From an uncultured Flavobacteriales bacterium (GTDB taxonomy: Bacteria > Bacteroidota > Bacteroidia > Flavobacteriales_D > Crocinitomicaceae): a stretch of DNA of 64,000 bases. Shown here one piece after another: positions 1 to 64,000 of the stretch. Location: positions 124,001-188,000 of the forward strand of contig CAJAII010000020.1 in assembly GCA_903939755.1 (NCBI GenBank), written 5' to 3'. The position numbers were made by a program, and so were the translations under genes. Below the pieces are notes generated by a model. That model had not been told where the DNA came from. It saw only the letters and a list, made by a program, of their open reading frames with translations, and searched no databases. Each line of letters starts with the position of its first letter. The stretch's first letter is position 1.

Positions 1-1527
1 TAAAGCGGGTAAGGTCACGAAACTATAGGTGCCCGTTTGAATGCTATACATTGTTAATGGAACAAAATACACAACGTTATTTGTAAAGGTTCCTGGAGGA
101 AATGAATTGATAAAACTAAGGTCATTTAAATCTGTCAAATTTCCATCTCCAGTAACTATTGAAACCAAACAAGGATCATCGGGAATGTCTAATCCTGAAG
201 CATTGGATTGTTGTGGTGTTAATGAAATGGTAGGAGGACAAGAATAGGCGAGCCAAACAATTCCAGGATCATAGGATGGTGCAGTAGGGTCATAGGTAGG
301 TGAACCTGGTGTAGTTGCCCCCACAATTTCACCAGGAACAGAAAAGTTATTGTTAGTTGTTACTGAATAAGAATCTCCGTAACATATTTTATTAATGGTT
401 GGCATTGGACTCAAGCTAGTCGTAAATGTTCCCATCATGGCCGAACAATTGCAAGAAGGTGGAATGTCATAAGTTAAGGTGGCGCTGCAACTTGGGTCTG
501 CTGAAAAAGAAGCGGTAACAGTACAACTTACGCCATTCGCTGGACCAGAAAATGAAAAATTGGAAGAACTTCCAAATGGGGCATTAAAAACTTGCTGGCC
601 ACCACATGAATTCACTAGGGTTAAGGTTCCCGATCCAGGTGCATTCGTGTAATTGATAGAACCAGTAATGGTATATTGATTCGTTATTGCATCACAATTG
701 GTCACATTTCCAGTGAAATTACTGAACGAACATGGATTAACTCCAGCGCAGGATGCAGGTGCATTGTATGTTTGAAGTGTGTTGCAATTCGCATTTGCTG
801 AAAAGGATGCGGTGACCGTGCAGGTCGAACCATTTGCGGGTAGTCCAGGTAAACTATAATTAATACTATTCCCAAAAGGGGCATTGAATACCTGAGAGCC
901 ACCGCAACTATTCGTGATGGTTAGCGTTCCCGAGCCAGGTGGATTTGTGATGCTTAACGTACCCGTTAATCCATACGTATTGGTGGCGGGATTGCAAGCA
1001 CTTGGGATAGCAGTAAAGCCGGTTACACCACAAATAAAGGAACAATCTGCTGAGCCACTTCCTCCTGTTTGCGAGAAAGAAATGGTACCGGCTGTATTTG
1101 AAAAATTGGTTAATAACAATATGTAGAATTGTCCAATTTGGGCATTTGGAATGGTAGCGGTTTCTACAGCGGCTGTAGAATAACTGCAATCAACAGTACT
1201 TCCTCCTGGAAATGTGCTTCCTCCACATCCTGCTGCAAGGGAGGTGAAAGGTCCCCATAAAGCAAAATCGACATCTATTCCTGTTCCTCCAGCAGTAGAT
1301 TGACTTATATTAAATGTCATTGGACCGTTTTGATCAATTTCCATAAAATACCAAACCGGATTAGGTGTCGATCCTAAACAACCAACAGCTCCTAAATCTT
1401 GTACATTTGTTGTATTTGGAAAGGAATAATTAGTGCCCGTGCAAAAAGGGGAAGCACCATTACATTGCGAAAAATAAACTTGTGATAACGACAAGCAAAA
1501 AGATAAGAAGAATATATTTTTTATCAA
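1..1527 (-). CDS. Secreted cysteine-containing surface protein with tandem repeats (partial)
   Basis: The reading frame stays open from a TTG start at 1527 to the left edge, so the C terminus is missing. An in-frame stop lies four codons upstream of that TTG, which leaves it as the only usual start. The product begins with a signal peptide (LIKNIFFLSFCLSLSQVYFS). An N-terminal domain of about 170 residues follows, with conserved Cys and the WYFMEID/GPF pattern common in large Bacteroidota adhesins. Then come two tandem repeats of about 88 residues, each carrying GSGTL, a NSCGG-QVFNAPFG motif, CTVTASFSA and a terminal SC. The protein is Thr/Asn/Gly-rich and surely extracellular. Such proteins usually end in a T9SS or gliding-associated C-terminal domain, but that part is outside the window. 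It lies 5 bp after the small exported protein upstream and is probably co-transcribed with it. The function is unknown; adhesion is an inference. Confidence 0.8.
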   Translation of the reverse strand, partial: MIKNIFFLSFCLSLSQVYFSQCNGASPFCTGTNYSFPNTTNVQDLGAVGCLGSTPNPVWYFMEIDQNGPMTFNISQSTAGGTGIDVDFALWGPFTSLAAGCGGSTFPGGSTVDCSYSTAAVETATIPNAQIGQFYILLLTNFSNTAGTISFSQTGGSGSADCSFICGVTGFTAIPSACNPATNTYGLTGTLSITNPPGSGTLTITNSCGGSQVFNAPFGNSINYSLPGLPANGSTCTVTASFSANANCNTLQTYNAPASCAGVNPCSFSNFTGNVTNCDAITNQYTITGSINYTNAPGSGTLTLVNSCGGQQVFNAPFGSSSNFSFSGPANGVSCTVTASFSADPSCSATLTYDIPPSCNCSAMMGTFTTSLSPMPTINKICYGDSYSVTTNNNFSVPGEIVGATTPGSPTYDPTAPSYDPGIVWLAYSCPPTISLTPQQSNASGLDIPDDPCLVSIVTGDGNLTDLNDLSFINSFPPGTFTNNVVYFVPLTMYSIQTGTYSFVTLPAL

Positions 1528-1532
1528 ACCGG

Positions 1533-1880
1533 TTATTTATCTAATTTATTTCGAAATTCTTTTTTAATCAGCTTTTTATTACTTAAGCCCCAGTCTTTTG
1601 CTAATTGTTTATTTTCTCCATGCGATTTTGCTTTATCGTAAAGTGGAAAAGAAGCAGGTATTTTTCCGTTAATAAATAAGGACTTCATTTTTTTATCGTC
1701 GAATAGGTATTTCCAAAAATGAACGTAGGGAACTTCGCTTGCGATTGCTTTTTCATCTTTTTTATCGATAATAACCACCTTTTTGTTTAGGTCTTTTTTT
1801 GAATTTGTTTGGGTGATTTGACTGTAAGTGGTTGTGTCAAAAAAAGAAAGAAGGGTAATAATTAAGTATAATTTGTTCAT
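1533..1880 (-). CDS. Small exported hypothetical protein
   Basis: The protein has 115 residues when started at the ATG at 1880, which places a clean signal peptide (MNKLYLIITLLSFFDTTTYS) at the N terminus. An upstream in-frame ATG at 1934 would add 18 residues before that signal and is less likely. The mature part is short, Lys-rich and basic, with an aromatic patch (PYVHFWKYLF) and a C-terminal basic helix. I recognise no family. It ends 5 bp before the repeat-rich secreted protein, so the two probably form an operon in which it could be an accessory periplasmic factor; that role is only a guess. Confidence 0.6.
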   Translation of the reverse strand: MNKLYLIITLLSFFDTTTYSQITQTNSKKDLNKKVVIIDKKDEKAIASEVPYVHFWKYLFDDKKMKSLFINGKIPASFPLYDKAKSHGENKQLAKDWGLSNKKLIKKEFRNKLDK

Positions 1881-2007
1881 TATAAAAATTTGTTTCTTGA
1901 CGATAAAGATAATCAATAGTTGCCGAAATAACATGTTATTTTTTTTTAATTTCTCAACTTATCAACTTGTAATTTTTAATATTGTAAAAATAACACTTAA
2001 TACATAG

Positions 2008-2970
2008 TTGAAATTGTTTGGTAAAATTAGAAAAATAAGTTACTATCTTCCTGGACCACCACTTTCTATTGATAGCAATAGCAATAATCGCTATTATGCC
2101 AGTCAAGATGAAATTGGTTCTGATCTTGCCTTTAAAGCGGTATTAAAGCTCTTCAATGAATATCCAGAAATAGATAAGCTCGATATTGATTTTCTTATTG
2201 TTTCAACGCTTGTTTTAGATTATAATTCGCCAACAACTGCAAGTGTTTTACATCATAAATTAGGATTGTCTTCAACTTGTGGTACAATTGATTTACCTCA
2301 AGGCTGTTCAGGATTTTTGTATAGCTTAAGTGTTGCAGAAGCAATGATTTCTGCTGGGAATGCGAGGAATGTGTTAATCTTATTAGGGGAAGTGCCTACA
2401 AAAGCAATTCATAGTGAGGATACCGTATTACGATCTATTTTTGGTGATGCTGGTGCCGCTATTGTTGTTTCGGAAAATAATACTAAAGCCATTGGAAAGT
2501 TTACATTTGCAACTTTTGGGAATGGATTTGATTTTTTAAAGGTGGAACGCGGAGGAGGTCGCAATCCAATAGATAAGGCATGGTTAAATAAATATTCCGA
2601 TCAAGTGAATCAATTGCCTTTTGGACGTATCGAAATGAATGGGCTGGAAGTGCTGCGCTTTGCTTTAAAGGAAATCCCTGGGTTTTTGGAACAGACATTA
2701 GTCAAAAATGGCTTAACAATTTCAGAAATAGATTTTTTCATTTTTCATCAAGCAAGTGCATTGATTTTGAAATCTCTTCAGCGAAAATGCAATATTCCCG
2801 AACATAAATTCATTTCTAATTTTGAAGAAGTTGGCAATACTGTTTCATGTTCTATTCCCATTGCACTAGAAACAGCAGCAGCGCTTGGCAATTTTAAAAA
2901 AGGAGATAAGATAGTATTACTCGGTTTTGGGATTGGTTTTTCTTGTATAGGAACCGTAATTGAATGGTAG
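2008..2970 (+). CDS. 3-oxoacyl-ACP synthase III-type ketosynthase (first copy)
   Basis: This 320-residue thiolase-fold protein resembles FabH. It would carry out decarboxylative Claisen condensation of a starter acyl-CoA with malonyl-ACP. The catalytic triad is readable: Cys100 in PQGCSGF, His247 in FHQAS and Asn277 in the EVGNTVSC segment. The C-terminal LLGFGIGFS glycine-rich strand is also typical. Translation probably starts at TTG 2008, directly after an in-frame stop; a second TTG two codons on is possible. It is the first gene of a compact run with a free-standing ACP, a second KAS III, a reductase, a glycosyltransferase and an acyltransferase. It diverges from housekeeping FabH, for example in lacking the usual NTSSAS sequence, so a specialised role in acylating a glycan or metabolite is more likely than general fatty acid synthesis. 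That role is an inference. Confidence 0.85.
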   Translation: MKLFGKIRKISYYLPGPPLSIDSNSNNRYYASQDEIGSDLAFKAVLKLFNEYPEIDKLDIDFLIVSTLVLDYNSPTTASVLHHKLGLSSTCGTIDLPQGCSGFLYSLSVAEAMISAGNARNVLILLGEVPTKAIHSEDTVLRSIFGDAGAAIVVSENNTKAIGKFTFATFGNGFDFLKVERGGGRNPIDKAWLNKYSDQVNQLPFGRIEMNGLEVLRFALKEIPGFLEQTLVKNGLTISEIDFFIFHQASALILKSLQRKCNIPEHKFISNFEEVGNTVSCSIPIALETAAALGNFKKGDKIVLLGFGIGFSCIGTVIEW

Positions 2971-2989
2971 AAAAATGTATATTTGACTT

Positions 2990-3241
2990 ATGGAAATAGA
3001 TGATTTTATTAAAGCGATTGAAGAAGAGTTTGACAATCTAAATCCAGGAGATGTGTCTCCGAATAGCGTGTTTCGTGATATGGAGGGTTGGAGCAGTATG
3101 CATGCGCTTATTTTTGTTGCATTGATTGATTCAAAGTATGATGTTCTTCTAAATGGTGAAGAATTGAAATCGTGTGTCACCATTAACGATTTATTTGATA
3201 TTACATGCTTAAAATTAAACGGTGGCGCAGCTAAGGCTTAA
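2990..3241 (+). CDS. Stand-alone acyl carrier protein
   Basis: This is an 83-residue acidic helical protein. The motif GWSSMHAL (residues 33-40) corresponds to the W-D-S-L signature of carrier proteins in saccharide loci, and Ser36 is the expected 4'-phosphopantetheine attachment site. A later TINDLFD segment matches the fourth helix. It is not the housekeeping AcpP, which has a DSLD motif. The gene sits between two KAS III genes and overlaps the second by 20 bp, which indicates translational coupling. The likely role is to carry the acyl intermediate made by the flanking ketosynthases and reduced by the SDR enzyme. Confidence 0.8.
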   Translation: MEIDDFIKAIEEEFDNLNPGDVSPNSVFRDMEGWSSMHALIFVALIDSKYDVLLNGEELKSCVTINDLFDITCLKLNGGAAKA

Positions 3242-4274
3242 ACATACTGCTGTAAAAGCAATATATTCTGTCATTCCTAAGATGGTGTATAAAACGCATG
3301 ATTATCCTTATTTTTCGGAAGATGAAGCAAAAATGTTCGCTAATACAACAGGTATAATTGAGCGAAGAGTTGCGGCAACTAATGTTACCGCTTCAGATAT
3401 GTGTTTCAAAGCTGCTCAGACGCTTTTGGAAGATATGAATTGTCATCATGAAATAGATTTATTAGTATTTGTAACGCAATCTCCCGACTATTTTCTACCG
3501 GCAAGTGCAGCTATTCTGCAAGATAAATTAGGATTGCCAAAGACTTGTATGGCCTTTGATGTAAATTTAGGATGTTCAGGTTATGTTCATGGTTTGCTAC
3601 TTGCTAACCGCTATCTGCAACAGGGTGGATTAAGAAAGGTATTGCTTTTAGCTGGTGATAAGTCAACCATTTCGACGCACGAACAAGATAAAACAGCTTT
3701 TCCTCTTTTTGGAGATGCGGGCTCAGCAACTTTACTGGAATACGATGCCAAAGGAAAAGATTGGTTTTTTGACGCAGGGACGGATGGAAGCGGTGCGAAT
3801 GCCATAATTATAGAGGCGGGGCATTCTAGAATGCCTTACCAAAGTTTTGATGATCAAGATATTGAATTGGCACCGGGTGTTGTCCGCTCTAAAAAACATT
3901 TGGCAATTGATGGTATGGCGGTATTTAATTTTGCGCTGAAAAATGTTCCAAAGTCTATTAATAATGTTCTCGACTTAGCAAAAATAAGAACGGAGCAACT
4001 TGATTACCTCGTGTTGCATCAGGCAAATCAATTGATCACAGATAGTATTCGAAAAAAAATGAACTTGCCGAAGGAAAAATGCCCAAGTTCAATTGGTAAT
4101 TTCGGAAATACAAGTTCTGCCTCTATTCCTTTAACGCTTTGTTCGGAATTAAGTGAAGCGTTAAAAAAAGAACGCTTATTCCTATTGCTCTGCGGCTTTG
4201 GTGTAGGTTTTTCTTGGGCTAGCTTACTTTTATCCACTCATAATGTCGCTACAAAATTGTTAGAATATGATTAA
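3222..4274 (+). CDS. 3-oxoacyl-ACP synthase III-type ketosynthase (second copy)
   Basis: The protein has 350 residues and a complete KAS III fold. The catalytic residues are Cys118 (NLGCSGY), His266 (LHQAN) and Asn296 (GNFGNTSSAS). The segment TGIIERRVA near residue 43 matches the TGIxERR motif of FabH. The start is GTG 3222, inside the ACP gene; the next in-frame ATG at 3282 would cut into the first strand. It is closer to canonical FabH than the copy before the ACP gene. The 8-bp overlap with the downstream SDR gene again suggests coupling. Having two different KAS III enzymes around one ACP suggests either two condensation steps or one condensing and one transferring enzyme; the sequence cannot decide between these. 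Confidence 0.88.
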   Translation: MAQLRLKHTAVKAIYSVIPKMVYKTHDYPYFSEDEAKMFANTTGIIERRVAATNVTASDMCFKAAQTLLEDMNCHHEIDLLVFVTQSPDYFLPASAAILQDKLGLPKTCMAFDVNLGCSGYVHGLLLANRYLQQGGLRKVLLLAGDKSTISTHEQDKTAFPLFGDAGSATLLEYDAKGKDWFFDAGTDGSGANAIIIEAGHSRMPYQSFDDQDIELAPGVVRSKKHLAIDGMAVFNFALKNVPKSINNVLDLAKIRTEQLDYLVLHQANQLITDSIRKKMNLPKEKCPSSIGNFGNTSSASIPLTLCSELSEALKKERLFLLLCGFGVGFSWASLLLSTHNVATKLLEYD

Positions 4275-5010
4275 TCTTAAAGGAAAAACTATTCTGGTAA
4301 CTGGGGCTTCTGCAGGTATTGGCTCTGCTGTGGCGCAATTGTGCTCGGATTTAGGTGCCAAGGTTTGTATAACGGGTCGAAATATGGAACGCTTAATCGA
4401 GGTGTCCAAACTGCTTAGCATCGAGTCAGAACTTTTTCAAGCTGATTTAACATTGGAAAAGGATATAGATGATTTGGTGAAGGCCTTGCCATCTATTGAT
4501 GGTTGGGTGCATTGCGCCGGAATTATTGAACCGTTTCCTATAAAATTCATTCAGTCAAAGCATATAAAATCAATGTTCACTATCAATTTTGATAGCGCTT
4601 GTCTTTTATCCTCGAAATTAATGCAGCTGAAAAAGATTAATACAAGCGCTTCCTTTGTGTTTATTTCTTCCATTTCTGCTCAACATCCATATAAAGGAGG
4701 AAGTTTATACGCCGCATCCAAAGCTGCTTTAGAATCTTTTTCTCGTTCCATCGCATTAGAGTTTGCCTCAAAAGGTGTTCGTTCGAATTGTATTTCTGCC
4801 GCTCTAGTTGACACTCAGATGTTTGAGAAAACTAAAAATGCGCTTTCGGAAACAGAACTGTTAGGTATTTTGAGTTCGTATCCATTAGGAATTGGACAAC
4901 CAATGGATGTGGCTCACGCATCGGCTTTTCTGCTAAGTGATCAAGCCTCTTGGATGACAGGTTCTGTGCTCACTTTGGACGGTGGCTTGTTATTAAACAG
5001 TAAGAAATAA
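4267..5010 (+). CDS. SDR-family 3-oxoacyl-ACP reductase-like enzyme
   Basis: This 247-residue Rossmann oxidoreductase has the classical SDR signatures: TGASAGIG at residues 12-19 for NAD(P) binding, CAG near 83, a Ser of ISSIS near 134, and YAASK with Tyr148 and Lys152. The closing TGSVLTLDGG segment is the FabG-type C terminus. Arg38 in the TGRN turn suggests a preference for NADPH. Position and family make reduction of a 3-oxoacyl-ACP to 3-hydroxyacyl-ACP the most likely reaction. It overlaps the second KAS III gene by 8 bp. Confidence 0.85.
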   Translation: MINLKGKTILVTGASAGIGSAVAQLCSDLGAKVCITGRNMERLIEVSKLLSIESELFQADLTLEKDIDDLVKALPSIDGWVHCAGIIEPFPIKFIQSKHIKSMFTINFDSACLLSSKLMQLKKINTSASFVFISSISAQHPYKGGSLYAASKAALESFSRSIALEFASKGVRSNCISAALVDTQMFEKTKNALSETELLGILSSYPLGIGQPMDVAHASAFLLSDQASWMTGSVLTLDGGLLLNSKK

Positions 5011-5046
5011 TTCTTTTAATGTATCTTCGTTCGAGATATCCGTCGC

Positions 5047-5955
5047 ATGATTGAGTATAGTTTTGTAATTCCAACTTTTAATAATAGTGGAGATCTTCCC
5101 TCTATTTGTGAGGATATTGCACTTGTTTTTCAAGACTTTTCTTATGAAATTATTCTGGTAGATGATGGGAGTTCTGATAATACATGGGAGACAATTCACC
5201 TCCTCAGTCAAAACGATAAAACAATTACAGCGTTGCGATTATCAATGAATTTTGGACAACATCCTGCAACGCTTTGTGGATTTCAAAATTCAAAAGGTAA
5301 ATTTGTAATTACCCTAGACGATGACAAGGAAATTCATCCGAGTGAGGCGATGATGATGATTGAACAACAAAAAAATACGGGTGCTGCGGTCGTATATGGA
5401 ACTTTTCCTTCTGTAGATTCTTTTATGATTCGCTCCTTGAAAGCTATATACCGATTTGTATCTCGATTTAATGGTAAAGATAGGGGACAGGGAAGTAGTT
5501 TTAGATTGATAGAAGGTGACCTGGCACGGAAGATTGTTTCTAGTAATCATCAGTTTTCATTTATTGATGAATTGATTCTTTGGTATACCAAGTCCATCGA
5601 GTTTGTGCCCATTAATCGCAGTGAGAATCATTCAACGATTAGTAGATATAAATTGCCGGGCTTGATTTTAACGACAATCAATATCATGCTTTTTTCATCG
5701 GCTATTCCGCTTCGTTTAGTCACTTTTTTTGGTTTTCTGCTGGCGCTGATTAATTTTATTTTTGGAGGATTTATTCTCTATAAAAAATATTTCGGAAAAA
5801 TTGAAGTTGACGGGTATACTTCGTTAATCGTTAGTATTTTATTCTCAACGGGAATGATCATTACTTGTATTGGAATTATTGCCATGTATTTAAGGCATTT
5901 ATTGCTAAAAACAAATCAAAAACCATTGTTTCATGTAGCAGAAAAGTCGTGTTAA
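5047..5955 (+). CDS. GT2 glycosyltransferase, polyprenyl-phosphate type (ArnC/GtrB-like)
   Basis: The 302-residue protein has an N-terminal GT-A domain with FVIPTFNN, the VDDGSSDNTW nucleotide-sugar motif (residues 38-46) and a DDDKEI acidic metal site near residue 88. Two strongly hydrophobic segments follow at about residues 217-245 and 258-288. This layout is shared by ArnC, GtrB and dolichol-phosphate-mannose-type enzymes, which load one sugar onto undecaprenyl phosphate on the inner face of the membrane. It lies 36 bp after the reductase gene and overlaps the next gene by 7 bp. A lipid-linked sugar made here would be a natural acceptor for the acyl group made upstream. The sugar is unknown. 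Confidence 0.85.
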   Translation: MIEYSFVIPTFNNSGDLPSICEDIALVFQDFSYEIILVDDGSSDNTWETIHLLSQNDKTITALRLSMNFGQHPATLCGFQNSKGKFVITLDDDKEIHPSEAMMMIEQQKNTGAAVVYGTFPSVDSFMIRSLKAIYRFVSRFNGKDRGQGSSFRLIEGDLARKIVSSNHQFSFIDELILWYTKSIEFVPINRSENHSTISRYKLPGLILTTINIMLFSSAIPLRLVTFFGFLLALINFIFGGFILYKKYFGKIEVDGYTSLIVSILFSTGMIITCIGIIAMYLRHLLLKTNQKPLFHVAEKSC

Positions 5956-6557
5956 TTGTTGCACAATATGATGTTCGATTGATTCGAGTTCAACCGGAAC
6001 ATTTAGGCTTAATTCTTAGGTGGAGAAACAGTGATGGGGTTCGAAAAAACATGTTTATTCAGGATGTCTTGCAGGAAAAGGATCAATTGGCTTGGTTTCA
6101 TTCTATAAACAATGCCTCCAACTATTACTTTATTATTGAATATCTAGGTGTAAAGGTGGGTTTAATTCATGCCAAAAACTTTTCGGAGGAAGAAGGAATT
6201 GGAGAAGGAGGAATTTTTATTGGTGAGAATGAATACCTTGAAACATGGGCCAGTGTGATGGCTTCTATTTGTTTTCTCAATTTTATTTTTTCTAAATTAG
6301 AAATTAATCAGTCAATCGTTCGTGTTCAAGCACAAAATAAAAGCGCCATTTCTTATAATCTACAGTTGGGGTATAAAATTGAATTCGAGGATGCTAATGA
6401 AATCAGAATGATGTTGGATAAAGCAGATTTCTTTCAGAAATATAATTTATTTAAGTCAACGTTGTCTAAAATTTCTAAAGGGAATGAGGCCTTGATTCTT
6501 CAGGGAGAAAAAGCAAGCAATAATTTAACACAAATTAATCGTTTGTTCGAAAATTAA
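5949..6557 (+). CDS. GNAT-family N-acyltransferase (PseH/RimL-like)
   Basis: The protein has 202 residues from GTG 5949, which overlaps the stop of the preceding gene in the sequence GTGTTAA. A longer reading from ATG 5865 would lie entirely inside the glycosyltransferase gene. The N-terminal LILRWRNSDGVRKNM matches the WRN motif of GNAT enzymes that acylate amino sugars (PseH, WecD-like) or ribosomal proteins (RimL). A central acetyl-CoA-binding region and RVQAQNKSAISYNLQLGY follow; the NKSAI motif is typical. In this setting, transfer of an acyl group onto an amino sugar is the best guess. The last 23 bp overlap the convergent dioxygenase gene. Confidence 0.75.
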   Translation: MLIVAQYDVRLIRVQPEHLGLILRWRNSDGVRKNMFIQDVLQEKDQLAWFHSINNASNYYFIIEYLGVKVGLIHAKNFSEEEGIGEGGIFIGENEYLETWASVMASICFLNFIFSKLEINQSIVRVQAQNKSAISYNLQLGYKIEFEDANEIRMMLDKADFFQKYNLFKSTLSKISKGNEALILQGEKASNNLTQINRLFEN

Positions 6558-7218
6558 TTTTCTCAATGGGGAGTTTTCGCTGCTCATAAGCCGCAAGCCA
6601 TTCTTCCTTACTTGAAAATTGGAGTAGAAAGGGGTCATCTAAGTTTTCAATCTTATAACGCGCTATTTGTTCAGCAGAATATCCCCACAATGGGTTGGGA
6701 ATATCAAACATTAAGATAAAACGATCTTCATCGCTCTCATTCCATGCCTCGTGTTCATAGGAATCATCAAAGATTAATAGTTTCCCTTCTTCCCAATGTC
6801 TTGTTTCATTGCCAACTCTTATTTTACAGGTAAATCCATTGGGAATCAATAGGGGTAAGTGGCATCTCAATATCATTTTTGAATACCCTGTGTGGGGTGC
6901 AATGTGTGTGTTTTTCTTCAATCGGGAGAAATCACAAGAAATAAGGGATGGAATTTGATTGATAATTGAACTTGTTATCGGACAAGTGTGCTGGTTCAGT
7001 GTGTTTTCCATGGTAAAAAAGGAAAATGTGAATACCTGCCAAGCATGTTGTTCGCTTGAATTTACATAACTGGGAAAGGTGCTCAGCCAATTATCTTTGC
7101 GTAGGTCTAAAAGGTGTAAAAGTTCCTTTTTTATGGTGGCGACATGCTCTTCCAAAAACAATAACTCTTTGAAATCGTCGCTGGAATAGAAATAGTTGGG
7201 ATTCTTATCTGTAGTCAT
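6535..7218 (-). CDS. Aspartyl/asparaginyl beta-hydroxylase-family dioxygenase
   Basis: This 227-residue protein carries the double-stranded beta-helix core of the Asp_Arg_Hydrox family of Fe(II)/2-oxoglutarate enzymes. His109 in APHTGYSK and His156 in YEHEAWN are the predicted iron ligands; like AspH, it has no obvious carboxylate ligand. RCHLP (118-122) and Arg166 in EDRFILMFD match the 2-oxoglutarate-binding positions of the family. NPLW near residue 175 is also typical. The family includes LpxO, which hydroxylates lipid A acyl chains, as well as peptide hydroxylases. The gene is convergent with the acyl-ACP cluster and overlaps its last gene by 23 bp, so hydroxylation of the acyl product is possible but unproven. 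Confidence 0.82.
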   Translation of the reverse strand: MTTDKNPNYFYSSDDFKELLFLEEHVATIKKELLHLLDLRKDNWLSTFPSYVNSSEQHAWQVFTFSFFTMENTLNQHTCPITSSIINQIPSLISCDFSRLKKNTHIAPHTGYSKMILRCHLPLLIPNGFTCKIRVGNETRHWEEGKLLIFDDSYEHEAWNESDEDRFILMFDIPNPLWGYSAEQIARYKIENLDDPFLLQFSSKEEWLAAYEQRKLPIEKINFRTND

Positions 7219-7288
7219 GTTTTCTATTGGTCGAACGAAAATAATAAATCTCGCTCAACTTTGATTTTTTATGGTTCTAGTTTTTCTT

Positions 7289-7296
7289 TACTTTTG
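7289..7296 (+). promoter_or_regulatory. Putative -7 promoter element
   Basis: TACTTTTG matches the Bacteroidota TAnnTTTG consensus and lies 17 bp before ATG 7313. There is no TTG at the ideal 19-bp distance; the nearest, at 7261, is 25 bp away. Its position argues for the 7313 start of the WG-repeat gene over the earlier ATG at 7271. Confidence 0.4.
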
Positions 7297-7312
7297 TTTC
7301 CTTAATAGGTCT

Positions 7313-9400
7313 ATGCGAACATTAATTATTTTATTTTCGATTTTAGTCTCTTTTCAATTATCGGCGAATCATGTTAAAAAAGGGTTTAAGGAATTAGCAG
7401 CATCAAATTATTCCTATTCCTTATTTCATTTTCAAAAAGCGCTTAAAAAAGACAAGGCTGTTGCAGCATATGGACTGACAAAATTATACCTTGCCCCAGG
7501 CATGTATAATATTGATTCTTGTTTTAAGTACATTTTGATGAGTGAGCAATCCTATGTATTGCTAGAAACGAAAAAGCGCTTAAAAATAGAGGAGTATCAT
7601 TGTGATTCAATCGCAATCTTTGCGTTGAAGATGACCATTAGTAAGTTGTTTTTTGAGCGTTTAATGAAATCACCAACCTTAGAATCGGTAAATGATTATA
7701 TCCTCATTCATCCTTGGTCTTCCTCCATTCCATCAGCTATCGATACGCGCGATTCCCTTGCCTTCTCAGATGCACTAGTTGTAAATACTTCAGCGTGTTT
7801 TCAAAATTATATGGATGTATACCCCAATTCTAAATTAGTGAATGAAGCTCAAGTTCATTTTTTTGATTGCCAATTTAAGGAAAATACGGGCTCAAATAAA
7901 TTGGAAGATTTAGAAGCTTTCCTTGTGAATTATCCTGAAAGTCCATACAGAGAGGAGGTGGAAGATAGCGTTTTTAAGTATTACGAAATAGGTAATAACA
8001 TCAATGAACTGACGTATTTTGTCCGTCATTTTTCAACGAATCGAAATGTTAACAGCGCTTGGCGTAAATTATTCCAGCTTTTTATGAAGGATTACTCTGA
8101 TCAACGCTTGGAGGAATTTAAGGGATTATACGCCGACTTCCCATTTATGACGGAATTGAATAATGAAATTGACCTATTTAAATCTACTTTTTATCCTTAC
8201 AAGAAGGACGGAAAATACGGATTTATTCAAAGTAACGGCGAAATAATAATCGCTGCTAATTATGATCAAGTAAGCCCTTTTAAAGAGGGATTGTCCATTG
8301 TATTATCAGGTGAATTTTATGGGGCAATTGATAAAAGAAATCACTTGGTGATTGATGGTAAGTTTGATGACATGGAAGATTTTAATTTGGGCAAATCCAT
8401 TGTGGAAAAAGACAATGTTTTTGGCTTGGTGGATCGTGTTGGTAATTTTATTTTCCCGTTGGAATATGAAGATATGGGTTGGTTAACTGACAGTCTATTG
8501 TACGCGAAGAAAAATGGAGCGTTTGGTATTTATAATGCTTCGAATAGTGTACAAAGCGAGCTGTTTTTTGAGGATATTATTCCATTTGATGGTGACTTCG
8601 CTAGGGTAATGAAAAATGGAAAAGTAGGGTATATTAATCGACAATTAGCGTTCGTGCTTCAAGCTGAATTTGATGATTTAATTCCTTATACGGATAGTTC
8701 TTTTGTTTATACAATTGCAGATAAAATGGGCTTGGTGCATATCAAAAATAATTGGAAAACAAATGCCGTTTACGATGAGATTTATCCCCTTCATAATGGA
8801 ATATCGATGGTTAGAACGAAAGATAAATTGGGATATATTGACGCGAAAGGTAATTTGATTTTGGCTTTGCAATTTGAACAATTTCCTAATTTCTCTAAAG
8901 TGGGTGCTTTTACCAAGGATGGTGCGCTGATTAAAAAGAAAGGAAAGTATATGTTGATTAATGAAAAAGGTAAAATCACCTTGCCTTTACCGTATGAGTC
9001 TATTGGGGAATGGGGAGAATGGATTCCTGTAATGAAAGGTTTTAAATGGGGATTCATCAATCAAAAAGCAAAGGAAATGACTCTTTTTGAATATGATTTT
9101 GTAGAGAAAGTGACCAATGGCTTATTCATTGTTGAAAAGAACGGCGTTAGTGGTTTATTAGCAACGAATGGATCCTTTGTTATGGCGCTAGGGTTTAAAT
9201 CGATTGTCCAATTAGGTACTAATTTATTGTTGGTGGAAGATAAAAATGGATTTGGTGTCTTTTCTCGTGATGGACAAATTCGTATTCCTGCCGTTTATAG
9301 TCAGATTAAGTTTTATGATAAAGACACCTTGGTTTTGTATAAGGATGATGTCATTTCATACTATTTTTTAGTAACTGGCATTTTTGTTCATCCGAAGTAA
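7313..9400 (+). CDS. WG-repeat protein with N-terminal TPR-like region
   Basis: The 695-residue protein starts at ATG 7313, giving a signal peptide (MRTLIILFSILVSFQLSA); an ATG 14 codons upstream would bury that signal. Residues 20-250 are helical with TPR-like spacing (AASNYSYSLFHFQKALKKD). From about residue 260 there are at least eight WG repeats of the type GKYGFI...G-I-I-PA-YD-V-PF-EGL, for example DKMGLV, DKLGYID, FKWGFIN, NGFGVFS. WG-repeat proteins are common in Bacteroidota envelopes and are thought to form beta-propeller-like scaffolds, but no biochemical role is established for this one. The protein is probably periplasmic. Confidence 0.8.
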   Translation: MRTLIILFSILVSFQLSANHVKKGFKELAASNYSYSLFHFQKALKKDKAVAAYGLTKLYLAPGMYNIDSCFKYILMSEQSYVLLETKKRLKIEEYHCDSIAIFALKMTISKLFFERLMKSPTLESVNDYILIHPWSSSIPSAIDTRDSLAFSDALVVNTSACFQNYMDVYPNSKLVNEAQVHFFDCQFKENTGSNKLEDLEAFLVNYPESPYREEVEDSVFKYYEIGNNINELTYFVRHFSTNRNVNSAWRKLFQLFMKDYSDQRLEEFKGLYADFPFMTELNNEIDLFKSTFYPYKKDGKYGFIQSNGEIIIAANYDQVSPFKEGLSIVLSGEFYGAIDKRNHLVIDGKFDDMEDFNLGKSIVEKDNVFGLVDRVGNFIFPLEYEDMGWLTDSLLYAKKNGAFGIYNASNSVQSELFFEDIIPFDGDFARVMKNGKVGYINRQLAFVLQAEFDDLIPYTDSSFVYTIADKMGLVHIKNNWKTNAVYDEIYPLHNGISMVRTKDKLGYIDAKGNLILALQFEQFPNFSKVGAFTKDGALIKKKGKYMLINEKGKITLPLPYESIGEWGEWIPVMKGFKWGFINQKAKEMTLFEYDFVEKVTNGLFIVEKNGVSGLLATNGSFVMALGFKSIVQLGTNLLLVEDKNGFGVFSRDGQIRIPAVYSQIKFYDKDTLVLYKDDVISYYFLVTGIFVHPK

Positions 9401-9436
9401 TTCTTCTCTATTTAGAAATAATCACATCGATTAGCG

Positions 9437-9598
9437 GTGTCTCTCGGCTTTGCTCGATTCACTTAAAAGGCATCGAGCGGAGTCGAGATGCACGTCTTCA
9501 ATCGAGAATTGATTTATTCGTTCTTTTGTACTTGTGCTGAGCTTGCCGTAGTATCAAGACAAAAGGACAAAGAATATAACGTCCGATACGTATCGGAC
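9437..9598. repeat. Three-hairpin dispersed repeat, copy 1
   Basis: The gap 9401-9716 has no gene and mostly holds this element. It consists of three inverted repeats in a row. The first is ctcggctttgctcgat paired with atcgagcggagtcgag (9443-9487). The second is cttttgtacttg paired with caagacaaaag around a tgctgagcttgccg core. The third is a perfect 18-bp palindrome, gtccgatacgtatcggac (9581-9598). The same order of parts recurs at 20794-20932 and 30689-30852. Confidence 0.85.
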
Positions 9599-9694
9599 AA
9601 GAATGATGATATAGCTTTCAGTATCGTTCAGGTTCCTAAATTATAGTAAAATTAAAATATTGATTAAAAAGTAATCTTTTTATTGATTATTTTT

Positions 9695-9702
9695 TAACTT
9701 TG
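9695..9702 (+). promoter_or_regulatory. Putative -7 promoter element of the XRE/S24 gene
   Basis: TAACTTTG fits TAnnTTTG and ends 14 bp before ATG 9717. No TTG lies at the usual distance upstream, so the promoter may be weak or depend on an activator. Confidence 0.4.
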
Positions 9703-9716
9703 TTGAAAAGCATAAA

Positions 9717-10517
9717 ATGAAAATTGGAGATAATTTAAAGTTGTTACGAAAGCGGGCTGAAAAATCACAAGAAGATGTCGCTAATGATTTGGGATTTAAT
9801 CGCTCTACCTATAGCGGTTATGAAAATGGCGTAGCACAACCCAATATTGAGAATTTAATTGCTTTAAGCAACTATTACAAGTTATCGATTGATGCACTAT
9901 TGAGTGAAAATTTTTTAGAATTTACCGCATCGGATTGGAATAATTTTGATAAAAATTGGAAGGATAAAGCGGTCGGAAGTAGTTTGCGCGTTTTAACAAG
10001 TATGGTCAATGAAGACAATGAGGACCTAATAGAATTAGTCACTCAAAAGGCAAGCGCAGGTTATGTAAGTGCCTATGCAGATATAGAATTCATAAGTGAA
10101 TTGCCGACGCTGCGTTTGCCATTTCTTTCTAAAAATAAAAAATATAGAACCTTTCCGATTAGCGGAGATTCAATGCCACCGGTTGTAGATGGTTCATTCG
10201 TTGTTGGTGAGTTTGTGCAAGATTGGACGACCATTAAGTCCGGAGAACCCTATATTTTGGTGACTAAGAATGAAGGGATTGTTTTTAAATTGCTCTACAA
10301 TGAGCTGGATAATTCTAAATCTTTTCTCTTAGTTTCAACGAATAGTTTTTACCAACCTTATCAAGTCGCTGTAGAGGAGGTGCATGAAGTTTGGCGTTTT
10401 GTGAATTATATTTCTTCCGTGTTGCCGGAGTTGAAAATGGCAGAAGATGACCTAAGTTCTTCCATCCGATCGATTCAAATTGATATGCATCGTTTGTTAA
10501 ATGGAAATAAATCGTAG
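9717..10517 (+). CDS. XRE-family regulator with C-terminal S24 (LexA-like) domain
   Basis: The 266-residue protein has a helix-turn-helix at residues 6-60 (SQEDVANDLGFNRSTYSGYE). It is joined to an S24/LexA-like domain with Ser152 (SGDSMPP) and Lys191 (VFKLLYN) as the predicted catalytic dyad. Ala114-Gly115 (KASAGYVS) sits where LexA and CI repressors cut themselves, so regulated self-cleavage is plausible. Similar proteins are widespread in Bacteroidota outside prophages. There are no phage genes or a divergent antirepressor here, and the target is unknown. It stands alone between the three-hairpin repeat and thrS. Confidence 0.85.
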   Translation: MKIGDNLKLLRKRAEKSQEDVANDLGFNRSTYSGYENGVAQPNIENLIALSNYYKLSIDALLSENFLEFTASDWNNFDKNWKDKAVGSSLRVLTSMVNEDNEDLIELVTQKASAGYVSAYADIEFISELPTLRLPFLSKNKKYRTFPISGDSMPPVVDGSFVVGEFVQDWTTIKSGEPYILVTKNEGIVFKLLYNELDNSKSFLLVSTNSFYQPYQVAVEEVHEVWRFVNYISSVLPELKMAEDDLSSSIRSIQIDMHRLLNGNKS

Positions 10518-10537
10518 TTTATTATCATTGAAAGGCC

Positions 10538-10566
10538 TTGAATAACAAGGGATTTTTTTACCTTTG
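10538..10566 (+). promoter_or_regulatory. Promoter of the thrS-infC-rpmI-rplT operon
   Basis: TTG at 10538-10540, an 18-bp spacer, then TACCTTTG at 10559-10566, matching the Bacteroidota sigma-ABfr consensus. The leader to ATG 10585 would be about 15 nt, which leaves no room for a T-box or attenuator. Confidence 0.65.
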
Positions 10567-10584
10567 TACTCTCAAAAATAAAAA

Positions 10585-12528
10585 ATGGTTCAAGTCTCTT
10601 TGCCCGATGGTTCCATGCGTGAATACCCGATTGGTAGTTCCGCAATGGATGTGGCATTAAGTATTTCGGAAGGATTAGCGCGTAACGTACTAGCAGCAAA
10701 AATTGATGGTGTTGTTCAAGATGCTAACTTTTCGTTGCATACTAATTGTCAATTACAGTTACTCACATGGAATGATGCTGAAGGAAAATCTACGATGTGG
10801 CATTCCTCCGCTCACCTTATGGCTGAAGCGTTGGAGTTTGTTTTTCCAGGTGTCAAGCTAGCAATTGGTCCTCCGATAACCAATGGTTTTTATTATGATA
10901 TCGATTTGGGTGAACATACTATCACCGAGAAAGATTTAGAAATCGTTGAAGAAAAAATGAAGGAATTAGCAAAAGCTAAAAATCCTTTTGTACGGAAAGA
11001 AATTTCTAAAAAAGAGGCAATCGCTTATTTTACAGAAAAAAAAGATCCGTATAAATTAGAATTGTTAGAGGATCTAGAAGACGGAACGATTACGTTTTAT
11101 ACCCAAGGAAATTTCACGGATTTATGTCGTGGTCCTCATATTCCGGATACTGGATTCATCAAGTCGATCAAATTATTATCCATTGCTGGTGCCTATTGGC
11201 GAGGTGATGAAAAGAATAAGCAATTAACGCGTATTTATGGGATAACATTTCCCAAACAAAGCGAACTAGTGGCTTATCTTGAAAAATTAGAAGAAGCAAA
11301 GCGTCGCGATCACCGTAAATTAGGGAAGGAACTAGATCTTTTTACTTTTTCAGCAAAAGTTGGACAAGGATTACCTTTATGGTTGCCAAAAGGTGCAGCA
11401 TTGAGAGAACGACTTGAAAATTTTCTCAAGAAAGCGCAACGTAAAGCGGGTTACCAGCAGGTAATTACGCCTCATATTGGAAATAAAGAGCTGTATGTTT
11501 GTTCTGGTCACTATGAAAAATATGGTGCTGATTCTTTTCAACCAATCAAAACTCCCGATCCGAACGAAGAGTTTTATTTAAAGCCAATGAATTGCCCGCA
11601 TCATTGTGAGATTTTCAAGGCTAGACCTCGATCGTACAAAGACTTGCCAGTTCGTTTTGCTGAATTTGGTACCGTTTATCGCTATGAGCAATCGGGTGAA
11701 CTACACGGATTGACGCGGGTGAGGAGTTTTACGCAAGATGATGCGCACATTTTTTGTACGCAAGAACAAGTGAAAAATGAATTTAAAAATGTGATCGATA
11801 TTGTTTTATATGTTCTTAAAACATTAGACTTTCAGAATTTTACTGCTCAAATATCATTACGAGATAAAGAAAAAAGTGAAAAATATATTGGCTCTGATGA
11901 AAATTGGGCAAAGGCTGAACAAGCAATCATTGAAGCGGCGGCAGAAAAAAACTTAGATACAGTTGTTGCCTATGGCGAAGCGGCGTTTTATGGTCCGAAA
12001 CTGGATTTCATGGTGCAGGATGCTTTGGGGAGAGAATGGCAATTGGGAACTATTCAAGTAGATTATAATTTACCAGAACGCTTTGAATTAGAGTATGTTG
12101 GAGCGGATAATCAAAAACATAGACCTGTAATGATTCACCGTGCTCCTTTTGGATCAATGGAAAGATTTGTGGCGGTTTTACTAGAACATTGTGCGGGTGA
12201 TTTTCCTTTGTGGCTCGCTTCTGATCAATTTATTATCCTGCCAGTATCCGAAAAATATAACGACTACGCAAAAAAAGTTTCAGAATTCCTAAATAATTCC
12301 GATATTCGCGGTCTTGTAGACGACCGTAACGAAAAAGTAGGGAAGAAAATACGAGATGCTGAATTGGCAAAAGTGCCTTTTATGCTTATTGTAGGAGAAG
12401 AAGAAGTTGAAGCAAACACTATTTCAGTAAGGCAAAGAGGCAAAGGTGACCTCGGTAAAATGCCTTATGAAGATTTTGTTACTTTGGTTCAAAATGAAAT
12501 AGAAATGCAGTTGTCAATGAATAGCTAA
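10585..12528 (+). CDS. thrS: Threonine--tRNA ligase
   Basis: The full-length class II synthetase has 647 residues. Domain order is TGS (1-65), the editing/SAD domain with [11 protein letters not shown] (about 74-84) and the Zn-binding [10 protein letters not shown] region, the catalytic core with [24 protein letters not shown] and [11 protein letters not shown] motifs, and a C-terminal anticodon-binding domain. It charges tRNA-Thr in the cytoplasm. It is the first gene of a translation operon; infC follows after 8 bp. Confidence 0.98.
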
Positions 12529-12536
12529 ATTAACGA

Positions 12537-13082
12537 ATGAGAAGAAATCCAAGACCTTTTGTTAAAAGGGAAATAGAGGCACAACATCGTATTAACGATA
12601 AAATTTTTGCAACCGAAGTAAGATTACTTACAGAAGGACAAGAACCTCAATTAATATCGGTCGCTAAGGCAATTTTATTAGCGGAAGAGCAGGAATTGGA
12701 TTTAGTTGAAATATCGCCGAATGCGAAGCCGCCCGTTTGTAAAATAATGGATTATAAGAAATTTCTTTATAATCAAAAAAGGAAACAAAAGGAACTAAAG
12801 GCTAAGCAAAGCAAGATTGTTGTTAAAGAGATTCGTTTTGGTCCTAACACGGATGATCACGATTTTAACTTCAAGTTAGCACACGCGAAAAAGTTTTTAG
12901 AGGAAGGAAACAAAGTGAAAGCGTATGTTTTCTTTAGAGGTAGAACAATTGTTTTTAAGGATAGAGGTGAAATTCTTTTGTTGAAATTTGCACAAGAATT
13001 AGCTGAAGTAGGAGTGGTAGAACAACTTCCTAAATTAGAAGGGAAGAAAATGATATTGATGATTAATTCGAAAAAGAAATAA
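12537..13082 (+). CDS. infC: Translation initiation factor IF-3
   Basis: The 181-residue protein has the N-terminal domain motif INDKI-ATEVRLL, the [14 protein letters not shown] linker signature and the C-terminal [25 protein letters not shown] segment. It keeps 30S subunits free and checks the start codon and initiator tRNA. In this window it is spelled from ATG 12537, unlike the AUU start used for autoregulation in Escherichia coli. This may bear on start-codon discrimination in this organism (compare the ATC start proposed at 62655). Confidence 0.97.
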
Positions 13083-13121
13083 AGAAGCTGATAATAAATA
13101 ACACAATTAAAACGTCACACA

Positions 13122-13319
13122 ATGCCAAAAATGAAAACAAAATCCAGTGCTAAGAAGAGATTCACTATTACTGGAAGTGGAAAAATTAAGCGTAAACACG
13201 CTTTTAAAAGCCACATACTAACTAAAATGGCTACGAAACGTAAACGCAACCTTACGCATGCAGGCTTGGTACACAGTGCCGATCTTCCTAACGTAAAGTT
13301 GATGCTTTGCATGAAATAG
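13122..13319 (+). CDS. rpmI: 50S ribosomal protein L35
   Basis: This 65-residue, very basic protein starts [14 protein letters not shown] and holds the [12 protein letters not shown] and KRKRNL segments of L35. It lies between infC and rplT in the order conserved across bacteria. Confidence 0.97.
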
Positions 13320-13408
13320 TCTCCATTGGTTCTTAAATGTTTAACCCGATAACAAGTCTCTAAGCCTTCTGAGATAGTGAAGCACTTCTTGTCAAAAAAC
13401 TTAAAATT

Positions 13409-13756
13409 ATGCCTAGATCAGTAAATCATGTAGCTTCAAGAGCGAAAAGAAAAAACTTGATGAAGTTAGCCAAAGGGTACTTTGGTAGAAGAAAAAATGT
13501 TTGGACCGTTGCAAAAAATGCAATTGAAAAAGGTCTTGTTTATGCCTACATTGGTAGAAAACAGAAAAAAAGAAGTTATCGATCACTTTGGATAACACGT
13601 ATAAACGCAGGTACTCGTCAGTATGGTATGAGTTATTCTCAGTTTATGGGTGCCGTTCATAAAAGCGGTATCGCTTTAAATAGAAAGGTGTTAGCGGATT
13701 TAGCACTTAATCATCCCGATGCTTTTAAAGCAGTATTTGACAAAGTAACTAAGTAG
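13409..13756 (+). CDS. rplT: 50S ribosomal protein L20
   Basis: The 115-residue basic protein has [15 protein letters not shown] at the N terminus and [20 protein letters not shown] in the centre, both diagnostic of L20. It is needed for early 50S assembly. It ends the thrS operon, just before an intrinsic terminator. The 89-bp gap after rpmI is the place where L20 autoregulates in other bacteria, but I could not identify a defined fold there. Confidence 0.97.
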
Positions 13757-13777
13757 TATATAAAATTATCAGCATAA

Positions 13778-13808
13778 AGCCATCTGTATCTTACCGATGG
13801 CTTTTTTT
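13778..13808 (+). terminator. Intrinsic terminator after rplT
   Basis: A 7-bp stem, AGCCATC with GATGGCT, around an 11-nt loop is followed directly by a run of T. It closes the translation operon. Confidence 0.85.
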
Positions 13809-13825
13809 ATTTTTAGCTTGTATTT

Positions 13826-14809
13826 ATGTTGAAAATTGGTGTTATAGGAGTTGGTCATCTTGGGAAAATTCACCTAGGTTTACTCCTTCAATTAACGGAT
13901 CTTTTTGAGGTGGTAGGTTTTTATGATGCTGATCCACTAACTTCAAGTGCAGTTGAAAAGGATTTTAAGGTAAAAGCTTTTTCGAGTGTCACTGAATTAA
14001 TCCAAGCGGTTGATTGCTTGGATATTGTTACTCCTACACTTAATCACTTTGTTGTTGCGGCTGAAGCCTTGCGAAATCGGAAACCTATTTTTATTGAAAA
14101 ACCTTTATCTGAAACGATGGAGGAAGCTCGAATTCTTGTGCAATTGGCGAATGAAGCCTCTGTTGTGGTCCAAATTGGACACGTGGAGCGTTTTAATCCA
14201 GCTTTTCAAGCAGCGCTTCCATTTCTCAATAATCCAATGTTTATTGAAACGCATCGCTTGGCACAATTTAATCCCAGAGGAACGGATGTCCCTGTTGTAC
14301 TGGATTTAATGATTCATGATATCGATGTAATCTTGAGTATTGTAAAATCGAATGTAAAGAAAATTGCAGCTTCTGGTGTTGCTATCGTAAGCGATTCTCA
14401 CGATATCACGAATGCAAGGATTGAATTCGAAAATGGCTGTGTGGCCAATTTAACTGCTTCTAGGATTTCACTGAAAAATATGCGTAAATCACGCTTCTTT
14501 CAAAAAGATGCTTATGTTGGAGTTGATTTTCTTAATAAAACATTAGAAGTTGTTCGAATGAAGGACTTAGAAGGCGAAGCGGATCCTTTTGATTTGGTTA
14601 TGGATTTAGGGGAGAATAAAAAAAAGAAGAAAATTCTTATCGATAAACCCGAATTAGCAGCCACAAATGCCATATTAGAGGAATTAAAGGCCTTTGCTTT
14701 TTCCATAAATAATAAGGTGCCTGCCAAAGTAACGATTGAGGATGGCTATAATGCCATGGATGTGGCATACAAAATCATCGAAAAATTAAAAGATAATTCT
14801 ATCAATTAA
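13826..14809 (+). CDS. Gfo/Idh/MocA-family NAD(P)-dependent oxidoreductase
   Basis: The 327-residue protein has an N-terminal Rossmann fold (IGVIGVGHLGKIH), the EKP motif (FIEKPLS, about residues 92-98) and the GHVERFNPA segment seen in sugar-nucleotide dehydrogenases of this family, such as the GnnA group. Its substrate is probably a nucleotide sugar or inositol-like compound. A lipoprotein gene and a sugar-phosphate transferase gene follow on the same strand, which supports a cell-surface carbohydrate role without proving it. Confidence 0.85.
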   Translation: MLKIGVIGVGHLGKIHLGLLLQLTDLFEVVGFYDADPLTSSAVEKDFKVKAFSSVTELIQAVDCLDIVTPTLNHFVVAAEALRNRKPIFIEKPLSETMEEARILVQLANEASVVVQIGHVERFNPAFQAALPFLNNPMFIETHRLAQFNPRGTDVPVVLDLMIHDIDVILSIVKSNVKKIAASGVAIVSDSHDITNARIEFENGCVANLTASRISLKNMRKSRFFQKDAYVGVDFLNKTLEVVRMKDLEGEADPFDLVMDLGENKKKKKILIDKPELAATNAILEELKAFAFSINNKVPAKVTIEDGYNAMDVAYKIIEKLKDNSIN

Positions 14810-14855
14810 TACAATAATTTATTCGCTTAAACGTTCACGCACGAGTTTGAAAAAT

Positions 14856-15719
14856 ATGAAACTATTTACACTACTTCTTCCCTTAATTTTCTTGCTTTCT
14901 ACGTGTATAAAAAATAATCCCGACCCTTCTTGGTTGGTTGTTAATGATTGGACTTTATTACCCAATGCTAATTATGCGGGTTCCGAAGGTGAATTAACGG
15001 ATAATATTACGGATGCTTGGGTGTATGTGAATGATGAGCTAATTGGCGTTTTTGAAGTCCCTTTTAAAATCCCAATTTTAAAGACGGGAGCTGTAGATAT
15101 TAAAATATTTCCAGCAATAAAAAACAACGGAATTTCGGCAACTAAAAAGGTATATCCTTTTCTAGAAACCTACCAAATAAATGGGTTGCTAGTAGCAAAT
15201 GAAACGCTCACCATTTCGCCTACAACGAAGTACAAGGATAATTTGTCATTCACCATTGAAGATTTCGAGGACATCAATACCAATATAATAAATGATCCTA
15301 ATACTTCCGCAGCTAATTTTACCTTGCAGAATACGAATTTACAATGGTTTAATGGCAATTTCTATGCACATATTGGCTTAAATTCGGTGGATTCAAGTTG
15401 GGTCGCTTATACCAATTGGACATCTTATATTGCTAAAGGAAAGGAAGTCTACCTCGAAATAGATTATCGAAATACAAATTCGGTCACCACAGGGTTAATC
15501 GCTATTTCTCCTTCGGGAACGCTGGCCAATCCGAATATTCGTTTAAATGCACAAAAGACAAATCCTCCAGTTTGGAAGAAAATGTACATCGATCTTCGTG
15601 AAATTGTTGGTTCTTCCGCTAATTCAGCCTATTTTGAACAATCATTTGAAGCCTATTTAGAAGCGGGATTAACCTCAACAGAAATTGAAATTGATAACAT
15701 AAAATTGATACATTTTTAG
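14856..15719 (+). CDS. Lipoprotein of unknown function
   Basis: The 287-residue protein starts at ATG 14856; a TTG nine bases earlier is the alternative. It has a lipoprotein signal (LIFLLSTC, acylated Cys near residue 17). The body is beta-rich, with a DAWVYVNDELIGVFEVPFKIPIL segment resembling a carboxypeptidase-regulatory or Ig-like fold. The C-terminal half (residues 130-285) looks like a jelly-roll domain with YLEIDYRNT. It ends 2 bp before the sugar-phosphate transferase gene, so an envelope role linked to polysaccharide is possible. I recognise no named family. Confidence 0.7.
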   Translation: MKLFTLLLPLIFLLSTCIKNNPDPSWLVVNDWTLLPNANYAGSEGELTDNITDAWVYVNDELIGVFEVPFKIPILKTGAVDIKIFPAIKNNGISATKKVYPFLETYQINGLLVANETLTISPTTKYKDNLSFTIEDFEDINTNIINDPNTSAANFTLQNTNLQWFNGNFYAHIGLNSVDSSWVAYTNWTSYIAKGKEVYLEIDYRNTNSVTTGLIAISPSGTLANPNIRLNAQKTNPPVWKKMYIDLREIVGSSANSAYFEQSFEAYLEAGLTSTEIEIDNIKLIHF

Positions 15720-15721
15720 AA

Positions 15722-17113
15722 ATGAATAATAGAGCCTGGGTTGGCCTTTTTTTAGTGTTGGATTGGCTCATGTCTGTAATTGCTTGGAGTCTCTTTTTTT
15801 TCTATCGAAAAACTTGGGTTGAAAATAAGTCCTTTGAGATGGATCAGAATTTTTTGGTAGGTATTATCATTGTTCCCTTGTTGTGGTTGTTTATTTATTA
15901 TTTACAGGGAAGTTACCATGAGATACGGAGGATTTATCGATTGAAAATTTTGAATCTTACCTTTTTTGGTACTGTCATTGGATCTATTTTTATCTTTTTT
16001 GTTCTAATTCTAGATGACAAAGTATCGAATTATCAAATGTATTATTGGTCATTTGGCTTGTTGTTTTCCATTCAGTTCGTATTGGCAATTTCCTCCCGAC
16101 TTGTTTTAGCTACTGTTTTAATTAAATCGTTACGTAAACAAGGAAATGGTTTCCGGACGGTCATTATTGGTGGAAGTGAGAAAGCGGTTGGGGTGTTAAA
16201 TGACTTGAAAGCGCAGAAATGGCAAGTAAATAATGTTATTGGTTACATAAACATCAATGGTACTGATCGTTTGTTGGAAGATAAATTGGATTATTTAGGG
16301 CATTGCGATAACTTGGAAGTCCTAATGAGCCAATATAAGGTCGAAGAGGTAATCGTAGCTATTGAAAGTTCAGATCATAATCGCATTCAAAAAATTATTA
16401 CCCGAATTCAAGACGGTAGGGTGAAAATTAAAATTCTACCGGATATGTATGAATTGCTTTCGGGTACTTTAAAGATGACGGATATTTATGGGGCATTGCT
16501 TTTAGAGATCATTGACGATTCAATGCCAATTTGGCAACAAGCGTTAAAAAGAGTGATGGATATTCTGATTTCAACTATTGCCCTTATTATGCTTATTCCT
16601 GTTTATATTATTTGTGCTATTGCGGTTAAATTTTCGTCCTCAGGACCGATATTTTATTTACAAGATCGCATTGGCTTGGATGGTCGTATCTTTAAAATTA
16701 TTAAGTTCCGAACGATGTTTTTAAATTCGGAAGAGGCTGGTCCCCAACTTTCTTCATCAAACGATTCTCGGATAACAAAGGTGGGTCGTTTTATGCGTAA
16801 AACACGCTTGGATGAATTCCCGCAATTTATTAATGTTATTTTAGGTCACATGTCCTTGGTTGGTCCACGGCCAGAAAGACAATTTTATATTGATCAAATT
16901 ATGAATTCCGCTCCTCAATATGTGCATCTCACCAAGGTTAGGCCTGGCATTACATCATGGGGACAGGTGAAATACGGCTATGCCGAAAATGTAGAGCAAA
17001 TGTTGGATCGAATGAAATTTGATTTGTTATATCTAAAAAACAGAAGTATCGCCTTAGACGTGAAAATCATGTTTTATACCATAGCCATCGTTCTCAAAGC
17101 GAAAGGCAAGTAG
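15722..17113 (+). CDS. Polyprenyl glycosylphosphotransferase (WcaJ/exopolysaccharide initiator)
   Basis: The 463-residue membrane enzyme has four or five N-terminal transmembrane helices (residues 5-130). A cytosolic nucleotide-binding-like domain follows (FRTVIIGGSEKAVGVLNDL). Then come a further helix (about 280-305) and the bacterial sugar transferase domain with KRVMDI, FYLQDRIG, IIKFRTM, TRLDEFPQ and LVGPRPER. It moves hexose-1-phosphate from a UDP-sugar to undecaprenyl phosphate, the first step of exopolysaccharide or O-antigen synthesis. No other assembly genes follow, so this gene is isolated from its pathway. Confidence 0.92.
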   Translation: MNNRAWVGLFLVLDWLMSVIAWSLFFFYRKTWVENKSFEMDQNFLVGIIIVPLLWLFIYYLQGSYHEIRRIYRLKILNLTFFGTVIGSIFIFFVLILDDKVSNYQMYYWSFGLLFSIQFVLAISSRLVLATVLIKSLRKQGNGFRTVIIGGSEKAVGVLNDLKAQKWQVNNVIGYININGTDRLLEDKLDYLGHCDNLEVLMSQYKVEEVIVAIESSDHNRIQKIITRIQDGRVKIKILPDMYELLSGTLKMTDIYGALLLEIIDDSMPIWQQALKRVMDILISTIALIMLIPVYIICAIAVKFSSSGPIFYLQDRIGLDGRIFKIIKFRTMFLNSEEAGPQLSSSNDSRITKVGRFMRKTRLDEFPQFINVILGHMSLVGPRPERQFYIDQIMNSAPQYVHLTKVRPGITSWGQVKYGYAENVEQMLDRMKFDLLYLKNRSIALDVKIMFYTIAIVLKAKGK

Positions 17114-17149
17114 GGGAGTAGCGAAATAGGTTTTATAACTATTTTAGTA

Positions 17150-20100
17150 TCAACGAATAATCAAGGGCTTATTCCAAATTTTAGTGGCACTCTCCACATT
17201 AATCATGTAGGTTCCTGCTTTTAATTTGTTCAAAGGAATAGTAAGGGTTCCTTCTCCCTTCGCTTCTTGAACTAATTTCCCATTCATATCAATGATTTTA
17301 ATTTTTGAGAACGGTATTGTTTTAATGGTTAGTAGGCCGTCTCCTTGAATTGGATTTGGAAAAATACTTAGGTATTCATCTTTTGGCTCTAGCATGCCTG
17401 ATTGATTGTCAAGATTAACATTATCAATGTAAAGGTTATTCCCCCACTTGCCAATACTTCTAAAGGCGATCTGTAAATTAGCCGATCCGTTAAATGCCGC
17501 CAAATTAATGCTGTCCTTGCGCCATTGTGTAGCACTTGGTGTAAAGAAACTTTGGATGTCTGGTGCTGTTGCTAAGGTAACGCCGCCATCCATATACAAT
17601 TCTTGGTAGGTAAGTCCGCAGTCTGTTGAAGCTAGAATAGCCATGGAATCTGGATAACCGCCTCCCCATCGTGCATAGGCAACATCGTAGGTCATGTAGG
17701 GATTTGAAGCAATCGTACTCGCATCAAAATTGACAATTAAATCGTCAAAGGTCCCCTGAGCGTCATAATCGTAGTTATTGAAAAGTGCTGATTGTGATGA
17801 GTTTCCAAATCCACCCGCTGTGCTAGATAAGGTCCATGTTGAGCCGTTATCTTGATTGTCAATTGACCATCCATTGGGGATGAAATTGCCTTCAAAATCT
17901 TCTTGAACTAAGGTCGGTAAGGTGTAAAAACTGACTTGCACATATAAACTGTCGATGTCGCTGTTACCATTGGCATCGGTAACTTGTAAAACAGCTAAAT
18001 GGGAGCCTGCTTGATTAAATAGCACCGTTGGGTTTCTTTGTGTTGATGTCGCTGGAGAACCTGTAGGAAACGTCCAATTCCATTGTGCATTGGTGTGATT
18101 TAAATAAGAATGGTCTTCAAAGTAGAAGGAATCTAAATCACAAATGCCCATTTGACTTAATTTATCCACGTTAATCCGTGCTATTGGAAAGCTGGGTGTT
18201 TCATTTAACTGGCTTTCCCAAATGCCTTTTCCATAGGAAGCTAATCGTATTTTGTTGTCTCTAAAAAATGGACGTAAAATATTTCCGTTCGTAAAAGTGG
18301 GCAAGCCGGCATTGTCTATTACCCAATTGGTCGTATTGTTTCTGTAATAAACGGCTTTATTGGTCGCTGCATAAATTCCTCCATCTGTCCCTGGAATGTG
18401 AACTATGGATTGTATGCTTTCATTATTGAGAATGGAAGAGGATAAATTTGTCCATGTGGAGCCACCATCACTTGTTTTAAATACTTTGAAGCCATTTGAA
18501 CCATCAGGGTAAGCAATCCATAAGTTATTCGAGTTAAGCGGATCCAAGCTTAAGAGCATCCTTCTACTGTTACCGGCTGGGATGAAACATGAATTCCATG
18601 AAATACCGCCATCAATAGATTTCCAGAGTGTCCCGATATTTCCTGACGCCGGTTGTTGATTCACATATAAAATATCGGGGTTATTTGACCCCACTTCTAT
18701 ATAACGAACGCCATTGTTCACGTTCGTACCAAATGTATAGAGTAGGTTAAAAGAAGCGCCCGCATCCGTAGTTTTCCAAATCGAATTGTCTTTTCCAAGG
18801 AAGCCAATGCTGTAACAATTGGGATGAAATTCAAATTCACTCGATTCGGCTGCATAATAGCTTTCGTTAGGAGCCATTCCAAATGGTGTTCCGGTGATAG
18901 GGTCAGCCAGTTGTAAGGGAATAAATTTCCCGCCTATATCTGAAAAATAGGTTTTTCTATTAATCCCAGGGTTAACGTATCCTGTGGACGCTTCTCCACC
19001 CCCTAATTCTAAAAAATTCCCATTGCCATAATTTTCATGATAAGCTAAGTTTCCATTGTGGTACAATCCTCCGACCAATATATCTTCATTCCATCCGCTT
19101 CCAAATCCCCAGTAATCGGAACCGTGTACACCAGACATTTTGAAGGAATATTGGGAGGTGAAGAAATCGGTTGATTTATAAATCCCGCCATCGGTAGAAA
19201 TCCAAGTAGTATTTCCAATCACTCGAAAGTCTTGGTTGTCGACGTGCATGCCTAATGGTCCGCCTACATAGCCAGCAACGGAAGAAAATGTAAGTCCACC
19301 ATCTAAGGATCGGTAAAGGTTGAGTCCACCGATTAATAGTTCATCTGCATTGGTAGGAGATGCTGCAATGGCACAATTATAAAATCCTTGATGGTACAAC
19401 CAAGTGGCTGTGCCGATGGCTAAGTTTACATGATTAGCATCATACGGTCCACCATCTATACCTTGTGGATTTACCCAAGATTGTCCTGAATTATCACTTC
19501 TGTAAATACCAATGAAGCCGAGGTCATTTGTCTTAGCTTCACCAATCAAATAGACATATATACGATTTGGATTGGCGGGTGTAAGTCCAATTCTTGCTCC
19601 GCCGTCTGTTCTTCCTGCTGCAGTAGATGCGTACCAACCCGTCGATTGGATTTGCCAGGTGACTCCTGCATTGCTTGATTTAAAAAATTCGCAGATAAGT
19701 AAACTTGGATTGTCTTTCATCAAGTACATTTCATTGCTGTTGTTGGTTTTGCATTTTATATCAAAACAAGCTGAAGTATAAACTTGTGTCCATGTCGTTC
19801 CTCCATCGCTTGAACTATAAAGTCCTTTGTCTGTCGCTGCGAATACCAGTAGTTCATTTCCTGGATTGATAAGGATTTCGTTTACACCAAAATTAGTTTG
19901 GGGTAGGACATTGGTCCATGATGAGCCGCCATCAGTAGAACGAAAAACACCTTTGTTTCCACCTGCGAATACAATTAAAGGATTGCTGGGACTAATTTCT
20001 ACTGCGGTAACGCCACTACCAAAGTCAAGTGTCATGGAGCTGTGCGTCCAATTTTGACCTCCATCTGTACTTTTGTAGACTTCTCCTGGTTCCGTTCCAC

Positions 20101-20548
20101 AAAACATGAAATTAGGCTGTGCCAAGCATTGGTCGACAGCATACACATTCGTTTGACCAGATCCTTGGGTATTATTTTCTTGATAATTCGTAATTGGACC
20201 AACAACTGACCAATTCGAACTCTTGTTAACGCTTTGTTTGTGTAAATAAGTTTGGTCAATTAGCGCTTGTTCTTCCGGGGAATAAACGATAGGAAAACCT
20301 TGATCGTCTAGTTGAGCAATGTACTTGCGCTTCCATCTTTTAAAATATTGCGTATGGTAATTTTTTTCAAAAGAATTAGCTCTGTAATATTCCGTGTAGA
20401 GTGACGATACCTCCAGCACATTTGGATGATCACCGTACATTTTTTGCGCCCATAAAGGAAGGCTAGCTATTTCTGTAGCGGATGGGATTTGTTGCGCTTT
20501 GCAAACGAAAGTAACAGTCAATAGACAAATTAATACAAGTAATTTCAT
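17150..20548 (-). CDS. Large T9SS-secreted protein with BNR/VPS10-like repeats and PKD domain
   Basis: The 1132-residue protein has a signal peptide (MKLLVLICLLTVTFVCKAQ). It then has many STDGGxxW Asp-box repeats between about residues 160 and 760, which suggest one or two beta-propellers of the sortilin/VPS10 or exo-alpha-sialidase-like type. A PKD domain (about 800-880), a jelly-roll/MAM-like domain with EDFEGNFIPNGWSIDN (about 885-1050) and a type A T9SS sorting domain (FPNPIQGDGLL to the end) follow. It is exported and probably anchored to the outer surface. The Asp-box repeats are structural and do not by themselves indicate an enzyme. Confidence 0.88.
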   Translation of the reverse strand: MKLLVLICLLTVTFVCKAQQIPSATEIASLPLWAQKMYGDHPNVLEVSSLYTEYYRANSFEKNYHTQYFKRWKRKYIAQLDDQGFPIVYSPEEQALIDQTYLHKQSVNKSSNWSVVGPITNYQENNTQGSGQTNVYAVDQCLAQPNFMFCGTEPGEVYKSTDGGQNWTHSSMTLDFGSGVTAVEISPSNPLIVFAGGNKGVFRSTDGGSSWTNVLPQTNFGVNEILINPGNELLVFAATDKGLYSSSDGGTTWTQVYTSACFDIKCKTNNSNEMYLMKDNPSLLICEFFKSSNAGVTWQIQSTGWYASTAAGRTDGGARIGLTPANPNRIYVYLIGEAKTNDLGFIGIYRSDNSGQSWVNPQGIDGGPYDANHVNLAIGTATWLYHQGFYNCAIAASPTNADELLIGGLNLYRSLDGGLTFSSVAGYVGGPLGMHVDNQDFRVIGNTTWISTDGGIYKSTDFFTSQYSFKMSGVHGSDYWGFGSGWNEDILVGGLYHNGNLAYHENYGNGNFLELGGGEASTGYVNPGINRKTYFSDIGGKFIPLQLADPITGTPFGMAPNESYYAAESSEFEFHPNCYSIGFLGKDNSIWKTTDAGASFNLLYTFGTNVNNGVRYIEVGSNNPDILYVNQQPASGNIGTLWKSIDGGISWNSCFIPAGNSRRMLLSLDPLNSNNLWIAYPDGSNGFKVFKTSDGGSTWTNLSSSILNNESIQSIVHIPGTDGGIYAATNKAVYYRNNTTNWVIDNAGLPTFTNGNILRPFFRDNKIRLASYGKGIWESQLNETPSFPIARINVDKLSQMGICDLDSFYFEDHSYLNHTNAQWNWTFPTGSPATSTQRNPTVLFNQAGSHLAVLQVTDANGNSDIDSLYVQVSFYTLPTLVQEDFEGNFIPNGWSIDNQDNGSTWTLSSTAGGFGNSSQSALFNNYDYDAQGTFDDLIVNFDASTIASNPYMTYDVAYARWGGGYPDSMAILASTDCGLTYQELYMDGGVTLATAPDIQSFFTPSATQWRKDSINLAAFNGSANLQIAFRSIGKWGNNLYIDNVNLDNQSGMLEPKDEYLSIFPNPIQGDGLLTIKTIPFSKIKIIDMNGKLVQEAKGEGTLTIPLNKLKAGTYMINVESATKIWNKPLIIR

Positions 20549-20793
20549 AATAGTATTTTAGGCACTAAAGATAAATAAAACTTCATTATTGGATTTTTTT
20601 AATTTGAATTATTGTTTGATCCTATTTTTATTAATGAGCACCAAAACCCCTGAAAGTTTGAAAGAATTACCTAGGGCTTGTATTAGTTTGTTCGGGATTA
20701 ATATTTCTCTACTATCACACCCTTTCAGGGCATCGAGCGGAGTTTAAAAGCGCTGACTTTTCGGTGTGTCTTTTCGGTGTGTTGTTTGATTGA
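20549..20793. other. Intergenic region with a repeat fragment
   Basis: There is no gene between 20549 and 21066. Besides the full three-hairpin repeat at 20794-20932, a fragment matching only the second arm of its first hairpin (catcgagcggagtt) lies at 20731-20744. It is followed by a short local duplication of ttttcggtgtgt near 20757-20780. This looks like a decayed earlier copy. The stretch 20933-21066 is AT-rich with no clear signal. Confidence 0.55.
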
Positions 20794-20932
20794 AGTGTCT
20801 CTCGACTCCGCTCGATTCACCTAAAGGGCATCGAGCGGAGTCGAGAAGCACGTCTTAAATGGAGAATTGATTTTTTCGTTCTTAGGTATCAAGCCAAAGG
20901 ACAAATAAAAAAGAGTCAGATTTTTATCAGAC
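20794..20932. repeat. Three-hairpin dispersed repeat, copy 2
   Basis: This copy has a perfect 16-bp inverted repeat, ctcgactccgctcgat with atcgagcggagtcgag. The middle hairpin is shortened to ttcttaggtatcaagccaaagga. The last hairpin is a degenerate gtcagatttttatcagac. The loss of the middle stem suggests deletion between its arms. Confidence 0.85.
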
Positions 20933-21066
20933 AAGAATTTATTCAACTAATTAATTAAAAAATAGTATTTTAGTTGAAAATAAATTAAACCAAAAAACAA
21001 AATATAAGCAAACTACTTTTTTCTGAAAAACTTTTATTGAAAACAAAACTTAAAATTTAAAAAAAA

Positions 21067-21927
21067 ATGAAACTTGTAAATTTATTGTTAATCATTGTCT
21101 CGGGATTCGTGATGCTATTCCTTAATTCTTGTTCGTCTCCCGAAAATGAAGGAAAAAAAATAGGCGAGAAATTCTGTAACTGTTTGGGTGCCGTCAAAAC
21201 ATTAACAGAACCCAAACAATTTAAACAAGTTTCCGATAGTTGCACGAATGTGATTAAAATGGATTGGACGAAATACGAAGCTGATTACAAAAATGATGAT
21301 GCTAAATGGAACTTATTTAAAACATCTTATGAAAAGGCTCGAGAAAGTAAATTAAAAGAATTAAATGAAGCATTAAACCTAATTTATGCTGAAATGGGTA
21401 AAAAAATCAAAGAAAAACTTAATAACAAATTGTGGATCAAAAAAAATGAGAAAAATGGTTATTATTTATATTCATTTAATGACAACTCATTGTCAATAAT
21501 GAATTGTAGAGGTTTAACTAAATTCGATATAAGTGCCGATACAATTAAGTTTGGAGATGCTGAATTAACGAAGGCTATTGTTAGCTTTAGCGAAGAAGGA
21601 AATTTGATTTTAAAAGATTGCGAAAGTGACAACATTGGTGTATATGAAATAGCTTCTAAAAAAGATAAGTTGCTCGGGAGTTGGTCTGTTACAGGGGGGA
21701 TTTCTGTTGTTTTTTACCAAGGTGGTAGCTGTTCTGTCACACAGCGTAGGAATACACAGAATGCAAGATATACTTTAAATGGGAATAATCTTGAAATAGC
21801 GGGCCCACCCGCATACAGTGTCAATTTATCTAATTCAGATTATTTTTCATTCGGAATGGCTCGATTCTCTCGGAATAAGCTTTCTTATCCTAAAAATTTG
21901 GATATACTTTTCACTAAAAATAAATAA
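21067..21927 (+). CDS. Lipoprotein with C-x-C motif after the signal
   Basis: The 286-residue protein has a lipoprotein signal (FLNSC, acylated Cys near residue 22) followed by EKFCNCLGAVKTLTEPKQF and a later SDSC. This resembles the C-x-C...C pattern of small lipoproteins elsewhere in the window. A charged coiled stretch (about 75-120) and a beta-rich C-terminal domain follow; the latter contains GSWSVTGGISVVFYQGGSCS, typical of small lipocalin-like or DUF-type domains that report LGSW/LVGTW motifs. The function is unknown; it is anchored in the envelope. Confidence 0.75.
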   Translation: MKLVNLLLIIVSGFVMLFLNSCSSPENEGKKIGEKFCNCLGAVKTLTEPKQFKQVSDSCTNVIKMDWTKYEADYKNDDAKWNLFKTSYEKARESKLKELNEALNLIYAEMGKKIKEKLNNKLWIKKNEKNGYYLYSFNDNSLSIMNCRGLTKFDISADTIKFGDAELTKAIVSFSEEGNLILKDCESDNIGVYEIASKKDKLLGSWSVTGGISVVFYQGGSCSVTQRRNTQNARYTLNGNNLEIAGPPAYSVNLSNSDYFSFGMARFSRNKLSYPKNLDILFTKNK

Positions 21928-21960
21928 ATAACAGAAACTAGTCCGCTAGCGGGAAACAGC

Positions 21961-21989
21961 GAGAAATCCGAAAATCGATAAGAGTAGGA
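21961..21989 (+). repeat. 29-bp leader shared by the two repeat-protein genes, copy 1
   Basis: The block from gagaaatccg to agtagga is identical to 22906-22934. It lies 50 bp before the ATG in this copy and 51 bp before it in the other. A CCGCTAGCGG palindrome sits just upstream here only. It could be a remnant of duplication, or a promoter or leader element. Confidence 0.7.
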
Positions 21990-22010
21990 ATAAAATTTAA
22001 AAATTAAAAT

Positions 22011-22346
22011 ATGAGAAATTTATTGATTTTAGCAACTATGTTGCTCACGTTTGGGTTTATCAATGCACAGAAAATATTTAGTGTCTCAAATCAAGCATAT
22101 GCTGATGTTAAAGTTTTTGTTGTGGATAATCAGGCCTACGCAGATTTGTTGGTTTATAAAGTATCCAATCAAGCTTATGCAGGGAAAAATGATGGTAAAT
22201 GGTACTTCGTAGATAATCAAGCATACGCTGACAAGAAAATATTTTTCGTGAGTAATCAAGCCTATGCAGATTTGAAAATATTTTTTGTAGATAATCAAGC
22301 TTATGCGGGTTGGAAAAATTCCGCTAAGAAAAGTTTGATGTATTAA
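22011..22346 (+). CDS. Exported 13-residue-repeat protein, NQAYA type (DUF6150-like)
   Basis: The 111-residue protein has a signal peptide ending near INAQ (residue 20) and then six repeats. NQAYA occurs at residues 27, 40, 53, 69, 82 and 95, that is with 13-residue spacing and one 3-residue insertion at GKNDGKW. The residue before NQAYA alternates strictly Ser, Asp, Ser, Asp, Ser, Asp. Repeats read V-[SD]-NQAYA-D-x-K-[VI]-[FY], which fits short beta strands in a solenoid or ribbon. It resembles the Bacteroidota family I recall as DUF6150, not checked. All six 15-base stretches coding for NQAYA differ in codons. A paralogue at 22957 has RESYA at the same six positions. Confidence 0.85.
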   Translation: MRNLLILATMLLTFGFINAQKIFSVSNQAYADVKVFVVDNQAYADLLVYKVSNQAYAGKNDGKWYFVDNQAYADKKIFFVSNQAYADLKIFFVDNQAYAGWKNSAKKSLMY

Positions 22347-22449
22347 ACTAGCTTGTCTTTCAGTTATAAATTCAATTAAATTAAATAATCAAGGCCTAAT
22401 CTGCTTAGTCAAATGAGAAGGGATTTAAATTAAACCAAAAAAAAGTAAA

Positions 22450-22830
22450 ATGAAAAAAATATTTACCCTGGCACTAATGATGCTGTTTTTTGCAGTTGCT
22501 AATGCACAATCTAATGCAGTTGCAAAATTTATTATCGTTGAAATAATAGATGAGGATGACAATCCTACATCTGAAATATACGTTCAATACAATGAAAAGA
22601 AAATCCTAATAGAAACACTTCATGGTAATGCAAACATTGTTGATAAAAGTGAATTTTATTTAGGGGTTCCTAAAACTGCAATTTCAGCTTGCGGTGCTTG
22701 GTGGGCAGGAGCAGGGGATTATTATTATATCGTTCCTTCAGTTAAAGGTGTTAGTCTTTACCATGGTTGGCAAGATGAAGAACAAGAAGATGAAGGTTTT
22801 CATTGGGAATTTGTTCAAGAATTAAATTAG
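22450..22830 (+). CDS. Small exported hypothetical protein between the repeat paralogues
   Basis: The 126-residue protein has a signal peptide (MKKIFTLALMMLFFAVANAQ) and a mature acidic domain of about 105 residues. It starts with a strand-turn-strand (AKFIIVEIIDEDDNPTSEIYVQYNEKK, read in parts), has a hydrophobic GAWWAGAGDYYYIV segment, and ends in a very acidic tail (DEEQEDEGF). One Cys is present. I recognise no family. It lies between the two 13-residue-repeat genes on the same strand, so it may be their partner or simply was caught in the duplication. Confidence 0.65.
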   Translation: MKKIFTLALMMLFFAVANAQSNAVAKFIIVEIIDEDDNPTSEIYVQYNEKKILIETLHGNANIVDKSEFYLGVPKTAISACGAWWAGAGDYYYIVPSVKGVSLYHGWQDEEQEDEGFHWEFVQELN

Positions 22831-22905
22831 AATTGTTCTATTAATTATTTCGTAAAATAATAAGTAGAGCCAAGAAAAAATCTCCACTCTGGCGGAAAAT
22901 ATACC

Positions 22906-22934
22906 GAGAAATCCGAAAATCGATAAGAGTAGGA
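22906..22934 (+). repeat. 29-bp leader shared by the two repeat-protein genes, copy 2
   Basis: Identical to 21961-21989 and at the same distance from its ATG. Outside this block and the first 27 coding bases, the two upstream regions diverge. Confidence 0.7.
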
Positions 22935-22956
22935 TTAAAAATTTATATATTACAAT

Positions 22957-23292
22957 ATGAGAAATTTATTGATTTTAGCAACTATTTTGCTAATGTGTGG
23001 AGCATTTAATGCTCAAAAGGTATATGCAGTTAGCCGAGAGTCTTATGCAGATGTAAAAGTATTTGTTGTTGATCGTGAGAGCTACGCTGATTTATTAGTT
23101 TATAAAGTGGATCGCGAAAGTTATGCGGGCAAAAATGATGGTAAATGGTTTTTTGTAGATCGTGAATCATATGCTCAAAAAAAAATATTTTTCGTAGATA
23201 GGGAGTCCTATGCGGATATAAAAATTTATTTTGTAGACCGCGAATCTTATGCCGGTTGGAGAAATTCCGCAAAGAAAAGTTTGATGTATTAA
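22957..23292 (+). CDS. Exported 13-residue-repeat protein, RESYA type (DUF6150-like)
   Basis: This 111-residue protein is the same length as the paralogue at 22011 and aligns without gaps. Six RESYA motifs stand exactly where the other has NQAYA (residues 27, 40, 53, 69, 82, 95). The preceding residue is Ser once and then Asp five times. The scaffold (VKVFVVD, LLVYKV, GKNDGKW, NSAKKSLMY) is nearly identical. The Ser codon in RESYA is tct, agc, agt, tca, tcc, tct, using both unlinked serine codon families, and Arg is cga, cgt, cgc, cgt, agg, cgc. The signal peptide ends near FNAQ. Function is unknown. Confidence 0.85.
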   Translation: MRNLLILATILLMCGAFNAQKVYAVSRESYADVKVFVVDRESYADLLVYKVDRESYAGKNDGKWFFVDRESYAQKKIFFVDRESYADIKIYFVDRESYAGWRNSAKKSLMY

Positions 23293-23487
23293 ACTAGCTT
23301 GTCGAACATTGCGACTAACAATTTTTGAAGCAATGACAATCAATTTGCGAGAAAGTTCGCCGGTAGCCTACGGAAAATCAACTTGATTTTGAAGAATAAA
23401 TTCGGAAAGGGTGATAATACGAGACTTCTGGGTAAATTATTCACTGCAAATATCGTAAAATGCCGTCTGAATTCTTCTAGTTATTAA

Positions 23488-24987
23488 TTATTTTGGTTCA
23501 AACTGATAATTTTCGATGATTTTGATTTTTTCTTCAATCGTGATGCCTGTATTTAATTGTTTTTCGAGTTCTTTGGTGTTTTGTTCGGCACAAGCAATCA
23601 TTTTAGGAATAAGTGATATCAATTTATTCAATTTATCGATTGAATTATAATAATTATCTGGTGATTTATGATGATTTTCTGTAAACTCAGATAGTTTCTT
23701 AGGGAAATTATTTTTAATATAAATTCTCGGATAATCTTTAGAATCAAGACAGTATATTGTTATCTCTCTTATTACCTTAAAAAGGTCATTTTTTTTGTAA
23801 AAAACATATACATTTTGTACATTTCCGTAATCTCCAATATCTTCAATTGTTTCAAATTCTCCTGAGTACGGTTTACTAATGGTTTTAGATTTTGTATAAA
23901 TATCAGTTAATTTAGAATATTCAAGCGCAAGTTTTGTTGATAGCTTTAGCCAATCTTCTAATTTTTGAGTATGATCTCGATTAATACTATCTTGAATTTG
24001 CTCATTTCTTATTAAAACATCATAATCTTTTTCTTCTTTTACTGTTCCATCTTGATTGTAATATTTCCAAATACCAACTTGTCTTGATTTATCGTTATAT
24101 ATTCTATACTTCCCGGCCTCCATTAATTTTCCACTTTCGAAGTATTTGTTATACTTACCTATCGATAAATTTTTTCCACATAAGTACCACACGTTGTTGT
24201 ACCCGCTTGTATATTCCAAGGAGTATAAACGAACAGAATCTCTTAATTTACCTGATAAATAATAGGACTTACTCATGTAATTTGTATCTACATTTCCATT
24301 TTCATCAAATTTAATTTTTTGCGTATAAACAACATTGCCAATTGAATGCTTATCTCTTGGGCAATCTCCATTTTCTTCTCTTGGAACAACCCACAAACCA
24401 ACCATTTTACCACCGAGACCTATTTTACCTTTAGAGAGAACTACACTTTTATCGTTGTAACAAACATAATCACCGGTATAACTTCTGTTTTGGAAATTGG
24501 CTGTGTAAAAAACTTTACCATTCAAATGATAACAAGTTTCTTTTGTGCAAATTCCGTTATTGAATGTTTCTTCCTTCACTTTGGTTTGAATACCATTATT
24601 AAAAATGTCCACTTCCTTATCGTTAAACATCATGCTTTCAATAATATTAAAATAGCTTTGACCGTATTTCACAAGGGTATAGGTAGTCCATTGCCCCTGC
24701 TTAGCATCATTTTTATAAGTGCCAGTAATTTTTAATTTACTGATTCCTCCTCGTGTATAGTATTCTTTGTAAGCACCATTTTTAATTCCATTTACATATG
24801 TTTCCTCTCCAAGCTTGGCGCCATCATACGTATATTGAGTTAGCAATCCGTTATATTGGCCTGATCCATTGACATAATAAACATAATGGACCTTTGTTTT
24901 TTTATAGTCGTGATAGGTTTTTTTAAGAATTTGAGACTTTGCTGCAAATGCCAGACAGATAGTCAAAAGAGTAACAATTGATTTCAT
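23488..24987 (-). CDS. Exported YwqK-type (MORN-variant) repeat protein
   Basis: The protein has 499 residues from ATG 24987, which gives a signal peptide (MKSIVTLLTICLAFAAKSQ); an ATG 32 codons upstream would precede this signal with unrelated sequence. It has a series of repeats of the type G-Y-G-x-x-YYxxG-KLxxxGxYKNDxKxGxWxxY (residues 25-340), matching the YwqK antitoxin-type MORN_2 repeats. A C-terminal helical region (about 350-495) follows with several charged heptads. In Bacteroidota such proteins are numerous and mostly uncharacterised; the name antitoxin is inherited from Bacillus and should not be taken as a function here. Confidence 0.75.
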   Translation of the reverse strand: MKSIVTLLTICLAFAAKSQILKKTYHDYKKTKVHYVYYVNGSGQYNGLLTQYTYDGAKLGEETYVNGIKNGAYKEYYTRGGISKLKITGTYKNDAKQGQWTTYTLVKYGQSYFNIIESMMFNDKEVDIFNNGIQTKVKEETFNNGICTKETCYHLNGKVFYTANFQNRSYTGDYVCYNDKSVVLSKGKIGLGGKMVGLWVVPREENGDCPRDKHSIGNVVYTQKIKFDENGNVDTNYMSKSYYLSGKLRDSVRLYSLEYTSGYNNVWYLCGKNLSIGKYNKYFESGKLMEAGKYRIYNDKSRQVGIWKYYNQDGTVKEEKDYDVLIRNEQIQDSINRDHTQKLEDWLKLSTKLALEYSKLTDIYTKSKTISKPYSGEFETIEDIGDYGNVQNVYVFYKKNDLFKVIREITIYCLDSKDYPRIYIKNNFPKKLSEFTENHHKSPDNYYNSIDKLNKLISLIPKMIACAEQNTKELEKQLNTGITIEEKIKIIENYQFEPK

Positions 24988-25127
24988 GATATTATTTTTC
25001 GTAAATCTAGTGATTAAGAATTTGAAAAACCTGTTATTGTTGGCGCAACAAGGTTCAAGTATTTCAACCCAATATCTAATCAACGCTAAAGCTATGGATT
25101 CAGGAACGGGGATTTTTTTCCTTCAAC

Positions 25128-26252
25128 CTAATTGAAGCTAACCTTAGAAATCCTCAGAATTCTTCCATTGGTACTCGAAGCATAAACAAATTTGTTATCC
25201 GAACAAAGGCTGAAGCAATTCTCATTGCTTAGTTGAATCCAAGTAGTACCATTGTCCTTCGAATAATCGATTCCATTAGTTCCGCACGAATAATAAACGC
25301 CATCTGTATAGTAAACGCAGGAACGGTATCCGAATGGTCCACTAGTGGAAGCGTTCCAAGTGATTCCGCCATCTTTGGTGATGAAACAAACATTTTCACG
25401 TGAATTTGGCGCTAGGTAATCACCGCCAACTACGATTCCGTTGTTAGTGTCTTTCATGGCTAATGAAAAAGCACCGCTTGCATTACTTTTCTTAAAAGGA
25501 AGTTCGCTTTGAATCCATGTTTGACCTTTGTCTTTGCTCCTGAAAAAGCGTGATTTTTCTCCTCCAGAAACAAAATAATAAACGCCATTTCTAATTTGAA
25601 CAGTACTGCCACTGGCAGCAAATCCAGCTTCTCCATCGAAAGAGGGAAGAGTAGGGGTGATTCTCTCCCAATGTTTCAAATCGTTTGAGTGAAATAAAGA
25701 AAATTTATTTCCAACTGGATCGCCCATCACGAATGCCTCTTTATTTTCTATAGCCATTCCATCAAGAAATAACTGTGGTTCTAATTCTAAAGTGATTAAA
25801 TTAATCCGCTTCATAGCGTTTCCAAAGCGGCTTAACTTAAGAATGCTGCTGTAGTCGGCACTTTGCATGGCATAAATGGAATGCTTGTGCAGCGCAATAT
25901 CCCTGATTTCAGGAAAGGTATCCTTCGGATTAAGCGATTTGCTTTTTCCATTTTTGAGATCGTAGCGAATTACTTCTCCGTTGTTATTGCCTAGATAAAT
26001 AAAGTGGCCTTTTACTGCTATACCTCTAGCATGTATCGGTTTATTGCAATATGGCAATATTGCAATTTCTTGTGCGAAGAAAGATGGCAACTGAAGGGAG
26101 AAGAACAGAATAAGTAGGTATTTTACTGCTATACCTCTCGCAAGTATCGGTTTATTGCAATATGGCAATATTACAATTTCTTGTGCGAAGTAATACGGGG
26201 AATAAAAAGAGGTTAAAAAAGTTGCAAAAAGAATGAATAGGTGTTTAATCAT
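25128..26252 (-). CDS. Exported BNR/YCF48-like protein with duplicated N terminus
   Basis: The 374-residue protein has Asp-box-like repeats (KDKGQTWIQ, KDGGITWN, KDNGTTWIQ) that suggest a beta-propeller from about residue 75 on. The N terminus is odd. A signal peptide (MIKHLFILFATFLTSFYS) leads to AQEIVILPYCNKPILARG, and then a second signal-like stretch (YLLILFFSLQLPSFFAQ) leads to AQEIAILPYCNKPIHARG. The 70-bp coding repeats (26010-26079 and 26121-26190) differ at three positions and are 111 bp apart, so the frame is kept. GTA stands where the inner copy should have its start. There is no T9SS sorting domain. Maturation may need two cuts or leave a membrane segment. Confidence 0.75.
   Translation of the reverse strand: MIKHLFILFATFLTSFYSPYYFAQEIVILPYCNKPILARGIAVKYLLILFFSLQLPSFFAQEIAILPYCNKPIHARGIAVKGHFIYLGNNNGEVIRYDLKNGKSKSLNPKDTFPEIRDIALHKHSIYAMQSADYSSILKLSRFGNAMKRINLITLELEPQLFLDGMAIENKEAFVMGDPVGNKFSLFHSNDLKHWERITPTLPSFDGEAGFAASGSTVQIRNGVYYFVSGGEKSRFFRSKDKGQTWIQSELPFKKSNASGAFSLAMKDTNNGIVVGGDYLAPNSRENVCFITKDGGITWNASTSGPFGYRSCVYYTDGVYYSCGTNGIDYSKDNGTTWIQLSNENCFSLCSDNKFVYASSTNGRILRISKVSFN
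26010..26079. repeat. 70-bp direct repeat within the BNR gene (inner copy)
   Basis: Matches 26121-26190 at 67 of 70 positions. Codes for the segment AVK-to-FAQ of the inner N-terminal copy, read on the minus strand. Confidence 0.85.
26121..26190. repeat. 70-bp direct repeat within the BNR gene (outer copy)
   Basis: The outer copy lies nearer the ATG at 26252. The sequences beyond each copy, which encode the two signal peptides, are not alike. Simple tandem slippage is therefore less likely than recombination between related genes. Confidence 0.85.
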
Positions 26253-26282
26253 AAATGAAATCTAAAATAAATGAAGGTTACT

Positions 26283-27197
26283 TTATCTAAAATGCTTGTT
26301 AAAGCGTTCTTCTTGCTCATTTCTTAGGGTGTCTAAATCACCCGGTAACTCTCTTTTCCATCGTTTGTGCGACCACATCCACAAGTAGGGCTTCTTCCTA
26401 ATTTGCTGTTCTAATAACTCAGTATGTTGTTGGGTTATAGCTCCCCATTTCAATTCCTTTGGATGGTCAGTTAGTAAGGCAAGCGTCATTTCATAGCGGC
26501 CATAACGCACTTTTTCGATGTTGAAATAGACAACTGCTAGATCATACGTATTCGCCAATGCTTCTGTCCCGAATTGTACCGCTGTTTGCTGATTCAGAAA
26601 GTTCATCCAATAACTTTTATTGGTATCTCCTGGACTTTGATCCCCGAGCATAAGTAGTGTGTAAGGATTTTTTTCTGCGGCCAATTCCTCTTTGTAATTT
26701 TTTGAATGTATGACCTTCAATCCAAAGCGTTCTCTTTTATTATTAATGGCTTGTCCCCAAAATTGATTACTCATGGGCATTCCTAAACCAAACGCTTTTC
26801 CATCAAATTGAAAGGCTTGACTGGTAATCAACCATTCCCAATTCCCATAATGTCCTCCAATTAAAATAACACTTTTTTGCACTTTTAATAAATCATTAAC
26901 TACTTCAGGATTAGTTATTTTAAATCTTTTACTTAATTCTTTTTTTGATATAGTTAAATTCTTTATTCCCTCTATGATAACCTGACTTAAATGTAGGTAA
27001 AAGGCTTGAATTATAAATTCATGTTCTTTGGCCGTTTTTTCTGGAAAGCTATGTTGAATGTTTAATCTGACTACATTTTTTCGATAGGAAATAACATAAT
27101 AACATATAAAATATATGATTGGACTTAGTCCATATAAAAGATATAAAGGCAAGTAGGAGAGGGGCAAAACGAAAAGATAAAAGGCAATTCTATTCAT
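26283..27197 (-). CDS. Lipid A biosynthesis acyltransferase (LpxL/HtrB family)
   Basis: The 304-residue protein has an N-terminal membrane segment (residues 5-38). The family's H-x4-E active site is GGHYGNWEW, with His116 and Glu121. Downstream is the YLWMWSHKRWKRE motif found near the C terminus of LpxL-like enzymes. It transfers a secondary acyl chain from ACP to a lipid A precursor at the inner membrane. Its start overlaps the end of rarA by 8 bp, so the two genes are probably transcribed together. Confidence 0.92.
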   Translation of the reverse strand: MNRIAFYLFVLPLSYLPLYLLYGLSPIIYFICYYVISYRKNVVRLNIQHSFPEKTAKEHEFIIQAFYLHLSQVIIEGIKNLTISKKELSKRFKITNPEVVNDLLKVQKSVILIGGHYGNWEWLITSQAFQFDGKAFGLGMPMSNQFWGQAINNKRERFGLKVIHSKNYKEELAAEKNPYTLLMLGDQSPGDTNKSYWMNFLNQQTAVQFGTEALANTYDLAVVYFNIEKVRYGRYEMTLALLTDHPKELKWGAITQQHTELLEQQIRKKPYLWMWSHKRWKRELPGDLDTLRNEQEERFNKHFR

Positions 27198-28479
27198 TCG
27201 GCTTGTATTTTTCTTTCCAATTTCGTTCTATTGATTTTCCAATTTCTTGTTCTTTTGCACTGCTTCCTGCCTTAAAGAAATTCTTACCTATTAATTCATC
27301 GGGTAAAAATTCTTGTTCCTTGAAATTATTGGGGTAATCGTGCGAATAAAAATAGCCTAAACCATATCCCAATTCTTTCATAAGCGCTGTTGGGGCATTC
27401 CTCAATGGCAAAGGAACTCCTAGATTTCCCGTTTCCCTCACTATTTCTTGTGCTTTATTAATAGCCATGTAGGCAGAATTTCCTTTTGGTGATGTGGCTA
27501 AATAAAGAGTGCATTGGGCTAAGATAATTCTTGCTTCAGGAAAACCAACAGTTTCAACGGCTTGGAAGCAATTATTTGCCATCAATAACGCATTTGGGTT
27601 AGCTAATCCAACATCTTCTGCAGCTGAAATAATGAGTCGACGAGCAATAAATTTCGGATCTTCGCCACCTTCCACCATTCGAGCCAACCAATAAATGGAA
27701 GCATTTGGATCGCTGCCCCTAATTGATTTTATGTAGGCGGAAATGATATCGTAATGTTGTTCACCATCTTTATCGTAACGAACTAAACTTTGCTGTGCAT
27801 TTTTATGGACAACTTCATCGTTGATTTCTATTGTATCCGCATTTTGAAAAGTACTTACAATAATTTCAAAAATGGTTAATAGCTTTCTTGCGTCTCCGCC
27901 AGATAAAAGTAGCAGCGCATTGAGCTCCGTTAATCTAAATGACTTTGTTTTAAGGAAAGTGTCCTTTTCAATCGCTCTTTGGAGTAAAAGGATTAAGTCT
28001 GTTTTTGTGTGTTCTTTTAAGGTATAGACTTGACAACGCGATAATAAAGCGGAAATCACTTCAAACGATGGATTTTCTGTTGTCGCACCAATTAAGGTGA
28101 TGGTTCCTTTTTCCACAGCGCCAAGGAGTGAGTCTTGTTGTGATTTTGAAAAGCGATGAATTTCATCAATAAATAGAATGGTTCCTTTCTCTTGAAACAT
28201 TCCGGCATTTTCAACCCGCTGAATTACTTCGCGTACATCTTTAACACCTGATGAGATGGCTGATAAGGATTGAAAGGGTCTATTGAGGTGTTGTGCAATC
28301 AGATATGCCAAAGTAGTTTTACCTACACCTGGAGGTCCCCAAAGAATCATTGATGGAACCATTCCCCCATCTAAGGCTCGGCGAAGTGATGCATCAGGAT
28401 TTAAAAGGTGTTCTTGCCCAATATATTCATCCAATTTCTTTGGACGCATACGTTCGGCTAGCGGGCTTGTAAAATTCAT
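27190..28479 (-). CDS. rarA: Replication-associated recombination protein A (AAA+ ATPase)
   Basis: The 429-residue protein is of the MgsA/RarA/WRNIP1 family. Walker A is GPPGVGKT at 48-55, Walker B is LFIDEIHRF near 102-110, and sensor GATTENPSF follows. The C-terminal tetramerisation region includes GSDPNASIYWLARM and PLRNAPT. It acts at stalled replication forks. The N-terminal SPLAERMRPKKLDEYIGQEHLL is fully canonical. Confidence 0.96.
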   Translation of the reverse strand: MNFTSPLAERMRPKKLDEYIGQEHLLNPDASLRRALDGGMVPSMILWGPPGVGKTTLAYLIAQHLNRPFQSLSAISSGVKDVREVIQRVENAGMFQEKGTILFIDEIHRFSKSQQDSLLGAVEKGTITLIGATTENPSFEVISALLSRCQVYTLKEHTKTDLILLLQRAIEKDTFLKTKSFRLTELNALLLLSGGDARKLLTIFEIIVSTFQNADTIEINDEVVHKNAQQSLVRYDKDGEQHYDIISAYIKSIRGSDPNASIYWLARMVEGGEDPKFIARRLIISAAEDVGLANPNALLMANNCFQAVETVGFPEARIILAQCTLYLATSPKGNSAYMAINKAQEIVRETGNLGVPLPLRNAPTALMKELGYGLGYFYSHDYPNNFKEQEFLPDELIGKNFFKAGSSAKEQEIGKSIERNWKEKYKPNE

Positions 28480-28523
28480 TAGGTAAATTTAATGGCATTC
28501 GATGAGTATTGTCACATTTTTGC

Positions 28524-28551
28524 AAAAAAAAAGAGGCCCGAAAGCCTCTTT
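28524..28551 (-). terminator. Intrinsic terminator after rpsA
   Basis: Read on the minus strand, AAAGAGGC pairs with GCCTCTTT around a six-base loop and is followed by a run of nine T. It separates rpsA from rarA. Confidence 0.88.
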
Positions 28552-28570
28552 ACCTTGTATGTTAAAGAAA

Positions 28571-30409
28571 TTACTCTTCTTTTTCCATTTTCTCTTTTAG
28601 AGCTGAAAGCGCATCCAAATCACCTAAAGTAGATTTTTCAGAATTTTTATTGTTGGCTTTAACAGCTTGATCTGTACTTGAACCAGCTCCTGCTTTTTTA
28701 TTGGATGCTTTTGTTGTTTTAGCAGTTCCTGTTGCAGTTGCAGCTGAAGTAGCAGTAGAGGATGATGTAGGTCGATCTTCTCCTTCTTCAAATAAACGAG
28801 TGTGAGAAACAACGATCTTTTTTGATTCTTTATTAAACTCAATTACTTTGAATTCTAATACTTCCTCAAGAACAGCATTGTTACCATCTTCTTTTCTCAT
28901 GTGTTTAGCAGGACAAATACCTTCAACACCATAAGGAAGTGAAACAATTCCTGATTTATCTTTCATTTCGATAATCGTTCCTTGATGAACAGATCCTTCT
29001 TCAAATGTAGATTCGAATACATCCCATGGATTTTCTTCCAATTGTTTATGTCCTAATGAAATTCGACGATTTTCTCTATCAATTTCCAAAACAATCACAT
29101 TCATTTCATCATTTACTTTACAAAATTCTGAAGGATGTTTAATTTTCTTTTGCCAAGATAGATCAGAGATGTGAATTAATCCATCTACTCCTTCTTCTAA
29201 TTCAACAAAAACTCCAAAATTGGTAAAGTTTCTAACTTTTGCCGTGTGTTTTGTCTCAACAGCGTATTTAGATTCAATCGCTTCCCAAGGATCTGGCATT
29301 AATTGCTTAATTCCAAGTGACATTTTGCGTTCTTCTCTATCAAGTGTTAAAATAACAGCATCAACAGCATCGCCAATTTTCAAGAAATCTTGAGCCGAAC
29401 GTAAGTGTTGTGACCAACTCATTTCTGATACGTGAATTAATCCTTCCACGCCAGCTGCAATTTCTACAAATGCACCGTAATCAGCCATAACAACCACTTT
29501 TCCGGCTATTTTATCACCAACGTTAAGTGCTGTATCCAATGCATCCCATGGATGTGGTTGCAATTGTTTTAATCCTAAAGCAATACGTTTTTTCTCGTCA
29601 TCAAAGTCAAGAATAACCACATTGATTTTCTGATCTAGTTCTAATAACTCTTCTGGGTGTGTAACACGTCCCCATGATAAGTCGGTAATGTGAATAAGAC
29701 CGTCAACACCTCCTAAATCGATGAATACACCGTAAGAAGTGATGTTTTTAACGATACCTTCTAATACCTGACCTTTTTCAAGACCTGAAATAATTTGTTT
29801 TTTCTGTTCTTCGATTTCCGCTTCGATAAGGGCTTTATGTGAAACAACAACATTTCTGAATTCTTCATTGATTTTAACAACTTTGAATTCCATGTTTTTT
29901 CCAACATACACATCGTAATCACGAATTGGTTTCACATCGATTTGAGATCCTGGTAAGAAAGCTTCTATTCCAAAAACATCTACAATTAATCCACCTTTTG
30001 TTCTGCATTTCACGAAACCTGTAATGATTTCTCCTGTTCGAAGTACATCATTAACACGTAACCAAGCGCTATGCATTCTAGCCGTTCTGTGGGATACAAC
30101 AAGTTGCCCTGTTTTGTCTTCTTGACATTCAACATAAATGTCAACTAAATCACCCACTTTTAAATCTGGATTGTACCTGAATTCGTTTGATGCGATAACC
30201 CCTTCAGATTTGTAACCGATATTTACGATTACTTCTTTCTTTGTGATAATTGCTACGGTTCCCTTAATTACTTCTTTTTCGTTAATTAATGTAAGGGTTT
30301 TTTCGTACTGATCAGACATTTCCGATCTTTCGATTAGGGTATAACCATCTAGGTTTAACGCTTCCCAATCAAAATCTGCAGTTCCCTGCGTTCTTTTATC
30401 TTCTGCCAT
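28571..30409 (-). CDS. rpsA: 30S ribosomal protein S1
   Basis: The 612-residue protein has six consecutive S1 RNA-binding repeats between about residues 45 and 535; examples are GVFIDLGGVDGLIHITDLSW and GVFVELEEGVDGLIHISDLSW (parts). A low-complexity Ser/Thr/Ala/Lys tail follows (about 540-590). It binds mRNA leaders on the small subunit, which matters in Bacteroidota, where Shine-Dalgarno sites are rare. The N terminus MAEDKRTQGTADFDW fits the phylum's S1 proteins. A leader of about 90 nt precedes it. Confidence 0.96.
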   Translation of the reverse strand: MAEDKRTQGTADFDWEALNLDGYTLIERSEMSDQYEKTLTLINEKEVIKGTVAIITKKEVIVNIGYKSEGVIASNEFRYNPDLKVGDLVDIYVECQEDKTGQLVVSHRTARMHSAWLRVNDVLRTGEIITGFVKCRTKGGLIVDVFGIEAFLPGSQIDVKPIRDYDVYVGKNMEFKVVKINEEFRNVVVSHKALIEAEIEEQKKQIISGLEKGQVLEGIVKNITSYGVFIDLGGVDGLIHITDLSWGRVTHPEELLELDQKINVVILDFDDEKKRIALGLKQLQPHPWDALDTALNVGDKIAGKVVVMADYGAFVEIAAGVEGLIHVSEMSWSQHLRSAQDFLKIGDAVDAVILTLDREERKMSLGIKQLMPDPWEAIESKYAVETKHTAKVRNFTNFGVFVELEEGVDGLIHISDLSWQKKIKHPSEFCKVNDEMNVIVLEIDRENRRISLGHKQLEENPWDVFESTFEEGSVHQGTIIEMKDKSGIVSLPYGVEGICPAKHMRKEDGNNAVLEEVLEFKVIEFNKESKKIVVSHTRLFEEGEDRPTSSSTATSAATATGTAKTTKASNKKAGAGSSTDQAVKANNKNSEKSTLGDLDALSALKEKMEKEE

Positions 30410-30503
30410 TTGGCTTTATGTTTTGTATTTCTCTTGTCTCTACTCAAGGGAAAGGGATTTATAAAATGTCGATTAGATAGAGATTCGACGCTTAATTCGG
30501 GTG

Positions 30504-30511
30504 CAAAGATA
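30504..30511 (-). promoter_or_regulatory. Putative -7 promoter element of rpsA
   Basis: On the minus strand TATCTTTG fits TAnnTTTG about 95 bp upstream of the rpsA start. There is no TTG at the ideal spacing. The long leader would suit autoregulation by S1, which is an inference. Confidence 0.4.
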
Positions 30512-30688
30512 GTATTTTCTTTTGTAGTTGGAAATAGTTTGATGGATTTTTTTTTGTTGAGAAACAATATTTTACAATAAAATATCTGACTTTATGATCG
30601 TTTTATTTTTTGTCTCGATTGACAAAGAGAGGATGAAGAAAATTTTGAAACGTAAGCGATACCGAAAAGCGCTTGTCGTTCGATAGAA

Positions 30689-30852
30689 GTGTCTCTCGGC
30701 TCCGCTCGATTCACTTAAGGGGCATCGAGCGGAGTCGAGATGCACCCATTCAATCGAGAATTGATTTTTTCTTTCTTTTGTACTTGTGCTGAGCTTGCCG
30801 TAGTATCAAGACAAAAGGACAAATAATAGAAAGTCCGATTTTTTATCTGACA
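30689..30852. repeat. Three-hairpin dispersed repeat, copy 3
   Basis: This copy fills much of the gap 30410-30860 between divergently ending genes. The first stem is ctcggctccgctcgat with atcgagcggagtcgag. The middle stem cttttgtacttg/caagacaaaag with the tgctgagcttgccg core is nearly identical to copy 1. The last stem, gtccgattttttatctgac, is imperfect. The rest of the gap holds the rpsA leader and promoter and AT-rich sequence without a gene. Confidence 0.85.
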
Positions 30853-30860
30853 AAAGTTCT

Positions 30861-31445
30861 TCAATTATCATTCGGGTCCAGCGGGAATTGGGAAATTAGT
30901 TGAAATTTAGGACCTTGTTTATTCATGCATTCCTTCCAAAAATCATCTGATGTTGAGGAAAGGATTTCATTTTCAGTTATATTACTGACCGCCACCCAGG
31001 CATGTTCTTTCATTTCATCTTCAAGTTGTTGGTAATCCCAACCCGAATACCCAATAAAAAAACGAATTTCTTTCAGTAAACTTGGTTCTTGATCTAGCAA
31101 TTCTCTAAGGGATTCATAATCACCACCAAAATAAAGATTCCCTACTATTTGTTCTGAGTCTTTTAACCTACTGCCAAGTGAGTGAATATAAAATAAGTTA
31201 TTCTCTTCTACTGGTCCTCCAATACTTATCCTTGAGGGGATTTCTATAAAATCCCCTTCGTTTTGATTTAAATCGAGTTCAATAAAGTTGTTTAATACGA
31301 AGCCAAAAGTTTCTTTTTTATTGTGTCGGCAAAGTAAAATTGCCACCCTGGTGAAATAGGGATCATTAATAAATGGATCGGAAAGTAAGAGGCATCCCTG
31401 TGTTGCTTTACGATTATTTTTAAAGGATAAATCTAATTTTTTCAT
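30861..31445 (-). CDS. YqgE/AlgH-family protein
   Basis: The 194-residue protein has the family's opening GCLLLSDPFINDPYFTRVAILLCRHN and the GYSGWDYQQLEDEMKEHAW motif (about 133-151). The family is of unknown biochemical function and is widespread in bacteria. It is divergent from ppx and ends next to the third copy of the three-hairpin repeat. Confidence 0.93.
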   Translation of the reverse strand: MKKLDLSFKNNRKATQGCLLLSDPFINDPYFTRVAILLCRHNKKETFGFVLNNFIELDLNQNEGDFIEIPSRISIGGPVEENNLFYIHSLGSRLKDSEQIVGNLYFGGDYESLRELLDQEPSLLKEIRFFIGYSGWDYQQLEDEMKEHAWVAVSNITENEILSSTSDDFWKECMNKQGPKFQLISQFPLDPNDN

Positions 31446-31465
31446 AATTTACTTTGATCTATTTA

Positions 31466-31473
31466 CAAACATA
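31466..31473 (-). promoter_or_regulatory. Putative -7 element of the YqgE/AlgH gene
   Basis: TATGTTTG on the minus strand, about 20 bp from the start at 31445. It lies back to back with the ppx promoter element. Confidence 0.35.
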
Positions 31474-31496
31474 CGATGAACTTTGTTTTGAATTTC

Positions 31497-31504
31497 TAAC
31501 TTTG
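31497..31504 (+). promoter_or_regulatory. Putative -7 element of the ppx-hisS unit
   Basis: TAACTTTG, nine bases before ATG 31514, fits the consensus. The leader would be only a few nucleotides long. Confidence 0.45.
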
Positions 31505-31513
31505 CCTTAAATT

Positions 31514-32392
31514 ATGAAATACGCCGCAGTCGATATAGGAACAAATGCAGCACGATTACTCGTTGGGGAGATTGCGTCAAATCAGGGAGGTATTTTTATT
31601 AAAAAGATCTCCTATACAAGACTTCCTTTGCGTTTAGGGGATGATGTTTTTGAAGATGGTAAAATCTCTAAAAATAAAGCGGAAGCTTTCGTGAAAACGA
31701 TGAAGGCTTTTAAATTGATTACCGAAATATTCGATGTGGATGAAGTCCGCGCTGTTTCAACATCTGCCATGCGTGAGTCTTCCAATGCGGCAAAAATTAC
31801 AGATCGTATTTTAAAAGAAACAGGTATTAATCTTGAAATTATTTCAGGAAATGAAGAAGCGGAATTAATTTTTAGTAATTTTTTGATTATTAAAATGGAT
31901 TTTTCAGTTCCTTTCATTGTGATTGATGTGGGGGGGGGTTCTACTGAAATAAGTGTTTTTGAACATGGCCAACGCGTTGCTTCCATGTCATTTAATGTTG
32001 GGACAATTAGAATCTTAAAAGGAAAGTCGGATCCTTCAGTTTGGGCAAATATGCACGATTGGATAATAAAATATGTTGACTTATCCAGCGAACACCGCAT
32101 ATTTGGAACGGGAGGGAATATAAATAAAGCACATAAAATGTTGGGGAATAGTTTCGAAGAGCCCATTTTATTAACTGAAATGAAAGCGCTACGGGATAAA
32201 TTGGCCTCGCTTTCGAATGATGAACGAATCAATCAATATCAATTGAAGCCAGATAGGGCGGATGTAATTGTCCCTGCACTCGATATTTACAGTTATATTT
32301 TAAATGAAATTGGAGCGGACTCCTTGTTGGTTCCTAAAGTTGGATTAGCGGATGGATTGATATACGAGATGTATAAAAAAAATAAAAAATAA
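31514..32392 (+). CDS. Ppx/GppA-family phosphatase (exopolyphosphatase-like)
   Basis: The 292-residue ASKHA-fold protein has phosphate-1 motif AAVDIGTNAARLLV at the N terminus and VIDVGGGSTEISVF near residue 137. It is about the length of the catalytic core alone and lacks the C-terminal HD domain of E. coli Ppx and GppA. It would hydrolyse polyphosphate or pppGpp. The stop overlaps the hisS ATG by one base (TAATG), so the two are translationally coupled. Confidence 0.9.
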   Translation: MKYAAVDIGTNAARLLVGEIASNQGGIFIKKISYTRLPLRLGDDVFEDGKISKNKAEAFVKTMKAFKLITEIFDVDEVRAVSTSAMRESSNAAKITDRILKETGINLEIISGNEEAELIFSNFLIIKMDFSVPFIVIDVGGGSTEISVFEHGQRVASMSFNVGTIRILKGKSDPSVWANMHDWIIKYVDLSSEHRIFGTGGNINKAHKMLGNSFEEPILLTEMKALRDKLASLSNDERINQYQLKPDRADVIVPALDIYSYILNEIGADSLLVPKVGLADGLIYEMYKKNKK

Positions 32393-33765
32393 TGAGTCAA
32401 AAACCTTCCATTCCGAAAGGAACCCGTGATTTTTTACCTTTAGATGTTGCAAAACGTACCTATTTGTTCTCTGTGATACGAAAAGTATTTCAACTCCATG
32501 GATTCCTGCCTATTGAAACGCCTAGTTTTGAATTGTCTCAAACCTTAATGGGTAAATATGGGGAAGAAGGCGATCGATTGATTTTTCGAATTTTAAATTC
32601 CGGTGAGAAGGTTAAAAAAGCAGATGTCGAAGCGCTTAATAGTGGTAATTTACAGCGATTTGCCAGTTCTATTTCAGAAAAAGCGTTAAGGTATGATTTA
32701 ACGGTGCCTTTTGCTCGCTTTGTTTCGCAGCATCAAAATGACTTAACTTTTCCATTTAAACGTTACCAGATTCAACCTGTATGGCGAGCAGATCGCCCGC
32801 AACACGGAAGGTACCAGGAATTTTATCAATGTGACGGCGATATTGTTGGAAGTGATTCGTTAATGAATGAAGTGGAGTTCATTCAAATTGTGGATGCCGT
32901 TTTGTCGGAACTTGCCATTCCATCTTTCACAATTAAAGTAAATAATCGCAAAATTTTAAGCGGTATTGCCGAAGTGTGCGGTGAAGAAAAACAGCTCGTT
33001 ACCATAACAGTGGCACTCGATAAATTAGATAAAATTGGTCAGGATGGTGTTGTTGCTGAATTGGAATCAAAAGGAATTAGTTCCTTAGCTATTGAAAAAA
33101 TAAAGCCGCTATTTTCGTTGAAAGGAACTCCTTCTGAACAACTTACTATTTTATCCGATTATTTAAGCGATTCTGAAATTGGTTTAAAAGGAATTGAAGA
33201 GGTAAAATTTGTTATAGATACGGTAAGTGATCTGGGATTAATCAGTGGTAAAATAGAATTTGATGTGACGCTTGCTAGAGGACTAAATTACTATACGGGC
33301 GCAATTGTAGAAGTGAAAGCGGATAATGTAAATATGGGGAGTATTTGTGGAGGAGGTAGATACGATGATTTAACAGCAACTTTTGGCTTGTCTGGGATGT
33401 CGGGTGTTGGTATTTCTTTTGGGGCAGATCGGATATTTGATGTCTTAGAAGAACTTAATTTGTTTCCAGCAGTTGTTTCCAAAGGGTTATCATTGATGTT
33501 TGTCAATTTTGGTGAAAATGAGTCATTAACATCTCTAAAACTTGCAAAAGAGCTAAGGTTATTAAATATTGATTGTGAGGTATATCCAAGTGCTGTTAAG
33601 TTACAAAAGCAACTCAAATATGCACATGAGCGTGGCTGTGTTTGGGTGGCAATTTTGGGTGAAGAAGAGTTGAAAAATAGTCAAATTACGCTGAAAAATA
33701 TGGTGAATGGCGAGCAAACAAAAGTGGCCATAAATGACTTCGTTCAAGTAGTTAGTAAAATGTAA
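32392..33765 (+). CDS. hisS: Histidine--tRNA ligase
   Basis: This 457-residue class II synthetase begins PKGTRDFLPLD. It has RYDLTVPFARFV and RYQIQPVWRADRPQHGRYQEFYQCDGDIVG in the core, and the histidine-specific LARGLNYYTGAIVEV and GGGRYDDL motifs; a C-terminal anticodon-binding domain follows from about residue 365. It charges tRNA-His. Confidence 0.97.
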   Translation: MSQKPSIPKGTRDFLPLDVAKRTYLFSVIRKVFQLHGFLPIETPSFELSQTLMGKYGEEGDRLIFRILNSGEKVKKADVEALNSGNLQRFASSISEKALRYDLTVPFARFVSQHQNDLTFPFKRYQIQPVWRADRPQHGRYQEFYQCDGDIVGSDSLMNEVEFIQIVDAVLSELAIPSFTIKVNNRKILSGIAEVCGEEKQLVTITVALDKLDKIGQDGVVAELESKGISSLAIEKIKPLFSLKGTPSEQLTILSDYLSDSEIGLKGIEEVKFVIDTVSDLGLISGKIEFDVTLARGLNYYTGAIVEVKADNVNMGSICGGGRYDDLTATFGLSGMSGVGISFGADRIFDVLEELNLFPAVVSKGLSLMFVNFGENESLTSLKLAKELRLLNIDCEVYPSAVKLQKQLKYAHERGCVWVAILGEEELKNSQITLKNMVNGEQTKVAINDFVQVVSKM

Positions 33766-33805
33766 CTAATTTTAGTTTTTAGATTATTTTTTTAAATTCT
33801 TACTT

Positions 33806-34357
33806 ATGAAACTTTCCTTTTTATTTATTTTATTTTCAACCTTGGCAATCTGTCAAACATGGACCGCTGAAGAGTTAGCGAAAGCCAATACTTGTGCCAA
33901 TATCAATTACCTAACAAAAATTGAAAAAGAAGTAATTCAATACGTGAATCTAGCAAGAATGTATCCTGCTAAATATGCAAAAATTGAATTAGTAGATGCT
34001 AATAAAACGACAACGTATTATAAGTCCTTAATAAAAACGCTAAATTCAATGAAGCCGGTTCTTCCCTTAAGCATAGATAAAAAGGCGTATGAATCTGCAA
34101 AGTGTTTTGCACTAGAACAAGGTCCTACTGGAGAAATTGGTCACGATAGAAAAAATTGCGAATCGTATTTTTTTGGTGAATGTTGCTCGTATGGGATGGC
34201 TAGCGGAAGAAGTGTCGTTAGACAATTACTCATCGATGAAGGTGTACCTTCTCTTGGACACAGAGAAATTTGTTTGACAGCTGGATATACGGCTATAGGC
34301 GTTAGTTTTCAAGACCACAAAGTTTACGGATCTTGTTGCGTCTTAGATTTTGTGTAA
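33806..34357 (+). CDS. Exported CAP-domain (SCP/PR1-like) protein
   Basis: The 183-residue protein has a short signal peptide (MKLSFLFILFSTLAICQ). The CAP fold is visible as EKEVIQYVNLARMYPAKYAK, then GEIGHDRK, a Cys-rich ESYFFGECCSYG region, and SLGHREICLTAGYTAIGVSF. The His residues of the two GH motifs lie where CAP proteins bind a metal ion. Several Cys probably form disulfides. Bacterial CAP proteins are secreted and of mostly unknown function. It follows hisS by 40 bp. Confidence 0.85.
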   Translation: MKLSFLFILFSTLAICQTWTAEELAKANTCANINYLTKIEKEVIQYVNLARMYPAKYAKIELVDANKTTTYYKSLIKTLNSMKPVLPLSIDKKAYESAKCFALEQGPTGEIGHDRKNCESYFFGECCSYGMASGRSVVRQLLIDEGVPSLGHREICLTAGYTAIGVSFQDHKVYGSCCVLDFV

Positions 34358-34448
34358 TTAGTTGCTTCGCTACTGCTAAAACAATTAATTCCTTATTTAT
34401 TGAATATTTAATCATATATTTAACATTAAGTTCATCTTAATTTAATAT

Positions 34449-35573
34449 ATGAAACAATTTTTACTCTGTGTTTTTTTAGTAATTACAACATTTTCACAAA
34501 GTCAATATTGTATGTTGGCTGGACCAACATCAACGGTTGATTCAAATGTAAAATCAGTTCAAATGTCGGGTGTTGTAGGCACTATTAGCCATCTTGGATG
34601 TCCAGGTGTATTAGGTGTTCAGAATTTAACAACTCAGAATGTCACACTAAATGCGGGTAGTACCTATTCATTAAGTGTTGAGTTTGGAACCTGTGGAGGT
34701 AATTATGCGGGGGCAGGTCAAGTTTGGATTGATTTTGATCAAAACATGGTTTTTGACCCAAGTGAATCTGTTGGTACTTGGGTGGGTACACCTCCTTCTG
34801 TAGTAACTGTTTTTGTGATTAATGTTCCTGCCAATGCGCAAAATGGAATTACTAGAATGCGCATTACCCAAAAGGAACAAGGGGTGTTGCCGCTAGATCC
34901 TTGTGCTAGTTTTCAATGGGGATCTACCATGGATTTTGGGATAACTATCGCAAATGGAATGGATTGTTCAGGATATATCGGTGATAATACCAATGACCCA
35001 ATTATCGTTTCTGCCATTCCTTTTTCGGATACGCGTGATAATTCCTATTGTTATTCTAATGATAATTTGGTCTATAATTCACCTGATATTTATTATCGAT
35101 ATGATGTGGCTCCTATTTATAACTTTTTAAATTTAAGTCTTTGCGGTGCTTCTTTTGATACCTTCTTGAGCGTCATTGATCTAAATGGAAATGTCATTGC
35201 CTATAATGACGATAATTGTGGTAGTCAATCGTCGCTTAGTTTTTCAACTTTAGGCCTCGGTACAGTCTTTATTATCGTGGAAGGTTGGGGAAATCAAATG
35301 GGTTCTTACACACTAAATATGGAATCATCCGATGTGGGGCTTCACGATGTAATGGGTGATAATAGTTCGCTATATCCTAATCCAAACCAGGGGGAATTCA
35401 ATACGACTTCGGTTGTGGGACCTGTAAAAATTTACAATTTAATGGGTGCACTGGTTTTTGAAACTGTTTTGATTGATACTAATCACATCAATGCAAGCGT
35501 GCTTCCAAATGGAACTTACTTTGTTCAAACTCCTGAGCAGGTGAGCCTTCAAAAATTAATCATCAATAAATAG
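34449..35573 (+). CDS. GEVED-domain protein with T9SS sorting domain
   Basis: The 374-residue protein has a signal peptide ending near SQSQY. Residues 40-170 form a GEVED domain (GAGQVWIDFDQNMVFDPSESV and TRMRITQKEQG). A second beta-rich domain with FDTFLSVIDLNG-VIAYNDDNCG (about 200-290) resembles the pre-peptidase C-terminal type. The C-terminal sorting domain starts at LYPNPNQGEF. It lies 5 bp before the first kelch gene and is probably the first gene of that operon. Likely surface-exposed; ligand unknown. Confidence 0.85.
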   Translation: MKQFLLCVFLVITTFSQSQYCMLAGPTSTVDSNVKSVQMSGVVGTISHLGCPGVLGVQNLTTQNVTLNAGSTYSLSVEFGTCGGNYAGAGQVWIDFDQNMVFDPSESVGTWVGTPPSVVTVFVINVPANAQNGITRMRITQKEQGVLPLDPCASFQWGSTMDFGITIANGMDCSGYIGDNTNDPIIVSAIPFSDTRDNSYCYSNDNLVYNSPDIYYRYDVAPIYNFLNLSLCGASFDTFLSVIDLNGNVIAYNDDNCGSQSSLSFSTLGLGTVFIIVEGWGNQMGSYTLNMESSDVGLHDVMGDNSSLYPNPNQGEFNTTSVVGPVKIYNLMGALVFETVLIDTNHINASVLPNGTYFVQTPEQVSLQKLIINK

Positions 35574-35578
35574 TAGTT

Positions 35579-36727
35579 ATGAAACGAAACTCACTTTTTT
35601 TCTTAGTACTATTTTTTTATCTCAATGCTGCTTTTGCAGGTGATTGGATTCAAAAAGCATCTTTTGGTGGAACAGGAAGACACAGAGCATCTGGATGTGC
35701 TACTACAAATAAAGGGTATATGGGGCTCGGGCATGTTAATGGCGCCGGAGCCAATATTAATTACAATGATTGGTGGGAATATGATCCCGCTTCTAATTCG
35801 TGGACTCAAAAAGCAAATTATCCAGTTGGAAATTATGCCGCTATATCTTTTACAGTGAATGACCAGCCTTACGTGGGAGGTGGCGCAGCTTTAAACGGTG
35901 AATTTTATCGCTTTAATCCACAAGCAAATGCATGGATGCCCATAACAGCTTGTCCTTTCTTCTTTCCAACCGATACACAGGGATTTTCAATCAATGATAA
36001 AGGATATGTTTACAATCAAAATCAATTAGCCGAATACGATCCTCAACTTGATGCTTGGTCATTGAAAACAAACGCGCCTGTAAATTTTACGAATTGGAGT
36101 TGCTGTTTTGCTATTGAAGGAAGTGGATTTATTAAGCAAGGAGCATTATTATATGAATTTAAGCCTTTAGAAAACTCATGGATTCAACGCGCAAATTTCC
36201 CGGGAGTTTGCACAGGAGGAAGTTCAGGTTTTGCTATTAATCAAAAAGGTTTTGTAACGTGTGGATACGTAGGTGGATTAGCAGTATTAACCAATCAAGC
36301 TTGGTATTTTTCTCCAGGCACGAATACTTGGATTGCAGCGGAAGATTTTCCCGGAACAAGTAGGCGATTCCCTGTAGCTTTTGCCATACATGATAAAGGG
36401 TATTTTGGAACGGGAACGAATGGGGTTAATTTCAATGATTTTTGGCAATATAACCCCGTGGATGATGTAAGTTCTTTGTCCGAACTTGATACCCAAGTTT
36501 CTTTTTTTCCTAATCCTACCAGTGATTTTTTAAATATCAAATTTGCCGGATTTCAAGAAGAATTAACGTATGAGTTCATCAACTTGTCAGGTCAAATCAT
36601 GTTGAAAGGTAATTGTAGTTCCAATAATTCGATGATTGATGTTAAGTGTCTCCCAAGAGGTTCTTATATTCTCAGCTTGCGAAAAGACGGTTCTTTTCTA
36701 TTTTCAGATCAAATTCTACTGTTATGA
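35579..36727 (+). CDS. Secreted kelch-repeat protein 1 with T9SS sorting domain
   Basis: The 382-residue protein has a signal peptide (about residues 1-20, ending AAFAGDW). About six kelch-like repeats of the type W-YDPASNSWTQKANYPxG follow, which would make one beta-propeller. A type A sorting domain starts at FFPNPTSDFL and ends near residue 382. Its stop overlaps the next ATG by 4 bp (ATGA). Confidence 0.88.
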   Translation: MKRNSLFFLVLFFYLNAAFAGDWIQKASFGGTGRHRASGCATTNKGYMGLGHVNGAGANINYNDWWEYDPASNSWTQKANYPVGNYAAISFTVNDQPYVGGGAALNGEFYRFNPQANAWMPITACPFFFPTDTQGFSINDKGYVYNQNQLAEYDPQLDAWSLKTNAPVNFTNWSCCFAIEGSGFIKQGALLYEFKPLENSWIQRANFPGVCTGGSSGFAINQKGFVTCGYVGGLAVLTNQAWYFSPGTNTWIAAEDFPGTSRRFPVAFAIHDKGYFGTGTNGVNFNDFWQYNPVDDVSSLSELDTQVSFFPNPTSDFLNIKFAGFQEELTYEFINLSGQIMLKGNCSSNNSMIDVKCLPRGSYILSLRKDGSFLFSDQILLL

Positions 36728-37929
36728 GGGTACTGCTACTTTTATTCTTAGTGCTTTCTGGTTCCCTTTTTTCTCAAGGAAATAATTGGCGAGAATTAAA
36801 CGATTTTTTAGGTGGACAGCGGGAAAGGGCAGTCGCTTTTGCAATCGGAGATTTTGGTTACTTAGGAACGGGGTTAGATACGGCTGAGCAAGTTAGAAAA
36901 GATCTTTGGCGCTATGATCCAACTACTGATTCGTGGACACAAATGGCTGATTTACCGGGACCTGCAAGAAGAGATGCCATTGGATTTGCTGCCGGTGGAA
37001 AAGGATATATTGGACTCGGTGTTGATAATCAAGTTTCAATTCTAGGTAATAAAATGCAAGATTTATGGGAATTTGATCCGATATTAAATTCATGGCTTCA
37101 AAAAGCGGATTATCCCGGTGGTGGTGGAAATGGTGCATTCTTCAGTACCGTTTTTGTTGCACAGGAAAAAGCATTTGTCTGTGGTGGTAAAATAGGACCT
37201 AATCTCTACATAAATCAATTATGGGAATACAAACCTAGTGCGGATGCTTGGACAGAAAGAGCTCCGTTTCCTGGTGGTGTTCGTTACTTAGCCGCTTCAT
37301 TTAGCATCGATGGGGAAGGCTATGTTGGAATGGGAGCGAATCAAGATGTTTATAAAAAAGATTTCTATAAATACAATCCGGGATCCAATACATGGTCAAC
37401 TATAGCTCCTTTTCCTGCATATGAAAGAGGATCCGCTTGTGCTTTTTCACTCAACGGAAGAGGGTACGTTTGTCTTGGTACTAATGGTGGCTTACTGGAT
37501 GATCTTATTGAATATAATCCAGCAACAAATACGTGGGCAATTCGTGCGAATTACGGCGGTAGTGCTCGCAAAAATGCGGTTGCTTTTGTGGTCAATGATA
37601 AAGCATACGTTGGTACTGGTAAAGGATACAGCGGTAAAAGACGCGGAATGCAAGAATATTCTCATGTCGATTATACAAGTTTATTGGAGAGTGAGTTAAA
37701 TCCTTTACTTGTTTATCCAAATCCGACCAATGGTGCTGTATATTTGAATGAATCGGTAGGTGAGAATTCAAAAATCACCATTTTTGATCTTCTAGGAAAT
37801 TTAATATTGGAAGCAGCTGTCAATTCGCAGAAAATTAATTTAGATGATTTACCTAAAGGAAACTACATTTTAAAGTTATTAAGTGATGAAAATGTGGAGC
37901 GTACTACTACTATAATTAAAATTGAATGA
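36724..37929 (+). CDS. Secreted kelch-repeat protein 2 with T9SS sorting domain
   Basis: The 401-residue protein starts at ATG 36724, where the signal peptide MRVLLLLFLVLSGSLFSQ begins; the longer in-frame reading from 36646 lies inside the previous gene. Repeats are very regular: YDPTTDSWTQMADLPGPARRDAIGFA-GKGYIGLG and variants, six in number. The sorting domain begins VYPNPTNGAVYL. Four-base overlaps on both sides show translational coupling with kelch proteins 1 and 3. Confidence 0.9.
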   Translation: MRVLLLLFLVLSGSLFSQGNNWRELNDFLGGQRERAVAFAIGDFGYLGTGLDTAEQVRKDLWRYDPTTDSWTQMADLPGPARRDAIGFAAGGKGYIGLGVDNQVSILGNKMQDLWEFDPILNSWLQKADYPGGGGNGAFFSTVFVAQEKAFVCGGKIGPNLYINQLWEYKPSADAWTERAPFPGGVRYLAASFSIDGEGYVGMGANQDVYKKDFYKYNPGSNTWSTIAPFPAYERGSACAFSLNGRGYVCLGTNGGLLDDLIEYNPATNTWAIRANYGGSARKNAVAFVVNDKAYVGTGKGYSGKRRGMQEYSHVDYTSLLESELNPLLVYPNPTNGAVYLNESVGENSKITIFDLLGNLILEAAVNSQKINLDDLPKGNYILKLLSDENVERTTTIIKIE

Positions 37930-39158
37930 AAATAATCACGACACTTTTTGCTTTTTTGATTGGAATCTTATCATTGAATGCGCAAGATTCTTGGTATCAG
38001 GTAGATTCCGTTAATGGAGCGCCTAGGGCAGCAGCAACTGCATTTAAAGTGGGACCATTTGCTTATGTCGCAACTGGATTAGAAGAATATGGATTTAGTA
38101 GAAAAATGCACTCATATGATTTGTGGCAAAATGATTGGGACAATGAAACTTCGCTTGGAAATGCAATAGGACAAGGGTTAGATCGTGCCTCTGCTATCTC
38201 TTTTTCCTCTGAGATTAATCAAAAAGGATACCTTGGATTGGGCCAGACGGAAACGGTAGCCTATATGAATGACCTTTGGGAATTTGATGTGGTTACTAAT
38301 GTTTGGACCCAAAAAGCTAATTTTATAGGGTCTCCCAGAAAACAAGCAGTAGCTTTTACATTGCAATCAACTGATTTGGCTTATGTAGGCACTGGGCAAG
38401 ATGCTACCGGACTGAAGCAGGATTTTTATACCTACAATGCTTCTACAAATACTTGGACACAAATCCAAGATTTTCCGGGTCTTGCACGCAGAGGAGCAGT
38501 TGCTTATTCAGGTGATAATCATGGATTTATTGGTACAGGTGATGCCGGTATCTTGTTGAATGATTTTTGGATGTATGATGCAACCTTGGATACTTGGATT
38601 CAAAAAGCACCTTTTCCAGGTTCGCCTCGTTCGGGAGCTGTCGCTTGGACAACAGATTCAGACATTGATCATCCGCAAGGTTATATTGCCTTAGGGGAAG
38701 ATAATTTTAATGAATTTAAGAAGGACGTTTGGGAATATAATTATTATACCAATTCTTGGATGCAACGATCCGATTTTCCCGGAGTTGGAAGGAAGGATGC
38801 TGTGGCATTTTCTATTCAAGGCATAGCATATGTTGGCACTGGATATAACGGAGTATTTCATGATGATTTTTATGCATACTCGGGAACCGCAGACGTGGAA
38901 GTAAAAGATGACTTGACAGAGTTTACTATTTTTCCCAATCCTACCAATTCACTTGTTGAATTTACGGGAATACAAGAGGGTCTAATTGGATATCGAATTT
39001 ATGCTGCTTCGGGTGATTTGATTTTCGAGGAGATGAATAATCCAAGTCAACTTCATTCAATTAACTTATGGGAACAGGTACGATTACCCGGGGTTTATTT
39101 GATTCAATTACACGGAAAAAATAGCACCTATCCGTTAAAGAAAATTATATTACAATGA
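37926..39158 (+). CDS. Secreted kelch-repeat protein 3 with T9SS sorting domain
   Basis: The 410-residue protein has a signal peptide ending LSLNAQ and six kelch-like repeats (YNASTNTWTQIQDFPGLARRGAVAYSGDNHGFIGTG, in parts). A sorting domain starts at IFPNPTNSLVEF. It differs from the other two in longer loops in the first and fifth blades. The ATGA overlap with the next gene ties it to the DUF4907 lipoprotein. Confidence 0.9.
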   Translation: MKIITTLFAFLIGILSLNAQDSWYQVDSVNGAPRAAATAFKVGPFAYVATGLEEYGFSRKMHSYDLWQNDWDNETSLGNAIGQGLDRASAISFSSEINQKGYLGLGQTETVAYMNDLWEFDVVTNVWTQKANFIGSPRKQAVAFTLQSTDLAYVGTGQDATGLKQDFYTYNASTNTWTQIQDFPGLARRGAVAYSGDNHGFIGTGDAGILLNDFWMYDATLDTWIQKAPFPGSPRSGAVAWTTDSDIDHPQGYIALGEDNFNEFKKDVWEYNYYTNSWMQRSDFPGVGRKDAVAFSIQGIAYVGTGYNGVFHDDFYAYSGTADVEVKDDLTEFTIFPNPTNSLVEFTGIQEGLIGYRIYAASGDLIFEEMNNPSQLHSINLWEQVRLPGVYLIQLHGKNSTYPLKKIILQ

Positions 39159-39550
39159 GGTTTATTTACATTGGATTTCTATTATTTCTTTTGATTTCTT
39201 GTGAAAATTCAACTGATCAGGTAAAATCAACTATTGTTAATGAAACAGACCCTGAAACTCCACCATCTGCCACTATGGAGGAAAAGATTGAAGTTGAAAA
39301 TGTAAGAAAAAGTCCTTACGATGTTAAAACCGTTCAAAATTCCTTGGGTTGGGGCTATGAGATTTGGAAGGATGGTGCGCTAATTATTAATCAAACGCAC
39401 ATTCCAGCGATTCAAGGACTTCGTGCTTTTGTGTCACAAGAACAAGCTCAAAAAGCGGCGGGTATTATTAAAAATAAGTTAGATCAAGGTGTTTTTCCAC
39501 CAACTATTTCTATTGATGAACTCCGAAGTATTGGGGTTGATACAAAATGA
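39155..39550 (+). CDS. DUF4907-type lipoprotein
   Basis: The 131-residue protein has a lipoprotein signal (LLFLLISC, Cys near residue 16), an acidic low-complexity linker, and a domain with GWGYEIWKDGALIINQTHIPAIQG and AQKAAGIIKNKLDQGVFPPTIS. This matches the pattern I recall for DUF4907. It is the last gene of the kelch operon, so it may bind or present the kelch proteins at the outer membrane. Confidence 0.8.
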   Translation: MRFIYIGFLLFLLISCENSTDQVKSTIVNETDPETPPSATMEEKIEVENVRKSPYDVKTVQNSLGWGYEIWKDGALIINQTHIPAIQGLRAFVSQEQAQKAAGIIKNKLDQGVFPPTISIDELRSIGVDTK

Positions 39551-39554
39551 TTTT

Positions 39555-40055
39555 TTAGGCTCTTTTTCCTAATTCAATGACTTCGAGATCATGGAATTTA
39601 TCACCTGTAATTGAAAAGCGCAGCAAGGTGCGAACTGCATGAAATCCTTTTATGCCACAAGCACCTGGATTCATCCAAAGCATGTTAAAGCGTTTGTCCA
39701 TTTGTACTAAGGTGATGTGTGAATGACCACAAACGAGTAATTGAGCAGCGCCATTATTTTCTATTTCTTCCAAAAGTGGCTTGGAGTAATTCCCTGGTCG
39801 TCCAGCGATGTGTGTTATTAATACTTCAACTTCTTCAATCTTAAATCGATTGTTTAAAACTGTTTCAATCCGAATTAAATGATCATCAATATTGCCATAA
39901 ACGGCTCTTGTAGGTTTGAATTGTTTTAATTGATCAAGTACATCGAGCGTACCAATGTCGCCTGCATGCCAAATTTCATCTACGTCTTTAAAATGTTCAA
40001 ATATTCGCGGATCTAAATAGCCGTGTGTATCTGAAAGTAATCCAATGCGCTTCAT
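39555..40055 (-). CDS. YfcE/MJ0936-type metallophosphoesterase
   Basis: The 166-residue calcineurin-like phosphodiesterase has the metal motifs LLSDTHGYLD (near 7), WHAGDIGTLDV (near 34), YGNIDD (near 54) and CGHSHITL (near 113). It hydrolyses small phosphodiesters with Mn or similar ions. Its 5' end overlaps the end of the ABC transporter gene by 4 bp. Confidence 0.92.
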   Translation of the reverse strand: MKRIGLLSDTHGYLDPRIFEHFKDVDEIWHAGDIGTLDVLDQLKQFKPTRAVYGNIDDHLIRIETVLNNRFKIEEVEVLITHIAGRPGNYSKPLLEEIENNGAAQLLVCGHSHITLVQMDKRFNMLWMNPGACGIKGFHAVRTLLRFSITGDKFHDLEVIELGKRA

Positions 40056-41812
40056 TCTTTGGTATCTCCTTCAATGAGTTGTTTTTGATACATTTCTGTA
40101 TAGGTGCCATTACTCGCCAATAAGCTTTCGTGATTTCCTGCCTCTACCATTTTACCTGCTTCTAAAACGATTATTTTTGTTGCATTTCGTATGGTTGAAA
40201 TTCGATGACTTACAATTATTGTTGTTCGATCTTCTTTGTTCTTATTTAAGTTAGTTAAAATTGTTTCTTCGGTTTCTGTATCTACAGCGGATAGGCAATC
40301 GTCTAATAATAATAAATTCGGCTTTCGAATTAATGCCCTTGCAATGCTTATGCGTTGCTTTTGACCCCCACTTAAATTCACGCCTCTTTCTCCTAATTCT
40401 GTTTCAATTCCATTAGGAAATTCAGCAATATTATGGAATACATGCGCATCAGTTAGTGCACCAATTATTTCTTCTTCGCTTGCAGAGTCATCTCTAGAAC
40501 CAAATAATACATTGTTTTTAATGGTATCAGAAAACAAGAAAACATCTTGATTTACCATGCCGCTTTGTTCCCTTAATTCATCTAAATTGCAATCTTTTAA
40601 ATTTTGGTCATCAATCATTATTTTTCCATTGTCTACATCAAATTGACGAAGAAGCAAACTCAATATAGTAGATTTTCCCGAACCAGTATGTCCTAAAATG
40701 GCAAGGGTTTCACCTTTTTTAACATGAAAGCTAACGTTTTCTAGTGCGGTGATTCCTGTGTTTTTGTAAGTAAATGAAACGTTATCAAAAATAATTTCTC
40801 CCTTAAATGGCATTACATGATGATTCGTATTTACAATGGAGGGATCTTCTAATAAAAACTCATTGATTCTTTTCTGGGAAGCTGCCGCTCGTTGAATAAT
40901 GGTAGTTACCCAACCAATACTTGCAAATGGCCATGTTAGGTTCGTTACAAAGAAAATAAATGCGATGATTCCTCCCAATGATAGTTGTTTTTCATAGGTC
41001 ATTATACCTCCAATGTATATGGCTAATATGGTGCTTATTCCTATTAAAAATAAAATAGTGGGCATGAATAGGGAGTTGATTAATACTAATTTCATGCTTT
41101 TACTTTTATAGGCATCGGCCGATTCATTCATTTTTTCCGATGTTTCATTAACACGACTATAGGCTTTTATTACCGTGATTCCTGCGAATGTTTCTTGCGC
41201 AATGGTTGAAATCGTTGATTGTTCCGATTGGACCATGCTACTTAATTTATTCATTTTTGTCGAAACTTTATAGATGAGTATCGACATGATAGGCAAGGGG
41301 ATAAGCACAAAAAGGGTTAGGAGTGGACTAATTTGAACCATTTGAAATATAATCATCGTAACCAGTACAATTAAGTTTATCGTGTACATAATTCCTGGTC
41401 CTAGGTACATTCGAACTAATCCAACATCCTCTGAAATTCGATTCATTAAATCTCCGGTCTTATTTTTCTTAAAGAAGGATATATCTAGTTTTTGGTAGTG
41501 ATTGAATATTTCATTTTTTAAGTCAAATTCAATGTGGCGAGACATTACAATTATTGTTTGACGCATCAGAAAAAGAAAAAAACCTTTCGCAAATGATAAG
41601 AACAAGTAAATCCCTCCAATTTTTAATGATAAATACAAGGCATCGTTGGCGGAGTTTATGGAAACGTTCGTCATCAGTCCATCGATGGTTTCCTTAACGT
41701 AGATAGGCATCTTAACGCCAAAATAATTACTAATTATCGTGAAAAAGATGCCAAAAAGAAACCGCCATTTATATTTGATGAAATATTTATTAAGGTGGCG
41801 AAGTGACTTCAT
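40052..41812 (-). CDS. ABC exporter, fused permease-ATPase (MsbA-like)
   Basis: The 586-residue half-transporter has six transmembrane helices (residues 1-310) and a nucleotide-binding domain with Walker A GHTGSGKS, signature NLSGGQKQR, Walker B LLLLDDCLS and the H-loop VSHRIS. I place the start at ATG 41812; a reading 17 codons longer would add a basic stretch not seen in the family. It probably exports lipid or drug-like molecules. The exact substrate cannot be read from sequence. Confidence 0.92.
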   Translation of the reverse strand: MKSLRHLNKYFIKYKWRFLFGIFFTIISNYFGVKMPIYVKETIDGLMTNVSINSANDALYLSLKIGGIYLFLSFAKGFFLFLMRQTIIVMSRHIEFDLKNEIFNHYQKLDISFFKKNKTGDLMNRISEDVGLVRMYLGPGIMYTINLIVLVTMIIFQMVQISPLLTLFVLIPLPIMSILIYKVSTKMNKLSSMVQSEQSTISTIAQETFAGITVIKAYSRVNETSEKMNESADAYKSKSMKLVLINSLFMPTILFLIGISTILAIYIGGIMTYEKQLSLGGIIAFIFFVTNLTWPFASIGWVTTIIQRAAASQKRINEFLLEDPSIVNTNHHVMPFKGEIIFDNVSFTYKNTGITALENVSFHVKKGETLAILGHTGSGKSTILSLLLRQFDVDNGKIMIDDQNLKDCNLDELREQSGMVNQDVFLFSDTIKNNVLFGSRDDSASEEEIIGALTDAHVFHNIAEFPNGIETELGERGVNLSGGQKQRISIARALIRKPNLLLLDDCLSAVDTETEETILTNLNKNKEDRTTIIVSHRISTIRNATKIIVLEAGKMVEAGNHESLLASNGTYTEMYQKQLIEGDTKE

Positions 41813-41922
41813 AGATAATTTTCTAAATTTGCGCTTGAATGACGATAGTGCAAAAGTAACCAATCGTTATTAATGTGAATGAATCAATGAGTAAAATATC
41901 GCCTATCCTTTAGTCAATCTAT

Positions 41923-42993
41923 ATGAGTTTAACTGATAATCCAATTATATCTCAAATGTCCACAATGGGACATGAGCAAGTTTTATTTTGCAATGATTCC
42001 GTTACCGGCCTAAAAGCAATTATTGCTATTCATAATACGGTCTTAGGACCAGCTCTGGGAGGAACGCGCATGTGGTCCTATTCAAATGAAATGGAAGCAC
42101 TTAATGATGTGCTTCGATTGTCGAAAGGTATGACCTATAAAAATTCAATTTCTGGATTAAACCTAGGAGGTGGAAAAGCGGTAATTATTGGCGATGCACG
42201 AACAATGAAGTCTGAAGCATTATTTAGACGTTTTGGAAAATTTGTTGAAAGTTTAGCAGGAAATTATATTACTGCCGAAGATGTTGGTATTTCACCAGCT
42301 GATATGAATTGGGTGAATATGGAAACGAATCATGTGGCTGGATTACCAGGTAAAAGTGGCGATCCTTCTCCAGTTACGGCCTATGGCGTATACATGGGCA
42401 TGAAGGCATGTGCTAAGGTGCAGTTTGGTTCTGATTCCTTAGAAGGAAAAACGATTGCTGTTCAAGGTGTTGGACACGTGGGGGAATATTTAGTAAAACA
42501 TCTATCAGCGGAAAAAGCGAACGTGGTTATTACAGATATTCATGAAGAGACACTGAAACGAGTTGCTAATGAATACGGAGTTAAAGTGGTAGCTTCTAAT
42601 GAAATTTATGATGTCCCGATGGATATTTATGCTCCTTGTGCAATGGGAGCAACCATAAACGATGAAACTCTTTCACGTTTAAATTGTTCAATAATTGCTG
42701 GCGCAGCAAATAATCAACTAGCAATTGAAGAAAAACATGGATTGGAAGTGATGAATCGTGGAATCATCTATGCGCCAGATTATACAATTAATGCAGGTGG
42801 TGTGATTAATTGTTTCTCAGAATTAGAGGGATTGTCAAGTGAATGGGCACATACAAAAGCAGAAGAAATATATACTACTATATTAAATATTATTCATAGA
42901 TCCAAAGAGGCAAATATCCCAACATATCAAATTGCAAATAAAATGGCAGAAGAAAGAATTGCAGCTGTTGGAATTGTTAAAATAAATAAGTAA
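41923..42993 (+). CDS. Leucine dehydrogenase (Glu/Leu/Phe/Val dehydrogenase family)
   Basis: The 356-residue protein has GPALGGTRMW (about 42-51) and the catalytic lysines Lys73 and Lys85 in MTYKNSISGLNLGGGKAV, whose 12-residue spacing matches Bacillus leucine dehydrogenase. The NAD site is GVGHVGEYL (about 177). It deaminates branched-chain amino acids to 2-oxoacids. nusB follows immediately, with no gap between the stop and the next ATG. Confidence 0.93.
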   Translation: MSLTDNPIISQMSTMGHEQVLFCNDSVTGLKAIIAIHNTVLGPALGGTRMWSYSNEMEALNDVLRLSKGMTYKNSISGLNLGGGKAVIIGDARTMKSEALFRRFGKFVESLAGNYITAEDVGISPADMNWVNMETNHVAGLPGKSGDPSPVTAYGVYMGMKACAKVQFGSDSLEGKTIAVQGVGHVGEYLVKHLSAEKANVVITDIHEETLKRVANEYGVKVVASNEIYDVPMDIYAPCAMGATINDETLSRLNCSIIAGAANNQLAIEEKHGLEVMNRGIIYAPDYTINAGGVINCFSELEGLSSEWAHTKAEEIYTTILNIIHRSKEANIPTYQIANKMAEERIAAVGIVKINK

Positions 42994-43941
42994 ATGTTAA
43001 ATAGAAGGCATCTTCGGATTAAAGTCTTACAGTTATTATATGCCTATTTTCAGTCTGAAGAGGATAACTTCCCGAAGGCAGAAAAAGAATTGTTGCTGAC
43101 AATTGAACGCATGTACGATATGTATTTATACCTGTTGTTGAGTCTTTCAGAATTAAAGCGAGCGGCAGAAAATAAAGTGGCTGATAAAAAGAAAAAAATA
43201 CGCCCCTCTGAAGATGATTTAAATCCTAATCTCAAATTTGTAGATAATCAACTCATTCAAATTATAGAAAACTCTACAAGTCTTAACGCTCTTTGTGAAA
43301 AACGAAAGATCAATTGGATGGGGGTTGAAAATCAAGAGCTTTTTCGCAAAATGTTTCAACATACCTTGGAAAACGAAACGTATTTTGACTATTTGCATAA
43401 TAATTTGAATGGTTTTGAAGAAGATCGAGCTTTCGCATTGTCAATCTTTAAAGAAGATATTGCCAACTCGGAACTTCTCTATAGTTTTTTTGAAGAAAAA
43501 AGCATCAACTGGTTGGATGATTTAGACTTGTGTTGTTCTATGGTACTAAAATCATTGAAAGCAATCAAGTTGGAGGAAGAATTCATTCCAATGCCTTTGT
43601 TTAAGGAAAACGATGATGAAAAGGAATTTGTAATTCAGTTATTTAGAAATACCATCCTTAACAACACGGAGAATGAAAAGTTAATTGCTGAATTAGCCGA
43701 TAATTGGGAACTAGATCGTATAGCAAAAATGGATATGTTCTTATTGAAAATGGGCCTAACCGAGTTGCAGATTTTCCCAAGTATCCCAACAAAAGTTACT
43801 TTAAATGAATATATTGAGATTTCAAAGTTCTATAGTACACCCAAAAGCAATTTATTTATCAATGGAATTTTGGATAAAGCAATTGGAAAGTTAACTTTGG
43901 CAAAAAAAATAGTAAAAACGGGGAGAGGTCTAATTAATTAA
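42994..43941 (+). CDS. nusB: Transcription antitermination factor NusB, long form
   Basis: The 315-residue protein starts LNRRHLRIKVLQLLYAYFQS. It has the NusB C-terminal core with ELADNWELDRIAKMDMFLLKMGLTEL and KVTLNEYIEISKFYSTPKSNLFINGILDKA. It is about twice the length of E. coli NusB because of an inserted helical region (about residues 65-190), as is usual in Bacteroidota. It joins the rRNA antitermination complex with NusE. Confidence 0.93.
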   Translation: MLNRRHLRIKVLQLLYAYFQSEEDNFPKAEKELLLTIERMYDMYLYLLLSLSELKRAAENKVADKKKKIRPSEDDLNPNLKFVDNQLIQIIENSTSLNALCEKRKINWMGVENQELFRKMFQHTLENETYFDYLHNNLNGFEEDRAFALSIFKEDIANSELLYSFFEEKSINWLDDLDLCCSMVLKSLKAIKLEEEFIPMPLFKENDDEKEFVIQLFRNTILNNTENEKLIAELADNWELDRIAKMDMFLLKMGLTELQIFPSIPTKVTLNEYIEISKFYSTPKSNLFINGILDKAIGKLTLAKKIVKTGRGLIN

Positions 43942-43947
43942 AATAAA

Positions 43948-44337
43948 ATGAAAAAAACGATTGTATTTTTAGCTTTTTGTTCTTTACTTTTCGCTTGTGA
44001 AGATACTTCAAAGGTGGTGGTTGGTCAAAAAACAACCATGGAGGTGAATTTAGTCTATGACGCCGGAAATGTGATTAAAGGGGAAGTTATCAATGCTAAA
44101 TTTAAGGTGAAAAATACCGGTAAGTACCCATTGGTATTTGGAGAAGTAAGACCATCATGTTCTTGCACAGTGCCGCATAAGCCAGAAAAACCGATCTTAC
44201 CTGGTAAATCGGGTGAGATTGTTGCGCAAGTAATGACAGATAAATTGAACACAAAAAATATTAGTAAGTCGGTTACTATTATGACGAATACAGAGCCAAA
44301 TACTACGGTTCTCATGATTAAAGGAGTAATTAAATAA
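43948..44337 (+). CDS. DUF1573 lipoprotein
   Basis: The 129-residue protein has a lipoprotein signal (LLFAC, Cys17) and one Ig-like DUF1573 domain with KFKVKNTGKYPLVFGEVRPSCSCTVP and KPILPGKSGEI. The S-C-S-C motif is conserved in the family. It sits between nusB and yajC, an arrangement common in Bacteroidota. Function is not established. Confidence 0.9.
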   Translation: MKKTIVFLAFCSLLFACEDTSKVVVGQKTTMEVNLVYDAGNVIKGEVINAKFKVKNTGKYPLVFGEVRPSCSCTVPHKPEKPILPGKSGEIVAQVMTDKLNTKNISKSVTIMTNTEPNTTVLMIKGVIK

Positions 44338-44352
44338 AGTAAAATTAAAACT

Positions 44353-44652
44353 ATGAAAATATTAGCAGCAGCAGCAAATGGAGGGTCAGCATCTAGTTTA
44401 ATCATGATTGTCGTTATGATTGTAATTTTTTATTTTTTCATGATTCGTCCGAATATGAAAAAGCAAAAAGAAGCAAAAAAGTTTAGAGAAAATCTAATGG
44501 CAGGTCAGAAGGTTGTTACCATTGGTGGTATTCACGGAAAAATTCTTGAGATTAGTGAGACAACTGTTTTGATCCAGTCAGAAGGCAGTAAATTACGTTT
44601 GGAAATATCAGCTATTGCTTCTTCAAGTGAGGATCAAATTGGAACAAAATAA
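44353..44652 (+). CDS. yajC: Preprotein translocase subunit YajC
   Basis: The 99-residue protein has one N-terminal transmembrane helix (about 17-35, ending [13 protein letters not shown]) and the cytosolic [17 protein letters not shown] domain. YajC is an accessory subunit of the SecDF complex. Confidence 0.95.
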
Positions 44653-44657
44653 ATTCA

Positions 44658-44942
44658 GTGAAGTTAGTTTTACAGATTTTCATCTTATCGATTTTAACTT
44701 CCATGTTCTATTCATGCAATAATACACAGGTTTGTGATTGTATGGACATGAGTATTGAAATTTTTAATAAAACGAAGATGAATGATTCATTGTTAAAATC
44801 GTATACTAAATCACATGAAAAAGAAATTCAAGCATGTAATAAAATGTTTGAAAAAATAAGCGAAAAGGAAAAAGCAGCCATTAATAAAGAATCTAAAAGT
44901 TGCCCTTCTTATATCGAATTTGTAGCAAAGAATAAAAACTAA
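44658..44942 (+). CDS. Small C-x-C lipoprotein A
   Basis: The 94-residue protein starts at GTG 44658. It has a lipoprotein signal (FYSC, Cys near 20), then VCDCMDMSIEIF, a charged helix with one central Cys (IQACNKMF), and a closing CPSYIEF. The pattern C-x-C, C, CPSY recurs in two proteins just downstream. Four conserved Cys in a small envelope protein suggest two disulfides or a metal site. It has no family name that I know. Confidence 0.72.
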   Translation: MKLVLQIFILSILTSMFYSCNNTQVCDCMDMSIEIFNKTKMNDSLLKSYTKSHEKEIQACNKMFEKISEKEKAAINKESKSCPSYIEFVAKNKN

Positions 44943-44999
44943 TTCTGTTCAAGACTTAATTATTTGTTTAATTTAGCATTTCAAAAAAAAAAATAAACT

Positions 45000-45407
45000 A
45001 TGGAGACTACTTATATTTATGCCATCGCAATTCTAGCACTTTTAATTGTTATTGGATTAAAATTACGACAAGCTGGAAAAGATATCGAAAATAAAAACCT
45101 TACCCAAGCTGGTACATTGTGGTTAATTGTTAATGGCGCCTCCATTTTATTTGTAGTTGTCATGATGGTAATTGGCATGCTTAAAGGTTCTGAAATTTGC
45201 AATTGTTCAGATATTTATTTAGGAATTACGAAAGAAGCAAAAGCAGCAAATGGAGATCAAAAGAAGATAGATGCAATTCAAAAGAAATACAAGCGCGATA
45301 TTGAGTCTTGCGAAAAGATTTTTGCTGACAAATCTCAAGATCAGTCAACTATCGAAAAAGAATTGGATAAATGTCCTTCTTACAAGCAAATGAAAAAAAT
45401 GAGATAG
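45000..45407 (+). CDS. C-x-C family protein B with two transmembrane helices
   Basis: The 135-residue protein replaces the lipoprotein signal of its relatives with two membrane helices (about 4-24 and 40-62). The C-terminal domain aligns with the small C-x-C lipoproteins: ICNCSDIYLGITKEAKAANGD, then ESCEKIF, then CPSYKQMKKM. The topology would put the Cys domain on the periplasmic side if the N terminus is outside. Confidence 0.7.
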   Translation: METTYIYAIAILALLIVIGLKLRQAGKDIENKNLTQAGTLWLIVNGASILFVVVMMVIGMLKGSEICNCSDIYLGITKEAKAANGDQKKIDAIQKKYKRDIESCEKIFADKSQDQSTIEKELDKCPSYKQMKKMR

Positions 45408-45527
45408 TCTCTTTTGAGATTATTTGGCACCATTCATTTTTGAGATTTCATTTCTTTTTTATCCTTAAAGAATATTTCGTGTAAAAACACTTTTATCAAT
45501 ACATACAATTTAAACAAATTAACTATT

Positions 45528-45794
45528 ATGAGAAAATTAACCTACTTATCAGCTGTCGTTTTATTATATACTTTTTCATCATGTGGTGGCTCAGCAACAT
45601 GTGATTGCATGGATTTAAGTTTAGAAATTATAAAAGAAGTTAAAGTTTCTAATGGTGATGCCGCCAAAATGAAAGCCCTTGAAGCAAAATACAAAGAGGA
45701 TATGGATAAATGTGATAAAACCATGAAAGGGAAGAAAGAAGCAGATTTTATGAAATGTCCTTCTTACAATGAGATTCTTAAAATGAGAAACTAA
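45528..45794 (+). CDS. Small C-x-C lipoprotein C
   Basis: The 88-residue protein has a lipoprotein signal (YTFSSC, Cys19). It then has TCDCMDLSLEIIKEVKVSNGD, DKCDKTMKG and CPSYNEILKMRN. It is closest to protein B in its helix (VSNGD versus AANGD), so the three genes likely arose by duplication. Confidence 0.72.
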   Translation: MRKLTYLSAVVLLYTFSSCGGSATCDCMDLSLEIIKEVKVSNGDAAKMKALEAKYKEDMDKCDKTMKGKKEADFMKCPSYNEILKMRN

Positions 45795-45842
45795 TTCTTT
45801 TTTTAATTTATCACCAAAATTCATCTTTTTTTGACACCTATT

Positions 45843-47222
45843 TTATTTTGGAATAGGATAGGTGTCAATTAAGTAAATAAAAGACCCAATAGCCGCAGCA
45901 CCCAATTCTAATTCGCGTTTGTTGACATTTTCAAATACATCGCTTGGGGCATGATGAAAATCAAAGTAGCGTTGAGAATCTGGAATAAATCCATATAAAG
46001 GAATCCCAGGAAAAGTATCTTTAAGTGGGCCAATGTCAACTCCGCCGCCGCCTTTTTCCCATTGGTTTAGCTCGTAGTTACTAAACAAAGGTGCAAAGTT
46101 TTTAAGATGTTCCACTTGTTTCTCGTTCCCATCGCATCCAAATCCTCGCGGTGAAAATCCTCCTCTATCACTTTCTAAAGCGGCATATTGTATTTCTCCT
46201 TTTTCTTTGGACCAACTAGCATAGGATTTCCCTCCCATATTACCGTTTTCTTCATTCATGAAAAATACAACACGTAAAGTATGTTTCGGTTTATAATTTA
46301 AGGATTTCAAAATTCTTAAGGCTTCCATACAATGAATTACTCCGGCGCCATCATCGTGTGCTCCTTCTCCAGTATCCCAAGAGTCTAAATGCCCCCCAAA
46401 TGTTATTATTTCATTTTTTTTGTCTCCACTTATTTCTGCTATTACGTTATAGGAATCAGCGGCTGGATAATTTCGGCAATCCAATTCGATAAAAATGTCA
46501 ATGGGGCCTTGCTGGGAGGCTTTTGAAAGATTATCGGCATCATGAGTGGAAATTGCTGCAGCAGGAATTTTAGTGACCGTACTGTCATACTTCATCGATC
46601 CAGTATGTGGATAATCATCATCAGGTAATCCTAAGGAACGAATGATTACACCAATTGCGCCAAGTTTCGCGGCTTCAATTGCTCCGTCCCCTCTGATTGG
46701 GTAACAAGCTCCGTATGCTTTAAATGTAATTATTTGGGAGGCATCCATCTCTTGATTGATGAATACTATTTTGCCTTCAATATCTTTTCTTTTTGCTTTT
46801 TTTAAGGCTTCTAATGTTTTGAATTCTATAAGCGATGCTTGCAACAATCCGTCTGTTCCGATTGATCCTCCCAATGCTAATACATGAAGTTTCTGAATTT
46901 CTCCCTTGTTGTTTTTGTACCAAGCACTCTCCGTATTTCCCCTTTCCCAATGTGGGACTTTGATGGCTTGTAAATATACTTTATCGAATCCGTAGCTTTT
47001 CATTTTTTCTTCGCTCCAACTGATGGCCATTGCGGCTTCAGCTGACCCAGTTAAGCGATGACCAATGTTTTTACAAAGTTCTCTAAGATCTTCGTATGCT
47101 TTACCTCTCAATAGTGCTTCGTCATAAATGTTCCGAATGAATAAGGAGTCACTTGAGATGTTGGGAGTTTTTTGAGCGTGAAAAACAGGTTGAATTAAAA
47201 GTAGGAATAGTAAAAGTCGCAT
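45843..47222 (-). CDS. M28-family zinc metallopeptidase
   Basis: The 459-residue exported protein (signal peptide ends near FHA) has an inserted PA domain around residues 130-220. The M28 metal ligands are readable as GGHLDSWDTGEGAHDDGAG, NEENGNMGG, LESDRGG and, near the C terminus, FDFHHAPSDVFENV. It resembles carboxypeptidase Q-type aminopeptidases and probably works in the periplasm or outside. Confidence 0.92.
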   Translation of the reverse strand: MRLLLFLLLIQPVFHAQKTPNISSDSLFIRNIYDEALLRGKAYEDLRELCKNIGHRLTGSAEAAMAISWSEEKMKSYGFDKVYLQAIKVPHWERGNTESAWYKNNKGEIQKLHVLALGGSIGTDGLLQASLIEFKTLEALKKAKRKDIEGKIVFINQEMDASQIITFKAYGACYPIRGDGAIEAAKLGAIGVIIRSLGLPDDDYPHTGSMKYDSTVTKIPAAAISTHDADNLSKASQQGPIDIFIELDCRNYPAADSYNVIAEISGDKKNEIITFGGHLDSWDTGEGAHDDGAGVIHCMEALRILKSLNYKPKHTLRVVFFMNEENGNMGGKSYASWSKEKGEIQYAALESDRGGFSPRGFGCDGNEKQVEHLKNFAPLFSNYELNQWEKGGGGVDIGPLKDTFPGIPLYGFIPDSQRYFDFHHAPSDVFENVNKRELELGAAAIGSFIYLIDTYPIPK

Positions 47223-47297
47223 GTATATTTTTTTTACGAATATACGATTTCCATATTTTTATTTGATGCTTAATTACTTTTGGGTGGATATTAGACG

Positions 47298-47336
47298 CCT
47301 TTTACCGAGCATAATTCCCCTTTACCGATGCTAATT
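47298..47336. promoter_or_regulatory. Direct repeat upstream of ychF
   Basis: Two related units, ccttttaccgagcataatt and ccctttaccgatgctaatt, place the shared tttaccga exactly 20 bp apart (47301 and 47321), just before the promoter. Two turns of the helix is a typical spacing for operator half-sites. Confidence 0.4.
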
Positions 47337-47338
47337 AT

Positions 47339-47346
47339 TATCTTTG
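47339..47346 (+). promoter_or_regulatory. Putative -7 promoter element of ychF
   Basis: TATCTTTG, 16 bp before ATG 47363. No TTG is found at the expected place; the direct repeat occupies that region. Confidence 0.45.
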
Positions 47347-47362
47347 CGTTTAAATTATTTTT

Positions 47363-48460
47363 ATGTCTTTAAAATGTGGAATTGTTGGTTTGCCAAATGT
47401 CGGAAAATCAACCTTATTTAATTGTTTATCAAATGCTAAAGCGCAGGCAGCAAATTTTCCGTTTTGTACCATAGAACCTAATATCGGTACAATTACAATT
47501 CCTGATCCACGCTTGGAAAAGTTAGAAAGTATTGTTCTACCGCAGCGTGTTGTCCCAACTACAATGGAAATTGTTGATATTGCAGGATTAGTAAAAGGAG
47601 CATCAAAAGGGGAAGGGCTGGGAAATCAGTTTCTTGCTAATATTCGCGAAACGGATGCCATTATTCATGTGCTAAGGTGTTTTGATGATGGTAATATTAT
47701 CCATGTAGATGGCAGTGTGAATCCTATTAGAGACAAAGAGATTATTGATATTGAATTACAATTGAAGGATTTAGAAACGATTGAGAAAAAACTGAGTGCC
47801 TTGTCAAGGGTATTGAAATCTGGTGATAAAGACGCTTTAAAAGAAAATGAGCTTTCGTTGAAAATTAAAGAAGGATTGGAAAAGGGGATTTCTGTGAGAG
47901 GTTTACCTTTTTCGTCTGAAGAGTTTGAAATAATTAAAAAGTTTCAATTAATTACGTCTAAGCCGGTACTTTATTTATGTAATGTAGATGAAGGATCTGT
48001 AAAAACTGGAAATAAATATGTGGAAGAGGTTAAAGTTGCGATCGCAAATGAGAATGCGGAGGTGTTAGTGATAGGTGCAAAAATTGAAGCGGATATTACT
48101 GAATTAGATACGTATGATGAACGCCAATTATTTTTAGATGAATTGGGACTGGAAGAGCCAGGTGTGAATAGATTGATTCGTTCTGCTTATTCGCTACTTA
48201 ATTTACAAACGTATTTTACCGCTGGTGTAAAAGAGGTTAGGGCTTGGACAATTAAAAAGGGAATGACTGCACCCCAAGCGGCCAGTGTCATTCATACTGA
48301 TTTTGAAAAAGGATTTATTCGTGCGGAGGTAATGAAATATATCGATTTTACTACCTTAGGTTCTGAAAATGCAGTAAAGGAAGCCGGTAAATTTAAGGTG
48401 GAGGGGAAGGAGTACATCGTTGATGATGGCGATATAATGCATTTTAGATTTAATGTTTAA
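47363..48460 (+). CDS. ychF: Ribosome-associated GTPase/ATPase YchF
   Basis: The 365-residue protein has G1 GLPNVGKSTLFN, the family-specific NFPFCTIEPNIG switch, DIAGLVKGAS (G3) and a C-terminal TGS-like domain (LQTYFTAGVKEVRAWTI). YchF, also called Obg-like ATPase, prefers ATP in several species. It is a cytoplasmic, ribosome-linked regulator. Confidence 0.96.
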   Translation: MSLKCGIVGLPNVGKSTLFNCLSNAKAQAANFPFCTIEPNIGTITIPDPRLEKLESIVLPQRVVPTTMEIVDIAGLVKGASKGEGLGNQFLANIRETDAIIHVLRCFDDGNIIHVDGSVNPIRDKEIIDIELQLKDLETIEKKLSALSRVLKSGDKDALKENELSLKIKEGLEKGISVRGLPFSSEEFEIIKKFQLITSKPVLYLCNVDEGSVKTGNKYVEEVKVAIANENAEVLVIGAKIEADITELDTYDERQLFLDELGLEEPGVNRLIRSAYSLLNLQTYFTAGVKEVRAWTIKKGMTAPQAASVIHTDFEKGFIRAEVMKYIDFTTLGSENAVKEAGKFKVEGKEYIVDDGDIMHFRFNV

Positions 48461-48475
48461 TTTTATTTTTCATAT

Positions 48476-49747
48476 ATGATTTCCGCCAACCAACCGCATC
48501 TTACTTCTTGGATTCCAGTTCCTGAAAAATCAGATTTTCCGATTCAAAATATTCCTTTTGGAATTTTTAAAACCGATTCCAAATCACCTAGAGTCGCTAC
48601 GCGTATCGGTGATACGGTCATCGATTTATTTGAATTGTTTCAGCTTAATTGTTTTTCAAAATTGCCTTTTGAAGCAACTGATTTTAATAATTCATCGCTT
48701 AATGCAATGATGAAAAAAGGAAAAATGGCGATCCGAGATTTGCGAAATGAATTGTCCACTTTATTTCAAAGCGATCATTCCTTTCTTAAGGATAATACAG
48801 CCTTGCACATTTCCTTTTTGCATGATGAATCTTTAGTAGAGATGTTGTTGCCTGTAGCAATTGGCGATTATACTGATTTTTATTCCAGTAAAGAACATGC
48901 AACGAATGTAGGCGTAATGTTTAGAGATCCTGCCAATGCGCTTCTGCCAAATTGGTTGTGGATTCCAGTGGCTTACCATGGAAGGGCTTCTTCAGTGGTA
49001 GTTTCTGGTACTGATTTTCATCGCCCAAAAGGACAAATAAAACCCAATGAGCAGGAAGATCCAATCTTTTCTCCCTCTAGACAAATTGATTTTGAATTGG
49101 AAATGGGTTTCATTACGTTTGATGGAAAACCGCTTGGTGATTCAATCGATGTAAAGGAAGCTGATGATTTTATCTTTGGACTTTGTCTTTTTAATGATTG
49201 GTCGGCTAGGGATATCCAGAAATGGGAGTATGTTCCTTTGGGACCATTTTTAGCCAAAAATTTTGTTTCTACCATGTCTGCTTGGATTGTTACATTGGAT
49301 GCCCTACAACCTTTCCGTGTGGATAGTCCGGTGCAAACTCCAAAGGTATTAGATTACTTAAAGGGATCAGAGAAAGATTCGTATGATATTCAGTTGAATG
49401 TTTCTATTGTTACAGAATCAAATGTCGAGACTCAAATTTGTGAATCGAATTATAAATACATGTATTGGTCCATGGCGCAACAATTAGCACATCATACTGT
49501 AAATGGCTGCAACATCAGAGGGGGGGATTTAATTGGGTCAGGAACTATTTCTGGTCCTACGGAAGGCTCTTATGGTTCCATGTTAGAATTAGCTTGGAAA
49601 GGAACAAAACCATTGACATTAAATGATGGTTCGGAGCGCCGTTTTATTTTAGATGGGGATACGGTAGTCATGCGGGGACATTGTCAGAATGAAGCGATTC
49701 GAATTGGATTTGGTGAGGTGAAATCAAAATTATTACCGGCAAAGTAA
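48476..49747 (+). CDS. Fumarylacetoacetase
   Basis: The 423-residue protein of eukaryotic-type fumarylacetoacetate hydrolase has the N-terminal domain with VATRIGDTVIDL, then DYTDFYSSKEHATNVG, WIPVAYHGRASSVVVSG, and DFELEMGFI with LFNDWSARDIQKWEYVPLGPFLAKNF. These carry the metal and catalytic residues of the family. It performs the last step of tyrosine degradation, giving fumarate and acetoacetate. No other pathway gene is nearby. Confidence 0.95.
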   Translation: MISANQPHLTSWIPVPEKSDFPIQNIPFGIFKTDSKSPRVATRIGDTVIDLFELFQLNCFSKLPFEATDFNNSSLNAMMKKGKMAIRDLRNELSTLFQSDHSFLKDNTALHISFLHDESLVEMLLPVAIGDYTDFYSSKEHATNVGVMFRDPANALLPNWLWIPVAYHGRASSVVVSGTDFHRPKGQIKPNEQEDPIFSPSRQIDFELEMGFITFDGKPLGDSIDVKEADDFIFGLCLFNDWSARDIQKWEYVPLGPFLAKNFVSTMSAWIVTLDALQPFRVDSPVQTPKVLDYLKGSEKDSYDIQLNVSIVTESNVETQICESNYKYMYWSMAQQLAHHTVNGCNIRGGDLIGSGTISGPTEGSYGSMLELAWKGTKPLTLNDGSERRFILDGDTVVMRGHCQNEAIRIGFGEVKSKLLPAK

Positions 49748-51988
49748 ATGGATATTCTACCTGAAAAGTATGATGTAGAAAAGGAACGAAAAGAGATTTT
49801 AAATGCTTTTCGGGGATTACTAAGGTCTTTTAAAGATCGGACAAATAAAGAAACGAGGTTGGTGCGAAAAGCATTTGATCTTGCCTTGGAAGCGCATAAA
49901 GATATGCGACGAAAATCAGGTGAACCTTATATTTATCACCCTATTTCGGTTGCTCGGATATGTGCTGAAGAAATGGGCTTAGATACTGCTGCAATTGTTT
50001 GTGCTTTGCTCCATGATACGGTGGAGGATACGTACATTACTTTGGAAGATATTGAGGATATGTTTGGTGAGCAGGCACGAAAAATAATCAATGGCTTAAC
50101 TAAAATTCCAGAGGTTTTCGATGAAAATGCTTCCATTCAAGCGGAGAATTTCAGGAAAATGATTTTAACAATTTCCGACGATTTTCGAGTCGTACTCATC
50201 AAATTAGCGGATCGCTTGCATAATATGAGGACCTTGGGAAGTATGCCACCCGAAAAGCAATTGCGTATCGCCTCTGAAACAAAATTTTTATATGCGCCCT
50301 TAGCGCATCGATTTGGTTTATATTCGATCAAAACAGAATTAGAGGATTTGTCGCTCAAATATTGCGAGCCAGAGGTTTTCTTGTCAATTGAGAATAAATT
50401 AAAAAGCACGCAAGATGTTCGAGCGCGATTTATTCGTCGTTTCATGTCTCCTATTAAAGAAACCTTGTTGCTCGAAGGCTATGCGTTTGAAATTATTGCT
50501 CGAACTAAATCCATTTCGTCCATTTGGCGAAAAATGCAGACGAAAGAAATACCTTTTGAAGAGGTTTTTGATGTTTTTGCTATTCGTATAATTATTGATA
50601 CCCCACCTGAATTGGAAAAGCCAGATTGTTGGCGAATTTATAGTATCGTAACGGATTATTATCAACCAAGTCCTGATCGATTACGCGATTGGATTTCAAC
50701 ACCTCGTGCCAATGGTTACGAATCATTGCATACTACGGTCATGTCTCCTCAAGGCCGTTGGGTGGAAGTGCAAATCCGTTCAAAAAGGATGGATGTAATT
50801 GCTGAAAAAGGTCTTGCTGCTCATTATAAATATAAGGAGTCGAAAACGGACGATAGTAAATTTGATCGATGGATTTCTGAAGTGCGTGCCCTTCTTGAAA
50901 ATCCTGACACCAACGCACTCGATTTCATTAATGAGTTCAAGTTGAATTTATTTAATGATGAGATTTATATTTTTACACCAAAAGGGGAATTGCGTGTATT
51001 GCCTGTAGGGGCAACGATCTTGGATTTTGCGTACGATATCCATACGGATATTGGTGATAAGTGCATCGGCGCAAAAGTAAATAATCGCTTAGTTCCTTTA
51101 AGCTACCAGCTAAATAATGGGGATCAATTAGAAATCATCACTTCGGCGAAACAAAAACCTAATGAAGATTGGTTAAAGTTTGTGGTTTCTGCTAGAGCGA
51201 AACAAAAAATAAAGGCTTCTTTAAATGAAGAGAGAAAGTTAATTGCGAGTGATGGAAAGGAATTATTAGCTCGAAAATTCAAGCAGTTTAACCTACATTT
51301 TACGGCAGACAATATTACTTTTTTAGAAAAACATTTCGCTGCAGGTTCTGCTACGGAATTATATTACCGCATCGCTAAGGGGAAAATTGAATTAGCTAAA
51401 TTAAGGGAAATAGAAGTGGTGAATGGCGTTCTTCAATATCCAAAAAAAGAGAGTAAGTTAAGAAGAAAGTCGATTGATGAAGCTTCCATTAATTCCCATG
51501 GTATAGATACTAAAAAGGATATCATCTTGATTGGCGATGATTTCAAAGGATTCGATTATCAAATGTCAAAATGCTGCAATCCTATTCCTGGCGATAAAAT
51601 TTTTGGTTTTATCACTATTTCACAAGGAATAAAGATTCATCGTTCTAATTGTCCCAATTCGGTGCACTTAATGTCTAATTATGCCTACCGATGTTTGAAG
51701 GCTAAATGGAAAAATCAACGGGAAGTGGAAAGGTTGGCAGCCATAAAAATAATTGGTATTGATCGAATTGGATTGGTAAATAAACTCACTGAAATAATTT
51801 CAAAGGAAAATAAGGTAAATATGAAGAGTATTTCTTTTGATACAAATGATGGCGTTTTTGAAGGTCATATTAGTGTATTGGTATTAGATACGAATCATTT
51901 AGAATTGTTGATTAGAAAGTTTGAAGAAGTGGAGGGTGTTCAGCGTGTCGTACGTTGGGATACGAAAGATACTGAAATAGAGATTTAG
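49748..51988 (+). CDS. Bifunctional (p)ppGpp synthase/hydrolase (RelA/SpoT)
   Basis: The 746-residue long-form Rel protein has the HD hydrolase domain with YIYHPISVARI and LLHDTVEDT (about 58-98). The synthetase domain has GYESLHTTV and EVQIRSKRMD (about 315-345), followed by a TGS domain (IYIFTPKGELRVLP, about 410-470) and a C-terminal ACT domain. Keeping the HD motif argues for hydrolase activity, so the enzyme is likely bifunctional. The ATG directly follows the fumarylacetoacetase stop. Confidence 0.95.
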   Translation: MDILPEKYDVEKERKEILNAFRGLLRSFKDRTNKETRLVRKAFDLALEAHKDMRRKSGEPYIYHPISVARICAEEMGLDTAAIVCALLHDTVEDTYITLEDIEDMFGEQARKIINGLTKIPEVFDENASIQAENFRKMILTISDDFRVVLIKLADRLHNMRTLGSMPPEKQLRIASETKFLYAPLAHRFGLYSIKTELEDLSLKYCEPEVFLSIENKLKSTQDVRARFIRRFMSPIKETLLLEGYAFEIIARTKSISSIWRKMQTKEIPFEEVFDVFAIRIIIDTPPELEKPDCWRIYSIVTDYYQPSPDRLRDWISTPRANGYESLHTTVMSPQGRWVEVQIRSKRMDVIAEKGLAAHYKYKESKTDDSKFDRWISEVRALLENPDTNALDFINEFKLNLFNDEIYIFTPKGELRVLPVGATILDFAYDIHTDIGDKCIGAKVNNRLVPLSYQLNNGDQLEIITSAKQKPNEDWLKFVVSARAKQKIKASLNEERKLIASDGKELLARKFKQFNLHFTADNITFLEKHFAAGSATELYYRIAKGKIELAKLREIEVVNGVLQYPKKESKLRRKSIDEASINSHGIDTKKDIILIGDDFKGFDYQMSKCCNPIPGDKIFGFITISQGIKIHRSNCPNSVHLMSNYAYRCLKAKWKNQREVERLAAIKIIGIDRIGLVNKLTEIISKENKVNMKSISFDTNDGVFEGHISVLVLDTNHLELLIRKFEEVEGVQRVVRWDTKDTEIEI

Positions 51989-53526
51989 TCTTTAATCAAC
52001 ATTTCATAAGGATTCTTTGGCCTTTTAGCGATTAACCAGGCAAAACCTACAATAAATTTTTCATCTTCTTTGATTTGATTCATGGGGTAGAATATACCAT
52101 CTGGTTTGTCAAAGTAGGTAATACTAGTCACTTCTCCACTGTCTAAGTAAACACGTAAGTCTGAGGCATAGAGTCGGTTAAGTCCTAATCTTTTTTTGAC
52201 AATGCTTGAATCTGTTTTTTGTTCGTCGATTGGGTATAAAATGGTCCATGCATTTCCATTCATTTCTGCCCGTTGCAATTCATTTTTTTCGAACCAAGCG
52301 GTCATCTTACGGCCAGATAGTTGGTTATAATATAATCCGGAATCCAATTCCATAATGGCGGAGGCTTTTCCGATTACTAATGATTTACTAATGGTGCTGT
52401 CTTTCATGAAAACAACTATTGTATCTCCTTTTAGTTGCGCATTTTTAGCCCAAATTATGGGCGATTTAGCCAAGGTAAGTAGACCACTTTTAGCATCATA
52501 ATAGGCCGAATCGGCAATAGCTTGAATGGCTTGGCTGTAAATTTTTACCTGCCTATTGCCTTTCATATACTTTGTGTTTCCAAGGGAATCTTCCTGTATG
52601 GTTAGTGTATCTGCATGTAAAAATAGGCTGTCGCCTTCTTTTACTTGTATCGCTAGCGCTTTTCCAGTTATGTAAGTCGTTCCAATAGATTTATTGCTAT
52701 AAAACACCTCACTCATTAACTGCTGTTCTTTTTGCTTATCATCAACTTGTACCTTGCCGCGAGCCGTGAATATTTCTGGTTTTGCTGCATAATAAGCGGT
52801 GTCACATTTCACAGAGCGGTTTCGTTGAGAAATGGTAACGTTACGATACAGGTTCCCTTCTTCTTTTTGTACATGGTACCAGCCACGCTCACAATTAATG
52901 GTTATGCTGTCATTTTTTATTTCGGTTGGACCAAAGAATTGCGTAATTTGTTTTTCATAGGCAAATTGCAAGGTGTCGGTGGTCATCGTTAAATCTTCTT
53001 TCTTATATAAAACCTTCCCACTAAAGAAAAAACTGCCAATGTTGGGGTAGAAATAACCGTATTTACTGGTGATCATTTCATTGGAAACTATACTTTCAAT
53101 TCTGCCAAAGTTTTTATAAGTGGCACGTCCACTTTTCGCATCGTAATCAATGGAGTCAGTAGCAATTTTGTATTCCTTATCTCGCACTCTAACATGTCCC
53201 CAAAGTTTGGCATACTTGGTGGAGCCATAATACAATAAAGAATCACAGTATAAATTGATGTCATTTTTGGTAACATGGACATGGCCATAAGCATGAACAA
53301 TTTTTCGTTTTTCATGATAGTGTGCTGAATCGCAATACATGGTATTTCCTTGGTAGGTGAAGTTGACCGTTCCAATCAGGCGGTGTTCGCCTGTTTTCTC
53401 ACTAAAGATGATTTTTTCAGTTCCAGGTAATAATTCTAATACATTACCTTGGGCATTGACTATACCATTCAAAAAAAATGCGCTCAAAATGAACGCATAT
53501 AACATATATTTTTGAAAGTAAAGCAT
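51985..53526 (-). CDS. OstA/LptA-like protein
   Basis: The 513-residue exported protein (signal peptide up to about NAQ, residue 26) has repeated OstA/LptA-type beta strands, for example GHVHVTKNDINLYCDSLLYY and MYCDSAHY. It continues well beyond the usual LptA length. LptA-like proteins form the periplasmic bridge for lipopolysaccharide. The start at 53526 leaves a single base after purA; ATG 53505 is an alternative. Its last 4 bp overlap relA, which converges on it. Confidence 0.82.
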   Translation of the reverse strand: MLYFQKYMLYAFILSAFFLNGIVNAQGNVLELLPGTEKIIFSEKTGEHRLIGTVNFTYQGNTMYCDSAHYHEKRKIVHAYGHVHVTKNDINLYCDSLLYYGSTKYAKLWGHVRVRDKEYKIATDSIDYDAKSGRATYKNFGRIESIVSNEMITSKYGYFYPNIGSFFFSGKVLYKKEDLTMTTDTLQFAYEKQITQFFGPTEIKNDSITINCERGWYHVQKEEGNLYRNVTISQRNRSVKCDTAYYAAKPEIFTARGKVQVDDKQKEQQLMSEVFYSNKSIGTTYITGKALAIQVKEGDSLFLHADTLTIQEDSLGNTKYMKGNRQVKIYSQAIQAIADSAYYDAKSGLLTLAKSPIIWAKNAQLKGDTIVVFMKDSTISKSLVIGKASAIMELDSGLYYNQLSGRKMTAWFEKNELQRAEMNGNAWTILYPIDEQKTDSSIVKKRLGLNRLYASDLRVYLDSGEVTSITYFDKPDGIFYPMNQIKEDEKFIVGFAWLIAKRPKNPYEMLIKD

Positions 53527-53527
53527 C

Positions 53528-54796
53528 TTATTTTAAGAGTGTTTGTTTCCTGTCAGGTCCTACTGAAACCAATGAAATTGGCACATTCAATTCTTTTTCC
53601 AAGTATTCTACGTAATTTTTCAGTTCGATTGGCGCATCATTGTATTGACCTAAGGCTGTCAAATCTTTTTTCCATCCATCCATTTCAATGTAAATTGGCT
53701 TCACATCAAGATCGTTAACATCATATGGAAAATCGGAGATCTTTTCACCATCTATTTCATAATGTGTACAAATCTTAATGGTATCAAATATACTTAGGAC
53801 ATCTGCCTTCATCATGCTTAATTCAGTAACACCATTTATCATAATTGCATACTTAAGCTGAACTAAATCAACCCATCCGCAACGACGAGGTCTTCCGGTT
53901 GTAGAACCAAATTCGCGTCCTTCTTGACGAATACTTTCGCCTACTTCATCTAATAATTCCGTTGGGAAAGGACCGCTACCAACACGTGTGCAGTACGCTT
54001 TGAAAATCCCGATTACGTTTCCAATTTTATTCGGAGCAATGCCTAAACCTGTGCATGTTCCAGCGGTAACGGTATTGGACGAAGTAACAAAAGGATAGGT
54101 ACCAAAATCAATATCAAGCATGGTACCCTGAGCACCTTCTGCTAATATTTTCTTTCCTGCTAATAAGGCCTTGTTCAGGAAATGTTCACTATCAACGGCA
54201 TCCAACGACTTTAATACGTCAATTCCTGCCATCCATTCCTTTTCTAACGCCGGAAGGTCATAATTAAACTCCTCGTAATGAGAAAGCATACCAATGTGTT
54301 TGTCAATTAAGGTTTGGTATTTCTCCTTAAAATTAGGGGAAAAAATATCGCCTACTCGTAAGCCATTTCTCCCTGTTTTATCCATATAGGTGGGACCTAT
54401 TCCTTTTAAGGTAGAGCCAATCTTATTTTTACCTTTTGATATTTCTGAGGCAGCATCAATTAATTTGTGCGTAGGTAAAATTAAATGGGCTTTTTTGGAG
54501 ATGAATAAGCGTTTTTTGAAATCAATATTAAAAGGCGCTAATTTGTCTAATTCGCCTTTAAAAATTATAGGATCTATTACGACTCCATTTCCCACTAAAT
54601 TGAGCACGTTTTCTCTGAAAATGCCTGATGGAATGGTGTGTAGAACGTGCTTGATTCCTTCAAATTCTAAGGTATGACCTGCGTTAGGTCCGCCCTGAAA
54701 TCGAGCTATTATATCGTATTTTGGTGTAAAAACATCAACAATTTTTCCTTTCCCTTCGTCTCCCCATTGAAGGCCTAATAAAACATCAACTTTCAT
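53528..54796 (-). CDS. purA: Adenylosuccinate synthase
   Basis: The 422-residue enzyme has the GTP-binding loop QWGDEGKGKIVD at the N terminus, then GGPNAGHT, STLKGIGPTYMDK and EGAQGTMLDIDFGTYPFVTSS. These carry the IMP, aspartate and Mg ligands of PurA. It makes adenylosuccinate from IMP in AMP synthesis. Confidence 0.97.
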   Translation of the reverse strand: MKVDVLLGLQWGDEGKGKIVDVFTPKYDIIARFQGGPNAGHTLEFEGIKHVLHTIPSGIFRENVLNLVGNGVVIDPIIFKGELDKLAPFNIDFKKRLFISKKAHLILPTHKLIDAASEISKGKNKIGSTLKGIGPTYMDKTGRNGLRVGDIFSPNFKEKYQTLIDKHIGMLSHYEEFNYDLPALEKEWMAGIDVLKSLDAVDSEHFLNKALLAGKKILAEGAQGTMLDIDFGTYPFVTSSNTVTAGTCTGLGIAPNKIGNVIGIFKAYCTRVGSGPFPTELLDEVGESIRQEGREFGSTTGRPRRCGWVDLVQLKYAIMINGVTELSMMKADVLSIFDTIKICTHYEIDGEKISDFPYDVNDLDVKPIYIEMDGWKKDLTALGQYNDAPIELKNYVEYLEKELNVPISLVSVGPDRKQTLLK

Positions 54797-54803
54797 CTGT
54801 AAC

Positions 54804-55133
54804 TTAATTAAAATGATTTTTGGCCAATTCTAATGAACTATAAATACTAAATACTTCGTGAATTTTAGTTATTTCAAAAAGTTTAGTTAGGCCGTCGTTT
54901 GGATTTAATAACACGGTGTCGCCACCATTAATTCTCGATTTTGTCAATATTTTGACCATAAATGCAATGCCACTGGAATTGGTATGCGTAAGCAAAGATA
55001 AATCAAGTATGATTTTCCAATTTTCAATATTTTCAAGTTCATTTCTCATCGGAAGAATATCAGCGTCTGATAAAATTTTTCCTGAAATTGAAAAGCAGGT
55101 AACCTCTGTGGTAGAAATGTTGAATTCGATCAT
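54804..55133 (-). CDS. STAS-domain protein (anti-sigma antagonist-like)
   Basis: The 109-residue single-domain protein matches STAS/SpoIIAA-like folds, with [22 protein letters not shown] (read in parts) holding the Ser pair that is phosphorylated in antagonists (NSSGI instead of DSSGL). No kinase partner is nearby. It overlaps the Fur-family gene by 4 bp and leads into purA after 7 bp. Confidence 0.82.
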
Positions 55134-55564
55134 TTTTTATCTTTTTTTACGCCATAAAAATAAAGCGAGTGATGCTGTATTTCAACATCAAAAATGCTTT
55201 CAATAGTTGTTTTTATTTGTTGTATTCTTGGATCACAAAATTCTTTTACTTCATTGGTATCCGTAAAAATTAAATGATCATGTTGTTTAGAACCATGAGA
55301 TTTTTCAAAATGGGCTAAATTTTTGCCAAATTGGTGCTTGGTAACTAAATTACATGCAAGTAATAAATCAATTGTATTATATAAAGTTGCTCTTGAAACG
55401 CGGTAATTATTGTTTTTCATATTGATGTACAATGTTTCAATATCAAAATGTCCATTATAGTTGTAAATTTCTGATAATATGGCGTAGCGTTCAGGTGTTT
55501 TTCTATGCCCATTTTGTGCTAAATAAGCAGCAAATATTCCTTTTACTTTAAGTTGAAGTTCCAA
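55130..55564 (-). CDS. Fur-family transcriptional regulator
   Basis: The 144-residue protein has a winged helix ([26 protein letters not shown], and [15 protein letters not shown]). The metal-sensing region has KQHDHLIF and HH near residue 130. The two C-x2-C structural zinc motifs of classical Fur are absent: TDTN stands where LDCG is expected, and the C terminus ends YGVKKDKK. The start is TTG 55564. It heads an operon with the STAS protein, purA and the OstA-like gene, so it may sense something other than iron. Confidence 0.88.
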
Positions 55565-55588
55565 TTATTAAATTATTTCACGTACGTA

Positions 55589-55617
55589 CAAATGTAACTA
55601 TTTCTTTCAAAGTACAA
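55589..55617 (-). promoter_or_regulatory. Promoter of the Fur-STAS-purA unit
   Basis: Read on the minus strand, TTG (55617-55615), an 18-bp spacer and TACATTTG (55596-55589) match the consensus. It faces away from the GT2 promoter in the same intergenic region. A CGTACG palindrome lies just downstream. Confidence 0.6.
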
Positions 55618-55667
55618 TGTTCCTTATTTTTAGTTTTTTGTTCTATTTTTCAATATCGAATTTCTTG

Positions 55668-55697
55668 TTGCTGTTCAATAAAAGATACTTAATTTTG
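55668..55697 (+). promoter_or_regulatory. Promoter of the GT2 gene, at leaderless distance
   Basis: TTG at 55668-55670, exactly 19 bp, then TAATTTTG at 55690-55697. The ATG begins at 55701, which is where transcription would be expected to start, so the mRNA may have no leader. Confidence 0.6.
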
Positions 55698-55700
55698 CAT

Positions 55701-56450
55701 ATGCTTAATGGAAAAAAGATCTGTATCGTATTGCCTGCTTATAATGCTGCAGATACATTGGAAATGACCTACAATGAGATTCCTTTTGATATTGTGGATG
55801 AAGTTGTTTTGGTGGATGATGCAAGTAAAGATGCGACTACCGAACTCGGCAAAAAACTGGGGATAAAACATTTGATTCGTCATGAAAAAAACAGGGGGTA
55901 TGGTGGTAATCAAAAATCGTGTTATCAAAAAGCGTTGTCCCTTAACGCTGACATTATTATTATGTTGCACCCAGATTATCAATATACGCCTAAGTTAATT
56001 TATGCTATGTCATCTGTGATTGCTTTTGATGTGTATCCCGTTGTTATGGGTTCAAGGATATTGGGAAAAGGGGCGAGGAAAGGAGGAATGCCTTTGTATA
56101 AATACATTGCGAATCGTTGCTTAACCTTGGGACAAAATATCTTGATGGGACAAAAGCTTTCGGAATATCATACCGGATACCGTGCTTTCTCTAAAGAAAT
56201 TTTTGATAATATTGATATTGAAAGAAATTCTGATGACTTCATTTTCGATAATCAAATGCTGGCTCAAATATTTTATGCAGGTTTTGAAATTGGAGAAATT
56301 ACCTGTCCTACAAAATATTTTGAAGAGGCTTCTTCTATCAATTTTAGTAGGTCGGTGCAATATGGTCTTGGCGTTGTTGGTGTTTCTATCAGTTATCGTT
56401 TGGCACGTTGGGGCCTTACTAAGCCAAGCATTTTTCTCCCAAAAAAGTAA
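55701..56450 (+). CDS. GT2-family glycosyltransferase (DPM1-like, soluble)
   Basis: The 249-residue protein starts at ATG 55701, just after the promoter; the reading from 55617 would begin upstream of that promoter. It has CIVLPAYNAADTL, VDDASKDAT, NRGYGGNQKSCYQKAL and the acidic MLHPDYQY in place of the usual DxD, then SEYHTGYRAFS. There are no membrane helices, so it differs from the ArnC-like GT2 at 5047. Such enzymes often act in Bacteroidota cell-surface glycan synthesis. Sugar and acceptor are unknown. Confidence 0.88.
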   Translation: MLNGKKICIVLPAYNAADTLEMTYNEIPFDIVDEVVLVDDASKDATTELGKKLGIKHLIRHEKNRGYGGNQKSCYQKALSLNADIIIMLHPDYQYTPKLIYAMSSVIAFDVYPVVMGSRILGKGARKGGMPLYKYIANRCLTLGQNILMGQKLSEYHTGYRAFSKEIFDNIDIERNSDDFIFDNQMLAQIFYAGFEIGEITCPTKYFEEASSINFSRSVQYGLGVVGVSISYRLARWGLTKPSIFLPKK

Positions 56451-56478
56451 TTCACACACTTAATTTAATTTGCAGCAT

Positions 56479-58161
56479 ATGTCTGATGATAAAAAAGTAA
56501 TTTTTTCTATGGTAGGGGTTTCTAAAGCTACGCCTCAAGGAAAACAAATTATAAAAAACATTTACCTCTCTTTCTTTTATGGAGCTAAAATTGGAATTAT
56601 TGGTTTAAATGGTTCTGGAAAATCAACAGTAATGAAAATTATTGCTGGTTTAGATCAAGCCTTTCAAGGTGATGTCGTTTTTTCTCCTGGTTATACAGTT
56701 GGTTATTTACCCCAAGAACCAGAACTTGATCCAACTAAAACAGTGAAAGATGTGGTGCTTGAAGGGGCAAGCGAAACGGTTAATGTCCTAAAAGAATACG
56801 AGGAAATTAATGCTTCATTCATGGATGAAGAGGTCTTGAATGATCCTGATAAGATGGATAAATTAATCGCAAGACAAGGAGAGGTTCAAGATAAAATTGA
56901 TGCCTTGGATGCTTGGGAGTTAGATAATAAATTGGAAAGGGCGATGGATGCATTGCGCTGTCCTCCTGATGATCAATTGATTGCAACACTTTCCGGTGGA
57001 GAAAAAAGACGGGTGGCGCTGTGCCGTTTGTTACTTCAAAACCCTGATATCTTGTTATTAGATGAACCTACGAATCACTTGGATGCCGAATCAATTGATT
57101 GGCTTGAACAGCATTTACAACAATACGCTGGGACTGTGATTGCCGTTACCCACGACCGTTATTTTTTAGATAATGTGGCAGGTTGGATTTTAGAATTGGA
57201 TAGGGGGGAAGGCATTCCTTGGAAAGGAAATTATACGTCGTGGTTAGAACAAAAGTCGAATCGTTTGAAAGACGAGGAGAAATCAGAGTCTAAACGTCAA
57301 AAAATGTTGCTCCGTGAGTTAGATTGGGTTCGGATGAATCCAAAAGCACGACAAGCGAAAAGTAAGGCGAGGCTTCAGAATTATGATAAAATGCTTTCGG
57401 AAGATGTTCAAGCCAAAGAAGCAATGCTTGAAATGCCCATTCCAAATGGACCTCGTTTGGGGAATAACGTAATCGAAGCGGCACATGTAGCTAAATCGTT
57501 TGGGGATAAATTATTGTATGATGATTTGAATTTTAGTTTGCCACCTGCAGGAATTGTTGGGATTATTGGACCAAACGGTGCAGGAAAAACAACCATCTTC
57601 AAAATGATTATGGACGAATTAGACGTTGATGCTGGAGAATTTAAGGTGGGTGAAACAGTAAAAATTGGGTATGTTGACCAATCACATAAGGATGTCAATC
57701 CAGAAAAAACAGTCTTTGATGTGGTTTCTAATGGCTTGGAATACGTGGAGGTTGGAAATCAGAAAATAAATTCTAGGGCATATTTGTCGAAATTTAACTT
57801 TAGCGGATCGGACCAAAATAAGAAGGTTGGAATTCTATCTGGTGGAGAGCGTAACCGCTTGCATTTAGCGATGACCTTAAAAACAGAAGCAAATGTGCTC
57901 TTGTTGGATGAACCTACCAATGATATCGATATTAATACCTTGCGTGCATTAGAGGAAGGAATTCAAAATTTCGCCGGTTGTGCCGTTGTCATTTCTCACG
58001 ATCGTTGGTTTTTAGATCGAATTTGTACGCATATATTAGCTTTCGAAGGTGATTCAAAGGTCTATTGGTACGAAGGTTCTTATTCTGAATACGAAGAAAA
58101 TCGTAAAAAACGATTGGGAGATGCCGGTCCAAAAAGAATTAAATACCGAAAAATCGTATAA
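56479..58161 (+). CDS. ettA: Energy-dependent translational throttle protein EttA
   Basis: The 560-residue ABC-F protein has two ATPase domains: Walker A GLNGSGKST and GPNGAGKTT, signatures LSGGEKRR and LSGGERNR, both with LLLDEPTN. The linker WVRMNPKARQAKSKARLQNYD is specific to EttA. The start is ATG 56479; a TTG at 56470 adds three residues. It gates the ribosome's first elongation steps in response to the ATP/ADP ratio. A TAATTTG variant of the -7 element lies at 56466-56472. Confidence 0.95.
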   Translation: MSDDKKVIFSMVGVSKATPQGKQIIKNIYLSFFYGAKIGIIGLNGSGKSTVMKIIAGLDQAFQGDVVFSPGYTVGYLPQEPELDPTKTVKDVVLEGASETVNVLKEYEEINASFMDEEVLNDPDKMDKLIARQGEVQDKIDALDAWELDNKLERAMDALRCPPDDQLIATLSGGEKRRVALCRLLLQNPDILLLDEPTNHLDAESIDWLEQHLQQYAGTVIAVTHDRYFLDNVAGWILELDRGEGIPWKGNYTSWLEQKSNRLKDEEKSESKRQKMLLRELDWVRMNPKARQAKSKARLQNYDKMLSEDVQAKEAMLEMPIPNGPRLGNNVIEAAHVAKSFGDKLLYDDLNFSLPPAGIVGIIGPNGAGKTTIFKMIMDELDVDAGEFKVGETVKIGYVDQSHKDVNPEKTVFDVVSNGLEYVEVGNQKINSRAYLSKFNFSGSDQNKKVGILSGGERNRLHLAMTLKTEANVLLLDEPTNDIDINTLRALEEGIQNFAGCAVVISHDRWFLDRICTHILAFEGDSKVYWYEGSYSEYEENRKKRLGDAGPKRIKYRKIV

Positions 58162-59226
58162 TTAAACCGGGATCGATTTTCTTCGGTTTCGACGTTTTTT
58201 TAATTTTAATTTCAATCCTAGCGGAAGCTGCAAATAGAGCTTTAGCAAGAAAGGTCGGTATAGAAACGCTAAAATTTGATATGCGGAAAAACGAATACTA
58301 CTGGATTTTTTTTCTGCTATGTCCTCATAGCTAAAGGATTTAAGCTGATTTTGGCATTGCCCTTCTATAATTCGCAGGTCTTTTTCGGATAAAAATGCCT
58401 TGTATTGTCCTATCTTCGATTCGTCTAGCGGGGTACGAATACCAGTATGAAAACGCAATAGCTTATCCGTAAAATCAGCTTCAATTAAATGTTTTTTACT
58501 CATCACAAATTTTTCAAAAACGCCGGTGGTTTCTTTCATCTTGGAATCATAGTCAAGGGATAAAAAAGTACAAATTTTTTGAAGTGCTGTTTCTGTGCTA
58601 CGAATTAAGTCCTCAAATTTGATAATTAGGCGTTTGTTTTCAGGAAGGGTAAGCATTCTCGAGTAAGCACCTTTCCAGATGGCTGTTAAGAAAAATGGAT
58701 GCTTATTCCAATTTAATTTACGGATACTTTTGGATACAATGTTGTCGCGAACGTCTCTTGTCAAAAGTAGGAACTTGGCGCTTGGGAATAATTGTTGAAT
58801 GGCAGTAAGGTGATACACATACTTAATTTGCTTGTCCACGATCACGCGAACGGTTGATTTATTCTTTTGATCGGATTCATAAAAATTGAGGTAGCTAATC
58901 TTTACGATTCGCTCATAGGTCAATAGGGCTTTATTTGCCAATAATTCCGAATGGAAAGTAGCTCTTTGGGTGAAATATAGCGCCATGTTCTTATCTGCTA
59001 ATAAGAAAAAATCATCGACATAGGAGGAAATATCTTCGTCTGTCCAAGTTACTATTTTATGGTAGTTAGGATATAAATACAGCGCAAACGGTTCTTCGGA
59101 AGGCGAAATAATTTCAGGATGTAAATTCAACATCAAACTTAGTAGTGAACTACCTGTCCGTTCGGTACATAAAATAAAATGAATGCTTATATCATCTAAT
59201 GATTTCGCATCGTATACTGTAGACAT
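58162..59226 (-). CDS. Sulfotransferase-family protein 1
   Basis: The 354-residue protein starts at ATG 59226 (the longer reading adds an unrelated 14 residues). The 5'-phosphosulfate loop is FILCTERTGSSLLSLML near the N terminus. The 3'-phosphate-binding segment LLLTRDVRDNIVSKS lies near residue 180. Further on, IKFEDLIRS and FLSLDY match PAPS-dependent transferases. The C terminus is basic. The acceptor, perhaps a surface glycan or lipid, is unknown. It converges with ettA with no gap. Confidence 0.85.
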   Translation of the reverse strand: MSTVYDAKSLDDISIHFILCTERTGSSLLSLMLNLHPEIISPSEEPFALYLYPNYHKIVTWTDEDISSYVDDFFLLADKNMALYFTQRATFHSELLANKALLTYERIVKISYLNFYESDQKNKSTVRVIVDKQIKYVYHLTAIQQLFPSAKFLLLTRDVRDNIVSKSIRKLNWNKHPFFLTAIWKGAYSRMLTLPENKRLIIKFEDLIRSTETALQKICTFLSLDYDSKMKETTGVFEKFVMSKKHLIEADFTDKLLRFHTGIRTPLDESKIGQYKAFLSEKDLRIIEGQCQNQLKSFSYEDIAEKKSSSIRFSAYQILAFLYRPFLLKLYLQLPLGLKLKLKKRRNRRKSIPV

Positions 59227-59420
59227 ATTGAATATTGTAGATTGTTGAATCGTCTTGCAAAATACCAATAAAATAGGAATCTTTTAAGTTGTTAGTGGAT
59301 TTAGTGCTGGGATTTTACGTTTATGGATCTTATGTAACCATTCAATCATATTTCATTCTGAAAAAAGTGATATGCAAGGGTAATACATTTAATTCAAATA
59401 AACACCTATAATCAAGTAAC

Positions 59421-60206
59421 ATGAATCTCCCTATTCTTCTACTTTCTATGTGCCTTGTTGGTTCATTAGTAGCACAAAATTCGCCCGCCTTGAATCAAAA
59501 AACGGCTGTTTTGATCATCGGTATGGAGGCGCAAGATGGAGTCGTTGAGTCATTCGATGGCTATGCCAACTTGCTTACTAGTAAGGGAATCTTTGTGTAC
59601 AAATTCTATTATCCTAAAGCCAGTTGGGAGGATATTGTTCCGCTTGCTAATAAATGTTCTTTTCTACTTTATTCTGGACATGGTTGTTCAAATTGTGGCT
59701 TGGATAATGAATATGGGGGAATGGTTATTAACGATTTTGTTTCTGCTCAAGCTATCGTAAATGATTTGCATTTTGAAAATTATCCTATCATTATTTATAA
59801 CCATGCTTGTGGTTCAGCTGGTACTTCTTCATCTGATCCAAATGAGATTGGCGTGAAAGAGGCGATTAATCGAATTACGGATACAGCTTTACCTTTTTTT
59901 ATGTCCGGAGCTGCTGCTTATTTTGCAACGAATTATTATGGCGGTCCTGAAGAAATCCTCGAGGCAATTTTTGAAGGAAAGTCAGCTACGGAATTATTTA
60001 AAGTGCAAATTCAGTATGGAGATCATGTCGTTAATAATAAGCCGATTGTAAATAGTCCCTATTTCAATAATTGTAACTTAGGAGTTTCTTGCACAAAGGA
60101 ATTAGTGAACAATTCAAATTCAACGGTAAAAATAGATTATAATTTTGCCTATATCGCACCACCTGGATTCAGATTTGTAACGATAGAACCAGTCGCCAAA
60201 AACTGA
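59421..60206 (+). CDS. Secreted caspase-like cysteine protease candidate
   Basis: The 261-residue protein has a signal peptide (MNLPILLLSMCLVGSLVAQ). A caspase/gingipain-type core is suggested by strand LIIGME, then FLLYSGHGCSN with His87 and IIIYNHACGSAG with Cys130. The His-Gly and Cys separation and the surrounding strands fit clan CD peptidases. A hydrophobic FFMSGAAAYFATNYYGGPEEIL segment is like the later part of that fold. The extra Cys pair CSNC next to the active His is unusual. It lacks a T9SS sorting domain. The activity is an inference from the motifs. Confidence 0.68.
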   Translation: MNLPILLLSMCLVGSLVAQNSPALNQKTAVLIIGMEAQDGVVESFDGYANLLTSKGIFVYKFYYPKASWEDIVPLANKCSFLLYSGHGCSNCGLDNEYGGMVINDFVSAQAIVNDLHFENYPIIIYNHACGSAGTSSSDPNEIGVKEAINRITDTALPFFMSGAAAYFATNYYGGPEEILEAIFEGKSATELFKVQIQYGDHVVNNKPIVNSPYFNNCNLGVSCTKELVNNSNSTVKIDYNFAYIAPPGFRFVTIEPVAKN

Positions 60207-60327
60207 TTGGATAGACTGGGTTTATAAATCGTTATTTATTAGATGTTTAATAAAATAGGTACATTAGTACATCCATTTAATTAAAATAGGAATCACTTTT
60301 TTAGAACTACTCAAAAAATCCTTCATT

Positions 60328-61155
60328 ATGAAATCAAAGATTTTTAACGTCATTATACTGTTAACATCAGCATTGCTAACAGCCTGTAACGAAAGTACTG
60401 CACAAGAAACATCTTTGTTAAAAAATCCGACTGACGATACGACTTCAATTTCAGCGCATTCCATCATTAATCAGGAAGGAATGCTTGTAAAAACAAGATT
60501 CAATGTTCCTGAAGGATTTAAAAGACTTGAAGCTGCACCGAATTCTTGGGAATCGTTCCTCCAAAATCTTCCGTTAAAATTACACGGTTCTCAAGTAAAA
60601 CATTATAATGGAACTCTTAAATTAAACACTTCGGCCTACCTAGCTGTCGTTGATTTACCAATTGGAACTAAAGACCTTCATCAATGCGCTGATGCGATAA
60701 TGAGGCTTAGGGCTGATTATTTTAATGCTCAGGAAAGATACAGTGAAATTGAATTTTTGTTTGTGAGCGGCAAAAAATCCAATTACAAAACATGGCTTGG
60801 CTCACGTCTTCCAAACGCAAAGAATTATTGGGCGTATTTAGAGAATGTTTTCAATTTTGCAAGTACTTTATCATTGAATAAACAATTGATTCATGTCGAG
60901 ATAGATCAACTTCAGATTGGGGACGTATTTATTAAAGGGGGAAGTCCTGGACATGCGGTGATTGTTGTTGATAAATGCACAAATGCAAAAGGAGAAGTTA
61001 AGTTTATGTTAGCTCAAAGCTATATGCCAGCTCAAGAAACACAAATTCTTGTAAATCCAGCAACTCCTGAAAATCCATGGTATGATTTGAATTTTGGAGA
61101 CTACTTATACAGCGCTGAATATACCTTCACAAAAGATCAACTGAAAAGATTCTAA
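60328..61155 (+). CDS. DUF4846 lipoprotein, possible NlpC/P60-like fold
   Basis: The 275-residue protein has a lipoprotein signal (LLTAC, Cys20). It matches the pattern I recall for DUF4846: RFNVPEGFKRLEAAPNSW, LPLKLHGSQVKHYNG, HQCADAIMRLRADYF, and IGDVFIKGGSPGHAVIVVD. The order Cys120 in QCADAIMR, then GDVF, then His209 in GHAVIVVD resembles the Cys-His layout of NlpC/P60 peptidases. That fold assignment is my inference. Confidence 0.82.
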   Translation: MKSKIFNVIILLTSALLTACNESTAQETSLLKNPTDDTTSISAHSIINQEGMLVKTRFNVPEGFKRLEAAPNSWESFLQNLPLKLHGSQVKHYNGTLKLNTSAYLAVVDLPIGTKDLHQCADAIMRLRADYFNAQERYSEIEFLFVSGKKSNYKTWLGSRLPNAKNYWAYLENVFNFASTLSLNKQLIHVEIDQLQIGDVFIKGGSPGHAVIVVDKCTNAKGEVKFMLAQSYMPAQETQILVNPATPENPWYDLNFGDYLYSAEYTFTKDQLKRF

Positions 61156-61229
61156 TGTAATAAATAGTTAAATCAAATGATCAATAAGTGGTTAAAGATA
61201 CGTGCAATTTTATCTCAATTCTTTTCATC

Positions 61230-61460
61230 TTATTTTTTGCCACAGTCTAGCATTCGTTGCAATTGATCCACGGAAGACACCTCTTTATCGATCCAAGCGC
61301 ATTCCTTGGCTTTTAATTCTTGTTCTTCTTTTGATAACTCAAATGCATCCGTAATAGCAGTTTTTATATCCATGCATTCGCAAAAGTCTCTTTTGTTTTC
61401 ACACGAACTTTGAGTAAGAAGCAAAACCGTTAAGAATAAATAATAGCTGTATTTTTTCAT
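61230..61460 (-). CDS. Small C-x-C lipoprotein D
   Basis: The 76-residue protein has a lipoprotein signal (LTQSSC, Cys20) and FCECMDIKTAITDAF, AKECAWIDK and MLDCGKK. The first motif matches the C-[DNE]-C-x-D pattern of the three genes at 44.7-45.8 kb; the closing CPSY is reduced to DCG. It converges with the DUF4846 gene. The 190 bp upstream (61461-61650) hold an 8-bp inverted repeat, gtctattt/aaatagac, but no gene. Confidence 0.7.
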   Translation of the reverse strand: MKKYSYYLFLTVLLLTQSSCENKRDFCECMDIKTAITDAFELSKEEQELKAKECAWIDKEVSSVDQLQRMLDCGKK

Positions 61461-61650
61461 CGTTAAATTTTAATTCTAATTACTCACTCTTATTTTTATT
61501 TGCTGAAATTAAGAAAACAACTTGAAAATAAATGAAATAGCGAAGTACTTTTTTTTTAATCGTCTATTTTATTTTGTCCTATTTGTGATAAATAGACAAA
61601 GTATTTTTCAATAGTTGAAAGTGTAATTGTATCACTGCTAATTTGATTTT

Positions 61651-62655
61651 TTATCCCATCTTCTTCTTCAAGCGCCACAATTTAAGTTTAATTGGTAGGT
61701 GATAGATAATGTGTTCTTTGTAGACATCATACAGCGCTCTCAAGTACCAGGGTAAATGTTTCATTACCAAAAGAAAATAAATTCTTTTATTGCTAGACTC
61801 GGGTAAATAGCCAAATTTTTCTCCGTACTTGCTGCAAATGCAATCGCATTGTTCAATTTCTGTGGTAGAAAGTTGATTTTTCCAAGCCTCAATTTTACTT
61901 GAATGCATTGGTTTTGATAGTCCAGCGAAGTGCCCGTCTACAAATCGTTTTGTTTTTTCTTCAACGACTGTCTCACTAATATTATAAACCATTCGCTCCG
62001 ATAGCATACTGGATTCAAAGGGAAGGGTTAAAAAGTCGCAAATTTTTGAAATTTCCGCGGTTTCATTTACAACTAAATCTTCGTATCGAATGACTAAACA
62101 ATCGCTATTTTCACTTAACTTATTTATTTCTTTAAAGAAGAACCGCCACCTAAAGGCATTGTAAATGATGTTACCAGGTTTGTTTAACGGTTTTGATTTT
62201 CGACTCAATACATTCGCCCGATAATCTCTTACAATGATGATGAAATTTGGGTCTTTACTTAACCTTTTAAGTTGGTTATAATGAAATGAATAAAATGGGT
62301 TTTTATCGACATATTGATCTGCAGTACCTGTTTTTTTTGCTATTTCGAATTCTGCGAAAACATGTTGAATAAATGATTCGTAGTCATTATATTCTGTTTT
62401 ATCTGTGAATAGCTCCTTAGCGTGTAAATCGACTAAAGCCAACGGTCGTATTTTTTGTATGTAACTAAGGTATACGGCGGTTTGTTTTTCGAGTGTTAAA
62501 TGGCGTTTATTTATATTTTTATATTTCGCTGCAAAGAAAATACTGATGGGAATTTCAGGAATTGCCTTAATACTTGAATGGGCATTCAATATAGTGGTAA
62601 GGAGCGTGCTCCCTGATCTACCTATGCCAATAATGTAATTTATCTTTGATTTGAT
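61651..62655 (-). CDS. Sulfotransferase-family protein 2 with apparent ATC start
   Basis: The 334-residue protein is read from ATC 62655, giving MKSKINYIIGIGRSGSTLL (the first residue as formyl-Met). The 5'-phosphosulfate loop GIGRSGSTLL at residues 10-19 is essential for PAPS binding. The first usual start in frame is TTG 62589, which lies after this loop, and a stop lies a few codons upstream, so ATC, or ATA at codon 5, is needed to keep it. The ATC overlaps the previous gene's TAA as TAATC, which mirrors the TAATG coupling seen at ppx-hisS. The 3'-phosphate site FIIIVRDYRANVLSRK follows near residue 140. The acceptor is unknown. Confidence 0.75.
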   Translation of the reverse strand: MKSKINYIIGIGRSGSTLLTTILNAHSSIKAIPEIPISIFFAAKYKNINKRHLTLEKQTAVYLSYIQKIRPLALVDLHAKELFTDKTEYNDYESFIQHVFAEFEIAKKTGTADQYVDKNPFYSFHYNQLKRLSKDPNFIIIVRDYRANVLSRKSKPLNKPGNIIYNAFRWRFFFKEINKLSENSDCLVIRYEDLVVNETAEISKICDFLTLPFESSMLSERMVYNISETVVEEKTKRFVDGHFAGLSKPMHSSKIEAWKNQLSTTEIEQCDCICSKYGEKFGYLPESSNKRIYFLLVMKHLPWYLRALYDVYKEHIIYHLPIKLKLWRLKKKMG

Positions 62656-64000
62656 TACTCTTGTTTTTTACGTTGTGTTTTTAATGCATTCAAATAATTC
62701 GTCAATTTATTGATTTCTGTATTTAGCTGAACAATTCGATTCAAATCAATTTGTGTTTGTGATGCTTTATGTTCCAATTTATTTTTTTCAATTTGAAATT
62801 CTTTTATTCCTTTCTCGAAATAATACTTCGATTTTTTTAGGTTTTTTAAGGAATAATAGGCATTTGCTTTTTGAATATATTGCTTTGCGTGGAATTCCTT
62901 TGGGAAATTTTGTATTTGTAATTCCTGCAATTTAATCAACGATTCAAAGTCTTGGTTTTTAATGTAATATCGAGACTTGAGTTCATAATATTGCCTGTTT
63001 CTTTTATTGATTTTATAAAGGTTTTCTAATTCTATTTCAATTTGACGATTAGCATTATTTTTTGCGACTTGCAAGGATGCTTTGGTAGGGAATAATCCTG
63101 GATTTCTAGCTAATATGCTATAAATTATCGGGTCTAATATATTTTGACCACTTTTCTTGGCTCCTGAATACAAGGCGTTTAATTCGCTTGAAATGGTAGC
63201 TGAAAAGTTAATTTCACGTAGTTCATTATTTATTTTTTCTAGCTGCTGTGCATAACGTATTAAATAATCAATCGCTGCAGGGTTCATCCCGTTTTTTAGT
63301 GCGATTTTACCAATGGTTTCAAAGTTGGTTAGTTGGGATAAGGACTGAATGGTCGCATTATTTGTTTTTGTATGGGTGACGGGTTGATTTATTAATCCAT
63401 TGACTTGCTGCGCTTCAATAGGCAGTACTATTTCTATTCTGTCCAACACATTTACGTACCTAATTTCATTGTCAATCAAGTTTTCTCTTGCTCCTTGGAA
63501 GGAGGGATCAATTTTTATCGCTTGGCCCAAAAGCTCTCTTGCACTCATAAAGTCTTGATAGTATTGAGACCTTATAGTAGCTTGGTTATTATACATTTGA
63601 ATGTACGAAGGATAGGTAAGGAGTGCAAGTTCATAATAATGATAAGCACTATCAATCCTTGGAATAAAGTTGTCCAAATTTGTGGGGTCGGCACTAAAAG
63701 TTTGTGCAGCTTGAAATTGTAGTTCTTGTCCAAGTAATGAATTTGCTTTAGCTGACTTTTTTAAGGAAGGCGCATCGGCGATAAACAATGACAACTTATT
63801 TTTCCAAGCTGGATTTCTTTGAATTGTTAGTGAGCTCATGATAAGTAGGATCGCTCCAAAGGTAAAGTACATTTTTTTTGACTTTGTCCCTGAAAATAGT
63901 TCATTCGGCTTAAATTGAAAGAGTTGGAATATGGTGGCTGTAAGAAGTATGGTCAATCCAATTGAAGCAAAAAATGCTAATCTTTCTGCAAAAATTCCGA
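62655..64000 (-). CDS. Membrane protein with C-terminal TPR region (partial, N terminus off the window)
   Basis: The frame is open to the right edge, so the N terminus is missing. The first visible residues, GIFAERLAFFASIGLTILL, match the AERFLFLPSLGF-type motif found before the last membrane helices of TMTC/PMT-like proteins. Hydrophobic helices run to about codon 55 of the visible part. TPR-like repeats follow (YHYYELALLTYPSYIQMYNNQA, ELLGQAIKIDPSF, KYYFEKGIKEF), ending in a coiled-coil tail. Bacteroidota have many such membrane/TPR proteins, some thought to be glycosyltransferases. Its stop overlaps the sulfotransferase start. Confidence 0.75.
   Translation of the reverse strand, partial: GIFAERLAFFASIGLTILLTATIFQLFQFKPNELFSGTKSKKMYFTFGAILLIMSSLTIQRNPAWKNKLSLFIADAPSLKKSAKANSLLGQELQFQAAQTFSADPTNLDNFIPRIDSAYHYYELALLTYPSYIQMYNNQATIRSQYYQDFMSARELLGQAIKIDPSFQGARENLIDNEIRYVNVLDRIEIVLPIEAQQVNGLINQPVTHTKTNNATIQSLSQLTNFETIGKIALKNGMNPAAIDYLIRYAQQLEKINNELREINFSATISSELNALYSGAKKSGQNILDPIIYSILARNPGLFPTKASLQVAKNNANRQIEIELENLYKINKRNRQYYELKSRYYIKNQDFESLIKLQELQIQNFPKEFHAKQYIQKANAYYSLKNLKKSKYYFEKGIKEFQIEKNKLEHKASQTQIDLNRIVQLNTEINKLTNYLNALKTQRKKQE

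Follow-up and report, generated by a model that had tools for sequence, protein, structure and literature searches.

Matched repeat motifs in two exported DUF6150 paralogues: a tyrosine register rule and a candidate packing ladder

How do two paralogous proteins come to carry one short motif at six places, and a different one at the same six places, with no mixture of the two? The question is posed by two plus-strand open reading frames (ORFs) in a 64,000-nucleotide stretch of contig CAJAII010000020.1 from an uncultured Flavobacteriales bacterium (hereafter the window; Table 1). Both encode 111-residue proteins, with signal peptides ending in NAQ, that align without gaps at 70% identity. The first has NQAYA at residues 27, 40, 53, 69, 82 and 95; the second has RESYA at the same six positions, without exception. 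The two differ at 18 of 30 motif residues and 9 of 49 scaffold residues, at 5 of the 20 residues of the signal peptide and at 1 of 12 C-terminal residues. The pattern had been noticed in a preliminary description of this DNA – two exported repeat proteins, six unmixed sites per gene and a different ladder of motifs throughout each paralogue – and to that extent the description stands.

Table 1. Coordinates of the DUF6150 pair and associated elements in the window
Feature	Position	Strand	Basis or remark
DUF6150 gene, NQAYA type (P0001)	22011..22346	+	111 aa, signal peptide; Pfam PF19647 E 1.1e-28; AlphaFold2 pLDDT 91.6
DUF6150 gene, RESYA type (P0002)	22957..23292	+	111 aa, signal peptide; Pfam PF19647 E 4.4e-24; AlphaFold2 mature part pLDDT 97.1
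5' UTR module, copy 1 (CGAGAAATCCGAAAATCGATAAGAGTAGGA...)	21960..21998	+	39 nt, 95% identical to 22905-22943
5' UTR module, copy 2	22905..22943	+	nucleotide match to copy 1
Signal-peptide segment MRNLLILATMLLTFGFINAQ = shared leader	22011..22070	+	also heads unrelated mature proteins
NQAYA repeat 1	22089..22103	+	sequence
NQAYA repeat 2	22128..22142	+	sequence
NQAYA repeat 3	22167..22181	+	sequence
NQAYA repeat 4	22215..22229	+	sequence
NQAYA repeat 5	22254..22268	+	sequence
NQAYA repeat 6	22293..22307	+	sequence
Shared 3' end (WKNSAKKSLMY, stop, ACTAGCTTGTC), copy 1	22310..22357	+	90-95% identical to 23256-23303
Unrelated 126-aa exported protein between DUF6150 genes	22450..22830	+	no Pfam family match; leader = that of a 166-aa protein in relatives
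RESYA mature core	23017..23292	+	99.3% identical to L063 core; L063 leader 78% identical
RESYA repeat 1	23035..23049	+	sequence
RESYA repeat 2	23074..23088	+	sequence
RESYA repeat 3	23113..23127	+	sequence
RESYA repeat 4	23161..23175	+	sequence
RESYA repeat 5	23200..23214	+	sequence
RESYA repeat 6	23239..23253	+	sequence
Shared 3' end, copy 2	23256..23303	+	matches copy 1

Motif and tyrosine rules across DUF6150

Both proteins belong to DUF6150 (PF19647), scoring 99.5 (NQAYA) and 84.8 bits (RESYA) against a curated cut-off of 27 bits and covering positions 6–97 and 7–97 of the 98-position profile. A literature search on DUF6150 returned neither a function nor a description of the family, searches for the KYKSEAD motif and for concerted evolution gave nothing, PHROGs and NCBIfam yielded no meaningful match, and a plasmid collection yielded none. 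The genome itself has three copies; at the scale of the phylum 20 of 395 genomes gave matches, within the bacterial family 138 of 240 did, and named contigs supplied 80 loci. The homologues were tabulated as 208 distinct proteins, with statistics computed on two sets: 62 non-redundant proteins for motif identity and 121 representatives for the aromatic rule. Motif types among the 208 include YESQA, YENQA, YESRA, YKSDA, SKYDA, AEYKA, ADYKA, SEYSA, QSYNA, DKYN[V/C/A/L] and VASRA in addition to NQAYA and RESYA.

That the motif is matched within a protein and differs between proteins is a rule of the whole family, and the uniformity goes far beyond chance: six identical tetrapeptides (motif positions x1 to x4) are present in 18 of the 62 non-redundant homologues, compared with 0.013 on average after reshuffling of the motifs among proteins. 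Excess identity – that of repeats of the same protein minus that of different repeats in different proteins – is 0.47, 0.37, 0.50 and 0.58 at x1 to x4, and lies between -0.01 and 0.13 at all non-motif repeat positions (n=62). Among some 200 homologues, these non-motif positions are either repeat-specific or conserved throughout; at strand offsets -7, -5 and -3, the same repeat is 0.81–0.87 identical between proteins. More than one kind of tetrapeptide is nonetheless found within 44 of the 62 homologues, the mixing being mostly at x2, a slack position with a within-protein identity of 0.66 compared with 0.89–0.94 at x1, x3 and x4. Of the proposal that motifs are uniform within and varied between proteins, the family-wide excess at x1–x4 survives; strict uniformity, against which the preliminary description had itself named mixed motifs as the telling evidence, does not.

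A second regularity concerns aromatic residues. Exactly one is present in 707 of the 726 tetrapeptides from the 121 representatives (97%, against 59% with shuffled columns); it is nearly always tyrosine and stands at motif position 1, 3 or 4. The place most used is x1 for 86 proteins, x3 for 28 and x4 for 6; the remaining protein (of the VASRA type) has none, and a single register runs through all six repeats in 111 of the 121. NQAYA and RESYA both use the rare x4 register, and one homologue, L070, combines SQSYA, SESYA and SASYA and looks intermediate between them. Because a few proteins (the VASRA protein of L064, L052 and L160) mix registers or lack aromatics, the register constraint is not absolute. 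This one-tyrosine-per-repeat, same-register rule is new; no earlier description of it, or of the motif rule, was found in the literature searched. It offers a simple, testable example of repeat residues that must change in step, with no gene conversion involved.

Several arrangements of the repeats or genes were recorded besides. Adjacent DUF6150 pairs at L145, L146, L059 and L135 have Tyr at x1 in the first gene and at x3 in the second. In genome G041, of the same genus, a minus-strand ORF (L028, 1419–2136) encodes five uninterrupted DUF6150-like repeats with no signal peptide, after which come a Ser-rich linker, a hydrophobic segment and a C-terminal part judged by eye to be SH3-like. Adjoining a DUF6150 gene, a secreted 134-residue protein (L060:961–1365, minus strand; also L067:5457–5861), with no Pfam family, carries TSFPDIKV repeats on the plan seen in DUF6150: three repeats, a GLW insert and three repeats.

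Exchange of cores, leaders and genomic neighbours

The two genes of the window are nearly identical in the 5' UTR and the opening ~50 bp of coding sequence, and again over the final ~36 bp of coding sequence plus ~14 bp beyond the stop, while synonymous sites in their core are saturated (dS about 1.2–1.5); near-identical ends on a saturated core make the pair a mosaic. At locus L063, the slot after the 126-residue protein holds the same RESYA core, which differs from that of the window gene (genome G000) at 2 of 88 same-residue codons, under a leader only 78% identical to that of the window gene; the neighbouring 1132-residue gene differs between window and L063 at 250 of 979 such codons. At L064, a VASRA core fills that slot, with RESYA elsewhere under another leader. 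Taken together, the core and leader identities of the window, L063 and L064 suggest that cores and leaders recombined recently between species. Where the preliminary description saw a whole-set switch between two paralogues, the sequences indicate that the NQAYA–RESYA difference did not arise in situ in this genome, and that two old cores came to lie under shared leaders and tails. A scaffold tree built without the motif columns has 5 of 104 inner branches starred, and its 38 motif-class changes are only indicative, since the scaffold columns are too few to resolve it.

The leader is itself a widespread module. Of 86 genomes of the genus, 28 match a 125-bp leader segment, in some of the weaker cases over a short stretch, and the module of 5' UTR and signal-peptide DNA occurs at 21960–22070 and 22905–23016 in the window and at L064, L228, L230, L231 and L243. 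Besides DUF6150 cores it heads unrelated mature proteins – β-flower repeats (PF21785, PF21786), a bactofilin-like repeat, an SH3-domain protein and non-repeat proteins – and many of these leader-sharing proteins are tandem-repeat (β-flower) proteins with near-uniform repeats. That one leader stands before unrelated secreted repeat proteins suggests that these bacteria assemble their secreted repertoire from modules. L064 also presents a second leader-sharing case, with two unrelated secreted proteins (1582–2082 and 2191–2571) under a common second leader (MKKIFTLALMMLFFAV). In the window, a minus-strand ORF (25128–26252) contains a tandem duplication of ~111 bp at 25998–26211 that doubles its signal peptide and first mature residues; its relative at L064 has a single copy of the segment.

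The third DUF6150 gene of the genome, of the YKSDA type (L008; locus 1459–3032), directly precedes pnuC (PF04973) and an SCO1 gene; pnuC serves nicotinamide riboside uptake. This arrangement, usually with a gene for a NadR-like AAA_28 kinase, is present at 30 of 213 loci, a figure that includes a few second copies of the same contig, and all but two of these lie in the genus, as read from genome handles. The slot adjoining pnuC carries YKSD, AEYK, YESQ, YENQ, YASQ or YSSQ ladders, and some genomes have two tandem copies there (YKSD with ADYK; YESQ with AEYK); the type of ladder can therefore change while the genomic context stays. This position suggests that the pnuC-linked copies act as an exported accessory near vitamin (nicotinamide riboside) uptake, and the cellular role of DUF6150 is probably that of an exported accessory.

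Predicted fold and competing accounts of the ladder

AlphaFold2 models of the NQAYA protein (72 sequences) and the mature RESYA protein (66 sequences; all five models at a pLDDT of at least 95) agree in predicting, for each repeat, a strand and then a helix of one turn (HHH) on the motif. When the models were compared by Foldseek with 350,542 PDB chains, the best four matches of both were all Q9PR55. Chain 8iwa_D aligns with the mature model at a TM-score of 0.65 (target) or 0.56 (query), an rmsd of 2.5 Å and a probability of 1.00, at E-values that are weak for both models (0.0085 for this alignment and 0.0021 for the other); the other Q9PR55 chains were worse. Q9PR55 was absent from PDB sequence matches up to an E-value of 10, the queries being P0001-type profiles, a divergent homologue from the same genus, a KYKSEA-type homologue, a made-up consensus and a diverse profile; a viral structure library gave no match. 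Q9PR55 was predicted to form a 7_1 knot, and its homologue P73136 a 5_1 knot (PMC9278004), and the 7_1 knot has been confirmed by X-ray crystallography (PMC11223836, PMC13352647). By resemblance to this fold a knot is predicted for DUF6150, which may be a torus-knotted family.

The account that we favour, with modest confidence, joins packing, register, a Q9PR55-like fold and core recombination. The six 13-residue repeats, three on either side of a GKNDGKW insert and each with a short strand leading into a one-turn motif helix, would come to lie in equivalent places of the folded protein, where the motif residues of one repeat would pack against those of others, the ladder being anchored by one tyrosine per repeat at motif position 1, 3 or 4. 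Such packing would work only if all six repeats shared one register and had compatible neighbours, so that motifs would be matched within a protein and different solutions (YESQA, SKYDA, NQAYA, RESYA) reached in different proteins. New types would then spread as whole mature cores, recombined under shared leaders and tails. Family membership, the motif statistics, the tyrosine rule and the exchange of cores are shown by the sequences and the fold is predicted, whereas the stacking of side chains between repeats, like the knot, is inferred; among proteins with mixed motifs, no fixed repeat spacing gave best agreement, as stacking of particular repeats would. The stronger version – a widespread, torus-knotted exported family with an obligatory same-register tyrosine ladder, diversified by recombination of complete cores under an interchangeable leader shared with other secreted repeat proteins – we put forward tentatively, as a possibility that is rather less probable than not.

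The ladder might instead serve recognition, the six motifs forming a repeated binding surface (for a glycan, a nucleotide or a partner protein) with its own specificity in each paralogue, and exchange of cores being favoured by the diversity of specificities so obtained. Co-resident paralogues do differ (NQAYA and RESYA in the window with YKSDA at L008; NQAYA, VASRA and RESYA at L064), RESYA cores appear to have moved recently between species, and further secreted repeat proteins begin with the same leader module. Yet, with six different ladders found beside pnuC, the ladder is not tied to the role of that slot – a result that also tells against the earlier proposal that the ladder defines a ligand – and a residue that binds should stay in one position, whereas the tyrosine shifts among x1, x3 and x4. 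We regard this account as unlikely. Doubtful to a greater degree is self-recognition or hetero-pairing, in which adjacent paralogues with different ladders would associate, either each with its own kind or one with the other: the recurring adjacent pairs YKSD then ADYK, YESQ then AEYK, and YRSD then SKYD, all with Tyr at x1 and then x3, speak for it, but independent cases are few, the window pair combines x4 with x4, and most homologues are single genes.

Two further accounts dispense with packing and are addressed by the codons. As had been described, the coding stretches of the six motifs all differ within each gene when five codons are counted (NQAYA repeats 3 and 6 only in the last Ala codon), and serine in the RESYA gene is encoded by AGC/AGT in repeats 2 and 3 and by TCN in the other four; of 114 genes in which every repeat has Ser at x3, 55 mix AGY and TCN. 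In eight NQAYA orthologues all motif residues are kept while the codons drift. Between-repeat codon identity is 0.52 in the NQAYA gene (0.50 expected), 0.28 in the RESYA gene (0.38 expected) and 0.520 among the family representatives (0.455 expected from codon usage), so that sharing beyond codon usage is absent from the window genes and slight across the family, where it comes mainly from x3 and x4. Over-dispersion of codons as a guard against recombination was considered and dropped, being present in the RESYA gene but absent in the family as a whole.

Concerted evolution, by which gene conversion or unequal crossing-over would copy one motif over the other repeats, could appeal to that slight family-wide excess. 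It is nevertheless very improbable, given the codon identity of the window genes, at or below expectation, and the many genes of mixed serine codons; moreover, the strand positions are repeat-specific and conserved between proteins, which excludes the copying of whole repeats as the cause. The simplest reading is selection on the residues, as had been concluded from the codons and as codon drift, repeat-specific strands and mixed serine codons all bear out. Least probable is conserved ancestry alone, each lineage being a freshly amplified repeat with an undiverged motif, because – for all the purifying selection on the motif within the NQAYA lineage – a single six-repeat scaffold with repeat-specific strand residues is common to all lineages, which makes the amplification older than the motif differences, and intermediates such as L070 show change at one motif position at a time.

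Relation to known knots, solenoids and β-flowers

The repetition of identical residues along a protein is familiar from β-solenoids, in which Asn ladders and ice-binding TxT arrays stack like residues in successive repeats, and this idea DUF6150 would share. It differs in that the motif forms a one-turn helix in the models, and not a strand, and in having only six repeats, arranged as three plus three with an insert. A fibre or an ice-binding β-solenoid, and with it the fibre, ice-like or mineral surface considered earlier, finds no support: the motif is predicted to be a helical turn in a small, 92-residue domain, no solenoid was among the structural matches of either model, and the best solved match is Q9PR55.

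The β-flower families PF21784–PF21786, antiparallel β-barrels (PMC10584680), resemble the DUF6150 pair in being small, secreted and built of near-uniform tandem repeats, some of them under the same leader DNA. Their repeat sequence is different, and the window proteins have no match to the three profiles.

The closest structural counterpart of both models is Q9PR55 (PDB 8IWA, 8IWB and 8JRM), a protein of similar length with no detectable sequence relation to DUF6150 (~20% identity in the structural alignment). Unlike the torus knots Q9PR55 and P73136, the DUF6150 proteins described here have signal peptides. If the fold holds, the small knotted set of Q9PR55 and P73136 would gain a large natural family of hundreds of sequences, whose readable repeat code and naturally swapped ladders would open the folding and evolution of complex knots to comparative study.
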